Both the position numbers and the translations under genes were made by a program. Positions 1 to 43,955 of a DNA stretch of 43,955 nucleotides are shown here, piece after piece. This DNA is from Bacillota bacterium (GTDB taxonomy: Bacteria; Bacillota; Dehalobacteriia; UBA4068; UBA4997). Numbering within the stretch: the stretch's first letter is position 1; each line of letters opens with the position of its first letter. The notes under the pieces were generated by a model, which was not told where the DNA came from, ran no database searches, and worked only from the letters and a program-made list of their open reading frames with translations. Where the stretch lies: contig JAETTP010000016.1 in assembly GCA_021769035.1 (NCBI GenBank), positions 1 through 43,955 on the forward strand. The letters run 5' to 3'.

Positions 1-207
1 TGTTATTATAATATATTTATTCCAAATAGTCCAGTATAAAATAAAAATTTTTTTGTTAAATTAAGCTTTTTTTTCTGTTATATTATTTCTTCATTATATG
101 TGTTTTTTCCTGCAATATTTGTTAAATTATATAATTTTTGTTTTTTCAAAGCTTTCTTATGTATGTAAATTTTTTTAATTTTATTATGCAAAAAACGGAT
201 TTATATC
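1..207. other. AT-rich region without a gene
   Basis: This stretch is very rich in A and T, with many runs of T on the + strand, and holds no credible open reading frame. It lies upstream of putP. The T-rich character could include the end of a gene to the left of the window, but no hairpin strong enough to call a terminator was seen. Confidence 0.6.
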
Positions 208-236
208 TTGCAAAAAAATCATCAATGCGCTATAAT
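208..236 (+). promoter_or_regulatory. putP promoter
   Basis: A -35 box TTGCAA (208-213) and a perfect -10 box TATAAT (231-236) are separated by 17 bases, as expected for the housekeeping sigma factor. The start codon lies 37 bases downstream of the -10 box. The in-frame TTG at 208 is this -35 box and should not be used as the start of putP. Confidence 0.75.
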
Positions 237-273
237 GTTAGTTAGTTATTTTTATTTTTTTGGAGGCAAAAAT

Positions 274-1740
274 ATGGATATTGTTGTTTTAAGCTGTTTT
301 GTGGTCTATTTGGCCTTGTTGCTGGCTGTTGGCGTGTATTCCTACACTCGCTCCTCCACCTTTTCGGAATATATTTTAGGGGATCGCGGTTTAGGAAAAT
401 GGACAACCGCCCTTTCGGCGCAGGCCTCGGATATGAGCGGCTGGTTGCTGATGGGTTTGCCTGGTGCACTATATTTAAGCGGACTTTGTGAGGCCTGGAT
501 TGCTATTGGCCTCGGTATTGGCACCTATCTGAACTGGCGTTTTATTGCCTATCGTTTACGTGTATTCTCTGAAAGTTTGGATAATGCCTTAACTATGCCG
601 GAATATTTAAGTAATCGTTTTCACGACAAAAAAAATGTGCTAAAAACAGTCACCGCTATTTTTATCACTATTTTCTTCTTATTGTATACAGCTTCGGCGA
701 TTGTGGCTGGTGCCAAATTGTTTTCCACCGTTTTTAATTTTACATATATGCAGGCCTTGCTGGTTGGCTGGGCTCTGATTATGTTTTATACCTTAATTGG
801 CGGATTTTTTGCCGTTTGTTGGACTGATTTCATTCAAGGCTCCTTAATGTTTATTGCCCTGCTGATAGTACCCACAACAATGTTTGTAATGCTGGGAAAT
901 TGGAGCGAAATCAGCGCTCTTTTAGCAGATGCCGGACCAACCTATCTAAAATTTAGTGGCAGTGAAACCGGCTTTGACCTAAAATCTATCGCTTCCAACC
1001 TTGCTTGGGGCTTAGGCTATTTTGGTATGCCACACATCGTTGTCCGTTTTATGGCTATTAAAAATCCCAAGGAGCTTAAACAATCGAGGATAATCGCTAC
1101 AATCTGGGTGGCCGTTACCCTGACCGCCGCTATTATGGTTGGCATATTGGGCCGGGCTTTTGTTGCCCAATATGGTCTTGGCTTTACTAATGCTGATGCC
1201 GAGTCCATCTTCCTGGTAGTGATTGATTATATTTTCCCCTCTGCTATTGCCGGATTTTTGCTGGCCGCAGTACTTTCCGCTACTATGTCCACGGCGGATA
1301 GCCAACTGCTGGTTAGCGCCTCTTCCATTTCTAACGATTTGGTTAAAAGCTTCAAGAAAAATATTTCGGAAAAATCCTTGCTTTGGATTAGTCGCTTGTC
1401 GGTTTTAGCAATCGCTTTGCTGGCCTTGGTTATCGCCCTGGATCCGAACAACAGTGTAATGAACCTGGTGTCCAACGGTTGGGCCGGTTTGGGCGGTGCT
1501 TTCTCGGCTGTAATGCTCTTTTCTCTGTTCTGGCGTAAAACTAGCTTCAAAGGCGCAGTAACCGGTATTATTGTTGGTGGCTCCACTGTTATTCTTTGGC
1601 TAATGTTTGGTGCCAACACCGGCATTTATGCCTTGTTGCCTGGCTTCATTTTCTCTTCGTTGTCAATCATTGTAGTAAGTCTGCTTGCTCCGGATCTGGA
1701 ATCGGAACAGCTGTTTGATAAGGCCACGCAAAAGCTTTAA
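274..1740 (+). CDS. putP: Sodium/proline symporter PutP
   Basis: This is a 488-residue member of the solute:sodium symporter family, imported substrate most likely L-proline driven by sodium. It is almost entirely hydrophobic, consistent with about 13 membrane helices. Near the N-terminus, D53, S55 and G56 fall in the block SAQASDMSGWLLMG and match the sodium-site residues D55, S57 and G58 described for E. coli PutP; SATMSTADSQLL later in the protein is the second family signature. The start at 274 has a GGAGG seven bases upstream; the longer frame back to a TTG at 208 would begin inside the promoter. It is the only + strand gene and is followed by a terminator. Proline is inferred from the overall similarity; a related substrate is possible. 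Confidence 0.9.
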   Translation: MDIVVLSCFVVYLALLLAVGVYSYTRSSTFSEYILGDRGLGKWTTALSAQASDMSGWLLMGLPGALYLSGLCEAWIAIGLGIGTYLNWRFIAYRLRVFSESLDNALTMPEYLSNRFHDKKNVLKTVTAIFITIFFLLYTASAIVAGAKLFSTVFNFTYMQALLVGWALIMFYTLIGGFFAVCWTDFIQGSLMFIALLIVPTTMFVMLGNWSEISALLADAGPTYLKFSGSETGFDLKSIASNLAWGLGYFGMPHIVVRFMAIKNPKELKQSRIIATIWVAVTLTAAIMVGILGRAFVAQYGLGFTNADAESIFLVVIDYIFPSAIAGFLLAAVLSATMSTADSQLLVSASSISNDLVKSFKKNISEKSLLWISRLSVLAIALLALVIALDPNNSVMNLVSNGWAGLGGAFSAVMLFSLFWRKTSFKGAVTGIIVGGSTVILWLMFGANTGIYALLPGFIFSSLSIIVVSLLAPDLESEQLFDKATQKL

Positions 1741-1770
1741 GCAGCGGTCAATTCTCAACATAAATAAAAG

Positions 1771-1860
1771 TAAGGCGGCATTCTCTATATTCAGTGAGGC
1801 CGCCTTAAATTACACCTAAAAAATCAGGAACGGTTATTAAACACCATTCCTGATTTTTTT
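1771..1860. terminator. Bidirectional terminator between putP and comF
   Basis: Two hairpins lie between the converging genes. The first has nine-base arms (TAAGGCGGC at 1771-1779 and its complement at 1799-1807) but no T run. The second pairs AAAAAATCAGGAA (1818-1830) with TTCCTGATTTTTT ending near 1860, so it has a T run on both strands and can stop putP and the comF unit alike. Confidence 0.85.
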
Positions 1861-1869
1861 GTGGGCGAA

Positions 1870-2673
1870 TTAATCTCGCATTAATTTGCCAGCAACTGCT
1901 AAACCGTAAATCGCCGCCGGCTTAAAATTTTGCAAGGCCGCAGCACAGGCGCGCATAGTGGACCCCGTGGTAATAATATCATCGAGCAGAATTAGTTTTT
2001 TGCCGCCTAACTGCTCCGCCTCAGGCCCTCCTGCAAAGGCTGAACTCACATTTTGCTCCCGTTCAGTCGGATTAAGCTGATTTTGTACTGCGGTTTCCTT
2101 AACTCGCAACAAGGCCTGCGTAAGCACTGGCAAGCCCAATATACGCCCACATTCCGCAGCCAAAAGCTCGCACTGATTATAACCCCTTTGTTTTAGCTTC
2201 GCCTCATGCAAAGGCACCGGCAAAATCACATCCGCCTGCCAACCGGTTCGCAGCCAAGCTTTGGCTGTTTCCTGGCCTAAAGGGCGGGCCACCCGCCGTT
2301 TTCCTTTATATTTTAAACGCAGCAGGGCCTCGCGCACATTTCGGGCATAAGGAGCCGCTGCCGTCATTCCCTGAATAGCATCAGGCAAACAGGCTTTACA
2401 AAAGTGATGGTGCAGGGCCGCTTCCGGGTGAAATTCTGCCTCCGGCACAAAAACTGCGCAATTTGGGCAGCAAATATAGCCGGTCAGCTTTTGCTGGCAG
2501 ATACGGCAAAACTTAATTTCCTTGGCCACATCCTGAGCCGGAATCAAATTGCCGCAAAGCAAACAGTGATTATAAGGAAAAAGTAGATCCAAAAATTCTT
2601 CCAAATTGATAAAGCGCAAATCCCTACACTTCCCAGCTAACTTATAATTTACAAAACTTGAATCCGTTCCCAC
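1870..2673 (-). CDS. comF: ComF-family phosphoribosyltransferase-like protein
   Basis: A ComF family protein, linked in naturally competent bacteria to DNA uptake, with a phosphoribosyltransferase fold whose substrate is unclear. The N-terminal half carries zinc-finger style cysteine pairs (C37/C40, C56/C59, C69/C72 and a later HFCKAC), followed by the PRT core. The PRPP-binding loop is LDDIITTGST near residues 229-238. The frame opens with GTG at 2673, overlapping the upstream gene by 25 bases, but no good ribosome site precedes it and a somewhat later start is possible; family members often begin shortly before the LLDLLFP-like segment. It is the last gene of a unit that ends in the shared terminator at 1818-1860. 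Confidence 0.8.
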   Translation of the reverse strand: MGTDSSFVNYKLAGKCRDLRFINLEEFLDLLFPYNHCLLCGNLIPAQDVAKEIKFCRICQQKLTGYICCPNCAVFVPEAEFHPEAALHHHFCKACLPDAIQGMTAAAPYARNVREALLRLKYKGKRRVARPLGQETAKAWLRTGWQADVILPVPLHEAKLKQRGYNQCELLAAECGRILGLPVLTQALLRVKETAVQNQLNPTEREQNVSSAFAGGPEAEQLGGKKLILLDDIITTGSTMRACAAALQNFKPAAIYGLAVAGKLMRD

Positions 2674-3053
2674 TTATTCTTATTTTGAGAATTTAAGCGA
2701 TAAAAAACGCCGCTAGCACTTAGAAAATAAAACTGACAGCTTTTATCACGCCATAAACGTTGACATTCGCCAGCGCTTAGCAAAGCAAATCCCAACTGTT
2801 CGGATAACAATGCAAAAAGTTTAGTCTTTTCAGACTGTGGTAAACTGCCATATTGTGATAGATAAACATACCACAAACAGTGATTAACCAGCCATTGCTT
2901 GGCAAACAGTTGCAAAGCAGCCTCCACACGGGCTGTTGGCAAGCCATTTGCCAACAACAAAACCGCCCGGCTTTTTGGGGCATTATGATGCCGCAAAGCA
3001 AAAAAACCGAAAAGCAAAACTAACAAAACGCCAAAGCCAAAAGCCAGCAGCAT
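2649..3053 (-). CDS. Small membrane-anchored hypothetical protein
   Basis: The 134-residue product is not recognised. Residues 2-20 are a strongly hydrophobic helix (MLLAFGFGVLLVLLFGFFAL), so it is probably anchored by its N-terminus, with a soluble domain of about 110 residues that contains a few cysteines and a tyrosine-rich stretch near the end. A GGAGG lies about ten bases before the ATG. Its 3' end overlaps the comF frame by 25 bases, suggesting coupled translation, and it follows the SLH protein gene by 75 bases. No catalytic motif is visible, so no role is proposed. Confidence 0.65.
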   Translation of the reverse strand: MLLAFGFGVLLVLLFGFFALRHHNAPKSRAVLLLANGLPTARVEAALQLFAKQWLVNHCLWYVYLSQYGSLPQSEKTKLFALLSEQLGFALLSAGECQRLWRDKSCQFYFLSASGVFYRLNSQNKNKWERIQVL

Positions 3054-3128
3054 TACAACTCCTCCAAAATTTATCTTCTGAAGCTATATATGCTGTGGCC
3101 AAAGGCTTTGGTGCCTGTTTTGATACTA

Positions 3129-5693
3129 TTAATAAAGATTGAAGAGGATTTTGGCAATTTCCGCCCTGGTGATGTTAGCCAAAGGCCTAATTGTGCCGTC
3201 CTCGTAACCGCTAACCAAACCAAGGCTTACTAAACGCTCTACGTGTTCCTTAGCCCAGGCGCTGACTTGCTCCGCATCCGTAAATTCCTGTTGCTCGGAG
3301 GGATACTTATTCGTTAAAATGCGGCCGATAACAGCCATCGCTTCTTGTCGGCTAATATTACTGCGCGGATAGAAGTAAAGCTCTCCCTTAATGTCCTGGC
3401 CGGTCATTATACCGGCTGCATAAACGGCCCGGATTGCACCCAAAGACCACCCCGGAATATCCGGCCGATCCTGATAAGGCAAACTAATCTCCTGCGAGGT
3501 ATCCAGCTGCAAATAACGGGCCACGATCACGGCAAACTCTGCTCTGGTCAAATTGCGCGAGGGGTTAAACAGCTGCTCACCCAACTTGTTGGTTTCTCCT
3601 TGCATTAAACCTTGCCCGCTAAGATAACTTATATAATCGGCAGCCCAATGCGTGCCGGCAACATCTTTATAGGCGGTGGTTTCTGAGGTTACAGCCTCGC
3701 CCACCCTGATGGTGACTGATTTGCGTGCTAAAACTCCCTCGTTATCCTCTGCTACCAAAGTTAAACGGTGCAAACCGTCTGCCAAACCGCTGAGTTCCGC
3801 CTGCAAAATGCCGGTTTCAGCCTCATAAGCAAAATCCAGCTTTTTGCCGTCTAAAAGCAGCTGAAGCTGCTCTTTCGCTGGGAAGTACGCGCCCAAACCG
3901 GCCACCGCCCGGAAGCTGATATTGACCGTTTCGCCACTGTTTATAGTTGTAGGCAAAGTCACCGCCACAATGTTAGGCCCCTCGCCTTGGGTCAGCTGGC
4001 TGATCTGCACAACCGCCTGCGCCGAACCGAAGCGAGCGATAATTTGGCCGCTTTCGTCCTTGCCGCCGGCATGATATAAGCCCTGCTGGTCAATCGTGCC
4101 AATATAGCCCACCAATTCCCAAGTAACATTTTCATCACTCATTGACACGGCCTCGCCTTTATATAAGCCGCTTACGGACAAATCAACTTCATCGCCGGGC
4201 AACACCAGCAGCTGAGATATGGCATTGCTGTTTTGGGAAATCTGTAATTCGCTCAAGGAGGACAAAATATAAATGTACTGGCTACCGCTAACCTGACCCG
4301 ATTCAGCCTTTAACAAGGCTGTTCCGGCTATCTCGCCGGCCGTAAAAATATTATCTTGCACCGTTCCCATTGTATTACTAACCTGCCAGTTCGGTTCAGT
4401 ATTCAGCGTGGTTGGCTGCATAGCAGCGTCCAAAGCCGTCAGCTGCAACTCCACGGAAGCGCCGGCCAAAACGTAGCGGGTTTTCGGTTCAATATTCAGA
4501 TAGGCCGGCCGCCCGTCTGAGCGGGTTTTATTCAGCAAAAATATGTAATTGGCGCACATGCGCAGAGAACCGTCCGACGGCGAATTAACCACCGCCAGAG
4601 GGCGGCCGCTCAGCTTCACAGAGATGGCCGAGGAACCGCCGCCATCCAGATTAATCGCGTCGGTAGCTCCCAGGGCAGCCATTTCCTGGGCCAAAACGTA
4701 TGGCGAAAGGCCCACGCTACGGCCAGCTTGCCGACCGTCATTTTCAAAGAAAATCATTGTGCCATCCGGCTTAAAACCGATAGCGGTGCGGGCTGAGTTG
4801 CCAGTCGGCGTATCATCAACTGCCGCCACACCGTTCAGCAGCAGGGATTTACCGCCCACCGCATAAACAACCTCCTGCCAACGGCTGTCGTCAACGCTGA
4901 CCGAAAAGGTAAGCTCATCGCCAACATTAAAAACTGCAACCTTAGTAGCGTCACCGGTTGCGGCAATCGTCAAAAGCATTTGATTTTCCGCCAAGGGGGT
5001 AGATTCGGCAGTTTCCGTAACTGAGAGCACTCGCAGACGAATGGAACAGCCTAAATAAGGATCGGTTTCTTCCAGCTTTTCCAGTAACACGTTAGTGCCC
5101 AGGCTGTCAATACGAGTCTGCTCGCCCCAGTTATGGTCGTAAAGATTTACCGTATAAGAGGAGCGGGTTTTATTAAAATTTTCCACTTGCACAGTGTGCC
5201 CGGCGCCTTGCAGCAGCATAGTCAGCTGCGGTTTGCCAAAAACAGCCGTGCCGTCGGCCCGAAAGCCCACGGCATACGCTCCACCAGCAGATGTAATAAG
5301 CGTGCTGTCCTTAATCACAATGCCAATCGGGATACCGGTGCCCATATTAAAAAAATCAGCGTTAAAACCTGCCACAGGGTCGGCAGCCAAATCGGTCTGC
5401 AAATAATCGGCCACGTAATTAATAGTCGATTTGCCATAAAAGCCACGGCCGTAAGCCACAACCGGCAAAACATCTTCATTAGGGGTATATTCCAAATAAT
5501 GCTGCTTTTGCAGACCCAGTTCATTTTCGCCGGCCACATTATAATATTTAAGGCCCGCGCCAACGTCATAAACCTGTGGATAAGCAGCTGTTAAAGCCCA
5601 GGCCGGCCGGGCCGGCGCCAGGCAGATAACGGCTAGCAACAAAATGCCAAAAAGTCTTAACAGGCTACACAACCTGCACCATCTCAATATCAA
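3129..5693 (-). CDS. SLH-domain phosphodiester glycosidase family exoprotein
   Basis: An exported protein of about 854 residues. A hydrophobic signal segment ends at an AWA motif. The next ~350 residues resemble the phosphodiester glycosidase (NAGPA/DUF2233) domain: FNADFFNMG, an AVGFRADGT repeat, and NLDGGGSSA, the family signature. Ig-like beta modules follow, then three S-layer homology repeats over the last 180 residues, which anchor proteins to secondary cell-wall polymers. The domain acts on sugar-1-phosphodiester bonds in characterised relatives; the substrate here is unknown. The frame extends to a TTG at 5714, but a GGGAGG at 5702-5707 points to the TTG at 5693, just after the stop codon of the upstream gene. 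It is probably co-transcribed with that gene. Confidence 0.82.
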   Translation of the reverse strand: MILRWCRLCSLLRLFGILLLAVICLAPARPAWALTAAYPQVYDVGAGLKYYNVAGENELGLQKQHYLEYTPNEDVLPVVAYGRGFYGKSTINYVADYLQTDLAADPVAGFNADFFNMGTGIPIGIVIKDSTLITSAGGAYAVGFRADGTAVFGKPQLTMLLQGAGHTVQVENFNKTRSSYTVNLYDHNWGEQTRIDSLGTNVLLEKLEETDPYLGCSIRLRVLSVTETAESTPLAENQMLLTIAATGDATKVAVFNVGDELTFSVSVDDSRWQEVVYAVGGKSLLLNGVAAVDDTPTGNSARTAIGFKPDGTMIFFENDGRQAGRSVGLSPYVLAQEMAALGATDAINLDGGGSSAISVKLSGRPLAVVNSPSDGSLRMCANYIFLLNKTRSDGRPAYLNIEPKTRYVLAGASVELQLTALDAAMQPTTLNTEPNWQVSNTMGTVQDNIFTAGEIAGTALLKAESGQVSGSQYIYILSSLSELQISQNSNAISQLLVLPGDEVDLSVSGLYKGEAVSMSDENVTWELVGYIGTIDQQGLYHAGGKDESGQIIARFGSAQAVVQISQLTQGEGPNIVAVTLPTTINSGETVNISFRAVAGLGAYFPAKEQLQLLLDGKKLDFAYEAETGILQAELSGLADGLHRLTLVAEDNEGVLARKSVTIRVGEAVTSETTAYKDVAGTHWAADYISYLSGQGLMQGETNKLGEQLFNPSRNLTRAEFAVIVARYLQLDTSQEISLPYQDRPDIPGWSLGAIRAVYAAGIMTGQDIKGELYFYPRSNISRQEAMAVIGRILTNKYPSEQQEFTDAEQVSAWAKEHVERLVSLGLVSGYEDGTIRPLANITRAEIAKILFNLY

Positions 5694-5710
5694 ATTTTCA
5701 GCCTCCCAGA

Positions 5711-7747
5711 TCAATCGTCAGTCAGCGCGTAAGAGATAATAACCTCTTTGCTGGCTGAATTAAATACGCATTTGCATTTTAATTTTTCCGAAACATAGCG
5801 GATTGGCACAAAAGTGGTACTATTCACAATTTCCGGCGCCACGTCAAAGTCTTCAATTATTTTACCAACCTGCATATAAAAGCGCTCGTCGCCCTTTTTA
5901 ATCGTGATTTGCTTGTACTCGCTGTTGTAGTTTACGGAAGCGCCCAAAGCCTCGGCAATCACCCGAACCGGCACCTGGGTGCGGCCGCCGGAAATATAGG
6001 GCGCAGCGGCTAAAGGTTTGCTAACGCCATTTACAACGTAGCTCTGTCGGCCAATGCGTAAAACAACCTTGCCAGCCACCAAACCGCTACGGTCAATTTC
6101 TACCTTGTAGGTGGCAGTTTCGCCATTTTCAGCCGTCACCGAAATCACCACGCTGGTTGTTGCATCACCAAGCGGGAATTTTTCCGATTCTACACCGCTG
6201 GTCAGGGTTTTGTTGTTGACGGTAATTGTGGCGTTGCTGGAAGCCGCCGTGGCCGTAACGGTATAAACTTTCGAGTCATCGTCAGCCGAGGTTTTGTAAT
6301 TATAATTTGTCCGTGTAAAGCCCGGCGAAAAGCTGACCGGCAGATTATCCACCCGAATAACCAGATTGTCCAGCAAATAGTTATCATCTAAAACCCTGGC
6401 CGAAACATTCAGGTTGTAATCTTGATAATGCTTAAAATCAGCGCTGAAAACGCGCACTGCCACCTTATCCTCCATGCTCAGCTGCACAGGGTCGCAGTAG
6501 CCGGATTCGGAAAGCTGAAACATCTTGTTGCCAACCACCAAAAAGGCCACGCAGCTGCTGTCAATCAGAGAGGGTCTAAAGGAAAAATAGCCGTAAGCGG
6601 AATCCATAACCAGCTCGTAATTGTAAATATCACGGGTAAAGATCGGTATGGTGTCCTGCATCATCATTGTATTTTCGTTGCGGGTTGCCCCCTGCTTAAT
6701 CCGCAGGTTAGTCATCACCGGCTCCGAGCCCTCCGTGCGCGTTGCCCGCAGCATATTAATGGTGTAAACGTGAATTTGATTGTTCAAATCCGTCACCATA
6801 ACCATCACCTGATTGCCGCTGGTGCTGGCCACAAAGGAGCCGCTGGCCCGGCCGTTGGGCACCACCACGCCGTCAATGCTGATAGTAGAGCCTGTGTTGC
6901 CTAAGGTTGGCGTAATCGTCACATTACGGGCGCTGTTGGGCAGGCAAACATAGTAGTTGTAAATTTCCGGGTCAAACTTGGGAAAAAGCTCATAGGTGTC
7001 CGTGCCGGAATTGATTTTTAAGGAACTCAAAGCGCCCTGTGCGCTGGCTTCGTTGGAAAGGCGATTAACTTCAATCTTATATTGCGTATAATTATTGGGC
7101 TTGTCCTTAGTGGCCACCGTTATGTAGATGGGCATAGCCTTAACGTCAGGCAGTTCAATCTCCCAGGTGTTGTCAGTGGATTCCTTAGTGTTATATTGCA
7201 CAATGTAATCGTTGGAAGATGGCTTAACCTGCATTACCAAACGGTCAACCCAGGAGGGGATTGTCAGCACATTACTGGAGGCCAGCGAATCAAAAGTGTA
7301 GCTGAAATTTTGCCCCTCAAAAAGCACCGCGTCAATGCCCTGCGCTTTGCTACGCAGTTGCAGGTAATAATGCTTTTGCAGGTTGCCGTCCTTATCCAAA
7401 ATTTTAATAGTTACATCTGCGTAACCATTCGGCAAATTAACAACATAATAATTGCCGTCCAGATTGGCTCCCTCAATATCATAAAAGCCGTTGCTGACGG
7501 TGGCCCGAATGCGCACTGTGCTCCAATCCACCACCTGGCTCATGGAGCCGCTGATATTGCTGCCGGAAATAACCACGGTGTCGTCAGTATCATAATAATC
7601 ATAGAGATAAACCTTTTCCAGCTCATAGTTTGTGGTGGTGGCCGCCTGCGCTGGGCTTAGCCAAAAGGCAAATAGCACACACACAGCCAGGCCAAAACAC
7701 AGAGCCCAAGCCCTCGTTGGTTTTTTGGCGAATAAAGCTGCAAGCAT
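5711..7747 (-). CDS. Exported cadherin-like/copper-amine-oxidase-like domain protein
   Basis: A 678-residue secreted protein. The N-terminus has a basic patch, a hydrophobic core and an AQA signal-cleavage motif. The middle holds several repeats of the cadherin-like beta-sandwich type, recognisable by LSSLKINSG, the F.P.IYNY motif and a closing V.TDLNNQIHVYTINM-like strand. The last ~110 residues match the copper-amine-oxidase N-terminal-like domain (VPVRVIAEALGA, then TFVPIRYVSEKL), common in wall-associated proteins of Firmicutes and not evidence of oxidase activity. The ATG at 7747 is preferred because an AGGGGG lies ten bases upstream; an in-frame start at 7780 lies before that site. It probably works at the cell surface with the SLH protein encoded next. 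Confidence 0.8.
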   Translation of the reverse strand: MLAALFAKKPTRAWALCFGLAVCVLFAFWLSPAQAATTTNYELEKVYLYDYYDTDDTVVISGSNISGSMSQVVDWSTVRIRATVSNGFYDIEGANLDGNYYVVNLPNGYADVTIKILDKDGNLQKHYYLQLRSKAQGIDAVLFEGQNFSYTFDSLASSNVLTIPSWVDRLVMQVKPSSNDYIVQYNTKESTDNTWEIELPDVKAMPIYITVATKDKPNNYTQYKIEVNRLSNEASAQGALSSLKINSGTDTYELFPKFDPEIYNYYVCLPNSARNVTITPTLGNTGSTISIDGVVVPNGRASGSFVASTSGNQVMVMVTDLNNQIHVYTINMLRATRTEGSEPVMTNLRIKQGATRNENTMMMQDTIPIFTRDIYNYELVMDSAYGYFSFRPSLIDSSCVAFLVVGNKMFQLSESGYCDPVQLSMEDKVAVRVFSADFKHYQDYNLNVSARVLDDNYLLDNLVIRVDNLPVSFSPGFTRTNYNYKTSADDDSKVYTVTATAASSNATITVNNKTLTSGVESEKFPLGDATTSVVISVTAENGETATYKVEIDRSGLVAGKVVLRIGRQSYVVNGVSKPLAAAPYISGGRTQVPVRVIAEALGASVNYNSEYKQITIKKGDERFYMQVGKIIEDFDVAPEIVNSTTFVPIRYVSEKLKCKCVFNSASKEVIISYALTDD

Positions 7748-7846
7748 AAAAGTAAGTCCCCCTTTTTTTATGATATACAAAATTAATTAGGTCAAATTTT
7801 AAGTATAAAAATTTTTGACTATGATAAGCGTATCTTGCTATATTGA

Positions 7847-7875
7847 ATTGTACCACAAGCTGGCAGAATAAACAA
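7847..7875 (-). promoter_or_regulatory. Putative promoter for the exoprotein unit
   Basis: On the - strand TTGTTT (7870-7875) and TACAAT (7847-7852) are separated by 17 bases, with a G-rich run just before the -10 box. It lies 99 bases before the start at 7747, in an otherwise gene-free gap of 185 bases that shows no terminator for cdd. Confidence 0.5.
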
Positions 7876-7932
7876 CCTGCTAAGGCAAAATTTTTTACCC
7901 AAAACATGTAATTTATGCAAAAACAAGTTCTT

Positions 7933-8334
7933 TTATAATTTAAATGTATGGGGCAACAAATCTTTCAAGCAAAAATGCTGTGGTTGTTCGCCCTCTGCCC
8001 CGGCCACCCAAATGGACAGATCCGGCCCGGCAAATTCCGCCAAAACCTGCAAACAAAGCGCGCAAGGCAGCGCCGTCACCGCCAAAATTTGCGGCGGCTG
8101 CTGGGGGCTTAATTTGCCAGCCGCGCAAGCGGCAAACAGCGCTACTCTTTCAGCACACATTGTAGCCCCGTATGAAGCGTTTTCCACATTGCAGCCCAGG
8201 CTGACGCTGCCGTCTGCCAGCAGCAAGGCCGCTCCCACCTGAAAATGCGAATACGGCGCATAAGCCCGTTTGGCGGCGTTTTGGGCCTGCTCCAAAAGCT
8301 CCTGCACCTGCGCAGTCAGCTGATTGTTTGGCAT
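7933..8334 (-). CDS. cdd: Cytidine deaminase
   Basis: Deaminates cytidine and deoxycytidine to uridine and deoxyuridine in pyrimidine salvage. The 133-residue length is that of the small tetrameric class. The zinc site is complete: C60 in the block NASYGATMCAERVA, with E62 as proton shuttle, then C91 and C94. The second motif reads PCALCLQVLAEF, whereas most relatives have PCGxCRQVL, so the arginine after the last cysteine is replaced by leucine, a mild departure. It is the last gene of the long unit that begins at cobT, 18 bases after the methyltransferase gene. Confidence 0.9.
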   Translation of the reverse strand: MPNNQLTAQVQELLEQAQNAAKRAYAPYSHFQVGAALLLADGSVSLGCNVENASYGATMCAERVALFAACAAGKLSPQQPPQILAVTALPCALCLQVLAEFAGPDLSIWVAGAEGEQPQHFCLKDLLPHTFKL

Positions 8335-8352
8335 AAAAATCTCCTCCTCTGA

Positions 8353-9441
8353 TTATATAGCGTAAATATTGGTTTCCCAGCCCGGTATATACGGATGATG
8401 TCGTAAATACAGGTGATAATCCGGATTTAACTCTTTGAGCAACAGCGGCAGCTTAAATATATCCTCGGTGCGGTGATAAGCTGCAATCGCCAATTTGGGG
8501 CGAGGGCGGTCGGTCTGAGCAAGCAGCTGCCGGCCGCCCAGCAAAGCGCTTTCTTCCGCACCTTCCACGTCCATTTTGATATATGTAGGCATGCAATGCA
8601 AATAATCACGCTGCAAATCGTCCAGGCTTATCCCCTGCACCGCATATTGCTTCTTAGCCTTAGCGCCCAGCTCTGAAATAGCTGAATTACGCCCGGCCTG
8701 GCCGTTAAAAATCAGCTCGCCGCTGCTTTGGTAAACTGCCATTGGCAAAGCCTGCGCCTTAGGCAGGCCGGCAATCCGGGCCTGTAATTTGGCAAAGTTT
8801 TTAGCATCCGGCTCCAAGGCCCAAATCTGCCGCCAGCTTCCCTGCACCAAAGCGGCAAATTCCTCAACCGTATCGCCGTCATAAGCGCCTAAATCCAGAT
8901 AAACCTCGTCAGCTTGCAGGTCTAAAAGCGGCCAAACTGCCAAGCGAGGCGAGGTTGCCTGCTGCAAATACTCAATACGACCTGTCCACATATAATACAA
9001 ATAATTACGATACACAGCCCGCGACTGCGCATCTGCCCAGACAGTAGCTGCCGCAGTCAACTGCTCCTGATAGACCTGCCAAAAAGCTTCATCAGCCAGA
9101 GTGGAGCCAAAAAGCGGCAAATGCGGCGCGTAAAGCTCCTGCTCCGCCGCAATTTTGGCAATATTGGCCAAAACATCCGGCTGCTCCGTACCAAAGCAAA
9201 TCAGCACCAGCATTTCACCAAAACGCCCTTTGGCCTCCGCATAGGTCAGCACCGGCAGACCGGCGAAGTTCTGCCCGCGCACAAACTGATCACTGGCAAA
9301 AATGCCGGCAGGTTGCAAATGTAGCCGTTCCAGCTGCCGCAGTAGCTTATCCGCTCCATCGCCCATGCCGTAAAGCACCAGCGGTTTGTTTTGGGCCAAA
9401 GCAGGCAAACGCTGCCAAAAGCATAGATCCATATTTTGCAT
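8353..9441 (-). CDS. FkbM-family methyltransferase
   Basis: A probable S-adenosylmethionine-dependent methyltransferase of 362 residues. The C-terminal half has the FkbM signatures: YLDLGAYDGDT (SAM-binding motif I), WALEPD (acidic motif II) and YIKMDVEGAE. The N-terminal ~110 residues form a separate Rossmann-like segment with YGMGDGADKLL and LVLICFGTEQ, as often seen in front of FkbM domains in Firmicutes; it may sense a nucleotide sugar or cofactor. FkbM enzymes O-methylate sugars or polyketides; the substrate is unknown. GGGAG lies about five bases before the first ATG, with a second ATG three codons later. Confidence 0.78.
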   Translation of the reverse strand: MQNMDLCFWQRLPALAQNKPLVLYGMGDGADKLLRQLERLHLQPAGIFASDQFVRGQNFAGLPVLTYAEAKGRFGEMLVLICFGTEQPDVLANIAKIAAEQELYAPHLPLFGSTLADEAFWQVYQEQLTAAATVWADAQSRAVYRNYLYYMWTGRIEYLQQATSPRLAVWPLLDLQADEVYLDLGAYDGDTVEEFAALVQGSWRQIWALEPDAKNFAKLQARIAGLPKAQALPMAVYQSSGELIFNGQAGRNSAISELGAKAKKQYAVQGISLDDLQRDYLHCMPTYIKMDVEGAEESALLGGRQLLAQTDRPRPKLAIAAYHRTEDIFKLPLLLKELNPDYHLYLRHHPYIPGWETNIYAI

Positions 9442-9462
9442 ATAACTCCCTCAAATTTTCGG

Positions 9463-10449
9463 CTAAATTGTCAGCAGTAAAAACAACCAATAACAAGCCG
9501 CGCCAAGCAGCATTAACAGCAAATTGTAAAGCAAAGCTCGCCTGGGCCGCCGCAGCTGGAAACCTGCGCTTTTGCTCCTGCTCCGCACAAAAAACAGCAT
9601 CGTCAAGCAGGCCGCAGCTCCGCAGAACAGCATTACTAAGGATTGATAATCAAAAATGTAAACTGTGCCAGCGGTGTAAAGGAAATCGGCAATTGCTAAA
9701 ATCGTAAAATTGAAAAGATTGCTGCCCAAGATATTGCCGCAGGCCGCGTTGTAGTTACCTAGCCGCACCAACTGAATGGTGGATACCAGCTCCGGCAAAG
9801 AGGTAGCCACTCCCAAAAAAACGGCTCCGGCAAAGGAAACTCCCAGGCTGTATTTCCGGCTCAGCAAATCGGTCACAAAGGTTAAGGAAATGCTCACAAG
9901 CACCAGCAGCAGGCTGAGCAGAGCAAAACGTAGCAATATTTTACGGGCGGAAAGGCCGTCTGCCGTTTCCAGGTCCTCAGCTGGGCCGTCGTCTGAGCTG
10001 AGGTTTTTAACACCCCAAATATATAAAAGAATAATAACAAAGGAAGCGATATTAATACCGCCAAAATAAATATGAAAGAAATCCCCGGCTACCACAGCCA
10101 GCAAAGCATAAATTGCCAGAGAAAACAGCACTGTCTGGCTATGGCTCGGCGAAACCGCCGCCCGCTGTATTCTTCTAATTCCCAACAGCGAAACCAAAGA
10201 AAGCGCCGCCACATTAAACAAATTGCTGCCCAATATATTGCCGACCACCAGCTCAGGTTCATTAAGGAAAACCACCGCTGAAAGGCTGGTGAAAAGCTCC
10301 GGCAGAGAGGTCACCGCAGCTAGCATCACACCGCCTAAAAAAGCTCCGGAAAGATTGGTTTGTTTATCTAGCATATCCACATAACTGGAAAGCCGCATTG
10401 ATAAGCCGATAACCAGAACTGCCAGCACTATATAGGACGCAATTAACAT
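9463..10449 (-). CDS. Calcium/sodium antiporter (YrbG-like)
   Basis: A membrane cation exchanger of about 328 residues with roughly ten helices. It has the two inverted alpha repeats of the Ca2+:cation antiporter family, each with a TSLPEL motif followed by GNILGSNLFN. Such proteins exchange sodium, sometimes potassium, for calcium. The frame is open back to 10521, but GGAGG six bases before the ATG at 10449, and the hydrophobic start MLIASYIVLAV, support the shorter form. It sits 23 bases after the asparaginase gene and 21 before the methyltransferase gene. Confidence 0.85.
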   Translation of the reverse strand: MLIASYIVLAVLVIGLSMRLSSYVDMLDKQTNLSGAFLGGVMLAAVTSLPELFTSLSAVVFLNEPELVVGNILGSNLFNVAALSLVSLLGIRRIQRAAVSPSHSQTVLFSLAIYALLAVVAGDFFHIYFGGINIASFVIILLYIWGVKNLSSDDGPAEDLETADGLSARKILLRFALLSLLLVLVSISLTFVTDLLSRKYSLGVSFAGAVFLGVATSLPELVSTIQLVRLGNYNAACGNILGSNLFNFTILAIADFLYTAGTVYIFDYQSLVMLFCGAAACLTMLFFVRSRSKSAGFQLRRPRRALLYNLLLMLLGAACYWLFLLLTI

Positions 10450-10472
10450 TTCAATCCTCCAAGCCGTTAGGC

Positions 10473-11468
10473 TTAATAGAGGGCAAAATAACGCTCCATA
10501 TCCGCAGGCGTTTTGCCACAAGCCAAAGCCAGCAGCAGCAAAACGCGCGCCTTTTGCGGTGACAAATCTGCCGCCGGCAACAAACCGGGCAAATGACTGA
10601 CCACAAATCCGCTCTGCGTGCGCGAGGTCACGGCGCAGACCACACCGCGGCTCATTAGTAACCGCAACTGCTCTCCCACCGCGTCGGAAAAGGTGCCGTT
10701 GCCGAAGCCGGCCAACACCACGCCGGCCGCGCCCAAATCCGCCATTGTCGGCAGCAAACGGGCGTCCGCCCCACCGGACATATAAAAGATTTCCACCTGC
10801 GGCAGTTTATGTATATCTGCCAGGTGAAATTCCGTTGCCTGCGTGTGACGATGCCAGGGAGCGGCAGCAAACTGCACCTGCCCAGCCGCGACATAACCCA
10901 GCGGGCCAAACTCGCCGCCGCCAAAGGTATGCAGCCGAAAGCTGTCCTGTTTGGCAGCCTGGCGGGCGGAAAGAATGGTGTCGTTCATCACCAGCAGCAC
11001 ACCTTTGCCGCGGCTTTCCGGGTTGGCGGCCACCGCCGCTGCGTTATAGAGATTGACCGGCCCATCTGTGCCGTAAGCGGAAAGCGGCCGCATTGCGCCT
11101 GTCAGCACCACCGGCTTATCGGTTTTCAGCAGCAGGTGCAGAAAGTAAGCCAATTCCTCCATAGTATCCGTGCCGGAGGTGATAACCAAACCGTCCACAG
11201 TCTCGTCTTGCAACACATCGGCGCAACGCCGGGCAATTTGCAGCCAAAGCTCCGGCCCGGCATTCTCACTGCCCAGCTGGCAAAAATCCTCCACCTGCCA
11301 ATCGGCCAAGGCCTCAATCTCTGGCAGTTTAGCTAAAACGGCGGCAACCGGAGCCGCCCCGGCGGTGTAGCCAAAAAAATCCAACGGCGAGCTAGCCAGC
11401 CCGGCAATCGTGCCGCCGCAGGCTAAAAGATGCAGCCTGGCTTTTGTCATATCATTTTGCTCTCTCAT
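10473..11468 (-). CDS. L-asparaginase
   Basis: Hydrolyses L-asparagine to aspartate and ammonia. The 331 residues contain the expected active-site set: T20 in ACGGTIAG, Y34, T100 and D101 in ITSGTDTMEE, the LTGAMRP block, and K173 in the position of the catalytic lysine of the E. coli type II enzyme. There is no signal peptide, so it should be cytoplasmic. GGAG lies six bases before the ATG at 11468. It lies inside the long unit starting at cobT. Aspartate would feed other pathways, but no partner gene here depends on it. Confidence 0.88.
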   Translation of the reverse strand: MREQNDMTKARLHLLACGGTIAGLASSPLDFFGYTAGAAPVAAVLAKLPEIEALADWQVEDFCQLGSENAGPELWLQIARRCADVLQDETVDGLVITSGTDTMEELAYFLHLLLKTDKPVVLTGAMRPLSAYGTDGPVNLYNAAAVAANPESRGKGVLLVMNDTILSARQAAKQDSFRLHTFGGGEFGPLGYVAAGQVQFAAAPWHRHTQATEFHLADIHKLPQVEIFYMSGGADARLLPTMADLGAAGVVLAGFGNGTFSDAVGEQLRLLMSRGVVCAVTSRTQSGFVVSHLPGLLPAADLSPQKARVLLLLALACGKTPADMERYFALY

Positions 11469-11514
11469 TTTCTACTCCAATATATATTATTTTAGCTTTT
11501 ATTTAATACCAATT

Positions 11515-12426
11515 TTAATGCAGATAAGCAATAGCCTGGCTGGCGGCCACTGCTCCGTCCGCAGCGGCGGTTACCAGCTGACGCAGCGGTTTGCGGCGGC
11601 AATCGCCGGCCACAAAAACACCGGGAAGAGAGGTCAAACAATCCTCGCCGGCCGTCACGTAGCCAGCCTCATCAAGCTCCTCAGGCAGCAGTTGGTTTGC
11701 CAAAAGCTGATTAGACGGCACCTTGCCCACAGCCAAAAAGGCCGCAGAAACCGACAGCTCTTCCTGTCCGCCTGCCGTTTGCAGAATAACCCGCTCCAAA
11801 CGCTTGCCGCCCTCAAAAGCCAGCACCTGCACCGGCGTACGTAGCACAATGTTGGGCGTTTGCTGAACGCGCTGCTGCAAGGCGGCTTCTGCCCGAAAAG
11901 CCTCCCGGCGGTGCAGCAGATGAACTCTAAGACAAATTTTGCTCAAAAACAAAGCCTCCTCCAAGGCGGTGTTGCCGCCGCCCACCACGGCGACCTCCTT
12001 GTTTTTGTAAAGCATACCGTCGCAGGCGGCGCAAAACGAGATACCGCGGCCCAGGAAATTATCCTCGCCGGGGCAGCCTAAAAGGCGGGAGTTTAAGCCG
12101 GCCGTCCAAATCAGGGTTCGCGCTTGATATTTGTTGCCGCCGGCCGTGCCGACTTCTTTAACCGGGCCAGCCAAATTCAGCTCCGCCGCCGCCTCATATT
12201 TCAAATCCAGTCCCAGCTCGGTAGCCTGTTCCAAAAGCCTTTGCGTAAAGGCTACCCCGCTAACCTTAGGCAAGGCCGGATAGTTTTCCAGCTCCGGGCT
12301 GGATACTATCTGCCCACCTGGCACATTGCCCTCCAGCAGCATAGTTTTTAGCCCGCCGCGCTGTGCGTAAACGGCCGCCGTAAGCCCGGCGGTTCCGCCG
12401 CCAATAATAATCAAATCATAAAGCAT
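11515..12426 (-). CDS. trxB: Thioredoxin reductase-like flavoprotein
   Basis: An NADPH-dependent, FAD-containing disulfide reductase of 303 residues, normal length for bacterial TrxB. The FAD motif GGGTAG (9-14), the redox pair C132-A-A-C135, the NADPH motif VVGGGNTALEE (148-157) and the closing VFVAGDCR block are all present. Most TrxB enzymes have CATC; here the second inner residue is alanine. It starts three bases after mscS ends, implying coupled translation. No thioredoxin gene is nearby, so its partner lies elsewhere. Confidence 0.88.
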   Translation of the reverse strand: MLYDLIIIGGGTAGLTAAVYAQRGGLKTMLLEGNVPGGQIVSSPELENYPALPKVSGVAFTQRLLEQATELGLDLKYEAAAELNLAGPVKEVGTAGGNKYQARTLIWTAGLNSRLLGCPGEDNFLGRGISFCAACDGMLYKNKEVAVVGGGNTALEEALFLSKICLRVHLLHRREAFRAEAALQQRVQQTPNIVLRTPVQVLAFEGGKRLERVILQTAGGQEELSVSAAFLAVGKVPSNQLLANQLLPEELDEAGYVTAGEDCLTSLPGVFVAGDCRRKPLRQLVTAAADGAVAASQAIAYLH

Positions 12427-12429
12427 AGC

Positions 12430-13278
12430 TTAACCCTCCTTGTTAATATGTATATCCAGCTGCGGATAAGGTATTGAAATACCGGCCTCCCTAAAGCGCG
12501 TGATAACTTCCTCCATAATATAATAATATACTGTCCAGTAATCCTCGGTTTTACACCACACCCGAAAAATCATTTCAATAGCCGCATCGCCGTGCCCGCT
12601 AACGGCCACGAAAGGGGCCGGTTCCGCCAAAACCTCCGGTCGGTCGGCCGCTATTCCTAACAACACCGCCTTAGCCTGCGGCAAATCCGTATCATAGCCA
12701 ACTTGCACGCTAACATCAACCCGCCGCTTCTCCGCCGTAGAATAATTCACAATAGCCCCTGCCAGCAGTGTGTTGTTCGGCACCATAATATATTTATTAT
12801 CCAAAGTATGCAAACGACAATTAAAAAGATGAATTTCATCAACAACGCCGCTCAGAGAAGAATTTTCAATAAAATCCCCCTGTTCAAACGGTTTATTGGC
12901 GATAATCAGCAGGCCGGAGGCCAGATTGGAAAGACTGTCTTTCAGAGCCAGGGCCACTGCGGCAAAGGCGGCGGAAAGCACCGCCACCAGCGACACCACG
13001 GAAACACCCATCGTGCCCAGCACCACAATCAACAGCAAAATATAAAGCAGCGTCCGCAAGCAGGTTTTAAGATAACCCACCACGATAGAATCCAAACTGC
13101 TTTTAGCCATCAATTTGGTGGCAAAGCGCATAACCACCTTAATCAGCACCCAGCCTACGCACAAAATCAGCAGGGCGGCCAGCAGCTCCTCCAACCACCA
13201 CATATTAGCGCCCAACAGCTGCAACAGCGGATTATCGCTGTCCTGCAACATTTGGGTTAATTTGGAATTATCCTTCAT
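12430..13278 (-). CDS. mscS: Small-conductance mechanosensitive channel (MscS family)
   Basis: A 282-residue MscS-type channel that releases solutes under osmotic downshock. It has about three membrane helices; the pore-lining helix is rich in alanine and glycine (AVLSAAFAAVALALKDSLSNLASG), followed by the beta domain signature PFEQGDFIE and IMVPNNTLL, then a mixed alpha/beta C-terminus. The frame runs back to 13401, but AGGGAGG lies before the ATG at 13278, giving a conventional N-terminus. Its start overlaps the end of the phosphatase gene by 11 bases, so the two are probably translated together although their functions are unrelated. Confidence 0.85.
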   Translation of the reverse strand: MKDNSKLTQMLQDSDNPLLQLLGANMWWLEELLAALLILCVGWVLIKVVMRFATKLMAKSSLDSIVVGYLKTCLRTLLYILLLIVVLGTMGVSVVSLVAVLSAAFAAVALALKDSLSNLASGLLIIANKPFEQGDFIENSSLSGVVDEIHLFNCRLHTLDNKYIMVPNNTLLAGAIVNYSTAEKRRVDVSVQVGYDTDLPQAKAVLLGIAADRPEVLAEPAPFVAVSGHGDAAIEMIFRVWCKTEDYWTVYYYIMEEVITRFREAGISIPYPQLDIHINKEG

Positions 13279-13903
13279 CAGCTTCACCCTCCCTAAGCAA
13301 ATCCGGCAGCGGCTCCGGCTCCAGCAAACGCTTTTGCCGCCGCCAAAGCTGCTCGTCCAGTCGGCAGCGGTAACCGCCGCCGTTGGCGCACATTGCCGCA
13401 AAGTAATCCAATTCGGTATAGGCGGCTAGCAAGGCCATAATCGTGCCGCCATGCACCACAAAAGCCGCGCAGGCCGGCGGCTGCGGCATAGCCAAAAGCT
13501 GCGACACAGCTTGTTCAAAACCGAGGCAGCAACGCTTGGCAAATTGGGCCCGGCTTTCCCCACCGGGAAACGGCAGTTCACCGTTGCTGTCCAGCCATTG
13601 CTGATAAGCTGGATTGCCGCTTAAATCCTGATAATTATGGTTTTCAAATTCGCCAAAATCACATTCCCGCAGTTCCAACACCGTTTGAGCAGATAGCTGC
13701 GGATAGATGATGGCCGCCGTTTGCAGGCAACGCCGCATTGGGCTGCAAAACAGCAGTTCAGCCGCCGGATAAAGACCGGCTGCCTGCCGTTGCCACAACG
13801 CCTGGCGGCCGGCCTCGCAAAGCGGCTCGTCCGTACGGCCTACATAATTACGCCGTAGATTGCCGGCCGTTTGCCCGTGCCGAATAAAAACCAGTTCCGG
13901 CAT
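13268..13903 (-). CDS. Histidine phosphatase, probable alpha-ribazole phosphatase
   Basis: A phosphoglycerate-mutase-superfamily phosphatase of 211 residues. The catalytic motif FIRHGQT begins six residues in; supporting residues are the SPMRRCLQTA arginine block, ELRECDFGEFE and the second histidine in VVHGGTI. Its place directly after cobT, cobU, cobS and a CobU-like gene supports alpha-ribazole-5'-phosphate phosphatase (CobC) in the lower-ligand branch of cobalamin assembly, but the family is broad and sequence alone does not prove it. The ATG at 13903 follows GGAGG by seven bases; an extended frame to 13954 is less likely. Confidence 0.75.
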   Translation of the reverse strand: MPELVFIRHGQTAGNLRRNYVGRTDEPLCEAGRQALWQRQAAGLYPAAELLFCSPMRRCLQTAAIIYPQLSAQTVLELRECDFGEFENHNYQDLSGNPAYQQWLDSNGELPFPGGESRAQFAKRCCLGFEQAVSQLLAMPQPPACAAFVVHGGTIMALLAAYTELDYFAAMCANGGGYRCRLDEQLWRRQKRLLEPEPLPDLLREGEADEG

Positions 13904-13914
13904 TAGCCCACCTC

Positions 13915-14319
13915 CTATTTCAAACGCTGTGGCAAACCGCAGAAAATTCGCCAAACCTCCGTCGCCTCAGCCGCCAGTTGGCAGCAGGTGCGGCCCACCA
14001 GCTCGCGCCATTCCCGCTCAAACCGCTCTACTGGCACCAAACCGCCGCCAACGCTGGCGCAGATGAGCACCGTTTCCGCCGGCAGGTGCAAAAGGCTATT
14101 TTGTAAAGCGGCCAGCTCCTGTTGGCTCCATTCCTGCTGCATAGCTCGGCGCAGCAGTTCCTCCAGACCGTAAATAAGCCGGCGGCCATGCAACGGCAAC
14201 GGTTCGTCCGGCTGCAAATCAAGCTCAGCCCCATTAAGAATCTGCGCCTCGGTCAAGGAAAAATGCTGCAAGGCCCATTCCAGCTTGCCCTGATTACTGC
14301 CGCCAATTATCAAATACAT
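13915..14319 (-). CDS. Divergent short CobU-like protein
   Basis: A 134-residue relative of the adenosylcobinamide kinase/guanylyltransferase CobU (usually about 180 residues). The N-terminal P-loop is altered: GGSNQGKLEW has leucine where serine or threonine should follow the lysine, and the middle segment with the guanylylated-histidine region is missing. The C-terminal half, however, matches CobU well: SVGGGLVPVERF, then a block like R..G..NQ.LA..A.EVW and a final CGLPQRLK. The neighbouring full-length CobU has the reverse pattern. It lies between cobS and the phosphatase gene. It may be a non-catalytic partner, a degraded duplicate or an enzyme with a changed activity. Confidence 0.65.
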   Translation of the reverse strand: MYLIIGGSNQGKLEWALQHFSLTEAQILNGAELDLQPDEPLPLHGRRLIYGLEELLRRAMQQEWSQQELAALQNSLLHLPAETVLICASVGGGLVPVERFEREWRELVGRTCCQLAAEATEVWRIFCGLPQRLK

Positions 14320-14351
14320 AAAATCAAACTCCTAAATCGTCTTATATCAGC

Positions 14352-15128
14352 TTAAATCAGCTGGGGTAGCTTTTGCAGCAGCAAAACCAGCAGCAACCAG
14401 TTTAACTCCAGCAGCTGCAAAAACCAGCCGGCCAAATCACCGTTAATACCGCCAAATTTGCTGTAGGCCAACCAGCGATAATAGGCAAAGCACAAGGCAG
14501 CCACCAGCAAACCGCAAACTGCCCAAAACCAGTTTATATAAAATATCGTAACCAGAACATAAGCCAGCCAAAACAGCAGGAAGAAGGTTACGCCTTTTTT
14601 GTCCGCAGCGCTGGCAAAGGTGGCCGCCAAACCGCTGGTTTTGGCGCAACGCAGCCAGACAATGGAAAGGCCGCTAAGCACTCGGCATAGCACATAGCCC
14701 TGGCCGATAAAATAGCAAATATTGATGTCTGTTTCAATTTCCGTCCAAATCGCCAGATAAGCCAACAAGTAGCAGCTTGCTCCAATCAGGGCAAAGGCGC
14801 CGATATGGGAATCTTTTAATATCTCCAGCCGCCGCTCCCGCGTTTGCCAGGAGCTTAAAGCGTCCGTCACATCACAAAAGCCGTCCAGGTGGATTCCGCC
14901 GGTGATAATCAGAGAACCCAGCAAAGCGCCCACGGCCCGCATAAAGCTGCCAAAATTTAGGGCTTCAGCCAGCCAACACCAAATCAGCAACCAACTGCCG
15001 CAAAGAATCCCCACTATAGGAAAAAAGGCCAGTGCATAAGCCATGCTTTTCTTATCCCACTCCACCTGCGGCACCGGCAGCTTGGAATACATCGCCAACG
15101 CTATGAACATACTGTCCAGAAATCTCAT
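14352..15128 (-). CDS. cobS: Adenosylcobinamide-GDP ribazoletransferase CobS
   Basis: Joins adenosylcobinamide-GDP to alpha-ribazole (or its phosphate), the last step of the nucleotide loop of coenzyme B12. The 258-residue membrane protein has several hydrophobic helices and the family motifs GGIHLDGFCDVTDAL, ILKDSHIGAFA and FGGINGDLAGW, which carry the acidic residues for metal binding. Its ATG shares a base with the cobU stop codon (TAATG), so translation is coupled. Confidence 0.92.
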   Translation of the reverse strand: MRFLDSMFIALAMYSKLPVPQVEWDKKSMAYALAFFPIVGILCGSWLLIWCWLAEALNFGSFMRAVGALLGSLIITGGIHLDGFCDVTDALSSWQTRERRLEILKDSHIGAFALIGASCYLLAYLAIWTEIETDINICYFIGQGYVLCRVLSGLSIVWLRCAKTSGLAATFASAADKKGVTFFLLFWLAYVLVTIFYINWFWAVCGLLVAALCFAYYRWLAYSKFGGINGDLAGWFLQLLELNWLLLVLLLQKLPQLI

Positions 15129-15670
15129 TAACAGCTTTCCCCCATTTTTTTATGATAAAGCGGCAAGCCGCAGCAAACCTCTACCACCTGCTCAGCAGCC
15201 TGAGCCAAACGGCGGTTCAACAAGCCCAGCTGAAAGACATACTCCTGCATTTCCGGGGAAAGCGCACTGGCTGATCCCTCCGCAAACACACAGTTGGAAA
15301 CCACCACCACCTGCAAGCCCTGGCGCAGCAGATTTTGCACGCCGGCCAAAATGGCCCGCCAACCGTCCGGCCCAGCGCCGCCCGGCAGATAAAGCTCATT
15401 GCCCAGCAAGGTGGAGGCGCATTCCAGCAAGGCCACTGCGCCGGGCTTTTGGGGCTGTAAATGCAGCTTGGCCAAAGCCAGCGGCTGCTCCAGCGTGGCA
15501 AAGCCTTTACCCTGTCGCATTTGCCGGTGCCGTTCAATGCGCCGCTGGCTTTCCGCATCGCCAATCTGCATAGTCGCTATGTAATACCGCTCCTCCGCCA
15601 AGCTCATTGCCAGCTGCTCTGCAAACTCCGACTTGCCGCTGGCGGCCTCGCCTAACACCAAAGCCAACAT
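15128..15670 (-). CDS. cobU: Adenosylcobinamide kinase/guanylyltransferase CobU
   Basis: Phosphorylates adenosylcobinamide and transfers GMP to it to make adenosylcobinamide-GDP. The 180-residue length is normal. The P-loop GEAASGKS is intact, and YIATMQ followed by RIERHRQMR supplies the region with the histidine that is guanylylated in studied CobU. In the second half the usual NEVGxGxVP block is replaced by SNCVFAEGSASALSP, a clear departure, although LNRRLAQAAEQVVEVCCGLP still matches. The missing block is conserved in the short CobU-like protein two genes downstream. Confidence 0.87.
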   Translation of the reverse strand: MLALVLGEAASGKSEFAEQLAMSLAEERYYIATMQIGDAESQRRIERHRQMRQGKGFATLEQPLALAKLHLQPQKPGAVALLECASTLLGNELYLPGGAGPDGWRAILAGVQNLLRQGLQVVVVSNCVFAEGSASALSPEMQEYVFQLGLLNRRLAQAAEQVVEVCCGLPLYHKKMGESC

Positions 15671-15684
15671 AAAAGGCCTCCCGC

Positions 15685-16785
15685 TTATTTCTCTACCAAA
15701 TCGTTATAATCCTCAATATTCGTTTCCTGGAAAGTGCCCATCTCGTCGTAAACGCTTAAAGCCAACTGCAAAACCGGCAGCACTGCCACCGCGCCGGTGC
15801 CCTCGCCTAGGCACATATCCGCTAATATCACTGGCCGCAGACCCAAAGCCTGCAAAATCAGCTGTCCGGAGGGCTCCTTGGAGCAATGGCTGGCCACCAT
15901 ATAATCGGCGGCTGCCGGGCAAAGCCTTTGCGCCAGCAAGGCTGCCGCCCCGGAGATAACGCCGTCAATCAGCACCGGCACGCCGCAAAGCGCGCCGCCC
16001 AAAAACACGCCCACCAAACCGGCAATATCCAAACCGCCTACCTTAGCCAAAACGTCCAAAGGCTTTTGTGCGTCCGGCCGGTGCTTGGCAATGGCCGTGG
16101 CAATGGCCTGCTGCTTGCGTTTAATGCCGGCCCGCGTCAGGCCGGAGCCGATACCGGTCATTTTCTCTACCGGCTCGTTCAGTAGCACGGACAAAATAGC
16201 GCTGCTGCTGGTGGTGTTGCCAATGCCCATCTCGCCGGTTGCCAAAATATTATAACCCTGTTCTGCCAAAGCCGCCGCCAGGTTCAGGCCCACTTCAATC
16301 GCCTGCACCGCTTCCGCTTCCATCATCGCCGGCTCCTGCACCATATTTTTGGTGCCGTAGGCAATTTTGCGGTTAATCAGGCCCTTGGCCTGCAATTCGG
16401 CCGGAAAATCATTGTTCACACCAATATCCACCGGGAAAATATCTACCCCGGCCCTGGCGGACATAATAGCCACGCTAGTGGCCTGCTGCACAAAATTGGC
16501 CGTTACGGTGGAGGTCACTTCCTGCCCCACCTGGCTCACGCCCTCGGCTACCACGCCGTTATCCGCACACATAATAATCAGACCGGGCTTGTCCAGCTTC
16601 ACCTTGTCGGTTCCCTGTGCTGCGGCAATCCGGCAAATGTCTTCCTCCAGCAAGCCCAGGCTGTAAAGCGGTTTAGCCAAACTGTTCCAGCGGGCCCTGG
16701 CCGCCGCAGCCACCTCCTCAGGCGCCGGCTTAATCTGGGCCAAAGCTTCCGTCAAATTATACTTCAATGCAAAATCAAAAGCCAT
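15685..16785 (-). CDS. cobT: Nicotinate-nucleotide:dimethylbenzimidazole phosphoribosyltransferase CobT
   Basis: Makes alpha-ribazole-5'-phosphate from a lower-ligand base and nicotinate mononucleotide. The 366 residues include MCADNGVVAEGVSQ, TGEMGIGNTT, a glycine-rich IDGVISGAAALLA block and LGEGTGA, whose glutamate (about E328) corresponds to the catalytic E317 of Salmonella CobT. It leads the cob genes. AGGAGG precedes the ATG. The native lower ligand cannot be told from the sequence. Confidence 0.92.
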   Translation of the reverse strand: MAFDFALKYNLTEALAQIKPAPEEVAAAARARWNSLAKPLYSLGLLEEDICRIAAAQGTDKVKLDKPGLIIMCADNGVVAEGVSQVGQEVTSTVTANFVQQATSVAIMSARAGVDIFPVDIGVNNDFPAELQAKGLINRKIAYGTKNMVQEPAMMEAEAVQAIEVGLNLAAALAEQGYNILATGEMGIGNTTSSSAILSVLLNEPVEKMTGIGSGLTRAGIKRKQQAIATAIAKHRPDAQKPLDVLAKVGGLDIAGLVGVFLGGALCGVPVLIDGVISGAAALLAQRLCPAAADYMVASHCSKEPSGQLILQALGLRPVILADMCLGEGTGAVAVLPVLQLALSVYDEMGTFQETNIEDYNDLVEK

Positions 16786-16817
16786 TTATTTCTCCTCCTA
16801 AACAAAACGCTCCTACT

Positions 16818-16846
16818 ATTATAATGCCAAACGCAAAAAAATTCCA
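16818..16846 (-). promoter_or_regulatory. Possible promoter for the cob unit
   Basis: A perfect TATAAT (16818-16823 on the - strand) lies 32 bases before cobT, but the 17-base-spaced -35 position reads TGGAAT, a poor match. No cobalamin riboswitch can be fitted in the 95-base gap, so read-through from the upstream gene is also possible. Confidence 0.35.
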
Positions 16847-16880
16847 GCCGTTCTGTAAAAATATTCTTTAGGATAAGCAA

Positions 16881-17672
16881 CTATTTATTGAGTTTTTTCC
16901 ACATCTCGTAGTTCTCGCTGTACCAGGCAAATTCAGACTCAATCTCCGCCTGGATATTCGCCGCCGTCGGCTCTGCAGCCCCATAAGCAAACGGAGCTAC
17001 CCGCAAAGGATAAAATTTATCCGCCGGCCATTCCGGCTCCCGATAATTAAACACAAAATCCACCCCGATGGGATAGTCGTAACCTGCCGGCAGCTGCGCC
17101 AATGTGTCGGACGCAGAAGCCGCAATCAACTCGCAGGCCTCCGGCAGCTTATCCCAGTCCGTCAGCTCAATATTCACACGAATCTCGGAATAATATCCAG
17201 TCGTTTCCCGGCAAGGATAACTTCTATAAGTCAGCTCATAAGCTAACCCGGCTTGGGCAGCCTGCTCCTCAAAGGCGGCGAGCATAATTTGCACATCATA
17301 AGTATCCAGCAGGCCGTTTGAAGCGCCAAAAAGGCCGCCGCTTTCCCCAGCGACGATGTTGAAAGCCCAAAATTGCTGCTCCGTTGCGTCGGCCGGGGCC
17401 AACTCAAACACTTTAACCCGCCAAACGTCATCAGCTCGTTCCACCTCCTTTAGGCTGCGGGTGGAAAGCAAAACAAACTCTTGACCGTATCGCTGTTCCA
17501 AATTAGCCAAAAGCTCCCGGTTTGACATAAAACGCGCGTCCCAGCCCAGATACAGTAGCATAATCAAGGAAAGGCCCACAACCAGACAAACCGTAAAAAG
17601 CACCTGCCGGCTCCAGATCAGGCCGATTTGTTTAAGCAGCTTTAGCATTGCCAAACCAATTTTTTTAAGCAT
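16881..17672 (-). CDS. Membrane-anchored hypothetical protein
   Basis: The 263-residue product is not recognised. An N-terminal basic stretch is followed by one hydrophobic helix (about residues 23-42, VLFTVCLVVGLSLIMLLYLG); the remaining ~220 residues are acidic and tryptophan/tyrosine-rich with no catalytic motif, so it is probably a single-pass protein with an outside domain. AAAGGAG is well placed before the ATG at 17672. The gene stands alone behind an unusual array of 111-bp repeats that carry promoter-like sequences, which makes its regulation more interesting than its sequence. Confidence 0.7.
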   Translation of the reverse strand: MLKKIGLAMLKLLKQIGLIWSRQVLFTVCLVVGLSLIMLLYLGWDARFMSNRELLANLEQRYGQEFVLLSTRSLKEVERADDVWRVKVFELAPADATEQQFWAFNIVAGESGGLFGASNGLLDTYDVQIMLAAFEEQAAQAGLAYELTYRSYPCRETTGYYSEIRVNIELTDWDKLPEACELIAASASDTLAQLPAGYDYPIGVDFVFNYREPEWPADKFYPLRVAPFAYGAAEPTAANIQAEIESEFAWYSENYEMWKKLNK

Positions 17673-17699
17673 TTAGGCCTCTCCTTTCAACATTCACAA

Positions 17700-17933
17700 T
17701 TATACCATAGAAACAATCTTATTTTACCTTATCACGACAAATTGCACTATGGTATTTGTTCGACTACAGTTCAATCTGCGCTTTCAGCTTGATTTCACTG
17801 AGTACTCACATTATACCATAGAAACAACCTTATTTTACCTTATCACAACAGATTGCACTATGGTATTTGTTCGCAATGGGCTCTGCCGGCGCCCTTTGGG
17901 CTTGGCACTCGCCTTTGCTCACATTATACCATA
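17700..17933 (-). repeat. Tandem 111-bp repeat array with promoter-like cores
   Basis: A 63-base unit occurs at 17700-17762 and 17811-17873, differing at three positions. A third, truncated copy (about ten bases, TTATACCATA) begins at 17924. The period is 111 then 113 bases; the spacers are weakly alike (CTTT..GCTTG and a shared CTCACA end). Within each full copy ATACCATAG and CTATGGTAT form a perfect nine-base inverted repeat 36 bases apart. Read on the - strand, each copy ends in TATGGTATAAT, an extended -10 box facing the gene at 16881-17672. Confidence 0.85.
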
Positions 17934-17942
17934 TAAAATAGG

Positions 17943-17976
17943 AAAAAGCAAAACTGCCCGCCAAATTGGCAGGCAG
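17943..17976 (-). terminator. alaA terminator
   Basis: On the - strand a ten-pair stem (CTGCCTGCCA with TGGCGGGCAG, one G-T pair, loop of three) is followed by a T-rich tail (TTTTGCTTTTT). It lies just beyond the alaA stop codon and closes the liv-alaA unit. Confidence 0.88.
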
Positions 17977-17989
17977 CTTACGATAAAAA

Positions 17990-19243
17990 TTATTTCTGAG
18001 GCGCAGGCAATGGCTCGGAAAATGTGATTTTCTGCTGATAACCATGCAGGAAAACCTCCAGTCGGTCCATCACCTTAGCCAGCATTTCAATCCGCGGCAA
18101 ATAAACCACCCGGAAATGATCCGGCGCAATCCAGTTAAAGCCGGTTCCCTGCACCACCAGCACCTTTTGCTGCTGCAACAGGTCAAGCGCAAACTGAGCG
18201 TCGCTGGTGATATTAAATTTGGCCGTGTCCAAGCGCGGGAAAATATAAAAGGCTCCCTGCGGTTTAGCCACATTAATGCCGTCAATGCTGTTCAGCCGTT
18301 CGTAAACAAATTGCCGCTGCTCGTAAATGCGCCCGCCCGGCTGCATAAGCTCTACCAAGCTTTGATAGCCGCCCAATGCGGTTTGGATAATCGCCTGCGC
18401 CGGCACATTGGCGCACAGGCGCATGGAGGACAGCATTTCCACCCCTTCGATATAATCGCGCGCCACCTTTTTGTTGCCGGAAAAAATCAGCCAGCCGGCC
18501 CGATAACCGGCAATCCGGTGAGATTTGGAAAGACCGTTCAGCGTCACCACAAAAACGTCCGGGGCCAAAGCCGCCAAGGATTCATGCTGCACATCGTCCA
18601 TCAGCAGCTGCTCGTAAATCTCATCACAGAAAATCATCAGCTCGTTTTCTCGGGCCACTTGAATAATATCCAGCAAAACCTCACGCGGATAAACCGCTCC
18701 AGTCGGGTTGTTGGGGTTGATAACCACAATGGCTTTGGTGCGGTTGCTGACCTTGTTGCGCATATCCTCAATATCCGGGTACCAGTTGGCCTGCTCGTCG
18801 CAGATATAATGCACCGGCCGGCCACCGGAAAAGTTGACGGCCGCCGTCCACAGCGGATAATCCGGGGCTGGCACCAGCACCTCGTCGCCGTTATCCAAAA
18901 GGGCCTGCATAGAAAGCATAATAAGCTCACTCACGCCGTTGCCAGTGTAAATATCATCTAAAGAAATATTTTTCAGCCCCCGCAGCTGATAATGCTGCAT
19001 AATAGCCTTGCGGGCCGAAAACAAGCCTTTGGAATCTGAATATCCCTGACAATCGGGCGCTTTCAAAATCACGTCCTGAATAATTTCGTCAGGCGCAAAA
19101 AGGTCAAAAGCCGCCGGGTTGCCGATATTCAGCTTCAAAATGGTTTCGCCCCTGGCCGACATCTTATCAGCCAAATCAACAATCGGGCCGCGCACTTCGT
19201 AACGCACATCAGTTAATTTGTTGGATTTATTAAATTTACGCAT
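17990..19243 (-). CDS. alaA: Alanine-synthesising aminotransferase AlaA
   Basis: A PLP-dependent class I aminotransferase of 417 residues very close to E. coli AlaA (YfbQ), which makes alanine from pyruvate and glutamate. Shared blocks include KLNIGNPA, QGYSDSKGL-type, YTGNGVSELI, VPAPDYPLWTAAV, NPNNPTGAVY and the PLP-lysine segment LNGLSKSHR (K240). AGGAGG precedes the ATG. It is the last gene of the putative liv unit, 21 bases after the radical-SAM gene, and is followed by a terminator. The pairing with an amino-acid importer suggests handling of imported amino nitrogen, an inference from position only. Confidence 0.9.
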   Translation of the reverse strand: MRKFNKSNKLTDVRYEVRGPIVDLADKMSARGETILKLNIGNPAAFDLFAPDEIIQDVILKAPDCQGYSDSKGLFSARKAIMQHYQLRGLKNISLDDIYTGNGVSELIMLSMQALLDNGDEVLVPAPDYPLWTAAVNFSGGRPVHYICDEQANWYPDIEDMRNKVSNRTKAIVVINPNNPTGAVYPREVLLDIIQVARENELMIFCDEIYEQLLMDDVQHESLAALAPDVFVVTLNGLSKSHRIAGYRAGWLIFSGNKKVARDYIEGVEMLSSMRLCANVPAQAIIQTALGGYQSLVELMQPGGRIYEQRQFVYERLNSIDGINVAKPQGAFYIFPRLDTAKFNITSDAQFALDLLQQQKVLVVQGTGFNWIAPDHFRVVYLPRIEMLAKVMDRLEVFLHGYQQKITFSEPLPAPQK

Positions 19244-19264
19244 TGTGTTATCTCCTCCTAAAAG

Positions 19265-20161
19265 CTAAACAACCCCAGTTAAATCAAAAACCGGAATGGC
19301 GTCGCAGCCGGCGGCCTCCGGCTCCTGCAAGTAGCCGTCCTCCCAGCCAGTCGCCAGCAGATAATCCTCCGCTTGGGCATACTCAGCTGCCGTTAGGGTT
19401 CGCTGCAACTCTGGAAATTTAGACAAATCACCACAGGGAGTATACTGCCCCATTAAGCTGAACAAAACCTGACCAGGCTGAAAATTTTGCGTCAGCCAAT
19501 CTATCACCCGATAGGTGTTTGGCAAATTTTCCGGCAACACCAGATGTCTAATCAGTAGGCCGCTTTGCAGCAAACCGTCGTTGGCCAATCGGTAAGGGCC
19601 CGTTTGGCGAAACATCTCCTTAATCGCCAGGGCAGCCGCCTGCGGATAATCAGCCGCCCGACTGTAAAACCGCGCCGGCTCCGCCAAAGCATATTTGTAA
19701 TCCGGCAGGTAAATCTGGATTTTGCCCTCAAGCAGGCGCAGCGCGGGCAAGCTTTCGTAGCCGCTGCAATTATAAACCACCGGCACCGGCAAAGGCTGGG
19801 CTAAGGCTTCTGCAATCGCCGGCGCAAAATGAGTGGGATTAACCAAATTGATGTTATGCACGCCGATAGCCACCAGCTCCATAAAAATTTCCCGCAGACG
19901 CGGCACCGTAACCTCCCGACCGTGATAGCGTTGGCTGATTTCCTCATTTTGGCAGTAAACGCAGCTCAGGGAGCAACCGCTGAAAAATACCGTCCCACTG
20001 CCGCGGCTGCCGCTGATGCAAGGTTCTTCGCCAAAATGGGCGGCTGCTCTGGCCAAAACCGGCAGCCGCCCCATTTTGCAACACCCATTGCCCTGCCCCG
20101 GCGGCACGCTCAGCGGGCGCGGCACGCCACATGCACGTGGGCAAACAAAACACTGTTCCAT
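19265..20161 (-). CDS. Radical SAM protein, PflX-like
   Basis: A radical S-adenosylmethionine protein of 298 residues. The [4Fe-4S] motif is CSLSCVYC (C63, C67, C70), preceded by a cysteine-rich N-terminus (C4, C7, C11, C27, C28) that may hold another metal site. The layout resembles the PflX/COG1313 group related to pyruvate-formate-lyase activases; no glycyl-radical enzyme is encoded nearby, so the target is unknown. The start is five bases after the upstream gene, with only a weak AAGG ribosome site. Confidence 0.8.
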   Translation of the reverse strand: MEQCFVCPRACGVPRPLSVPPGQGNGCCKMGRLPVLARAAAHFGEEPCISGSRGSGTVFFSGCSLSCVYCQNEEISQRYHGREVTVPRLREIFMELVAIGVHNINLVNPTHFAPAIAEALAQPLPVPVVYNCSGYESLPALRLLEGKIQIYLPDYKYALAEPARFYSRAADYPQAAALAIKEMFRQTGPYRLANDGLLQSGLLIRHLVLPENLPNTYRVIDWLTQNFQPGQVLFSLMGQYTPCGDLSKFPELQRTLTAAEYAQAEDYLLATGWEDGYLQEPEAAGCDAIPVFDLTGVV

Positions 20162-20166
20162 AAGCC

Positions 20167-20793
20167 TTATTGATTCATTTGCATATTTTGCAAATATTCC
20201 ATAATCATATCCACCGCTTTTTCATTTTTGATGTGAGCAGTGTTAATTGTCAAATCATAGTTGGTGGCCTCAGCCCAGTTGCGCCCACCCGTATAATACT
20301 TGAAATAAGCGCGGCGGTTGGTATCCGTCTGCCGCACCAAACGGCGCGCCTCCTCCGGCCCCAAGCCATAGCGGTTTTGCACGTTCTCCACGCAAACATC
20401 AAACGGCGCGTGGATAAAAACCCGCAGCAAATAAGGCAGACCAGACAGAACATAGCCGGCGCAGCGGCCGATAATCACGCAGTTTTCCTTTTCCGCCAGG
20501 TTGCGGATTACCTTAGCTTGCAGTTTGAAAAGATTATCATCTGAAACAAACTTTTTGTCATCCGGTGACAAAATCGCATTTAAATCTGCCGGCGAAAATT
20601 TGTGAAACAACTTTTGACGCACAGTTTCATCATATTGAACAAACAGGCGTTCGTCAATACCGCTGTATTCCGAGCTTAGGCGGCTTAAATCGCGGTCATA
20701 GTACTCCACGCCCAAACGTTCGGCCAGCATACCCCCAATAGTTTTGCCCCAGCTGCCAAACCCACGGTTAATAGTTACGCAAAATCTCTGCAT
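20167..20793 (-). CDS. Cytidylate kinase-like family protein
   Basis: A 208-residue protein of the cytidylate-kinase-like family found widely in anaerobic Firmicutes, distinct from the essential Cmk. It opens with ITINRGFGSWGKTIG-like P-loop sequence (here INRGFGSWGKTIGG), then YYDRDL and NCVIIGRCAGYVL, and an arginine-rich lid with DTNRRAYFKYYTG. The kinase substrate is not established for this family. GGGGAG lies before the ATG at 20793; a longer frame starts at 20835 inside the ribosome-site region of the gene before. It sits between livF and the radical-SAM gene. Confidence 0.78.
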   Translation of the reverse strand: MQRFCVTINRGFGSWGKTIGGMLAERLGVEYYDRDLSRLSSEYSGIDERLFVQYDETVRQKLFHKFSPADLNAILSPDDKKFVSDDNLFKLQAKVIRNLAEKENCVIIGRCAGYVLSGLPYLLRVFIHAPFDVCVENVQNRYGLGPEEARRLVRQTDTNRRAYFKYYTGGRNWAEATNYDLTINTAHIKNEKAVDMIMEYLQNMQMNQ

Positions 20794-20827
20794 GCTTATC
20801 ACTCCCCTATTTTTGTTAAAATAAATT

Positions 20828-21538
20828 TTATTCACCCAAATAGGCTCGTTTCACCGAGTCATCATTCATCAAGCTTTGCGCCTCGCCGGACAGGATAATC
20901 TTGCCGGTTTCCAGCACATAAGCACGATTAGCAATCGAAAGCACCTTTTTAGCGTTCTGCTCCACAATCAAAACCGTGGTTCCCGCCTTATTAATTTCCT
21001 GAATAATGTCAAAAATCTCCGAAACAAACAATGGCGACAAGCCCATTGAAGGTTCGTCCATCAGGATAATGCGCGGCTTGCTCATCAAAGCCCGGCCAAT
21101 AGCCAGCATTTGCTGCTCGCCGCCGGAAAGCGTGCCGGCAATCTGTTTTTTGCGCTCCTCCAAACGGGGAAAACGCTGATAAACCATTTTCAGGGTTTCC
21201 GCAATCTCGGATTTATCGCGCCGCGTAAAAGCGCCCAGCTGCAAGTTTTCATAAACGGAAAGCTCCTGAAAAATCCGCCGGCCCTCCGGCACATGCGCCA
21301 TACCCATACTTACAATTTTATGAGAGGGCGTTTTCAATAAGTCCTTGTCCTCAAATTGAATATGTCCGGCTTTAGCCGGCACCAGCCCGGTGACGGTGTG
21401 CAAGATTGTGGTTTTGCCCGCGCCGTTTGCGCCAATGAGCGCCACAATTTCCCCCTCGTTCACCTCAAAGGATATGCCTTTAATCGCCTGAATAACGCCA
21501 TAGAAAACCTGCAAGTTTTCCACCTGCAACATTGCCAT
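20828..21538 (-). CDS. livF: Branched-chain amino-acid ABC transporter ATPase LivF
   Basis: One of two ATPases driving the Liv importer. The 236 residues have a Walker A GANGAGKTT, the signature LSGGEQQ, Walker B IILMDEPS and the H-loop region (IVEQNA, where the LivF type has glutamine). The block HVPEGRRIF is typical of LivF. GGAGG is eight bases upstream of the ATG, and livG ends 12 bases before it. Confidence 0.93.
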   Translation of the reverse strand: MAMLQVENLQVFYGVIQAIKGISFEVNEGEIVALIGANGAGKTTILHTVTGLVPAKAGHIQFEDKDLLKTPSHKIVSMGMAHVPEGRRIFQELSVYENLQLGAFTRRDKSEIAETLKMVYQRFPRLEERKKQIAGTLSGGEQQMLAIGRALMSKPRIILMDEPSMGLSPLFVSEIFDIIQEINKAGTTVLIVEQNAKKVLSIANRAYVLETGKIILSGEAQSLMNDDSVKRAYLGE

Positions 21539-21550
21539 ATAATAAGCCTC

Positions 21551-22309
21551 CTATTCCCCAAGATAAGCCACAATCACTTTCGGGTCGTTCAAAACCTCGG
21601 CGGGCTTGCCCTGTGCCAGCATTTGGCCAAAATTGAGCACCGTCAGTTCCTCACAAATGCCGGAAACTAGCTTCATATCATGTTCAATCAGCAAAATTGT
21701 CATATCAAATTCGTCCCGCACAAAACGAATGGTTTCCATCAACTCCGCAGTTTCGTTCGGGTTCATACCGGCGGCCGGCTCGTCCAGCAGCAAAAGCTTG
21801 GGGTTGGTAGCCAGGGCGCGGGCAATTTCCAGCTTGCGCTGCTTGCCATAAGGCAGATTGGAGGCCAAAAAGTCCTTTTCCGCATATAAATCAAAAACCT
21901 CCAAAAGCTCCTTGGCCCGCTCGTTCATCTTTTGCTCATCTCTAAAATAAGAGGGCAAGCGCAAAATGCCGGAAGCCACATTATATTTTACATGCCGGTT
22001 TAAGCCTACCTTAACATTATCCAGCACCGACATTTTGTTAAACAAACGGATATTCTGAAAGGTTCTGGCAATTCCCTTGTGCGAAATTTCCAAGGTGCTG
22101 TGGCCGGTCAAATTCTCGCCGTCAAGGCTAAAGGTGCCCTCGGTTGGCTGATAAACTCCCGTCAACAGATTAAAAACAGTGGTTTTGCCAGCGCCGTTGG
22201 GGCCAATCAAACCGTACAGACAGCCCTTTTCAATGCTGACATTAAAGCCGTCCACAGCCCAGAGGCCGCCAAAATGAATACCCATATTCTTCACTTCAAG
22301 CAAAGCCAT
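21551..22309 (-). CDS. livG: Branched-chain amino-acid ABC transporter ATPase LivG
   Basis: The second ATPase of the importer, 252 residues. Walker A is GPNGAGKTT; the text GIARTFQNIRLF is the LivG-type Q-loop; Walker B is LLLLDEPAAGMNP; the switch histidine is in LIEHDM. The signature helix reads LPYGKQRKLE in place of LSGGQ, which is usual for LivG. It follows livM by two bases. Confidence 0.93.
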   Translation of the reverse strand: MALLEVKNMGIHFGGLWAVDGFNVSIEKGCLYGLIGPNGAGKTTVFNLLTGVYQPTEGTFSLDGENLTGHSTLEISHKGIARTFQNIRLFNKMSVLDNVKVGLNRHVKYNVASGILRLPSYFRDEQKMNERAKELLEVFDLYAEKDFLASNLPYGKQRKLEIARALATNPKLLLLDEPAAGMNPNETAELMETIRFVRDEFDMTILLIEHDMKLVSGICEELTVLNFGQMLAQGKPAEVLNDPKVIVAYLGE

Positions 22310-22311
22310 TT

Positions 22312-23286
22312 TTATTCGCCCTCCTTTGCCAGGTCAGCGCCCTGCTTTTTAGCCTTTTTGCTGAAAATCTGCTGCTTAAAATTGTTAAATTTGGCATTGT
22401 TGTTTAACAGCATCATTACAATCAGCACCACGGCGTAAATAAGCATGCGGTAATCCTGCAACCCACGCAAAACCTCTGGTAGCACGGTTATCAGCAGCGC
22501 AGCAATAATCGAGCCGGGAATATTGCCCATACCGCCCATAACCACCATAACCAGAATTTCAATGGACTTGTTAAAGTCAAAGGTGCTGGGTTTCAAAATG
22601 CCCAAATTATGCCCGTAAAGCACGCCGGCAATGCCCGCGAAAAAGGCAGCTATAACAAAAGCCAATAGCTTGTAATAAACCACCGGAATACCCATAGATT
22701 CCGCGGCAATCTTGTTATCACGAATGGCGCAAATGGCCCGGCCATGGCGGGAATTTACCAGGTTGGTGATAACCAACACCGTAACCACCAGCATTACGTA
22801 AACAATCGTATAATTGGAATATTTAGGAATACCATTCAAACCGCCGGAGCCACCCACAATGCTTAAATTGTTCAATATTGAGCGAATAATTTCACCAAAA
22901 GCTAGGGTTACAATGGCCAGATAGTCGCCCCGCAGACGCAAGGCCGGAATACCAATAATCACACCAAAAATCGCAGCCACCAAACCGCCCACCAGCATAG
23001 CCAGAGGCAGCTCCACCGCCATCGGCAAATCGGCATAAATAGTTAGCATACAGCCGGCATAAGCGCCCACCGACATAAAACCGGCGTGGCCCAGAGAAAG
23101 CTCACCCAAAAAACCGACAATTAAATTCAGCGATACGGCCAAAATGATATTAATCCCGATTGGCACCAACAAGGCTTTGGTTTGCCGGTTAAACACGCCC
23201 TGGGCATCCAGCATAAAAAGCAGCGCGTAAACGGCAACAATCACCGCTAAAAGCAAAATATTTTTCTTAGTTAATAATTGTTTCAT
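22312..23286 (-). CDS. livM: Branched-chain amino-acid ABC permease LivM
   Basis: An inner-membrane permease of 324 residues with about nine hydrophobic helices. The LivM signatures LSLGHAGFMSVGAYAG and LRLRGDYLAIVTLAFGEIIR are present, along with a glycine-rich GMGNIPGSIIAA block near the end. The charged tail after the last helix (KKAKKQGADL) is probably cytoplasmic. It starts 23 bases after livH. Confidence 0.92.
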   Translation of the reverse strand: MKQLLTKKNILLLAVIVAVYALLFMLDAQGVFNRQTKALLVPIGINIILAVSLNLIVGFLGELSLGHAGFMSVGAYAGCMLTIYADLPMAVELPLAMLVGGLVAAIFGVIIGIPALRLRGDYLAIVTLAFGEIIRSILNNLSIVGGSGGLNGIPKYSNYTIVYVMLVVTVLVITNLVNSRHGRAICAIRDNKIAAESMGIPVVYYKLLAFVIAAFFAGIAGVLYGHNLGILKPSTFDFNKSIEILVMVVMGGMGNIPGSIIAALLITVLPEVLRGLQDYRMLIYAVVLIVMMLLNNNAKFNNFKQQIFSKKAKKQGADLAKEGE

Positions 23287-23309
23287 CTTATCATAACGCC
23301 CCTTGCCGC

Positions 23310-24185
23310 TTATACCTTTTCAATTACCTTTTTGCCAAGCAAGCCGGTAGGCTTAACCAACAGCACCACAATCAACACGCCAAAAACAATCGCGTCAGCC
23401 AGTTGGGTGGAAATATATGCTTTGGAAAGGCTTTCAATAATCCCCAGCAGAATACCGCCCAGCATAGCGCCGGGCACGCTGCCGATACCGCCCAAAACAG
23501 CCGCCACAAAGGCCTTAATACCCGGCAGAGAGCCGGTATAAGGGCCCACAAAACCGTAAGAAGCGATATACAGCACGCCAGCCACGGCAGCCAGAGCAGA
23601 ACCAATCAAAAAGGTGACGGCAATGGTTTTGTTCACATTAACGCCCATCAGCTGGGCCGCGCCTTTGTCCTCGGAAACCGCCAGCATTGCTTTGCCAGTC
23701 AATGTTTTGTTAATAAACCAAGTCAGGCACACCATCAAAACAATAGTAATTGCCAAAGTAAAGACTGCATTACCGCTGATGGTGAAATCACCCACCGCCA
23801 TATTTGGCACCTTGATAGCGGATTCCACATTACGCTGGGTGGAACCAAAAATTAGTAAGGCCGAGCTTTGCAAAAAGTAGCTGACGCCGATAGCCGTAAT
23901 CAGAACAGCCAGAGGAGAAGCCTGGCGCAGCGGTTTGTAGGCAATGCGCTCAATAGCCACGCCAAGCACCGCACAGACAACCATACTGGTGATGATTGAT
24001 AAAAACGGCGGGAAATGCAGGGTGGACATCGCAATGGAAAGCGTGTAGGCGCCCACCATAATTACATCACCGTGCGCAAAGTTAAGCATTTTGCAGATAC
24101 CGTAAACCATCGTGTAGCCCAGAGCAATTAGCGCGTAAATACTGCCCAGGCTAAGGCCGTTTACAAGTTGTGCTAAAAATTCCAA
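23310..24185 (-). CDS. livH: Branched-chain amino-acid ABC permease LivH
   Basis: The partner permease, about 291 residues. It has NGLSLGSIYALIALGYTMVYG and MLNFAHGDVIMVGAY, both hallmarks of LivH, and GGIGSVPGAMLGG near the C-terminus. The frame extends to 24236 but GAGGTGA lies six bases before a TTG at 24185, which gives an N-terminus (LEFLAQLVNGLSLG) like known LivH proteins. The longer version would cover the ribosome site. Confidence 0.9.
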   Translation of the reverse strand: MEFLAQLVNGLSLGSIYALIALGYTMVYGICKMLNFAHGDVIMVGAYTLSIAMSTLHFPPFLSIITSMVVCAVLGVAIERIAYKPLRQASPLAVLITAIGVSYFLQSSALLIFGSTQRNVESAIKVPNMAVGDFTISGNAVFTLAITIVLMVCLTWFINKTLTGKAMLAVSEDKGAAQLMGVNVNKTIAVTFLIGSALAAVAGVLYIASYGFVGPYTGSLPGIKAFVAAVLGGIGSVPGAMLGGILLGIIESLSKAYISTQLADAIVFGVLIVVLLVKPTGLLGKKVIEKV

Positions 24186-24330
24186 GTATATCACCTCATT
24201 AAAAACAATAAAAAAACTACATTCTATGCAGAGCATAGACTATTTTATGATTATAGCACAAAACACTACCTAAAAACAATTATTTTTTTTAGATTAGGCG
24301 AAAAAATACATAATTTTTTTTTAGCAGATT

Positions 24331-24370
24331 AATAGAAAATCTGCCGCCAGCCCTCAGCCAACGGCAGATT
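24331..24370 (-). terminator. Hairpin between livK and livH
   Basis: On the - strand AATCTGCCG pairs with CGGCAGATT (positions 24362-24370 and 24338-24346), followed by TTTTCTATT. It sits just after the livK stop codon. A leaky terminator here would give more binding protein than permease, a common design in ABC operons. Confidence 0.65.
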
Positions 24371-24389
24371 CACGGTTTACATTAACTGA

Positions 24390-25550
24390 TTACTGAGCCG
24401 GAACAATATCGCCGTCCTGAACAATCGCAATAATGGCGCTCTTGGTTGCGTCGCCATTTTCATCCCAAGACATATGACCGGTTACGCCGTCGATCTCAAT
24501 CTCATGCATAGCAGCTACCAAAGCAGCGTTATCAGTGCTGCCGGCTTTTTCCAAAGCGGCGGCAATGGCGTAAACTGCGTCGTAGCCGTCGGCGGCAAAC
24601 TGATCCGGAACAGCACCGTAAGCCTGCTGATAAGCAGCAACAAAGCCCTTGGTCTTTTCGTCGTCAGCATTGGCAAAGAAAGGAGTCAGGAAAGCAGCGC
24701 CGTTGATCAGGCTGGTGTCGCCATTCAACTGTTTGATAACGCCGTCCCAGCCGTCGCAGCCAAAGTAAGGCACGGTCAGGCCAACATCGCCGGCCTGGTT
24801 AGCTACATAAGCAACCTCCTGATAGTAGAAAGGCATAAACAAAGCCTGAGCGCCGGAATTCTTAATGCTGGTCAACTGAGTGTGGAAATCCACATCGCCA
24901 GAGGCAAAGGATTCGGCAGCAGCAACAGTGCCGCCCAACGCTTTGTAAGCAGTCTGGAAAGCGTCGTTAATGCCAGAGGAATAAGCGTCGGATACGTCAT
25001 ACAATACAGCGCAGTTGGTGATACCCTGATCCCAAATGTACTGAGCCATATGCTCGCCCTGCTGCGGGTCGGTGAAACAAATGCGGAAGCAGTTGTCATA
25101 CTGAGCAGCCTTAGCAGCCGAAGCGGAAGGAGTAACCTGCAACAAACCGTCTTTGGAGGTTTCCTCGGTTACAGCAATACAAGGAACACTGGTAACTGCG
25201 CCAACCAAAGCATTGATATTTTTGTCCATCAAAGTGTTGTAAGCACTAACAGCCTTTTCAGCGTCGTGCTGGTCATCTTCAGCCAGCAACTCAAAAGTGT
25301 AGCCGGCCACGCCGCCGTTGGCATTAATCTCAGCCACAGCCACCTCAGCGCCCTGCTTTGCAGAGTTACCGTAGCTGGCTGCCGCACCAGTCAGCGGCCC
25401 AATGCTGCCAATGATGAAAGTTTTGGTTTCATCGCCGTTGTTGTTGCTGCTCTGTTGAGGGTTGCTGTCGCCGCTGCAGCCGGCAAAAGCGAACATAGCC
25501 AAAACAGCAACCATACACAAAGCAAGTAACTTCAGATAGTTCTTCTTCAT
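24390..25550 (-). CDS. livK: Branched-chain amino-acid binding lipoprotein (LivK-like)
   Basis: The extracytoplasmic solute-binding protein of the Liv system, 386 residues. A lipoprotein signal ends in FAGC (C25), which would be lipidated; an asparagine/glutamine-rich linker follows, then the type I periplasmic-binding fold with IGSIGPLTGAAASYG, AEDDQHDAEKAVSAYNTL and VTSVPCIAVTEE. GGTGG is eight bases before the ATG at 25550; the GTG at 25562 lies inside that site. It heads the liv unit behind a strong promoter. Substrate may be leucine, isoleucine, valine or another amino acid. Confidence 0.9.
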   Translation of the reverse strand: MKKNYLKLLALCMVAVLAMFAFAGCSGDSNPQQSSNNNGDETKTFIIGSIGPLTGAAASYGNSAKQGAEVAVAEINANGGVAGYTFELLAEDDQHDAEKAVSAYNTLMDKNINALVGAVTSVPCIAVTEETSKDGLLQVTPSASAAKAAQYDNCFRICFTDPQQGEHMAQYIWDQGITNCAVLYDVSDAYSSGINDAFQTAYKALGGTVAAAESFASGDVDFHTQLTSIKNSGAQALFMPFYYQEVAYVANQAGDVGLTVPYFGCDGWDGVIKQLNGDTSLINGAAFLTPFFANADDEKTKGFVAAYQQAYGAVPDQFAADGYDAVYAIAAALEKAGSTDNAALVAAMHEIEIDGVTGHMSWDENGDATKSAIIAIVQDGDIVPAQ

Positions 25551-25654
25551 GTCTTTTTCCACCTTTTCTAAATTTTTTTACGCGAAGCCAAACAAGCAAA
25601 CAATTATTAAGCAAAACAACTGCCGCAATTTAACTTCACGTTTTATAATTAAAA

Positions 25655-25684
25655 ATTATACGTCAAATAAAGGGGGCTTGTCAA
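25655..25684 (-). promoter_or_regulatory. liv operon promoter
   Basis: On the - strand a perfect TTGACA (25679-25684) and a perfect TATAAT (25655-25660) are 18 bases apart, about 105 bases before livK. No T-box or other riboswitch structure was recognised in the leader. Confidence 0.8.
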
Positions 25685-25743
25685 TACAATTTGTAAAATT
25701 TACTATTGTGTACAGTATTTTTCTTAGCTTGTTGCATATAAGC

Positions 25744-25773
25744 AAAAAGAACACTCCCCAAAAAGAAGTGTTC
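25744..25773 (-). terminator. rpsO terminator
   Basis: On the - strand GAACACT (25767-25773) pairs with AGTGTTC (25749-25755) and is followed by TTTTTG. It lies about 20 bases beyond the rpsO stop codon and closes the rimP-rpsO unit, upstream of the liv promoter. Confidence 0.85.
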
Positions 25774-25794
25774 CTTTTACTTTTAGCTAACAAA

Positions 25795-26064
25795 CTAACG
25801 GCGCAGGCCGAGTTCGTTGATAATCTTGCGATAACGCTCAAAATCCTGGGCTTTAATATAGCCAAGGAAACGGCGGCGCTGGCCAACCAGCTGCAGCAAG
25901 CCACGACGAGAATGGAAATCTTTCGGGTGGCGTTTCATATGCTCGGTTAAATCCGAAATACGCTGGCTCAACAGTGCAACCTGCACTTCCGGGGAGCCGG
26001 TGTCGCCCTCATGCTGCTGAAATTTAGCAATGATTTCCGCCTTTTTGGCAGTTGTCAACGGCAT
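25795..26064 (-). CDS. rpsO: Ribosomal protein S15
   Basis: An 89-residue 30S subunit protein, the family's usual length. The blocks [42 protein letters not shown]-like (here ending YIKAQD) and the closing Y..II..LGLR are diagnostic; they bind the central domain of 16S rRNA. AGGAGG lies nine bases before the ATG. It ends the large translation unit but also has its own promoter inside the preceding gap. Confidence 0.97.
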
Positions 26065-26162
26065 ATCCTTTTACCTCCTAATTAAAATATTGGCCAACAG
26101 CCCAGATAAGGTCGGAGTTATCCGTATCCGCGCTGTGGTAATCCGGCGGCCCGCAGGCCGCT
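26065..26162 (-). promoter_or_regulatory. Structured rpsO leader
   Basis: The transcript leader of about 100 bases can fold into a GC-rich hairpin (GCGGCC with GGCCGC) and a nested stem in which ACAGC pairs with GCTGT outside CGGATAA pairing with TTATCTG. In several bacterial groups S15 binds its own leader to repress translation; this may be such an element, but no known S15-leader family was matched. Confidence 0.45.
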
Positions 26163-26168
26163 TTCCAT

Positions 26169-26197
26169 ATTATATATCAAAAAGTGCGGTTTGGCAA
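26169..26197 (-). promoter_or_regulatory. rpsO promoter
   Basis: On the - strand TTGCCA (26192-26197) and a perfect TATAAT (26169-26174) have a 17-base spacer. It begins just beyond the ribF stop codon, so rpsO can be expressed apart from the long operon. Confidence 0.8.
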
Positions 26198-26213
26198 TAG
26201 GTATTGTAAAATT

Positions 26214-27143
26214 TTATAACAAAATTTTAGCAGCCGTTTTACTATCAGCGGCAATCTGCTCCCGCAACAATTCCATTGAAGCAAATTTGCGTTCCGGCCT
26301 GATTTCCTGCACAAAACACACGCGCATTTCCTGGCCGTAAAAATCACAGTTTGCGCCCAGGCAATGCGTTTCAATGGTTGGCACAATATTTTCCGCCACC
26401 GTTGGCCGCAGGCCCACGTTCACCACCGCCGGCCAGGTTTGGCCCAAACATTCGGCCCAGGCCGCATACACCCCAAAAGCCGGCAGCAGCATGCCAGGCT
26501 CAGCTAGGATATTAGCTGTAGGAAAGCCAAAAAATTGCCGGCCCAGCTGGCGGCCGTGCACAACCTCGCCGGCCAATGTATATTCTCGCCCTAGCAAACG
26601 ATTGGCCTGCACAATCTGGCCAGCCGCAATTAACTTGCGCAATCGGCTGCTGCTAACAACATCGCCATCCTGCTGACAAGGCGGCACAACTTCCACCTGA
26701 TAGCCCTGCCGGCCACCTAAAGCTTGCAGTGTTTGCGGCCCGCCGGCTCCTTTGGCGCCAAAGCTGAAATTAAAGCCTACCACCAGCAAATTGGCCGCCA
26801 AACCTTGCGGCCCTAAAAACTGCTCGGCAAAATGTTCCGGCTGCATTGTTGCCAATTCAGCCGTGAAAGGCAGTTCCAGCAGGTAATCCAAACCAAACGC
26901 TGCAATGGCCCGGCGTTTTTCCGCCTGGTTTTGCAAAAGTTGTAGCTGCTGGTCGGAGAGTATGGCCAACGGGTGCGGATCAAAGGTAAAGGCCATTGAT
27001 AGACCGCCATTTTCCTTAGCCGCTGCCACCGCCAGGCGCAAAAGCTGCTGGTGCCCAAGATGAACGCCGTCAAAATTGCCCAGGGTGACCGCCAAAAATT
27101 TATTATGCTGTTCAAAATCAGTTACTGAACGCAAAATTTTCAT
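26214..27143 (-). CDS. ribF: Bifunctional riboflavin kinase/FAD synthetase RibF
   Basis: Converts riboflavin to FMN and FMN to FAD. The 309-residue length is typical. The N-terminal FAD-synthetase domain carries TLGNFDGVHLGHQQLL and TFDPHP; a VSSSRLRKLI block follows; the C-terminal flavokinase domain has GRQLGRQFFGFPTAN, VVNVGLRPTV and a THCLGAN-type segment. GAGGA precedes the ATG. It follows truB by about 20 bases, a standard place in Firmicutes. Confidence 0.95.
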   Translation of the reverse strand: MKILRSVTDFEQHNKFLAVTLGNFDGVHLGHQQLLRLAVAAAKENGGLSMAFTFDPHPLAILSDQQLQLLQNQAEKRRAIAAFGLDYLLELPFTAELATMQPEHFAEQFLGPQGLAANLLVVGFNFSFGAKGAGGPQTLQALGGRQGYQVEVVPPCQQDGDVVSSSRLRKLIAAGQIVQANRLLGREYTLAGEVVHGRQLGRQFFGFPTANILAEPGMLLPAFGVYAAWAECLGQTWPAVVNVGLRPTVAENIVPTIETHCLGANCDFYGQEMRVCFVQEIRPERKFASMELLREQIAADSKTAAKILL

Positions 27144-27163
27144 ATAAATATATCCTCAACTTC

Positions 27164-28102
27164 TTAAAGCAACACCTTGTCCATATGCAGCAACAGCATT
27201 TCATTGCAGGCGCAGCCCTGGGCCTCATAACGAGTTTCCCCAATGCCCAGCAAACGTCCCTGATAGAAAACCCGGCAGGCCGGCGCTTCGGCTTCGGAAA
27301 GACCCAAAACAACCTCCCGGCCGTGAATGGCGTGTTGAAAATCAGTTTCCGTTTGCAGCTCAATCAGCGGCAAATGGGCTATGCCAATCTCCAATGGCTG
27401 CAAAGCGGAATAATCCCCCGCTTGCAGCCTGGCCTCGGCTTCCGCCAACGGTAAAGACTGCGTGTAGGCAAATGATCCCACCGCCAACCGTTCCAAAGCG
27501 GACATATGCCCGCCAACCCCAAGCGCTGAGCCAATATCGTGAAAAAGGCTGCGTATGTAGGTGCCACTGGAACAGCAAATCTCCAGCTGTACCTGCGGCA
27601 AAGCCAGCTTTTTGATTTTTAGGCTGAAAATACGCACCTCGCGCGCCGGGCGTTCAACCTCCACGCCGGCCCTAGCCAGCTTGTAAAGCTTTTGACCGTC
27701 AATCTTCACGGCACTCATCATTGGCGGCACCTGCTGAATATAGCCGGTAAATTGCGGCAGCACGGCCAGCAAAGCCTCCTCTTTAACCATGGCCAGCTGC
27801 TCCGGCGCTGCCTGCCCGGTCACTTTGCCCCATTTATCGTAGGTCGTGGTGCTGCTGCCTAAAGTTAGCTCGCCCAAATAGGTTTTGGGCATCGCTGTAA
27901 AATATTCAGCCAAACGAGTGGCCTTGCCAATACAAATCGGCAGCACGCCGGTAGCCTGCGGGTCAAGCGTGCCGGTGTGCCCCACTTTGGTTTTGCGCGG
28001 CAAGTGGCGGCGCAGCACGGCTACAACGTCGTGCGAGGTGTAGTCAACCGGCTTGTAAACATTCAAAAAGCCGTTGATTTCTGGAGGCCTTTTTTCGTTC
28101 AT
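27164..28102 (-). CDS. truB: tRNA pseudouridine-55 synthase TruB
   Basis: Makes pseudouridine 55 in the T-loop of tRNAs. The 312 residues contain NGFLNVYKPVDYTSHDVV and KVGHTGTLDPQATGVLPICIG, whose aspartate is the catalytic residue, plus CSSGTYIRSL. A C-terminal RNA-binding tail of about 60 residues is present. Its ATG overlaps the nrnA stop codon (TAATG). Confidence 0.96.
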   Translation of the reverse strand: MNEKRPPEINGFLNVYKPVDYTSHDVVAVLRRHLPRKTKVGHTGTLDPQATGVLPICIGKATRLAEYFTAMPKTYLGELTLGSSTTTYDKWGKVTGQAAPEQLAMVKEEALLAVLPQFTGYIQQVPPMMSAVKIDGQKLYKLARAGVEVERPAREVRIFSLKIKKLALPQVQLEICCSSGTYIRSLFHDIGSALGVGGHMSALERLAVGSFAYTQSLPLAEAEARLQAGDYSALQPLEIGIAHLPLIELQTETDFQHAIHGREVVLGLSEAEAPACRVFYQGRLLGIGETRYEAQGCACNEMLLLHMDKVLL

Positions 28103-29094
28103 TAAATCCGGGCCTCCATTTCTGCCAGCAAGCGTTTGCCTGCAGCCAAAACCTTGGGTTGCACCTCGGCCAAAGTGCCCGGAATGGTGCAGCCGCTGGC
28201 TGCATAATGCCCGCCTCCGCCAAATTCAGCCGCCAATTTACCCACATTGTAGCCGTCGCGTCCGCGCATTGAAACTTTAACCACGCCCTGTTCAGCCCGC
28301 TCGTCAAAGAACATGCCAATTTTCACACCCTCCAGCTGCATAGTAGCCGCAGCGATACCATCAATATCCTCCGGCAAAGCGTTATGCAGCTTTTTGGTGG
28401 CTGCATCCAGGCCGCACCAAACCAGCTTGTTATCAACTGTTTTTTGCAAATTTGATAAACAAAGCCCCAGCAGCTTAATATGCCCCATACTGCGCGATTC
28501 AAAAAGCTGAATCCGCATTTCCTCCAAATTAATGCCTTGGGCTAAAAGCTCTGCCGCAATTTGCAAAGTATGCACCTTGGTGTTAGTAAAACGGAACCCG
28601 CCAGTGTCTGTGCAAATTGCCGTGTAAAGGCAACGGGCTATATCCAAATCCAGCGGTACTTCAATAGCCTGCAAAAACCAGTAGATAAGCTCCGCTGTGG
28701 CAGCCAAATGAGGGTCAATAAGCGAAACTGCCGGTATCTCATCACGCAAAGCATGGTGGTCAAAAATAAGCAGCGGCACCTGCGGCAGATAAGCCTCAAT
28801 CCAGCCGTCGCCGGTACGCTCCAGGGTAGCGCAATCCACTAAAATCAGCAAATCCGGCTGCTGAGAAAGCTGGTCCGGTCTAAAAATTTTGTCTGCGCCG
28901 GGCAGAAAACGCAAATGCTGTGGCGGTTCGTCCTGAAAGGCCACCGTCACCTGCTTGCCAATACTCCGCAAAGCTAAAGCCAGGCCCAAGGCAGAGCCCA
29001 AGGTGTCGCCGTCCGGCGAAACATGCCCGGCAATCAAAATATTTTGGCTAGCCTGCACCAAAGCGCAGGCCGGGGCAAAATCATACTTCATCAT
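28102..29094 (-). CDS. nrnA: DHH-family oligoribonuclease/pAp phosphatase NrnA
   Basis: Degrades short RNA oligomers (nano-RNA) and dephosphorylates 3'-phosphoadenosine 5'-phosphate. The 330-residue protein has the DHH motifs: HVSPDGDTLGS (H24, D28, D30), LLILVDCA, FDHHALRD, and the DHHA1 substrate-binding end GGGGHYAASGC. Some relatives have been described acting on cyclic dinucleotide products, so the exact role is not fixed. Position between rbfA and truB is standard. Confidence 0.93.
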   Translation of the reverse strand: MMKYDFAPACALVQASQNILIAGHVSPDGDTLGSALGLALALRSIGKQVTVAFQDEPPQHLRFLPGADKIFRPDQLSQQPDLLILVDCATLERTGDGWIEAYLPQVPLLIFDHHALRDEIPAVSLIDPHLAATAELIYWFLQAIEVPLDLDIARCLYTAICTDTGGFRFTNTKVHTLQIAAELLAQGINLEEMRIQLFESRSMGHIKLLGLCLSNLQKTVDNKLVWCGLDAATKKLHNALPEDIDGIAAATMQLEGVKIGMFFDERAEQGVVKVSMRGRDGYNVGKLAAEFGGGGHYAASGCTIPGTLAEVQPKVLAAGKRLLAEMEARI

Positions 29095-29121
29095 CTAATC
29101 ATCCTTCCACACGCTTCACAA

Positions 29122-29499
29122 TTATTCAGCCTCCGGCGCACCGGCGTTAGCCTGAGCGCGTTCCTTTTCGTAATCAGCCAGCATTTCCGAAATCTTAAAG
29201 CCGGCCTCAATGCTGTGGTCGTCTACAAAAACCAACTCCGGCACGGTGCGTGTGTGCAATTTTTTAGCCAGCTCGCTACGAATATGACCGCCTGCCGCTC
29301 GCAAAGCAGCCAGGGTTTCATCTTTGACAGTTTCCTGCGCAAAATGGCTGACAAAAACTTTGGCCTGCGTTAGCTCACGGTCCACCTGCACAGCCAGAAC
29401 AGATACCAACTGCAAACGTGGATCTTTCATCTGCCGGATAATATCTGCTATTTCCTTTTTTAATCCCTCGGCCAAACGCCGATTTCTATATTGCGCCAT
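29122..29499 (-). CDS. rbfA: 30S ribosome-binding factor RbfA
   Basis: Assists late 16S rRNA maturation in the small subunit. The 125 residues show the family KH-like fold features: a basic N-terminus (YRNRRLAEGLKKEIADII), MKDPRL and the VSVLAVQVDRELTQAKVFVS strand, with an acidic alanine-rich tail. AAGGA precedes the ATG. It lies downstream of infB. Confidence 0.94.
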   Translation of the reverse strand: MAQYRNRRLAEGLKKEIADIIRQMKDPRLQLVSVLAVQVDRELTQAKVFVSHFAQETVKDETLAALRAAGGHIRSELAKKLHTRTVPELVFVDDHSIEAGFKISEMLADYEKERAQANAGAPEAE

Positions 29500-29538
29500 T
29501 TTTTATCCTTTCGTTACTTTGATAATTATTTAAATGAT

Positions 29539-29575
29539 TGGGGCTTTACGCTAAAATTATTCAGCCAAAGCCCCA
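29539..29575 (-). other. Hairpin between infB and rbfA
   Basis: TGGGGCTTT (29539-29547) and AAAGCCCCA (29567-29575) form a perfect nine-pair stem with a 19-base loop just after the infB stop. No T run follows on the - strand, so it is more likely an mRNA processing or stability element than a terminator. Confidence 0.6.
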
Positions 29576-29589
29576 GATAATTTCATCAA

Positions 29590-32397
29590 CTAAAGTTCAC
29601 GTGCCGTTTCTTCCATAACAAAGGCTTCGATTATATCGCCGTCTTTAATATCGTTGTAATTTTCAATGCCAATACCGCATTCAAAGCCCTGCAAAACCTC
29701 TTTCACGTCGTCCTTGAAGCGCTTGAGAGAGGCCAACTTGCCTTGGAAGATGACCACGCCGTCGCGGATAATGCGCACCTCGGAGTTGCGGGTGATTTTG
29801 CCCTCCAAAACGTAGCCGCCGGCCACCAGACCAATCTTGGGCACCTTGAAGGTGTTGCGCACCTCCACCTGACCAAGCCAGGTTTCTTTAAGCACGGGCG
29901 CAAGTAAACCTTGCATAGCTTGCTTAACATCCTCAATCGCATCATAAATAACGCTGTAAAGACGCATATCTACCAGCGCGTTTTCCGCCGCCTTGCGGGT
30001 TTGTGCATCCGGGCGCACATTAAAGCCAATGATGATGGCGTTGCTGGCGTCAGCCAGCATAACATCGGATTCATTGATTGCGCCAACGCCAATGTGAATA
30101 ATTTTAACCTTAACCTCGTCCGTGCTCAGTTTCTCCAGAGATTGACTGAGCGCCTCCACGGAGCCCCGAACGTCGGCCTTAATAATAATATTGAGTTCTT
30201 TAACCTCGCCCTCGGCAATCTTGGAGAACAAATCGTCCAATGATACTCTGGCCGATTTGCGCATTTCCTCCTCGCGCTTTTTGTTGGCCTGAATTTGCGC
30301 GGCATAACGCGCGTTGCGCTCATCTTTAATCGCAATAAAGGTTTCGCCGGCCTCCGGCACCTCGGAGAAGCCCAAAATTTCTACCGGCATAGAGGGCCCG
30401 GCACTGCGCACCGCCCGGCCGCTGTCATCGTTCATAGCGCGCACCTTGCCAAACACAGAACCGGCAATAATAGTTTCACCCACTTTAAGGGTGCCCTTTT
30501 GAATCAGCAGCGTGGCCAACGGGCCGCGGTTACGGTCCAGCTTGGCTTCAATAACTGTGCCGCGGGCTTGGCGTTTGGGGTTGGCTTTCAGCTCGGAAAC
30601 CTCGGCCACCAGCAAAATCATTTCCAGCAGGGTTTCAATGCCAATGCCCTGCTTGGCAGAAACCGGCACCATAATCACATCGCCGCCCCAGTCCTCGGCC
30701 ACCAGCTCATATTCCGTAAGCTCCTGCTTAACCTTTTCCACGTTGGCGCCGGGCTTATCAATTTTGTTAATTGCCACAATAATCGGCACCCCGGCTGCCT
30801 TGGAGTGGTTGATAGCCTCCACCGTCTGCGGCATAATGCCGTCGTCGGCAGCCACCACCAGCACGGCAATATCCGTCACCTGAGCGCCACGGGCCCGCAT
30901 AGCCGTAAAGGCTTCGTGGCCAGGCGTATCCAGGAAAGTGATTTTTTTGCCCTGAATACCCACCTGATAAGCGCCAATATGCTGGGTAATGCCGCCGGCC
31001 TCGGTGGAAGTGACGCGGGTGTTGCGGATAGCGTCCAGCAGAGAGGTTTTGCCGTGGTCGACGTGACCCATAACCGTCACAACCGGCGGACGCTCCTTCA
31101 AATCGCGCGGATTGTCTTGGTCGTCCTCCAAAATTTCCACAATTCTTTCCTGACGTACCTCAACCTCAACGCCAAATTCGTCAGCCAGCAAAATAGCCGT
31201 ATCCGATTCCAGGCTTTGGTTGATGGTCGCCATAATACCCATCTCAAACAGCTTTTTAATCAATTCGCTGGCCGTCTTGTGCATACTCTTAGCCAGCTCG
31301 GAGAGGATAATCGTTTCACCGATAACAACCTTTTTGGGTGTGGCTGGAGCGATTTCCACCTTTTGCCGTTTCTGTTCCTTATATTTGTTGCGCGGCTTAT
31401 TTTTGTTAGATTTTTCAAAGCGGTTTATGCGCTCCTGCCCAAAGTCCTGCTCGTGCGCTGCCTTGCCGCCGCGTTTTTTATCAGGCCGGCGGCTGTCCGG
31501 TTTGGAGGCGGCGTTGGCCGGCGTGTAAACGACCTCCGCCTTAGCGCTGGATTTAGCGCGCTCCTTGTTAGCATTTTGCTCCTGGTGCTTGCCCTCAAAA
31601 CGTTTGCCGTCCCGATTATCCCGGCCGTCGCGATTTTGACTGCGGCCGTCCCGATTGGCCGGTTGATTGCCGCCGCCTCGTTTATCCCGTTTATCCCGGT
31701 TATCCCGATTATCACGATTTTCCTTATTCTCACGGTTATCCCGCCCGACGCGGTTATTGTCCTTGGTAGCGCCGCCTTTGTTATTATCCCGATTGTCGCG
31801 GTTATCGCGGCGCGCCTCTTTAACCTGCTGCTTCTGTTCGGATTGGGGACGAGCAGAAGCTTGTTCAGCGGTCGGCTTAGCCGGCTTGGTTTCAGCGGCC
31901 GAAACTTCTTTAAGCTCCTTAGGCAAAACAGGCTCAGTTTCAGAAGCTACTGCAACGGGCGCAACAGGTTCTGCCTTGGCCTTAATCGGCTGAGGCTCCT
32001 GTTTTACCTCTGTTTTAGTTGCTTCCTGAGGTTCGGCAGTCTTTTCAACCGGTGGCTGAACCGGTTTTTCGGCAGGCTGTTGGGGCTCCGTTTTTTCAGG
32101 CGCAGCAACTTCCTGGGTGGCAGGAGTTTCCTGTTTGGAGGCCTCCTCGGCCAACTGTTGCTCGCGCAAAGCCCGCTCAGCCTCCACAACCTCTTTTTTA
32201 ATACGCTTTACGGTTGGCCGAAAACCTGGAACAGCGTCCGCTTTGCCGAAATAACGGCGCGCCAGCTCCTCTGCCTTTTCATCCATAATACTCATATGGT
32301 TTTTGATGTTGCAGCCCTGCTTTTGCAGGTAATCAACCATCTTTTTGCTTTCAACATTCAATTCCTTTGCCAGTTCGTGAACACGAATTTTTCCCAA
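29590..32397 (-). CDS. infB: Translation initiation factor IF-2
   Basis: A GTPase that places initiator tRNA on the 30S subunit. The 935-residue product has the N-terminal IF2N segment ([20 protein letters not shown]), a long charged linker, a second IF2N, and the G domain with [20 protein letters not shown] and NKIDKPG, then the C-terminal beta-barrel and tRNA-binding domains. The linker (about residues 190-310) is low complexity, with repeated RDNRDN and RDKRDK-like units. Translation appears to begin at TTG (32397), six bases after GGAGTG. A 2.1-kb antisense frame opposite it is an artefact of the biased linker. Confidence 0.95.
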
Positions 32398-32412
32398 TCA
32401 AAACACTCCTTT

Positions 32413-32442
32413 AAGAACCTTGATTAAACTTAATCAGTTCTT
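32413..32442 (-). other. Hairpin in the infB leader
   Basis: In the gap before infB the - strand contains AAGAAC-TGATTA-loop-TAATCA-AG-GTTCTT, a 12-pair stem with a two-base bulge and four-base loop. It ends four bases before the GGAG ribosome site of infB, so it could influence translation; it has no T run. Confidence 0.5.
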
Positions 32443-32534
32443 AGCTTTATAATATCATAAATTTTAGCTTAATAATAAGTACCAACTTGATGTTTTTTAT
32501 CCGAAACTTTTTAATTAAAACCAAAATATTTAGC

Positions 32535-32930
32535 TTACGGCTTTTCTGCCAGGCAGGCCAGGTTGGGCGCAACGCTTTGCAGCTGTTGCAGCTTGGCTAA
32601 AATACCTCGGCAAAAATTTTCATCCTGCAAGGCCCAAATGCCCCGCGGCGGTTTACCAACAGCCTGCCCCAACTGCTGTTTGGCGCCAAAACGCCAAACC
32701 TGCAATTTGCGGCCGCCTGCCGGCTCCTCAGCCAGGTGCTGCCAAAAACGGCGGCAGGAATTATCGCTTAAATCCCAGGCCAACAAAACCAACCTCGCCT
32801 GGCCGCGGCTCACAGCCTGAGCCACCACATCGCTGCCGCCAAGCAAACAGCCTGCCTTTTGGGCAAAACCCAGCAACGTATAAACGCCTTGTTCGGCTGG
32901 CAGCAAGCGGCCATTTTCCTTAGGCTCCAT
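32535..32930 (-). CDS. ylxQ: L7Ae/YlxQ-family ribosomal-like protein
   Basis: A 131-residue member of the L7Ae/L30e/S12e/Gadd45 family, related to B. subtilis YlxQ, which binds kink-turn RNA. The diagnostic run is LLGFAQKAGCLLGGSDVV followed by LVLLAWDLSD. The usual acidic residue in the AxDxS motif is present. A C-terminal extension rich in leucine and glutamine is unassigned. Its start overlaps the ylxR end by 11 bases. Confidence 0.88.
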   Translation of the reverse strand: MEPKENGRLLPAEQGVYTLLGFAQKAGCLLGGSDVVAQAVSRGQARLVLLAWDLSDNSCRRFWQHLAEEPAGGRKLQVWRFGAKQQLGQAVGKPPRGIWALQDENFCRGILAKLQQLQSVAPNLACLAEKP

Positions 32931-33195
32931 ACTTGCTTAACAGCTCCTCTTTCAATTCCTCGCTCAGCGGCTGTTTAAGGGCTCTCTCCAAGGCCCGACT
33001 TTTTAAAGCCTTTTGCAGGCAGGCCACATTGCGGCAGAGATATGCGCCGCGCCCAGCCAGCTTGCCCGTATCGTCCAAAACAATTTCACCGGCAGGGGTG
33101 CGCACCACTCGGCAAAGCTCCCGCTTATCCAACATCTGCCGGCAGGCAATGCAGGTTCGCTGCGGTTTCTTTTTTGCTGTTTTTTCCGTTGGCAT
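32920..33195 (-). CDS. ylxR: YlxR-family RNA-binding protein (RnpM-like)
   Basis: A 91-residue basic protein with the YlxR signature: RTCIACRQMLDKRELCRVVR, then GKLAGRGAYLCRNVACL. In B. subtilis the homologue has been described as a modulator of RNase P, so the name RnpM is used. The basic start (KKKPQRT) fits RNA binding. It lies between nusA and ylxQ, a near-universal order in Firmicutes; GGAGG precedes the ATG. Confidence 0.9.
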   Translation of the reverse strand: MPTEKTAKKKPQRTCIACRQMLDKRELCRVVRTPAGEIVLDDTGKLAGRGAYLCRNVACLQKALKSRALERALKQPLSEELKEELLSKYGA

Positions 33196-33216
33196 TTAGC
33201 CCCCTCCTAAAACAAT

Positions 33217-34350
33217 TTATTCCACCGGGTTCTCCGGGGCCGCCTGCGGTTCAGACGCAGCAGGCTCAGCAAAAAGCTCCTCCTGCTGGGAGGCCAAACG
33301 CACCGCCCGCTGAGATTCACTCTCAATATCAATTTTGCAGGCCGTCAAACGCACCGCCAAACGGGCGTTTTGTCCCCGGCGGCCGATTGCCAATGAAAGC
33401 TGATTATCCGCCACCAAAACTCTGGCTGTGCGGTTTTCTTCATCAACGTCAACCTCCAAAGCCTTGGCCGGCCCTACGGCATTGCTGATAAACTGACCCA
33501 AATTTTCCGACCACTCAACAATTTCCACTTTCTCGCCGGACAGTTCCTCCACAACATTTTGCACGCGCATACCTCTGGCACCCACGCAAGCGCCCATCGC
33601 GTCCACATCTTCATCATTGCTGAAAACCGCCACCTTGGCGCGGCTGCCAGGGTCCCGCACCACCGCTTTTATCTCCACAATGCCATCGTAAATCTCCGGC
33701 ACCTCCTGCTCCAGCAAACGGCTGAGCAGGCCGGGCTGCGTGCGGCTAATCATAATATAGGTGCCGCGGTTGCCCTTGCGCACTTCCTCAACATAAACCT
33801 TGATGGTGTCGCCAATCGTGTAATGCTCGCCAGGGATTTGGTCTGAGGGCGTCAACACAGCCTCCGTTTTGCCGATGTTTACAATTACATTGCGTCCCTC
33901 AATGCGCACAATCTCACCGCGCACAATTTCACCCTCGGCTTTAGCGTAAGCGTCGTAAATCACGTTGCGCTCCGCTTCCCGAATCCGCTGCACAATCACC
34001 TGCTTGGCAGTTTGGGCAGCAATGCGGCCGAACGAGCGGGGAGTCACCTCGGATTCAAACATATCGCCCACTTCAAATTCCGGATCGTAGCTTTGGGCCT
34101 CCTCCAGCGACATCTCGATTTTATCATTTTCAACCTCTGCCACCACTTCTTTGCGATAGTAAACATGAATATCACCGTCTTCACGGTTAATTTCCACACG
34201 CACATTCTGAGAAGATCCATAGTTTTTTTTATAGGCTGAAATCAGCGCATCCTCCAGGGCCTCCAACAAAACTTCCATTTTGATGCCCTTTGTTTGTTCC
34301 AGCTCAGCCATAGCGTCCAGAAATTCCTTGTTGACGTATTCACCAGCCAT
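33217..34350 (-). CDS. nusA: Transcription termination/antitermination factor NusA
   Basis: Binds RNA polymerase and controls pausing and termination. The 377 residues contain an N-terminal polymerase-binding domain, an S1 domain (GEIVRGEIVRIEGRNVIVNIG), and two KH domains with GACVGARGMRVQ and AIGRRGQNARLA. An alanine/proline/glutamate tail ends the protein; there are no extra acidic repeats as in E. coli. GAGGTGA lies before the ATG. Confidence 0.96.
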   Translation of the reverse strand: MAGEYVNKEFLDAMAELEQTKGIKMEVLLEALEDALISAYKKNYGSSQNVRVEINREDGDIHVYYRKEVVAEVENDKIEMSLEEAQSYDPEFEVGDMFESEVTPRSFGRIAAQTAKQVIVQRIREAERNVIYDAYAKAEGEIVRGEIVRIEGRNVIVNIGKTEAVLTPSDQIPGEHYTIGDTIKVYVEEVRKGNRGTYIMISRTQPGLLSRLLEQEVPEIYDGIVEIKAVVRDPGSRAKVAVFSNDEDVDAMGACVGARGMRVQNVVEELSGEKVEIVEWSENLGQFISNAVGPAKALEVDVDEENRTARVLVADNQLSLAIGRRGQNARLAVRLTACKIDIESESQRAVRLASQQEELFAEPAASEPQAAPENPVE

Positions 34351-34385
34351 TTTGTCACCTCATATTTATTTTTTTCCTTCAAGCC

Positions 34386-34405
34386 AATCTGCACACAAGC
34401 AGATT
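34386..34405 (-). other. Hairpin between rimP and nusA
   Basis: AATCTGC (34386-34392) and GCAGATT (34399-34405) form a seven-pair stem with a six-base loop in the 60-base gap. No T run follows on the - strand; a role in mRNA stability is possible. Confidence 0.45.
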
Positions 34406-34410
34406 AAGAT

Positions 34411-34878
34411 TTATAATTTGAAAACTAAATGCGCCTTGGCTATCTTATCCAATGCAAAAGCCAAACGCCTGCCGCTGTTTTCCTCAATAATAGCCACGCC
34501 CTCGTTTGGCGTGTAGCCAACCAGCTCGCCGTAAAACTGTTTTTGGCCGGCCTCCGCTGCAAAAAGCTTAATACAAACCGGTTCCCCTGCAAATCGCTGA
34601 AAATCAGCCGCTTTCAGCAGCGGGCGCTCCAATCCGGGGGAGCTTACCTCCAAATTGTAGGAGGGCTCAATAAAATCCAGCGCGTCTAAAGCATCGCCAA
34701 CCGCCCGGCTGACGGAAGCGCAAAGCTCATGCCCCACCCCGTCAGGGGAATCAATATACAAGCAAAGCGTCCAATCCCGGCCCTGCTTTTGCCACTCAAC
34801 CGCCACCAGTTCAGCCCCCTGGGCCTCGCAAAGCGGCTCTGCCAGGGCCATAACCCGGCGTTCCACAGCGTTTGCCAT
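34411..34878 (-). CDS. rimP: Ribosome maturation factor RimP
   Basis: Helps assemble the 30S subunit. The 155 residues show the RimP pattern: an N-terminal alpha/beta domain with GAELVAVEWQKQGRDWTLCLYID, the segment YNLEVSSPGLERPL that is diagnostic for the family, and a small SH3-like C-terminal domain ending in AKAHLVFKL. It is the first gene of the large operon and starts about 126 bases downstream of a near-consensus promoter. Confidence 0.94.
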   Translation of the reverse strand: MANAVERRVMALAEPLCEAQGAELVAVEWQKQGRDWTLCLYIDSPDGVGHELCASVSRAVGDALDALDFIEPSYNLEVSSPGLERPLLKAADFQRFAGEPVCIKLFAAEAGQKQFYGELVGYTPNEGVAIIEENSGRRLAFALDKIAKAHLVFKL

Positions 34879-34949
34879 CTCTCACCTCGTTAGTTATTTC
34901 TTTCAGTCGTAGCGTCGCTTGGCAACGCTTTAGCGATATTCCCTTTTCA

Positions 34950-34979
34950 AAAAAATATAGTATACCATACGGTATACTA
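34950..34979 (-). terminator. AT-rich palindrome with T tail
   Basis: On the - strand TAGTATACC, a four-base loop and GGTATACTA are followed by TATTTTTTT. It may end transcripts from upstream or, being downstream of the rimP promoter, act as an attenuator or operator. The stem is AT-rich, so terminator strength is doubtful. Confidence 0.45.
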
Positions 34980-34989
34980 CGAGTTCAAA

Positions 34990-35041
34990 GGGCTTCCTGT
35001 AATAATATAACAGGTGCGGCGGAATTTGTCAAGCCCTTTTT
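34990..35041 (-). promoter_or_regulatory. rimP operon promoter within an inverted repeat
   Basis: A perfect TTGACA (35027-35032 on the - strand) and TATATT (35004-35009) have a 17-base spacer. The promoter is enclosed by nine-base arms: AAAGGGCTT at about 34987-34995 and AAGCCCTTT at 35031-35039. CCTGT and ACAGG also flank the -10 box. The dyad could bind a regulator or fold as a hairpin in + strand RNA that ends in T residues. Confidence 0.75.
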
Positions 35042-35137
35042 TGCATTTTTTCTGTTTTTCCCTTAACAAACAGGGCTGCAAACCGCAAGAACAAGCTTGG
35101 CTGGCTTTGCTATTTTCTCAGCAAACTGGATATATAT

Positions 35138-35680
35138 TTACTTTTTCTTGATAAGTTTCAATTTTATATTTCTTTTGTCGGCAATCTTTTGAAACACATC
35201 TACTACAAACAAAGATTGTGCTTTAAGTGGCAGCGAAGACAATTCATCATTGGCTTCTATTTGCTTTATCGCTTCTCTTATCTCCGAAAGTTCTAATAAA
35301 TTGACCGCCACACAAAAGAAATTTTTCCTGCGCCCGTCATTATAGTTAGAAAGCAAGTAAGAAAGAATTTGTATTTTTTCTTGCTGTTCAAGATTATATT
35401 GTTCAATGCCTATGCTTTGCGCTCTTTCTAAATCTGCTTTTCGCCGTTTGCTCGTAATAAAAATATCATATTCATCAATGTGTTGATATTTTTCGCAAGG
35501 ATATTGTTTGCATTCATAACAATACTCAATCTTTTCATGTTCAAGGCTGCATTTTGCAATCTTGCAGGACTGATTACCATTGCCGCAACCGCCGCAGTAA
35601 TTTCCTAAAAGCATAGGGCATAAACCGCAATTCAAGCCGCAAAGAGAAAATAATTGATTTTTCCGTTCAAATCCTTTCAT
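35138..35680 (-). CDS. DUF3795-type cysteine-rich protein
   Basis: A 180-residue protein of unknown function. The first ~65 residues carry many cysteines in a zinc-finger-like spacing: FSLCGLNCGLCP, NYCGGCGNGNQSCKIAKC, EYCYECKQYPCEKY, matching the DUF3795 pattern found in anaerobes. The second half is a helical, lysine-rich domain ending in KLKLIKKK. Codons are much richer in A and T than those of the neighbours, suggesting recent acquisition. GAGGT precedes the ATG. No function is proposed beyond possible metal binding. Confidence 0.75.
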   Translation of the reverse strand: MKGFERKNQLFSLCGLNCGLCPMLLGNYCGGCGNGNQSCKIAKCSLEHEKIEYCYECKQYPCEKYQHIDEYDIFITSKRRKADLERAQSIGIEQYNLEQQEKIQILSYLLSNYNDGRRKNFFCVAVNLLELSEIREAIKQIEANDELSSLPLKAQSLFVVDVFQKIADKRNIKLKLIKKK

Positions 35681-35783
35681 ATCGATGACCTCGTTCTAAC
35701 ACTCTGATAATAGATTTCATTACTCTGCAATTTATAGGTGGAAACAGCGGGAATAAGCATTTTCAATCCTAAATCTTGACCGC

Positions 35784-36629
35784 CTAAAGTTGGCTGTCGT
35801 CAATCTCGTCCAAAATCCGCAGTCTGTCGTCATAAACCGGGATACTGGCGCGGATTTTCGGCATACAGGAATAATCCAAATCAGCCAGCAAAATGCCCTG
35901 GTCGGTGGCCTCGCGGCCGCCGCAGATAAATTCTCCCAGCGGGTTTAGGGCCATAGACCAGCCCGGATACTTGCCGCTGTGGTCCTTGCCGGTTCGGTTG
36001 CAGGCCAGCAGAAAAATCTGATGGTCAATAGCCCTGGCCTGGTTTAGCAGCAGCCAATGCTCGGCCCGGACGGTGGGCCACTGCGCCGGCACAATCAAGG
36101 TGTTCGCGCCACGCAGGGTCAAATTCTGAATGGTGGCCGGAAAACGCAGGTCGTAGCAAATCGCCAGGCCAAAAAGCCCCCAGGGAGTTTCCACCAACCC
36201 CCATTCATCGCCGGGCGCAAAATATTCCGGCTCCTGCAAGCCGTTTGGGAATAAATGCAGCTTGCGGTATTTATAGATAAGCTCGCCCTTGTCGTCAATC
36301 ACCAGCGCGGTATTGTAAAAAACATCGCCCCGCTTTTCTGCAATGGTGCCGCCAAAAATATACATACCGTATTCCTTAGCTTTGCGCATCAGCAAACGGG
36401 CGCTGCTGCCCTGGCGCAGATTTTGGGCCAGCTCCGGCAAATGCTTCAAATCGTAGCCCATATTCCAAAGCTCTGGCAACACCGCCAACTGCGCGCCGCA
36501 GGCCGCGGCCTCGTCTAGCAGAGCTGCCACTGTATTCTCATTGCGCTGCACCTCGCCCGGCCGAACATCAAATTGCAGCAGGGCTGCCTGCAAGGTCTGT
36601 CTTGTTGTATTTTCCGGCATAATGTTCAT
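35784..36629 (-). CDS. Carbon-nitrogen hydrolase (nitrilase superfamily amidase)
   Basis: Hydrolyses a non-peptide C-N bond. The catalytic triad is visible: E53 in VLPELWNMGYD, K123 in YRKLHLFP and C158 in LAICYDLRFP. The 281-residue length and the FGGTIAEK and NRTGKD blocks resemble the omega-amidase/YafV-like group that deaminates alpha-keto acid amides, but the substrate is not certain. The first ATG (36629) is nearly on top of a GGGGG; the ATG three codons on (36620) is better spaced. Confidence 0.83.
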   Translation of the reverse strand: MNIMPENTTRQTLQAALLQFDVRPGEVQRNENTVAALLDEAAACGAQLAVLPELWNMGYDLKHLPELAQNLRQGSSARLLMRKAKEYGMYIFGGTIAEKRGDVFYNTALVIDDKGELIYKYRKLHLFPNGLQEPEYFAPGDEWGLVETPWGLFGLAICYDLRFPATIQNLTLRGANTLIVPAQWPTVRAEHWLLLNQARAIDHQIFLLACNRTGKDHSGKYPGWSMALNPLGEFICGGREATDQGILLADLDYSCMPKIRASIPVYDDRLRILDEIDDSQL

Positions 36630-36641
36630 TCCCCCGTTTTC

Positions 36642-37343
36642 CTATTCAACATCAGCAATCTGAAACAATGGCAACAGCTCCGTCAGCTTATGCACCACCG
36701 GCACCCTTTGTGTCAGCTTGATATTTTCAAAATCCCAGCCCTGGCAGACGCGCACCAAAACAGGTGCCGCCCCCACGGCCAAAGCTGGGGCAATCTCACT
36801 TTTCAGGCTGTTGCCAATAACCACGGTTTGGCTAGGCGCAAAGGCGTGCCGCTGCATAATATTTTGGTACACAGCCGGCGTTTTTTTATCCACCACAATA
36901 ATTTCCGCAAAATATTCGTTCAAATTGTGCAGCTCAACCTTATATCTCTGCTCATCATAGCCGCCCTGTGTCAGTAGCACCAACTTGTGCCCGGCCTCCG
37001 CCAGCAAATCCAGCACCAGCCGGGCGCCGTCCACCAGCGGATAATCCGCCTCCCGAAAGCTGTTGCCCAAGTCCTCAAAGGCCGCGGCCTGATCATTGTC
37101 AAACGGCTGAAAACAACGCTCGCAGTAAAACTCATAGGTTTTGCGCAGGGCCTGCGGAAAGGCCCAAGGCACATAAGCGTCCGCCTGCTCAATGGCCTCG
37201 CGGTCAAAGGCGTCCAGAGTATAGTAAACATTGTCGTCGTCAAAGCCCAACGCCGCCATCTGCTGCAAAAATTGCTCTGTCAACTCCACAAAAATCTGGT
37301 GCGTGTAAATCAAAGTGTCGTCTAAATCGAAAATCAACAGCAT
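36642..37343 (-). CDS. HAD-superfamily hydrolase
   Basis: A haloacid-dehalogenase-type phosphatase of 233 residues. Motif I is FDLDDTL (nucleophile D6, acid D8), motif II is LLTQGG, a lysine lies in VVDKKT, and motif IV reads GNSLKSEI where many relatives have GDSxxxD. The helical cap is inserted after motif I. The substrate cannot be predicted; phosphosugars or nucleotides are possible. GAGGGG precedes the ATG; the nitrilase gene starts 13 bases after its stop. Confidence 0.82.
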   Translation of the reverse strand: MLLIFDLDDTLIYTHQIFVELTEQFLQQMAALGFDDDNVYYTLDAFDREAIEQADAYVPWAFPQALRKTYEFYCERCFQPFDNDQAAAFEDLGNSFREADYPLVDGARLVLDLLAEAGHKLVLLTQGGYDEQRYKVELHNLNEYFAEIIVVDKKTPAVYQNIMQRHAFAPSQTVVIGNSLKSEIAPALAVGAAPVLVRVCQGWDFENIKLTQRVPVVHKLTELLPLFQIADVE

Positions 37344-37354
37344 AGCCTATCCCC

Positions 37355-38161
37355 TCAAACTTTTTCCAGGCCGCGCAGGCGTAAATCCCGGTCGCAGGCC
37401 AGCAGACAGGGTTCGCACAGGCTGAGCAGACGCGAAAGCGAACGCGTGCCCAAAAGCCCCTGCAAATCGGCAAAATTTAAATTGGTGGTGGCAATGGTGG
37501 TTAAACATTCATTCATTCGATAATTTAAAATAGTAAACAGCACGCTACGTGTCCAATCGGAAAAGTTATGGCTGCCTAAATCGTCCAAAATCAGCACCGA
37601 CACCTTTTTGGCCTGCTCCTGCAAGCGGCGCACTTCGTCCTCCTGGCCGGAAAAGGCGCCGCGCAGCTCGTCCAGAAAATCCGGCACCACCAAAAACAGC
37701 ACCTTTTGCCGCCGCCGCAACAGATAATTGGCCGCCGCCGCCGCCAAATGCGTTTTGCCGCTGCCTACCTGCCCCAAAAGCAGCAAACCGCGCGGGGCGC
37801 CGCCAACCACCAGCTTTTCACAGCAGCCGCGCATCTTGGCGCAGGCCTCCTTGGCTAGCTCGTAGTAGGTACGGCCTTTGCCGTCCGGGGCCTGCGCATT
37901 GCCCGGGTAATTAGCCAGCTCAAACCGCTCAAAGGTCATTTTCTGCAAAGCCGGCTGCAAACGGGCCGCCCGGCAGGCCTGTTGAAAATGCCGCTCTGCG
38001 TGGCAACGGCAAAGTTGAGCCCGACCGTCCGGCCGCAAAATATAACCGCTGCCGCCGCAGATTGGACATTCCGCCTCCTGCGGCCGGACAGCAGATCGCA
38101 GAGGCCGAACTCCGCCCACTTCAATATCCGCCGCCTTGATTATCTCCGAAAACTCCTGCAT
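37355..38161 (-). CDS. DnaC/DnaI-like helicase-loader ATPase
   Basis: A AAA+ ATPase of 268 residues similar to DnaC/DnaI loaders. An N-terminal zinc-finger-like region (CPICGGSGY, then CRCH) is followed by Walker A LLLLGQVGSGKTHLA, Walker B VLILDDLG, the sensor TIATTNLN and an arginine-bearing SLSRLLSLCEP. Such proteins load the replicative helicase on DNA. The place next to argH and a phosphatase, rather than beside dnaB or dnaD, is not the B. subtilis arrangement, so a role as the main loader is inferred, not proved; phage or transposon IstB relatives look alike. Confidence 0.78.
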   Translation of the reverse strand: MQEFSEIIKAADIEVGGVRPLRSAVRPQEAECPICGGSGYILRPDGRAQLCRCHAERHFQQACRAARLQPALQKMTFERFELANYPGNAQAPDGKGRTYYELAKEACAKMRGCCEKLVVGGAPRGLLLLGQVGSGKTHLAAAAANYLLRRRQKVLFLVVPDFLDELRGAFSGQEDEVRRLQEQAKKVSVLILDDLGSHNFSDWTRSVLFTILNYRMNECLTTIATTNLNFADLQGLLGTRSLSRLLSLCEPCLLACDRDLRLRGLEKV

Positions 38162-38179
38162 AAAGCACCACTCCTGAGC

Positions 38180-39565
38180 TTATATTTGCCGCAGCCATTC
38201 CCCAGCCTGCTGCAAGGCCTCTTCCATTGCCGGCAGGGCCGGGCCGCCCGGCGTGCAACGGGCCGCCACGCACTTATCAATGGCAATATAATCGTAAATA
38301 TCCGCCTGGAAGACTGAGGAGAATTGCTGAATTTCCGCCAGGGGCAAATCCTCCAGGCCCACTCCCTTGTCCTCGGCGTGCTTCACCAGCTGGCCGATAA
38401 TGCTGTGCGCCTCCCGAAAGGGCACGCCGCGCGCCGCCAGATAATCTGCCGCGTCGGTGGCGTTGATAAAGCCGCCCTTGGCCCGCTCATACATGCGCCC
38501 GCGGTTGACACGCATTGTCGCCAGCATTGGCGCAAACACCAACAGTGATTTTTTCACGGTGTCCACCGTGTCAAAAAGGGCCTCCTTATCCTCCTGCAAG
38601 TCCTTGTTGTAAGCCAGCGGAAGGCCTTTCAGCATAGTCAACGCGCCCATCAGGTGTCCAAACACCCGGCCGCTTTTGCCGCGCACCAGTTCCGCCACAT
38701 CGGGGTTTTTCTTTTGCGGCATAATTGAGGAACCGGTGCTGTAGCCGTCGTCCAGCGTGATATAACCAAATTCATTGGAAGACCACAGCACAATCTCCTC
38801 GGAAAGCCGAGACAAATGCACCATAATCAAAGAGGCCGCACTGATAAACTCTACCACAAAATCACGGTCGCTTACCGCGTCCAGCGTGTTGGCACAAATA
38901 TCGGCAAAGCCCAGCTCCGCCGCCACAAAATGGCGATCAATCGGAAAGGTGGTGCCAGCCAGCGCGCCCGCGCCCAACGGCAGATAATCCGCCCGCCGGC
39001 AGCAATCCGTCAGGCGTTCATAATCCCGACGAAACATCTGGAAATAAGCCAGCAGGTGGTGCCCCATTGTGATAGGCTGAGCCTTTTGCAGGTGGGTGTA
39101 GCCGGCCATCACGCTGGCCTTGTGCTCCGCCGCCAAATCCAACAGGGTTTGCAGAAGCTTGTGCAGCAGCTCCTGCACCTCCGTCACCTGCTGCTTCAGA
39201 TATAAGCGCATATCCAGCGCCACCTGGTCGTTGCGGCTGCGGGCCGTGTGCAGCTTTTTGCCAACCTCGCCCACGCGCTCCGTCAAAATCTTTTCGATAT
39301 TCATATGAATATCCTCCGCGCCAACCTCAAACTCCACCCGGCCGGCGTCAATATCCGCCCTGATTTGCTGCAAACCGGCCACCAGCGTTTCTGCCTCCGC
39401 CTGGCTGATAATCCCCTGCTTGCCCAGCATTTTAGCGTGGGCAATGGAGCCGGCAATGTCATGCTGATATAAAATCTGGTCAAAGCTGATTGAAGAATGG
39501 AAATCCTCCACCAGCTTGTCCGTGCTTTTGGCGAAACGTCCGCCCCACATTTTGGTTTCTGTCAA
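38180..39565 (-). CDS. argH: Argininosuccinate lyase ArgH
   Basis: Splits argininosuccinate into arginine and fumarate. About 461 residues with KMWGGRFAKSTDKLVE at the N-terminus, HTARSRNDQVALDMRLYL, AGYTHLQKAQPITMGH and the signature GSSIMPQKKNPDVAELVRG carrying the catalytic serine. The frame is open to 39601, but AGAGGTG lies seven bases before a TTG at 39565, giving an N-terminus (LTETKMWGG) normal for the family; the first ATG inside is at 39550. No argG lies beside it in this window. Confidence 0.93.
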   Translation of the reverse strand: MTETKMWGGRFAKSTDKLVEDFHSSISFDQILYQHDIAGSIAHAKMLGKQGIISQAEAETLVAGLQQIRADIDAGRVEFEVGAEDIHMNIEKILTERVGEVGKKLHTARSRNDQVALDMRLYLKQQVTEVQELLHKLLQTLLDLAAEHKASVMAGYTHLQKAQPITMGHHLLAYFQMFRRDYERLTDCCRRADYLPLGAGALAGTTFPIDRHFVAAELGFADICANTLDAVSDRDFVVEFISAASLIMVHLSRLSEEIVLWSSNEFGYITLDDGYSTGSSIMPQKKNPDVAELVRGKSGRVFGHLMGALTMLKGLPLAYNKDLQEDKEALFDTVDTVKKSLLVFAPMLATMRVNRGRMYERAKGGFINATDAADYLAARGVPFREAHSIIGQLVKHAEDKGVGLEDLPLAEIQQFSSVFQADIYDYIAIDKCVAARCTPGGPALPAMEEALQQAGEWLRQI

Positions 39566-39630
39566 TGTTCTACACCTCTGTTTATTAAATGTATTGCTCA
39601 TTGTTAAAGCGTTTTAAGCTATTGACAAAT

Positions 39631-39693
39631 AAAAAATCTGCCGTAACACTGCTTTTGCATTACGCAATCAAGCAATATTATAGCAGATTTTTT
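39631..39693. terminator. Bidirectional terminator before argH
   Basis: AAAAAATCTGC (39631-39641) and GCAGATTTTTT (39683-39693) form a perfect 11-pair stem around a 41-base loop that can itself fold (TTGC with GCAA). T runs occur on both strands. It follows the small membrane protein gene and separates it from argH. Confidence 0.7.
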
Positions 39694-39724
39694 GCCGCCT
39701 GCCTAGTAGTTGAAGCAAATTTTC

Positions 39725-40138
39725 TCAAGCCACTCCCAAAATACCGCCCAAGCCGCCGGCCAAAAACAGCAACAAACCTTTCACCAGCAACCCCAGAACC
39801 GACACCCCTCCGGCAGTCAGCCCGGCCGCGCTGCTCAGCAGCAAAAGCCCCAAAAGCAATGCCGCCAGCAGCAGACCATGCCAAAGGCCTCGCCGCCCGG
39901 CCCCTTTAGCCGCTGCAAAAGCCCCAACAAAAGCCGCCACGCCCAGCACTGCCAACTGTAACACGTGCGCCGTGCCGCCAGCAAGAGAGGTGAAGCAATA
40001 TGCCGCCGCTAAAGCCAGGCTTAAGACCGCTACCAGCAGACAGCTGAGCAGCAAACCACGGCCCAACTGCACTGCCGAAATGCCCTCGCCGCCGGCGTCT
40101 GCCGCCGAACCGCCCATAATGGCAAAAATCTCTTTCAA
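39725..40138 (-). CDS. Small four-helix membrane protein (TIGR04086-like)
   Basis: A roughly 137-residue integral membrane protein with four hydrophobic helices and short loops, very rich in leucine, alanine and glycine. The organisation resembles the TIGR04086/YrzE family of Firmicutes, of unknown function. There is no ATG at the front: AAAGGG directly abuts a TTG at 40147, and a second TTG at 40138 is nine bases from it and preferred; an internal ATG at residue 8 of that form is a further option. It follows sigK by 55 bases. Confidence 0.68.
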   Translation of the reverse strand: MKEIFAIMGGSAADAGGEGISAVQLGRGLLLSCLLVAVLSLALAAAYCFTSLAGGTAHVLQLAVLGVAAFVGAFAAAKGAGRRGLWHGLLLAALLLGLLLLSSAAGLTAGGVSVLGLLVKGLLLFLAGGLGGILGVA

Positions 40139-40193
40139 TGCTCTCAACCCTTTCTATGTAAAATGAAATTATCAAGCTTTTATAAATCGTATG

Positions 40194-40886
40194 CTATTCC
40201 TCAAAGGATTTATGCAGCTTTTGCAGGGCTTTTTTTTCAATCCGGCTGACATAGGAGCGGCTGATTCCTAGCTGTTTGGCAATCTCCCGCTGGGTGTGCT
40301 CCTCCGCCCCGCACAGGCCGTAGCGTTGAATGATTATATAACGTTCCTTAGGAGAAAGGCCCTTTAGGGAGAGATGCAGCATCCGCTCGTCATCCTTGCT
40401 TTCCACGGTGTCCAAAATCTCGGTGCCATCGCTGCCCAGGGTTTCCAGCAGGGTAATTTGGTTGCCCTCCTTGTCGGAGCCAATCGGGTCGTTCAGAGAA
40501 AGCTCCGTGCGCCGGTTTTTAGTGGCCCGCAGATACATCAGCACCTCATTTTCAATGCAGCGGGCGGCGTAAGTGGTTAGCTTGATATTCTTGGCCAAAT
40601 CAAATGTGTTAATGGCCTTAATCAGGCCGATAGTGCCAATGGAAATTAAATCCTCTCGCTCCGGGCCGTGATTTTCAAACTTTTTCACAATATGCGCCAC
40701 CAAACGCAAATTATGCTCAATCAAAGTTAAGCGGGCGTTTTTGTCCCCCTCCGCCCAAGCCTGCAAATATTTTTTTTCTTCCTCCGGGGCCAGCGGCTTG
40801 GGAAAAGCGTTGCTGTTCAGATAACCCAGCAAAAAACCCATTCCCGGCACCAGAGAACCAAACAAGTAGATAAGCTCCCAAAACAT
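40194..40886 (-). CDS. sigK: Sporulation sigma factor SigK (pro-form)
   Basis: The late mother-cell sigma factor of endospore formation, 230 residues. It starts with a hydrophobic pro-segment (FWELIYLFGSLVPGMGFLLGYL), as in B. subtilis pro-SigK, which must be cut off to release the factor. The region-2 block LIEHNLRLVAHIVKKFENHGPEREDLISIGTIGLIKAI and TYAARCIENE are close to SigK; region 4 ends in a helix-turn-helix (TQREIAKQLGISRSYVSRIEKKALQKL). The gene is continuous, with no skin-type element splitting it. GGAGG lies eight bases before the ATG. Confidence 0.93.
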   Translation of the reverse strand: MFWELIYLFGSLVPGMGFLLGYLNSNAFPKPLAPEEEKKYLQAWAEGDKNARLTLIEHNLRLVAHIVKKFENHGPEREDLISIGTIGLIKAINTFDLAKNIKLTTYAARCIENEVLMYLRATKNRRTELSLNDPIGSDKEGNQITLLETLGSDGTEILDTVESKDDERMLHLSLKGLSPKERYIIIQRYGLCGAEEHTQREIAKQLGISRSYVSRIEKKALQKLHKSFEE

Positions 40887-40923
40887 CTCCTCAACCTCCG
40901 CCTAAAATCTTGCCTACTGCTCA

Positions 40924-40951
40924 ATTCTATGCGAAAAATATAAAATAATGC
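40924..40951 (-). promoter_or_regulatory. Possible SigE-type promoter of sigK
   Basis: On the - strand CATAGAAT (40924-40931) matches seven of eight positions of the SigE -10 consensus and is preceded, 13 bases away, by GCATTAT (40945-40951), a weaker match to the -35. sigK is transcribed by SigE in B. subtilis, so the fit is plausible. It overlaps the terminator of the upstream gene. Confidence 0.35.
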
Positions 40952-40978
40952 CGATACCCCAAAACAAGTACCGGCATT
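40935..40978 (-). terminator. Terminator of the M56-M23 unit
   Basis: On the - strand AATGCCGGTAC pairs over 11 positions with GTATCGGCATT (one G-T pair; + strand arms 40947-40957 and 40968-40978), followed by ATTTTATATTTTT. It begins nine bases beyond the stop codon. Confidence 0.85.
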
Positions 40979-40986
40979 TTCTATTT

Positions 40987-43296
40987 CTATTCAAACAGCT
41001 CCAAAGGGTCAACCGCCTGACCGTTCTGTAGCACAACAAAATGCAGGTGATTACCGGTGCTTTGGCCGGTGGAGCCAACATAACCGATAATCTGGCCGGC
41101 TGCCACCGTATCGCCGGCCTTAACCGCCAGGCTGGACAAATGAGCATAGCGGGTTTCCCACGCGCCCATATCCGCGTGCTGCAAAATGATTTTGTTGCCG
41201 TCCTCGCCCATATAGCCGGCCGCCAGAACCTGCCCCGCCGCCGCGGCCAAAACCGGCGCGCCATGCACCGCCGGAATATCAATCCCACTGTGCTGCCTGG
41301 GGCCGCCAAAGCCGTAACTGATATTGCGATATTTCTCCTCAAGCGGCCACTGCCAATGCTGCTCGCTGTTTTCTCTTAAAGGCGCGCTATCCCGATTGCT
41401 GCTGCGCAGGCCGCCAATCAGCCAGCTGCCATCCTGCTGCCGCTCCACCTCCAGCGTTAGGGAAAGTTCGCTGTAGCCGCTTTGGCCGTCCGGCCGAATA
41501 ATTAAAGCGTGCAGTTCCAGACTGTTCGGCTCCGCCGCCCGCTGCTCCGCATAAACGGCCACGGCCTCGCCCAGCATAACGTCAGCATACTGCCAGCCGA
41601 CGCTTTCCAGCACATATGGCGTGCAAAAAGACTGCATTTTCTGATAATCGCTTTGCCGCCAGGCCTGCAAAAACTGTGCCGCCACCGCAAACTGCTCCGG
41701 CAAGGGCAAAACAGTATCCACCGTTTTAGCTTTGCTCGGCAAAGGTAGGCTGACCAGCCGCAGAATTTCACCGTTGTTTTTATCATACTGCAAAATCATC
41801 AAGCCATCAAGAAAGCTGCCGCCCCCGGCCGCCGACATTTGGGCAATCCCAAACAACATTTCCGCCGGCACGTAAATCACATCATTGCGCATTTGCGCGC
41901 CCACCTGGCCGTCTGTTAGGCTGAACTGCCGCTGGTAAAAGCAATGCCGTACCCGGCCGCCGGCCGCGTCCATTTGCCACTGGTAAAGGTTCAGCTTAAC
42001 CAAGCCGTTTTCATATTGCAGGCTGTCGCTGTCGTTCGGCTCAATCACCCGGAATTTTTCCAAAGCTTCCCGCAGCGGCAAATATATCTGCCCGTTTTCA
42101 GCTACAAACGGCGCGTTAGTCAGCTGCAGCTTTTCCCCATTATTGCTCAGCACAACCACACTGGCCGCCGGGCTGAGATTATTCTCCTCCGCCCGGATTT
42201 CCCTGGCCGCCTTAACGCTGTAAGTCGCGCCCAAAAGTAGTATCAACGCCGTTAATATCCCGGCCAGCAGCCGCACAGCATTGCTGCGGCCGGCTTTATG
42301 TTTACTAATCACTTCAAACCTCCTTTTAAGATCGCTTTTCGCCGTATTTAACCCCGTATACAGTTTATTTTGGGCCGGCAGCGCAACGGACAGGCTGGCA
42401 ATGCGCAAAATCGTCCGCATATAATCCTGCCTTTGGGCTTGGTTCCAAAAACGGGTCACTTTCAAATCGCAGCAAATTTCACATTCCTGCTCCAGCTGCC
42501 GCTCCAGCAGATAAATCGCCGGATTGAACCAATGGACGGATTTAACCAGTAGCATAGTCCATTTAATCCACAAATCCTTTTGCTCCAAATGGTTCAGCTC
42601 GTGCTTTAAGACGTTATGCCAATCGTCAGCGGAAAGCTCAGCCGCCGGCAGCAACAGGCAGGGATTAAGCAGGCCAATCAGCAGCGGCGCCACAGGCAGG
42701 GCCTCCGCCTTTTGCCGGCGCAGTTCCAAACCGGGAACTGAACAGCGCATTTTGTCAACATCACTGTCCGGCAGCGGTATATCCTGCCAGAAAATGGCCT
42801 CGCTGGTTTGGCGCAGGCCGGCCGCAAAACGGTGATATTTGCGCAGACGGCTAAACAGCAGCAAGCAGGCAATCAATAGCCAGGCCACCGCCAGATCAAA
42901 GGTTAAATCACTGTGCAGCACAACCGAAAGCCAGTTTGGCGGCTCGGCCAGCGCTTGCTGCGCCAAAACCTCCGGCACGGCAGTAGGCAAATCCACCGCT
43001 TCCGGCGCAAATTGAACTTGCTTCACCAGGGAAGCCGACGGCGCAGGCTGCGGAGAAAGCGGCACTTCCCCGTCGGCCCCAGCGTTAGCTCCGCCGCCCC
43101 AGCCATACATCAGCAGACACACGGGCGAGATAAGCAGCAACATCAGCAGGTTTCCCCAAATTTCATATTGCCAATCGTGCCCCAGCCAGCGGCTGGTAAA
43201 ACGGCGCGCCGCAAACAGCAGCAAAATCAGCGCTGCCGCTATCATCGAAAGGGCCGCCGTGTGCAAAAAAATGTGTAAGAAAAATTGCCTAAGCAT
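40987..43296 (-). CDS. BlaR1-like M56 protease fused to an M23 peptidoglycan peptidase
   Basis: A 769-residue membrane protein with two peptidase modules. The N-terminal ~350 residues have helices near 8-31, 47-66 and 130-150, then the cytoplasmic zinc site HELNH (H232, E233, H236) and the third ligand region EICCD (E273), the hallmark of BlaR1/MecR1 M56 proteases. A fourth helix (about 340-362) leads outside to a copper-amine-oxidase-like segment, a linker domain and, at 650-769, an M23/LytM domain with intact ligands H669 and D673 (HSGID), H719, and H750/H752 (HLHF). In BlaR1 the outer part is a penicillin-binding sensor; here it is replaced. It is 11 bases after a BlaI-type repressor gene. 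Confidence 0.9.
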   Translation of the reverse strand: MLRQFFLHIFLHTAALSMIAAALILLLFAARRFTSRWLGHDWQYEIWGNLLMLLLISPVCLLMYGWGGGANAGADGEVPLSPQPAPSASLVKQVQFAPEAVDLPTAVPEVLAQQALAEPPNWLSVVLHSDLTFDLAVAWLLIACLLLFSRLRKYHRFAAGLRQTSEAIFWQDIPLPDSDVDKMRCSVPGLELRRQKAEALPVAPLLIGLLNPCLLLPAAELSADDWHNVLKHELNHLEQKDLWIKWTMLLVKSVHWFNPAIYLLERQLEQECEICCDLKVTRFWNQAQRQDYMRTILRIASLSVALPAQNKLYTGLNTAKSDLKRRFEVISKHKAGRSNAVRLLAGILTALILLLGATYSVKAAREIRAEENNLSPAASVVVLSNNGEKLQLTNAPFVAENGQIYLPLREALEKFRVIEPNDSDSLQYENGLVKLNLYQWQMDAAGGRVRHCFYQRQFSLTDGQVGAQMRNDVIYVPAEMLFGIAQMSAAGGGSFLDGLMILQYDKNNGEILRLVSLPLPSKAKTVDTVLPLPEQFAVAAQFLQAWRQSDYQKMQSFCTPYVLESVGWQYADVMLGEAVAVYAEQRAAEPNSLELHALIIRPDGQSGYSELSLTLEVERQQDGSWLIGGLRSSNRDSAPLRENSEQHWQWPLEEKYRNISYGFGGPRQHSGIDIPAVHGAPVLAAAAGQVLAAGYMGEDGNKIILQHADMGAWETRYAHLSSLAVKAGDTVAAGQIIGYVGSTGQSTGNHLHFVVLQNGQAVDPLELFE

Positions 43297-43307
43297 AACT
43301 TAATACC

Positions 43308-43691
43308 TCACAGTTTAAAAAGCTCCCTAAGCTCCGCAATATCCTGCTCGGAAAGCTGCCGGCTGGCCACCAGCGAAGCCGCCAGGCTGCCCACGGAGCC
43401 GTGATACAACGTGTCCAACAGGTCGTTGGCCGCGCTTTGGCGATAAGCCTCCTCATCCACCGCCGCCCGGTACAAATAACCGTTGCCGCTGGCGGCTTTT
43501 TGCCGCTGCACCGCGCCTTTTTCCTCCAAACGGGCCAGCATAGTCGCCAGGGTGGTGCGTTGCCACTGCTTATCAGCTAGGCATTGGTTGATTTGCTTGG
43601 CGGAAAGCCCGGCCGGAGCCGCCGACTGTCCCTGCCAAAGCGTCTGCATAATCGCCAATTCCGCTTTGGTTAAATTGTGTTGATACTTCAT
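43308..43691 (-). CDS. BlaI/MecI-family transcriptional repressor
   Basis: A 127-residue winged-helix repressor of the BlaI/MecI/CopY family. The DNA-binding region runs from LTKAELAIMQTLW through TTLATMLARLEEKGAVQRQK and YLYRAAVDEEAY; the C-terminal half (LLDTLYHGSVGSLAASLV and following) is the dimerisation domain. In the Bla and Mec systems the membrane protease triggers cleavage of this repressor. Here its partner is the M56-M23 fusion encoded 11 bases downstream. Two dyads in its own promoter suggest autorepression. Confidence 0.9.
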   Translation of the reverse strand: MKYQHNLTKAELAIMQTLWQGQSAAPAGLSAKQINQCLADKQWQRTTLATMLARLEEKGAVQRQKAASGNGYLYRAAVDEEAYRQSAANDLLDTLYHGSVGSLAASLVASRQLSEQDIAELRELFKL

Positions 43692-43732
43692 TTAAATCTA
43701 CCACCTGTTCTTGATTATTCCGGAATAAATTA

Positions 43733-43783
43733 GTCTACATCTATAGACAATTATATTCTACACTTGTAGACGGGATTTGTCAA
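43733..43783 (-). promoter_or_regulatory. Promoter and twin operator dyads of the BlaI unit
   Basis: On the - strand TTGACA (43778-43783) and TAGAAT (43755-43760) have a 17-base spacer. A perfect dyad TCTACA-CT-TGTAGA (43757-43770) lies across the spacer, and a second, imperfect dyad GTCTA-N6-TAGAC (43733-43748) covers the start region; their centres are 23 bases apart. The TACA/TGTA cores are those of BlaI/MecI operators. Confidence 0.85.
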
Positions 43784-43795
43784 GCCATTTCAATC

Positions 43796-43830
43796 AAAAA
43801 AACGCCGTTCCCTTAAAAAAGAGAACGACG
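43796..43830 (-). terminator. Terminator of the crotonase gene
   Basis: On the - strand CGTCGTTCTC (43821-43830) pairs with GGGAACGGCG (43803-43812) through ten positions, two of them G-T, with an eight-base loop, followed by a run of seven T residues. It lies 30 bases beyond the stop at 43861. Confidence 0.85.
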
Positions 43831-43860
43831 CTCGCTTTGACTCTCGATTTTATATCAAAT

Positions 43861-43955
43861 TTACTCGCCCTTAAAATTGGGTTGGCGTTTTTCCGCAAAG
43901 GCCGCCAGGCCCTCCTTGCAATCCGCACTGACCACCAATTTGCCCTGCACGGCCG
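43861..43955 (-). CDS. Enoyl-CoA hydratase/crotonase, C-terminal fragment
   Basis: Translating the last 95 bases of the window gives about 30 residues ending in EGLAAFAEKRQPNFKGE, the conserved C-terminus of crotonase-family enzymes such as 3-hydroxybutyryl-CoA dehydratase. The rest lies beyond the window edge, so the specific enzyme is unknown. It is compatible with butyrate-type or fatty-acid beta-oxidation metabolism. The stop codon is TAA at 43861-43863. Confidence 0.8.
   Translation of the reverse strand, partial: AVQGKLVVSADCKEGLAAFAEKRQPNFKGE

Follow-up and report, generated by a model that had tools for sequence, protein, structure and literature searches.

What does a BlaR1-type membrane protease do if its outer part ends in a cell-wall peptidase? 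The question is raised by a two-gene operon on a contig of a Bacillota bacterium. We analyzed the contig's entire 43,955 bases as one window; the genome assembly (G000) is 2.23 Mb. To our knowledge, BlaI/M56 pairs are common, and almost everything known about their function was learned from beta-lactam receptors. Our preferred but tentative reading, to which we assign a probability of roughly 45%, is that the operon is an autorepressed wall-hydrolase module whose most likely output is the M23 enzyme itself.

The operon and its setting

On the minus strand, blaI comes first and is followed, after a gap of 11 bp, by a gene for a membrane protein that joins an M56 module to an M23 peptidase. An earlier description of this DNA, made from its letters alone (the first-pass annotation), had placed both open reading frames correctly. 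The genes, domains, and terminator are as follows; G004 and G008 are relatives from the same genus.

40947..40978, minus strand: terminator-like hairpin after the operon, seen in the sequence; it parts the operon from a sigma factor gene at 40194-40886
40987..43296, minus strand: gene for the M56-stalk-linker-M23 membrane protein, 769 amino acids (open reading frame and Pfam)
41005..41295, minus strand: M23 peptidase domain, residues 668-764 (PF01551, E 3e-31; H669, D673, H719, H750, H752)
41377..41721, minus strand: linker domain, residues 526-640, no family, conserved at 78-82% against G004 and G008
41722..42144, minus strand: stalk-like outer domain, residues 385-525, similar to copper amine oxidase N1 below threshold (profile matches with E 0.0016-0.02)
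42307..43257, minus strand: M56 (BlaR1-type) module, residues 14-330 (PF05569, E 3e-36)
42589..42603, minus strand: M56 zinc motif HELNH (H232, E233, H236), aligned with H201/H205 of BlaR1
43308..43691, minus strand: blaI-type repressor gene, 127 amino acids (PF03965; end-to-end alignment with MecI 1sd6 and BlaI 1sd4)

All BlaI and M56 genes of the genome, four of each, form pairs, and only the window's pair includes an M23 domain. The other three pairs (C81, C91, and C21; L001-L003) have different outer domains. A search of plasmid records found none that covers 80% of the fusion protein.

The gene directly downstream (40194-40886) encodes a sigma-K-like sporulation sigma factor with an apparent pro-sequence, and its position is kept in G004, G008, and a third relative, G005. 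We considered whether it belongs with the operon and dropped the idea, as a terminator lies in between and there was no other support.

The repressor and the M56 module

The Pfam matches for M56, M23, and Penicillinase_R are all well above their cut-offs. The repressor matches Penicillinase_R (PF03965) with E 2e-27, and its alignment with the sequences of the solved MecI and BlaI structures runs from end to end, which places it in the BlaI/MecI family.

The fusion protein has both the M56 profile and the HExxH...E pattern of that family. H232, H236, and E273 align with H201, H205, and E242, the zinc ligands of BlaR1 (PMC9834060), and an arginine pair (325-326) aligns with R293-R294 of BlaR1. 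Long helices near residues 2-37, 40-67, 130-164, and 339-374, where the predicted model has moderate confidence, are likely membrane spans. The aligned P1' positions are hydrophobic (Leu316 in a loop of the M56 module and Leu107 in BlaI, within Ser106-Leu107 in the BlaI alignment), which is at most compatible with cleavage of BlaI.

As the first-pass annotation had it, this is an M56 switch that lacks the penicillin-binding sensor: neither Pfam nor NCBIfam detected a penicillin-binding or transpeptidase domain at any point of the fusion. The NCBIfam equivalog model for blaR1 requires 400 bits and reached 90, all of them contributed by the M56 part. The system would work like BlaI/BlaR1, yet it does not belong to the BlaR1 beta-lactam sensors, because a search for the sensor domain that defines them found none.

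The outer part

The M23 domain has the family pattern HxxxD...H...HxH in full. H669, D673, H752, and H719 had already been picked out as zinc ligands, and H750 is present too; the residues look catalytic.

The evidence for the stalk is weaker. It had been called a copper-amine-oxidase-like segment, and it does match the copper amine oxidase N1 profile in three orthologous regions (E 0.0016-0.02), but all of these matches are under the Pfam cut-off (the best were 18.6 and 18.8 bits, against 24.2 for membership in PF07833). A profile comparison aligned both halves collinearly (P 0.001). We consider the stalk to be similar to copper amine oxidase N1, and not a proven member of the family.

The linker was rightly recognized as a domain of its own: it is genuine conserved sequence that no family claims, with only weak NTF2-like leads in our family searches. 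Structure predictions of the whole fusion and of the outer part had low confidence (mean pLDDT of 47-49), and a comparison of the outer part to PDB folds gave no significant match (best E 0.009).

Operators and regulon

The region upstream of blaI contains a strong promoter that is overlapped by twin dyads, which the first-pass annotation had also reported.

43734..43747, no strand assigned: second dyad TCTACATCTATAGA, one mismatch from the perfect dyad, just downstream of the -10 element
43755..43783, minus strand: sigma-70-type promoter, TTGACA-17-TAGAAT (11/12), from sequence
43757..43770, no strand assigned: perfect dyad TCTACACTTGTAGA, overlapping the promoter's spacer and -10 element

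The one-mismatch copy lies 23 bases from the perfect dyad. In three related species (G004, G005, and G008), this operon has both dyads too, despite differing flanks. We infer from this position that the twin dyads are the BlaI operator.

The earlier description had left open which genes besides the operon are controlled, and had proposed scanning the genome for the dyad. The perfect dyad, TCTACANNTGTAGA, occurs once per genome, at this operon only, in four species (G000, G004, G005, and G008). When up to two mismatches are allowed, 24 sites are found in G000 and 32 with the reversed control; looser sites are not in excess in this search, which would miss more diverged operators and covers incomplete assemblies. 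Of the one-mismatch sites in relatives, one is common to G004 and G008, and we rejected it as a target, as it falls within the coding sequence of an apparent flagellar gene.

The confinement of the perfect dyad to the operon and the lack of excess looser sites suggest that the regulon of this BlaI is probably its own operon, with no other genes in G000. Two possibilities had been raised, a switch that responds to the state of peptidoglycan and one that remodels the wall itself. Because no other genes are apparently controlled, the remodeling branch seems favored over a sensor of other genes.

Orthologs in the genus

The same outer part is found in orthologs from G004, G005, and G008, all in the same genus, and is absent from the other 39 genomes of the class that we searched. 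The G008 gene is split by a contig break. Stalk, linker, and M23 domain are each 71-82% identical between G000 and either G004 or G008 (71-78% for the outer part against G004), with dN/dS of about 0.08-0.16, a rough figure because synonymous sites are near saturation. From this identity and these ratios, the outer part is evidently under constraint and being kept.

The membrane module appears to be diverging unusually fast. Between G000 and G004, the M56 part is 35-46% identical and dN/dS is 0.29-0.46 (again rough, with synonymous sites near saturation), and across related species this module (42217-43296, compared with L022) has changed far more than the outer part or BlaI. We rejected a mosaic origin by a swap with a sampled paralog, since the M56 tree keeps the window's orthologs together (100/99). 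A similar pattern is seen between distant fusions, in that G211:C11 (L107) and G173 (L073) are 74% identical in M23 and 36% identical in M56.

Loss of zinc ligands in close relatives had been named beforehand as evidence that would count against the proposed switch. Such a loss is seen in one of the three orthologs. In G005 (L023, minus strand, about 900-1300), an out-of-frame deletion, which may be an assembly fault, removes the first half of the M23 domain and with it H669 and D673; the remainder of the domain is open in another frame, and the M56 module, stalk, and linker are still open. The residues are intact in G004 and G008.

In G005 and G008, a gene for an S41-family lipoprotein-like protein (E 1.9e-23) heads the operon, placed after the twin dyads and before blaI (L020:4281-5579 and L054:470-1753). 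This gene is absent from that position in G000 and G004, whose operon consists of blaI and the fusion only. The S41 protease CtpA is described as degrading wall hydrolases elsewhere, in the available text of PMC11021448, and by analogy the S41 lipoprotein may trim the M23 protein.

Distant fusions

The first-pass annotation had suggested looking for M56 and M23 together beside BlaI, and the combination is found in distant Bacillota as well. M56-M23 fusions lie directly behind blaI in two genomes of the same order (G003 and G026) and, in another family of the phylum, in G173, in G242, and at two loci of G211. Several of these loci also have a pair of dyad-like sites, of differing sequence, ahead of blaI.

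On the M56 tree, the hypothesis that all fusions share one origin is rejected (p 2.5e-8), and two smaller groupings are not rejected (p 0.20 and 0.14). This suggests that the combination probably arose at least twice.

The active-site residues of M23 are complete in G000, G004, G008, G003, G211:C40, and the frameshifted G242. One site histidine is replaced by glutamine or lysine in G173 and G211:C11, and the site is degenerate in G026. Because some distant fusions have M23 domains with missing site residues, catalysis does not seem to be universal.

How the system might work

In the reading that we prefer, BlaI would sit on the two dyads, which overlap the operon's own promoter and start, and would keep expression low. 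By homology to BlaR1, the fusion would span the membrane, with the M56 protease in the cytoplasm and the stalk, linker, and M23 domain outside. By analogy with BlaR1, the outer part would receive a wall-related signal that makes the M56 site active, and BlaI would be cut. More membrane-tethered M23 enzyme would then appear at the wall, along with new BlaI as a reset. The operon would rise alone, because no other operators were found at two or fewer mismatches. As the operon is the sole apparent target and consists of blaI and the fusion alone, the M23 enzyme would be the most likely output. In the two relatives with the S41-type lipoprotein (G005 and G008), this protein would rise as well. M23 could perhaps also be a wall-reading feature, besides its probable role as output. 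Several observations argue for an autorepressed module: the intact catalytic residues of both protease domains, the dyads over the promoter, the single perfect dyad per genome, the pairing of every BlaI gene with its own M56 gene, the constraint on the outer part, the twin dyads at several distant loci, and the precedent of a one-operon BlaI in Clostridium thermocellum. The loss of H669 and D673 in G005, and the degenerate or histidine-substituted M23 domains of distant fusions, argue against it, as does the limited reach of the operator search.

Work on Bacillus licheniformis reports that BlaI comes off its operator in vitro in the presence of the dipeptide gamma-D-Glu-m-A2pm (PMC3305447). 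As peptidoglycan fragments reportedly act on BlaI there, the activity of the M23 hydrolase could also feed back directly on the repressor.

The main alternative has M23 serving chiefly as an input domain that binds peptidoglycan, like degenerate LytM domains, with hydrolysis minor and the response carried by the S41 lipoprotein, in genomes that have it, or by unrecognized genes. The degenerate site in G026 and the missing histidine in G173 and G211:C11 fit this, as does G005, where M23 is partly deleted (possibly an assembly fault) beside an open M56, stalk, and linker, and so does the S41 gene that heads the G005 and G008 operons. But the operon of G000 and G004 is blaI and the fusion alone, no other operators were found in G000, and G000, G004, and G008 retain all five site residues. 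On balance, we find this reading doubtful.

A bolder form of our preferred reading is a closed-loop wall enzyme: a membrane-anchored M23 hydrolase would read cross-linking via its own outer part, and the fused M56 would destroy the repressor of its own gene and so set its own dose, and Bacillota would have evolved this design repeatedly. We consider this full version to be unlikely.

Another idea is that BlaI acts on other wall genes via diverged operators, or that M56 cuts further cytoplasmic proteins. In staphylococci, BlaI and MecI control separate resistance genes, which is a precedent, and the genome does have about twenty dyad sites with two mismatches. However, the looser sites are fewer than in the reversed control, and the one-mismatch site of G004 and G008 is inside flagellar-like coding sequence, so a wider regulon seems quite unlikely.

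It is also conceivable that M23 joined an M56 receptor by chance and is uncoupled from the switch, in a decaying or opportunistic fusion. The distribution is sporadic and the copies in G005 and G242 are frameshifted; on the other hand, the outer part is under purifying selection in G000, G004, and G008, and the combination beside BlaI probably arose more than once. We view a chance fusion as very unlikely. Finally, a disguised beta-lactam receptor with BlaR1-like working has the BlaI and M56 homology in its favor and is extremely improbable, given that there is no penicillin-binding domain.

Relation to known systems

As in the BlaI/BlaR1 and MecI/MecR1 systems of staphylococci and Bacillus licheniformis, a Penicillinase_R repressor adjoins an M56 membrane protease, the HExxH...E site and the arginine pair are conserved, and dyads lie at the system's own promoter. 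Unlike those systems, the outer part is stalk, linker, and M23 instead of a penicillin-binding sensor, and the operator does not control a gene for beta-lactamase or PBP2a. The M23 domain shares all five active-site residues with LytM/MepM-type endopeptidases, but it is fused to a BlaR1-type membrane protease and is under its own repressor.

The available text of a 2022 review of M23 peptidases names M56 among their rare partners, with both peptidase families in one protein as in the window, and reports that no role of M56 in wall cleavage had been shown (PMC9662197). This agrees with the earlier remark that such combinations may already be annotated with no described function. That text gives no function, partner, or regulation for M23+M56 proteins; the linkage to BlaI, the twin operators, and the repeated origin are added here. 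Among open-licence papers, we found no study of a BlaI-M56-M23 system.

The closest parallel in regulation is BlaI_1845 of Clostridium thermocellum, which, according to DAP-seq, controls no operon but its own; that operon also contains blaR1 and a putative wall gene (PMC8457756). The one-operon regulon is alike, but there the wall function is a separate gene, and the available part of that paper describes no M23 fusion.

An M56 receptor with a wall-hydrolase outer part, and with itself as its sole visible target, is a testable case of a dangerous enzyme that would be tuned by regulated proteolysis. If this is true, it would suggest that M56 receptors are general devices for wall homeostasis, with beta-lactam resistance as one use.

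Other genes with related domains

Elsewhere in the window (3129-7780) are two large secreted proteins. One ends in S-layer-type repeats, and the other has a copper amine oxidase N1-like C-terminus. In G173, the next gene after the fusion (L073:1277-1714) encodes a secreted protein whose copper amine oxidase N1 domain is a proper one (E 1.6e-10); in the window, the similar domain is inside the fusion.
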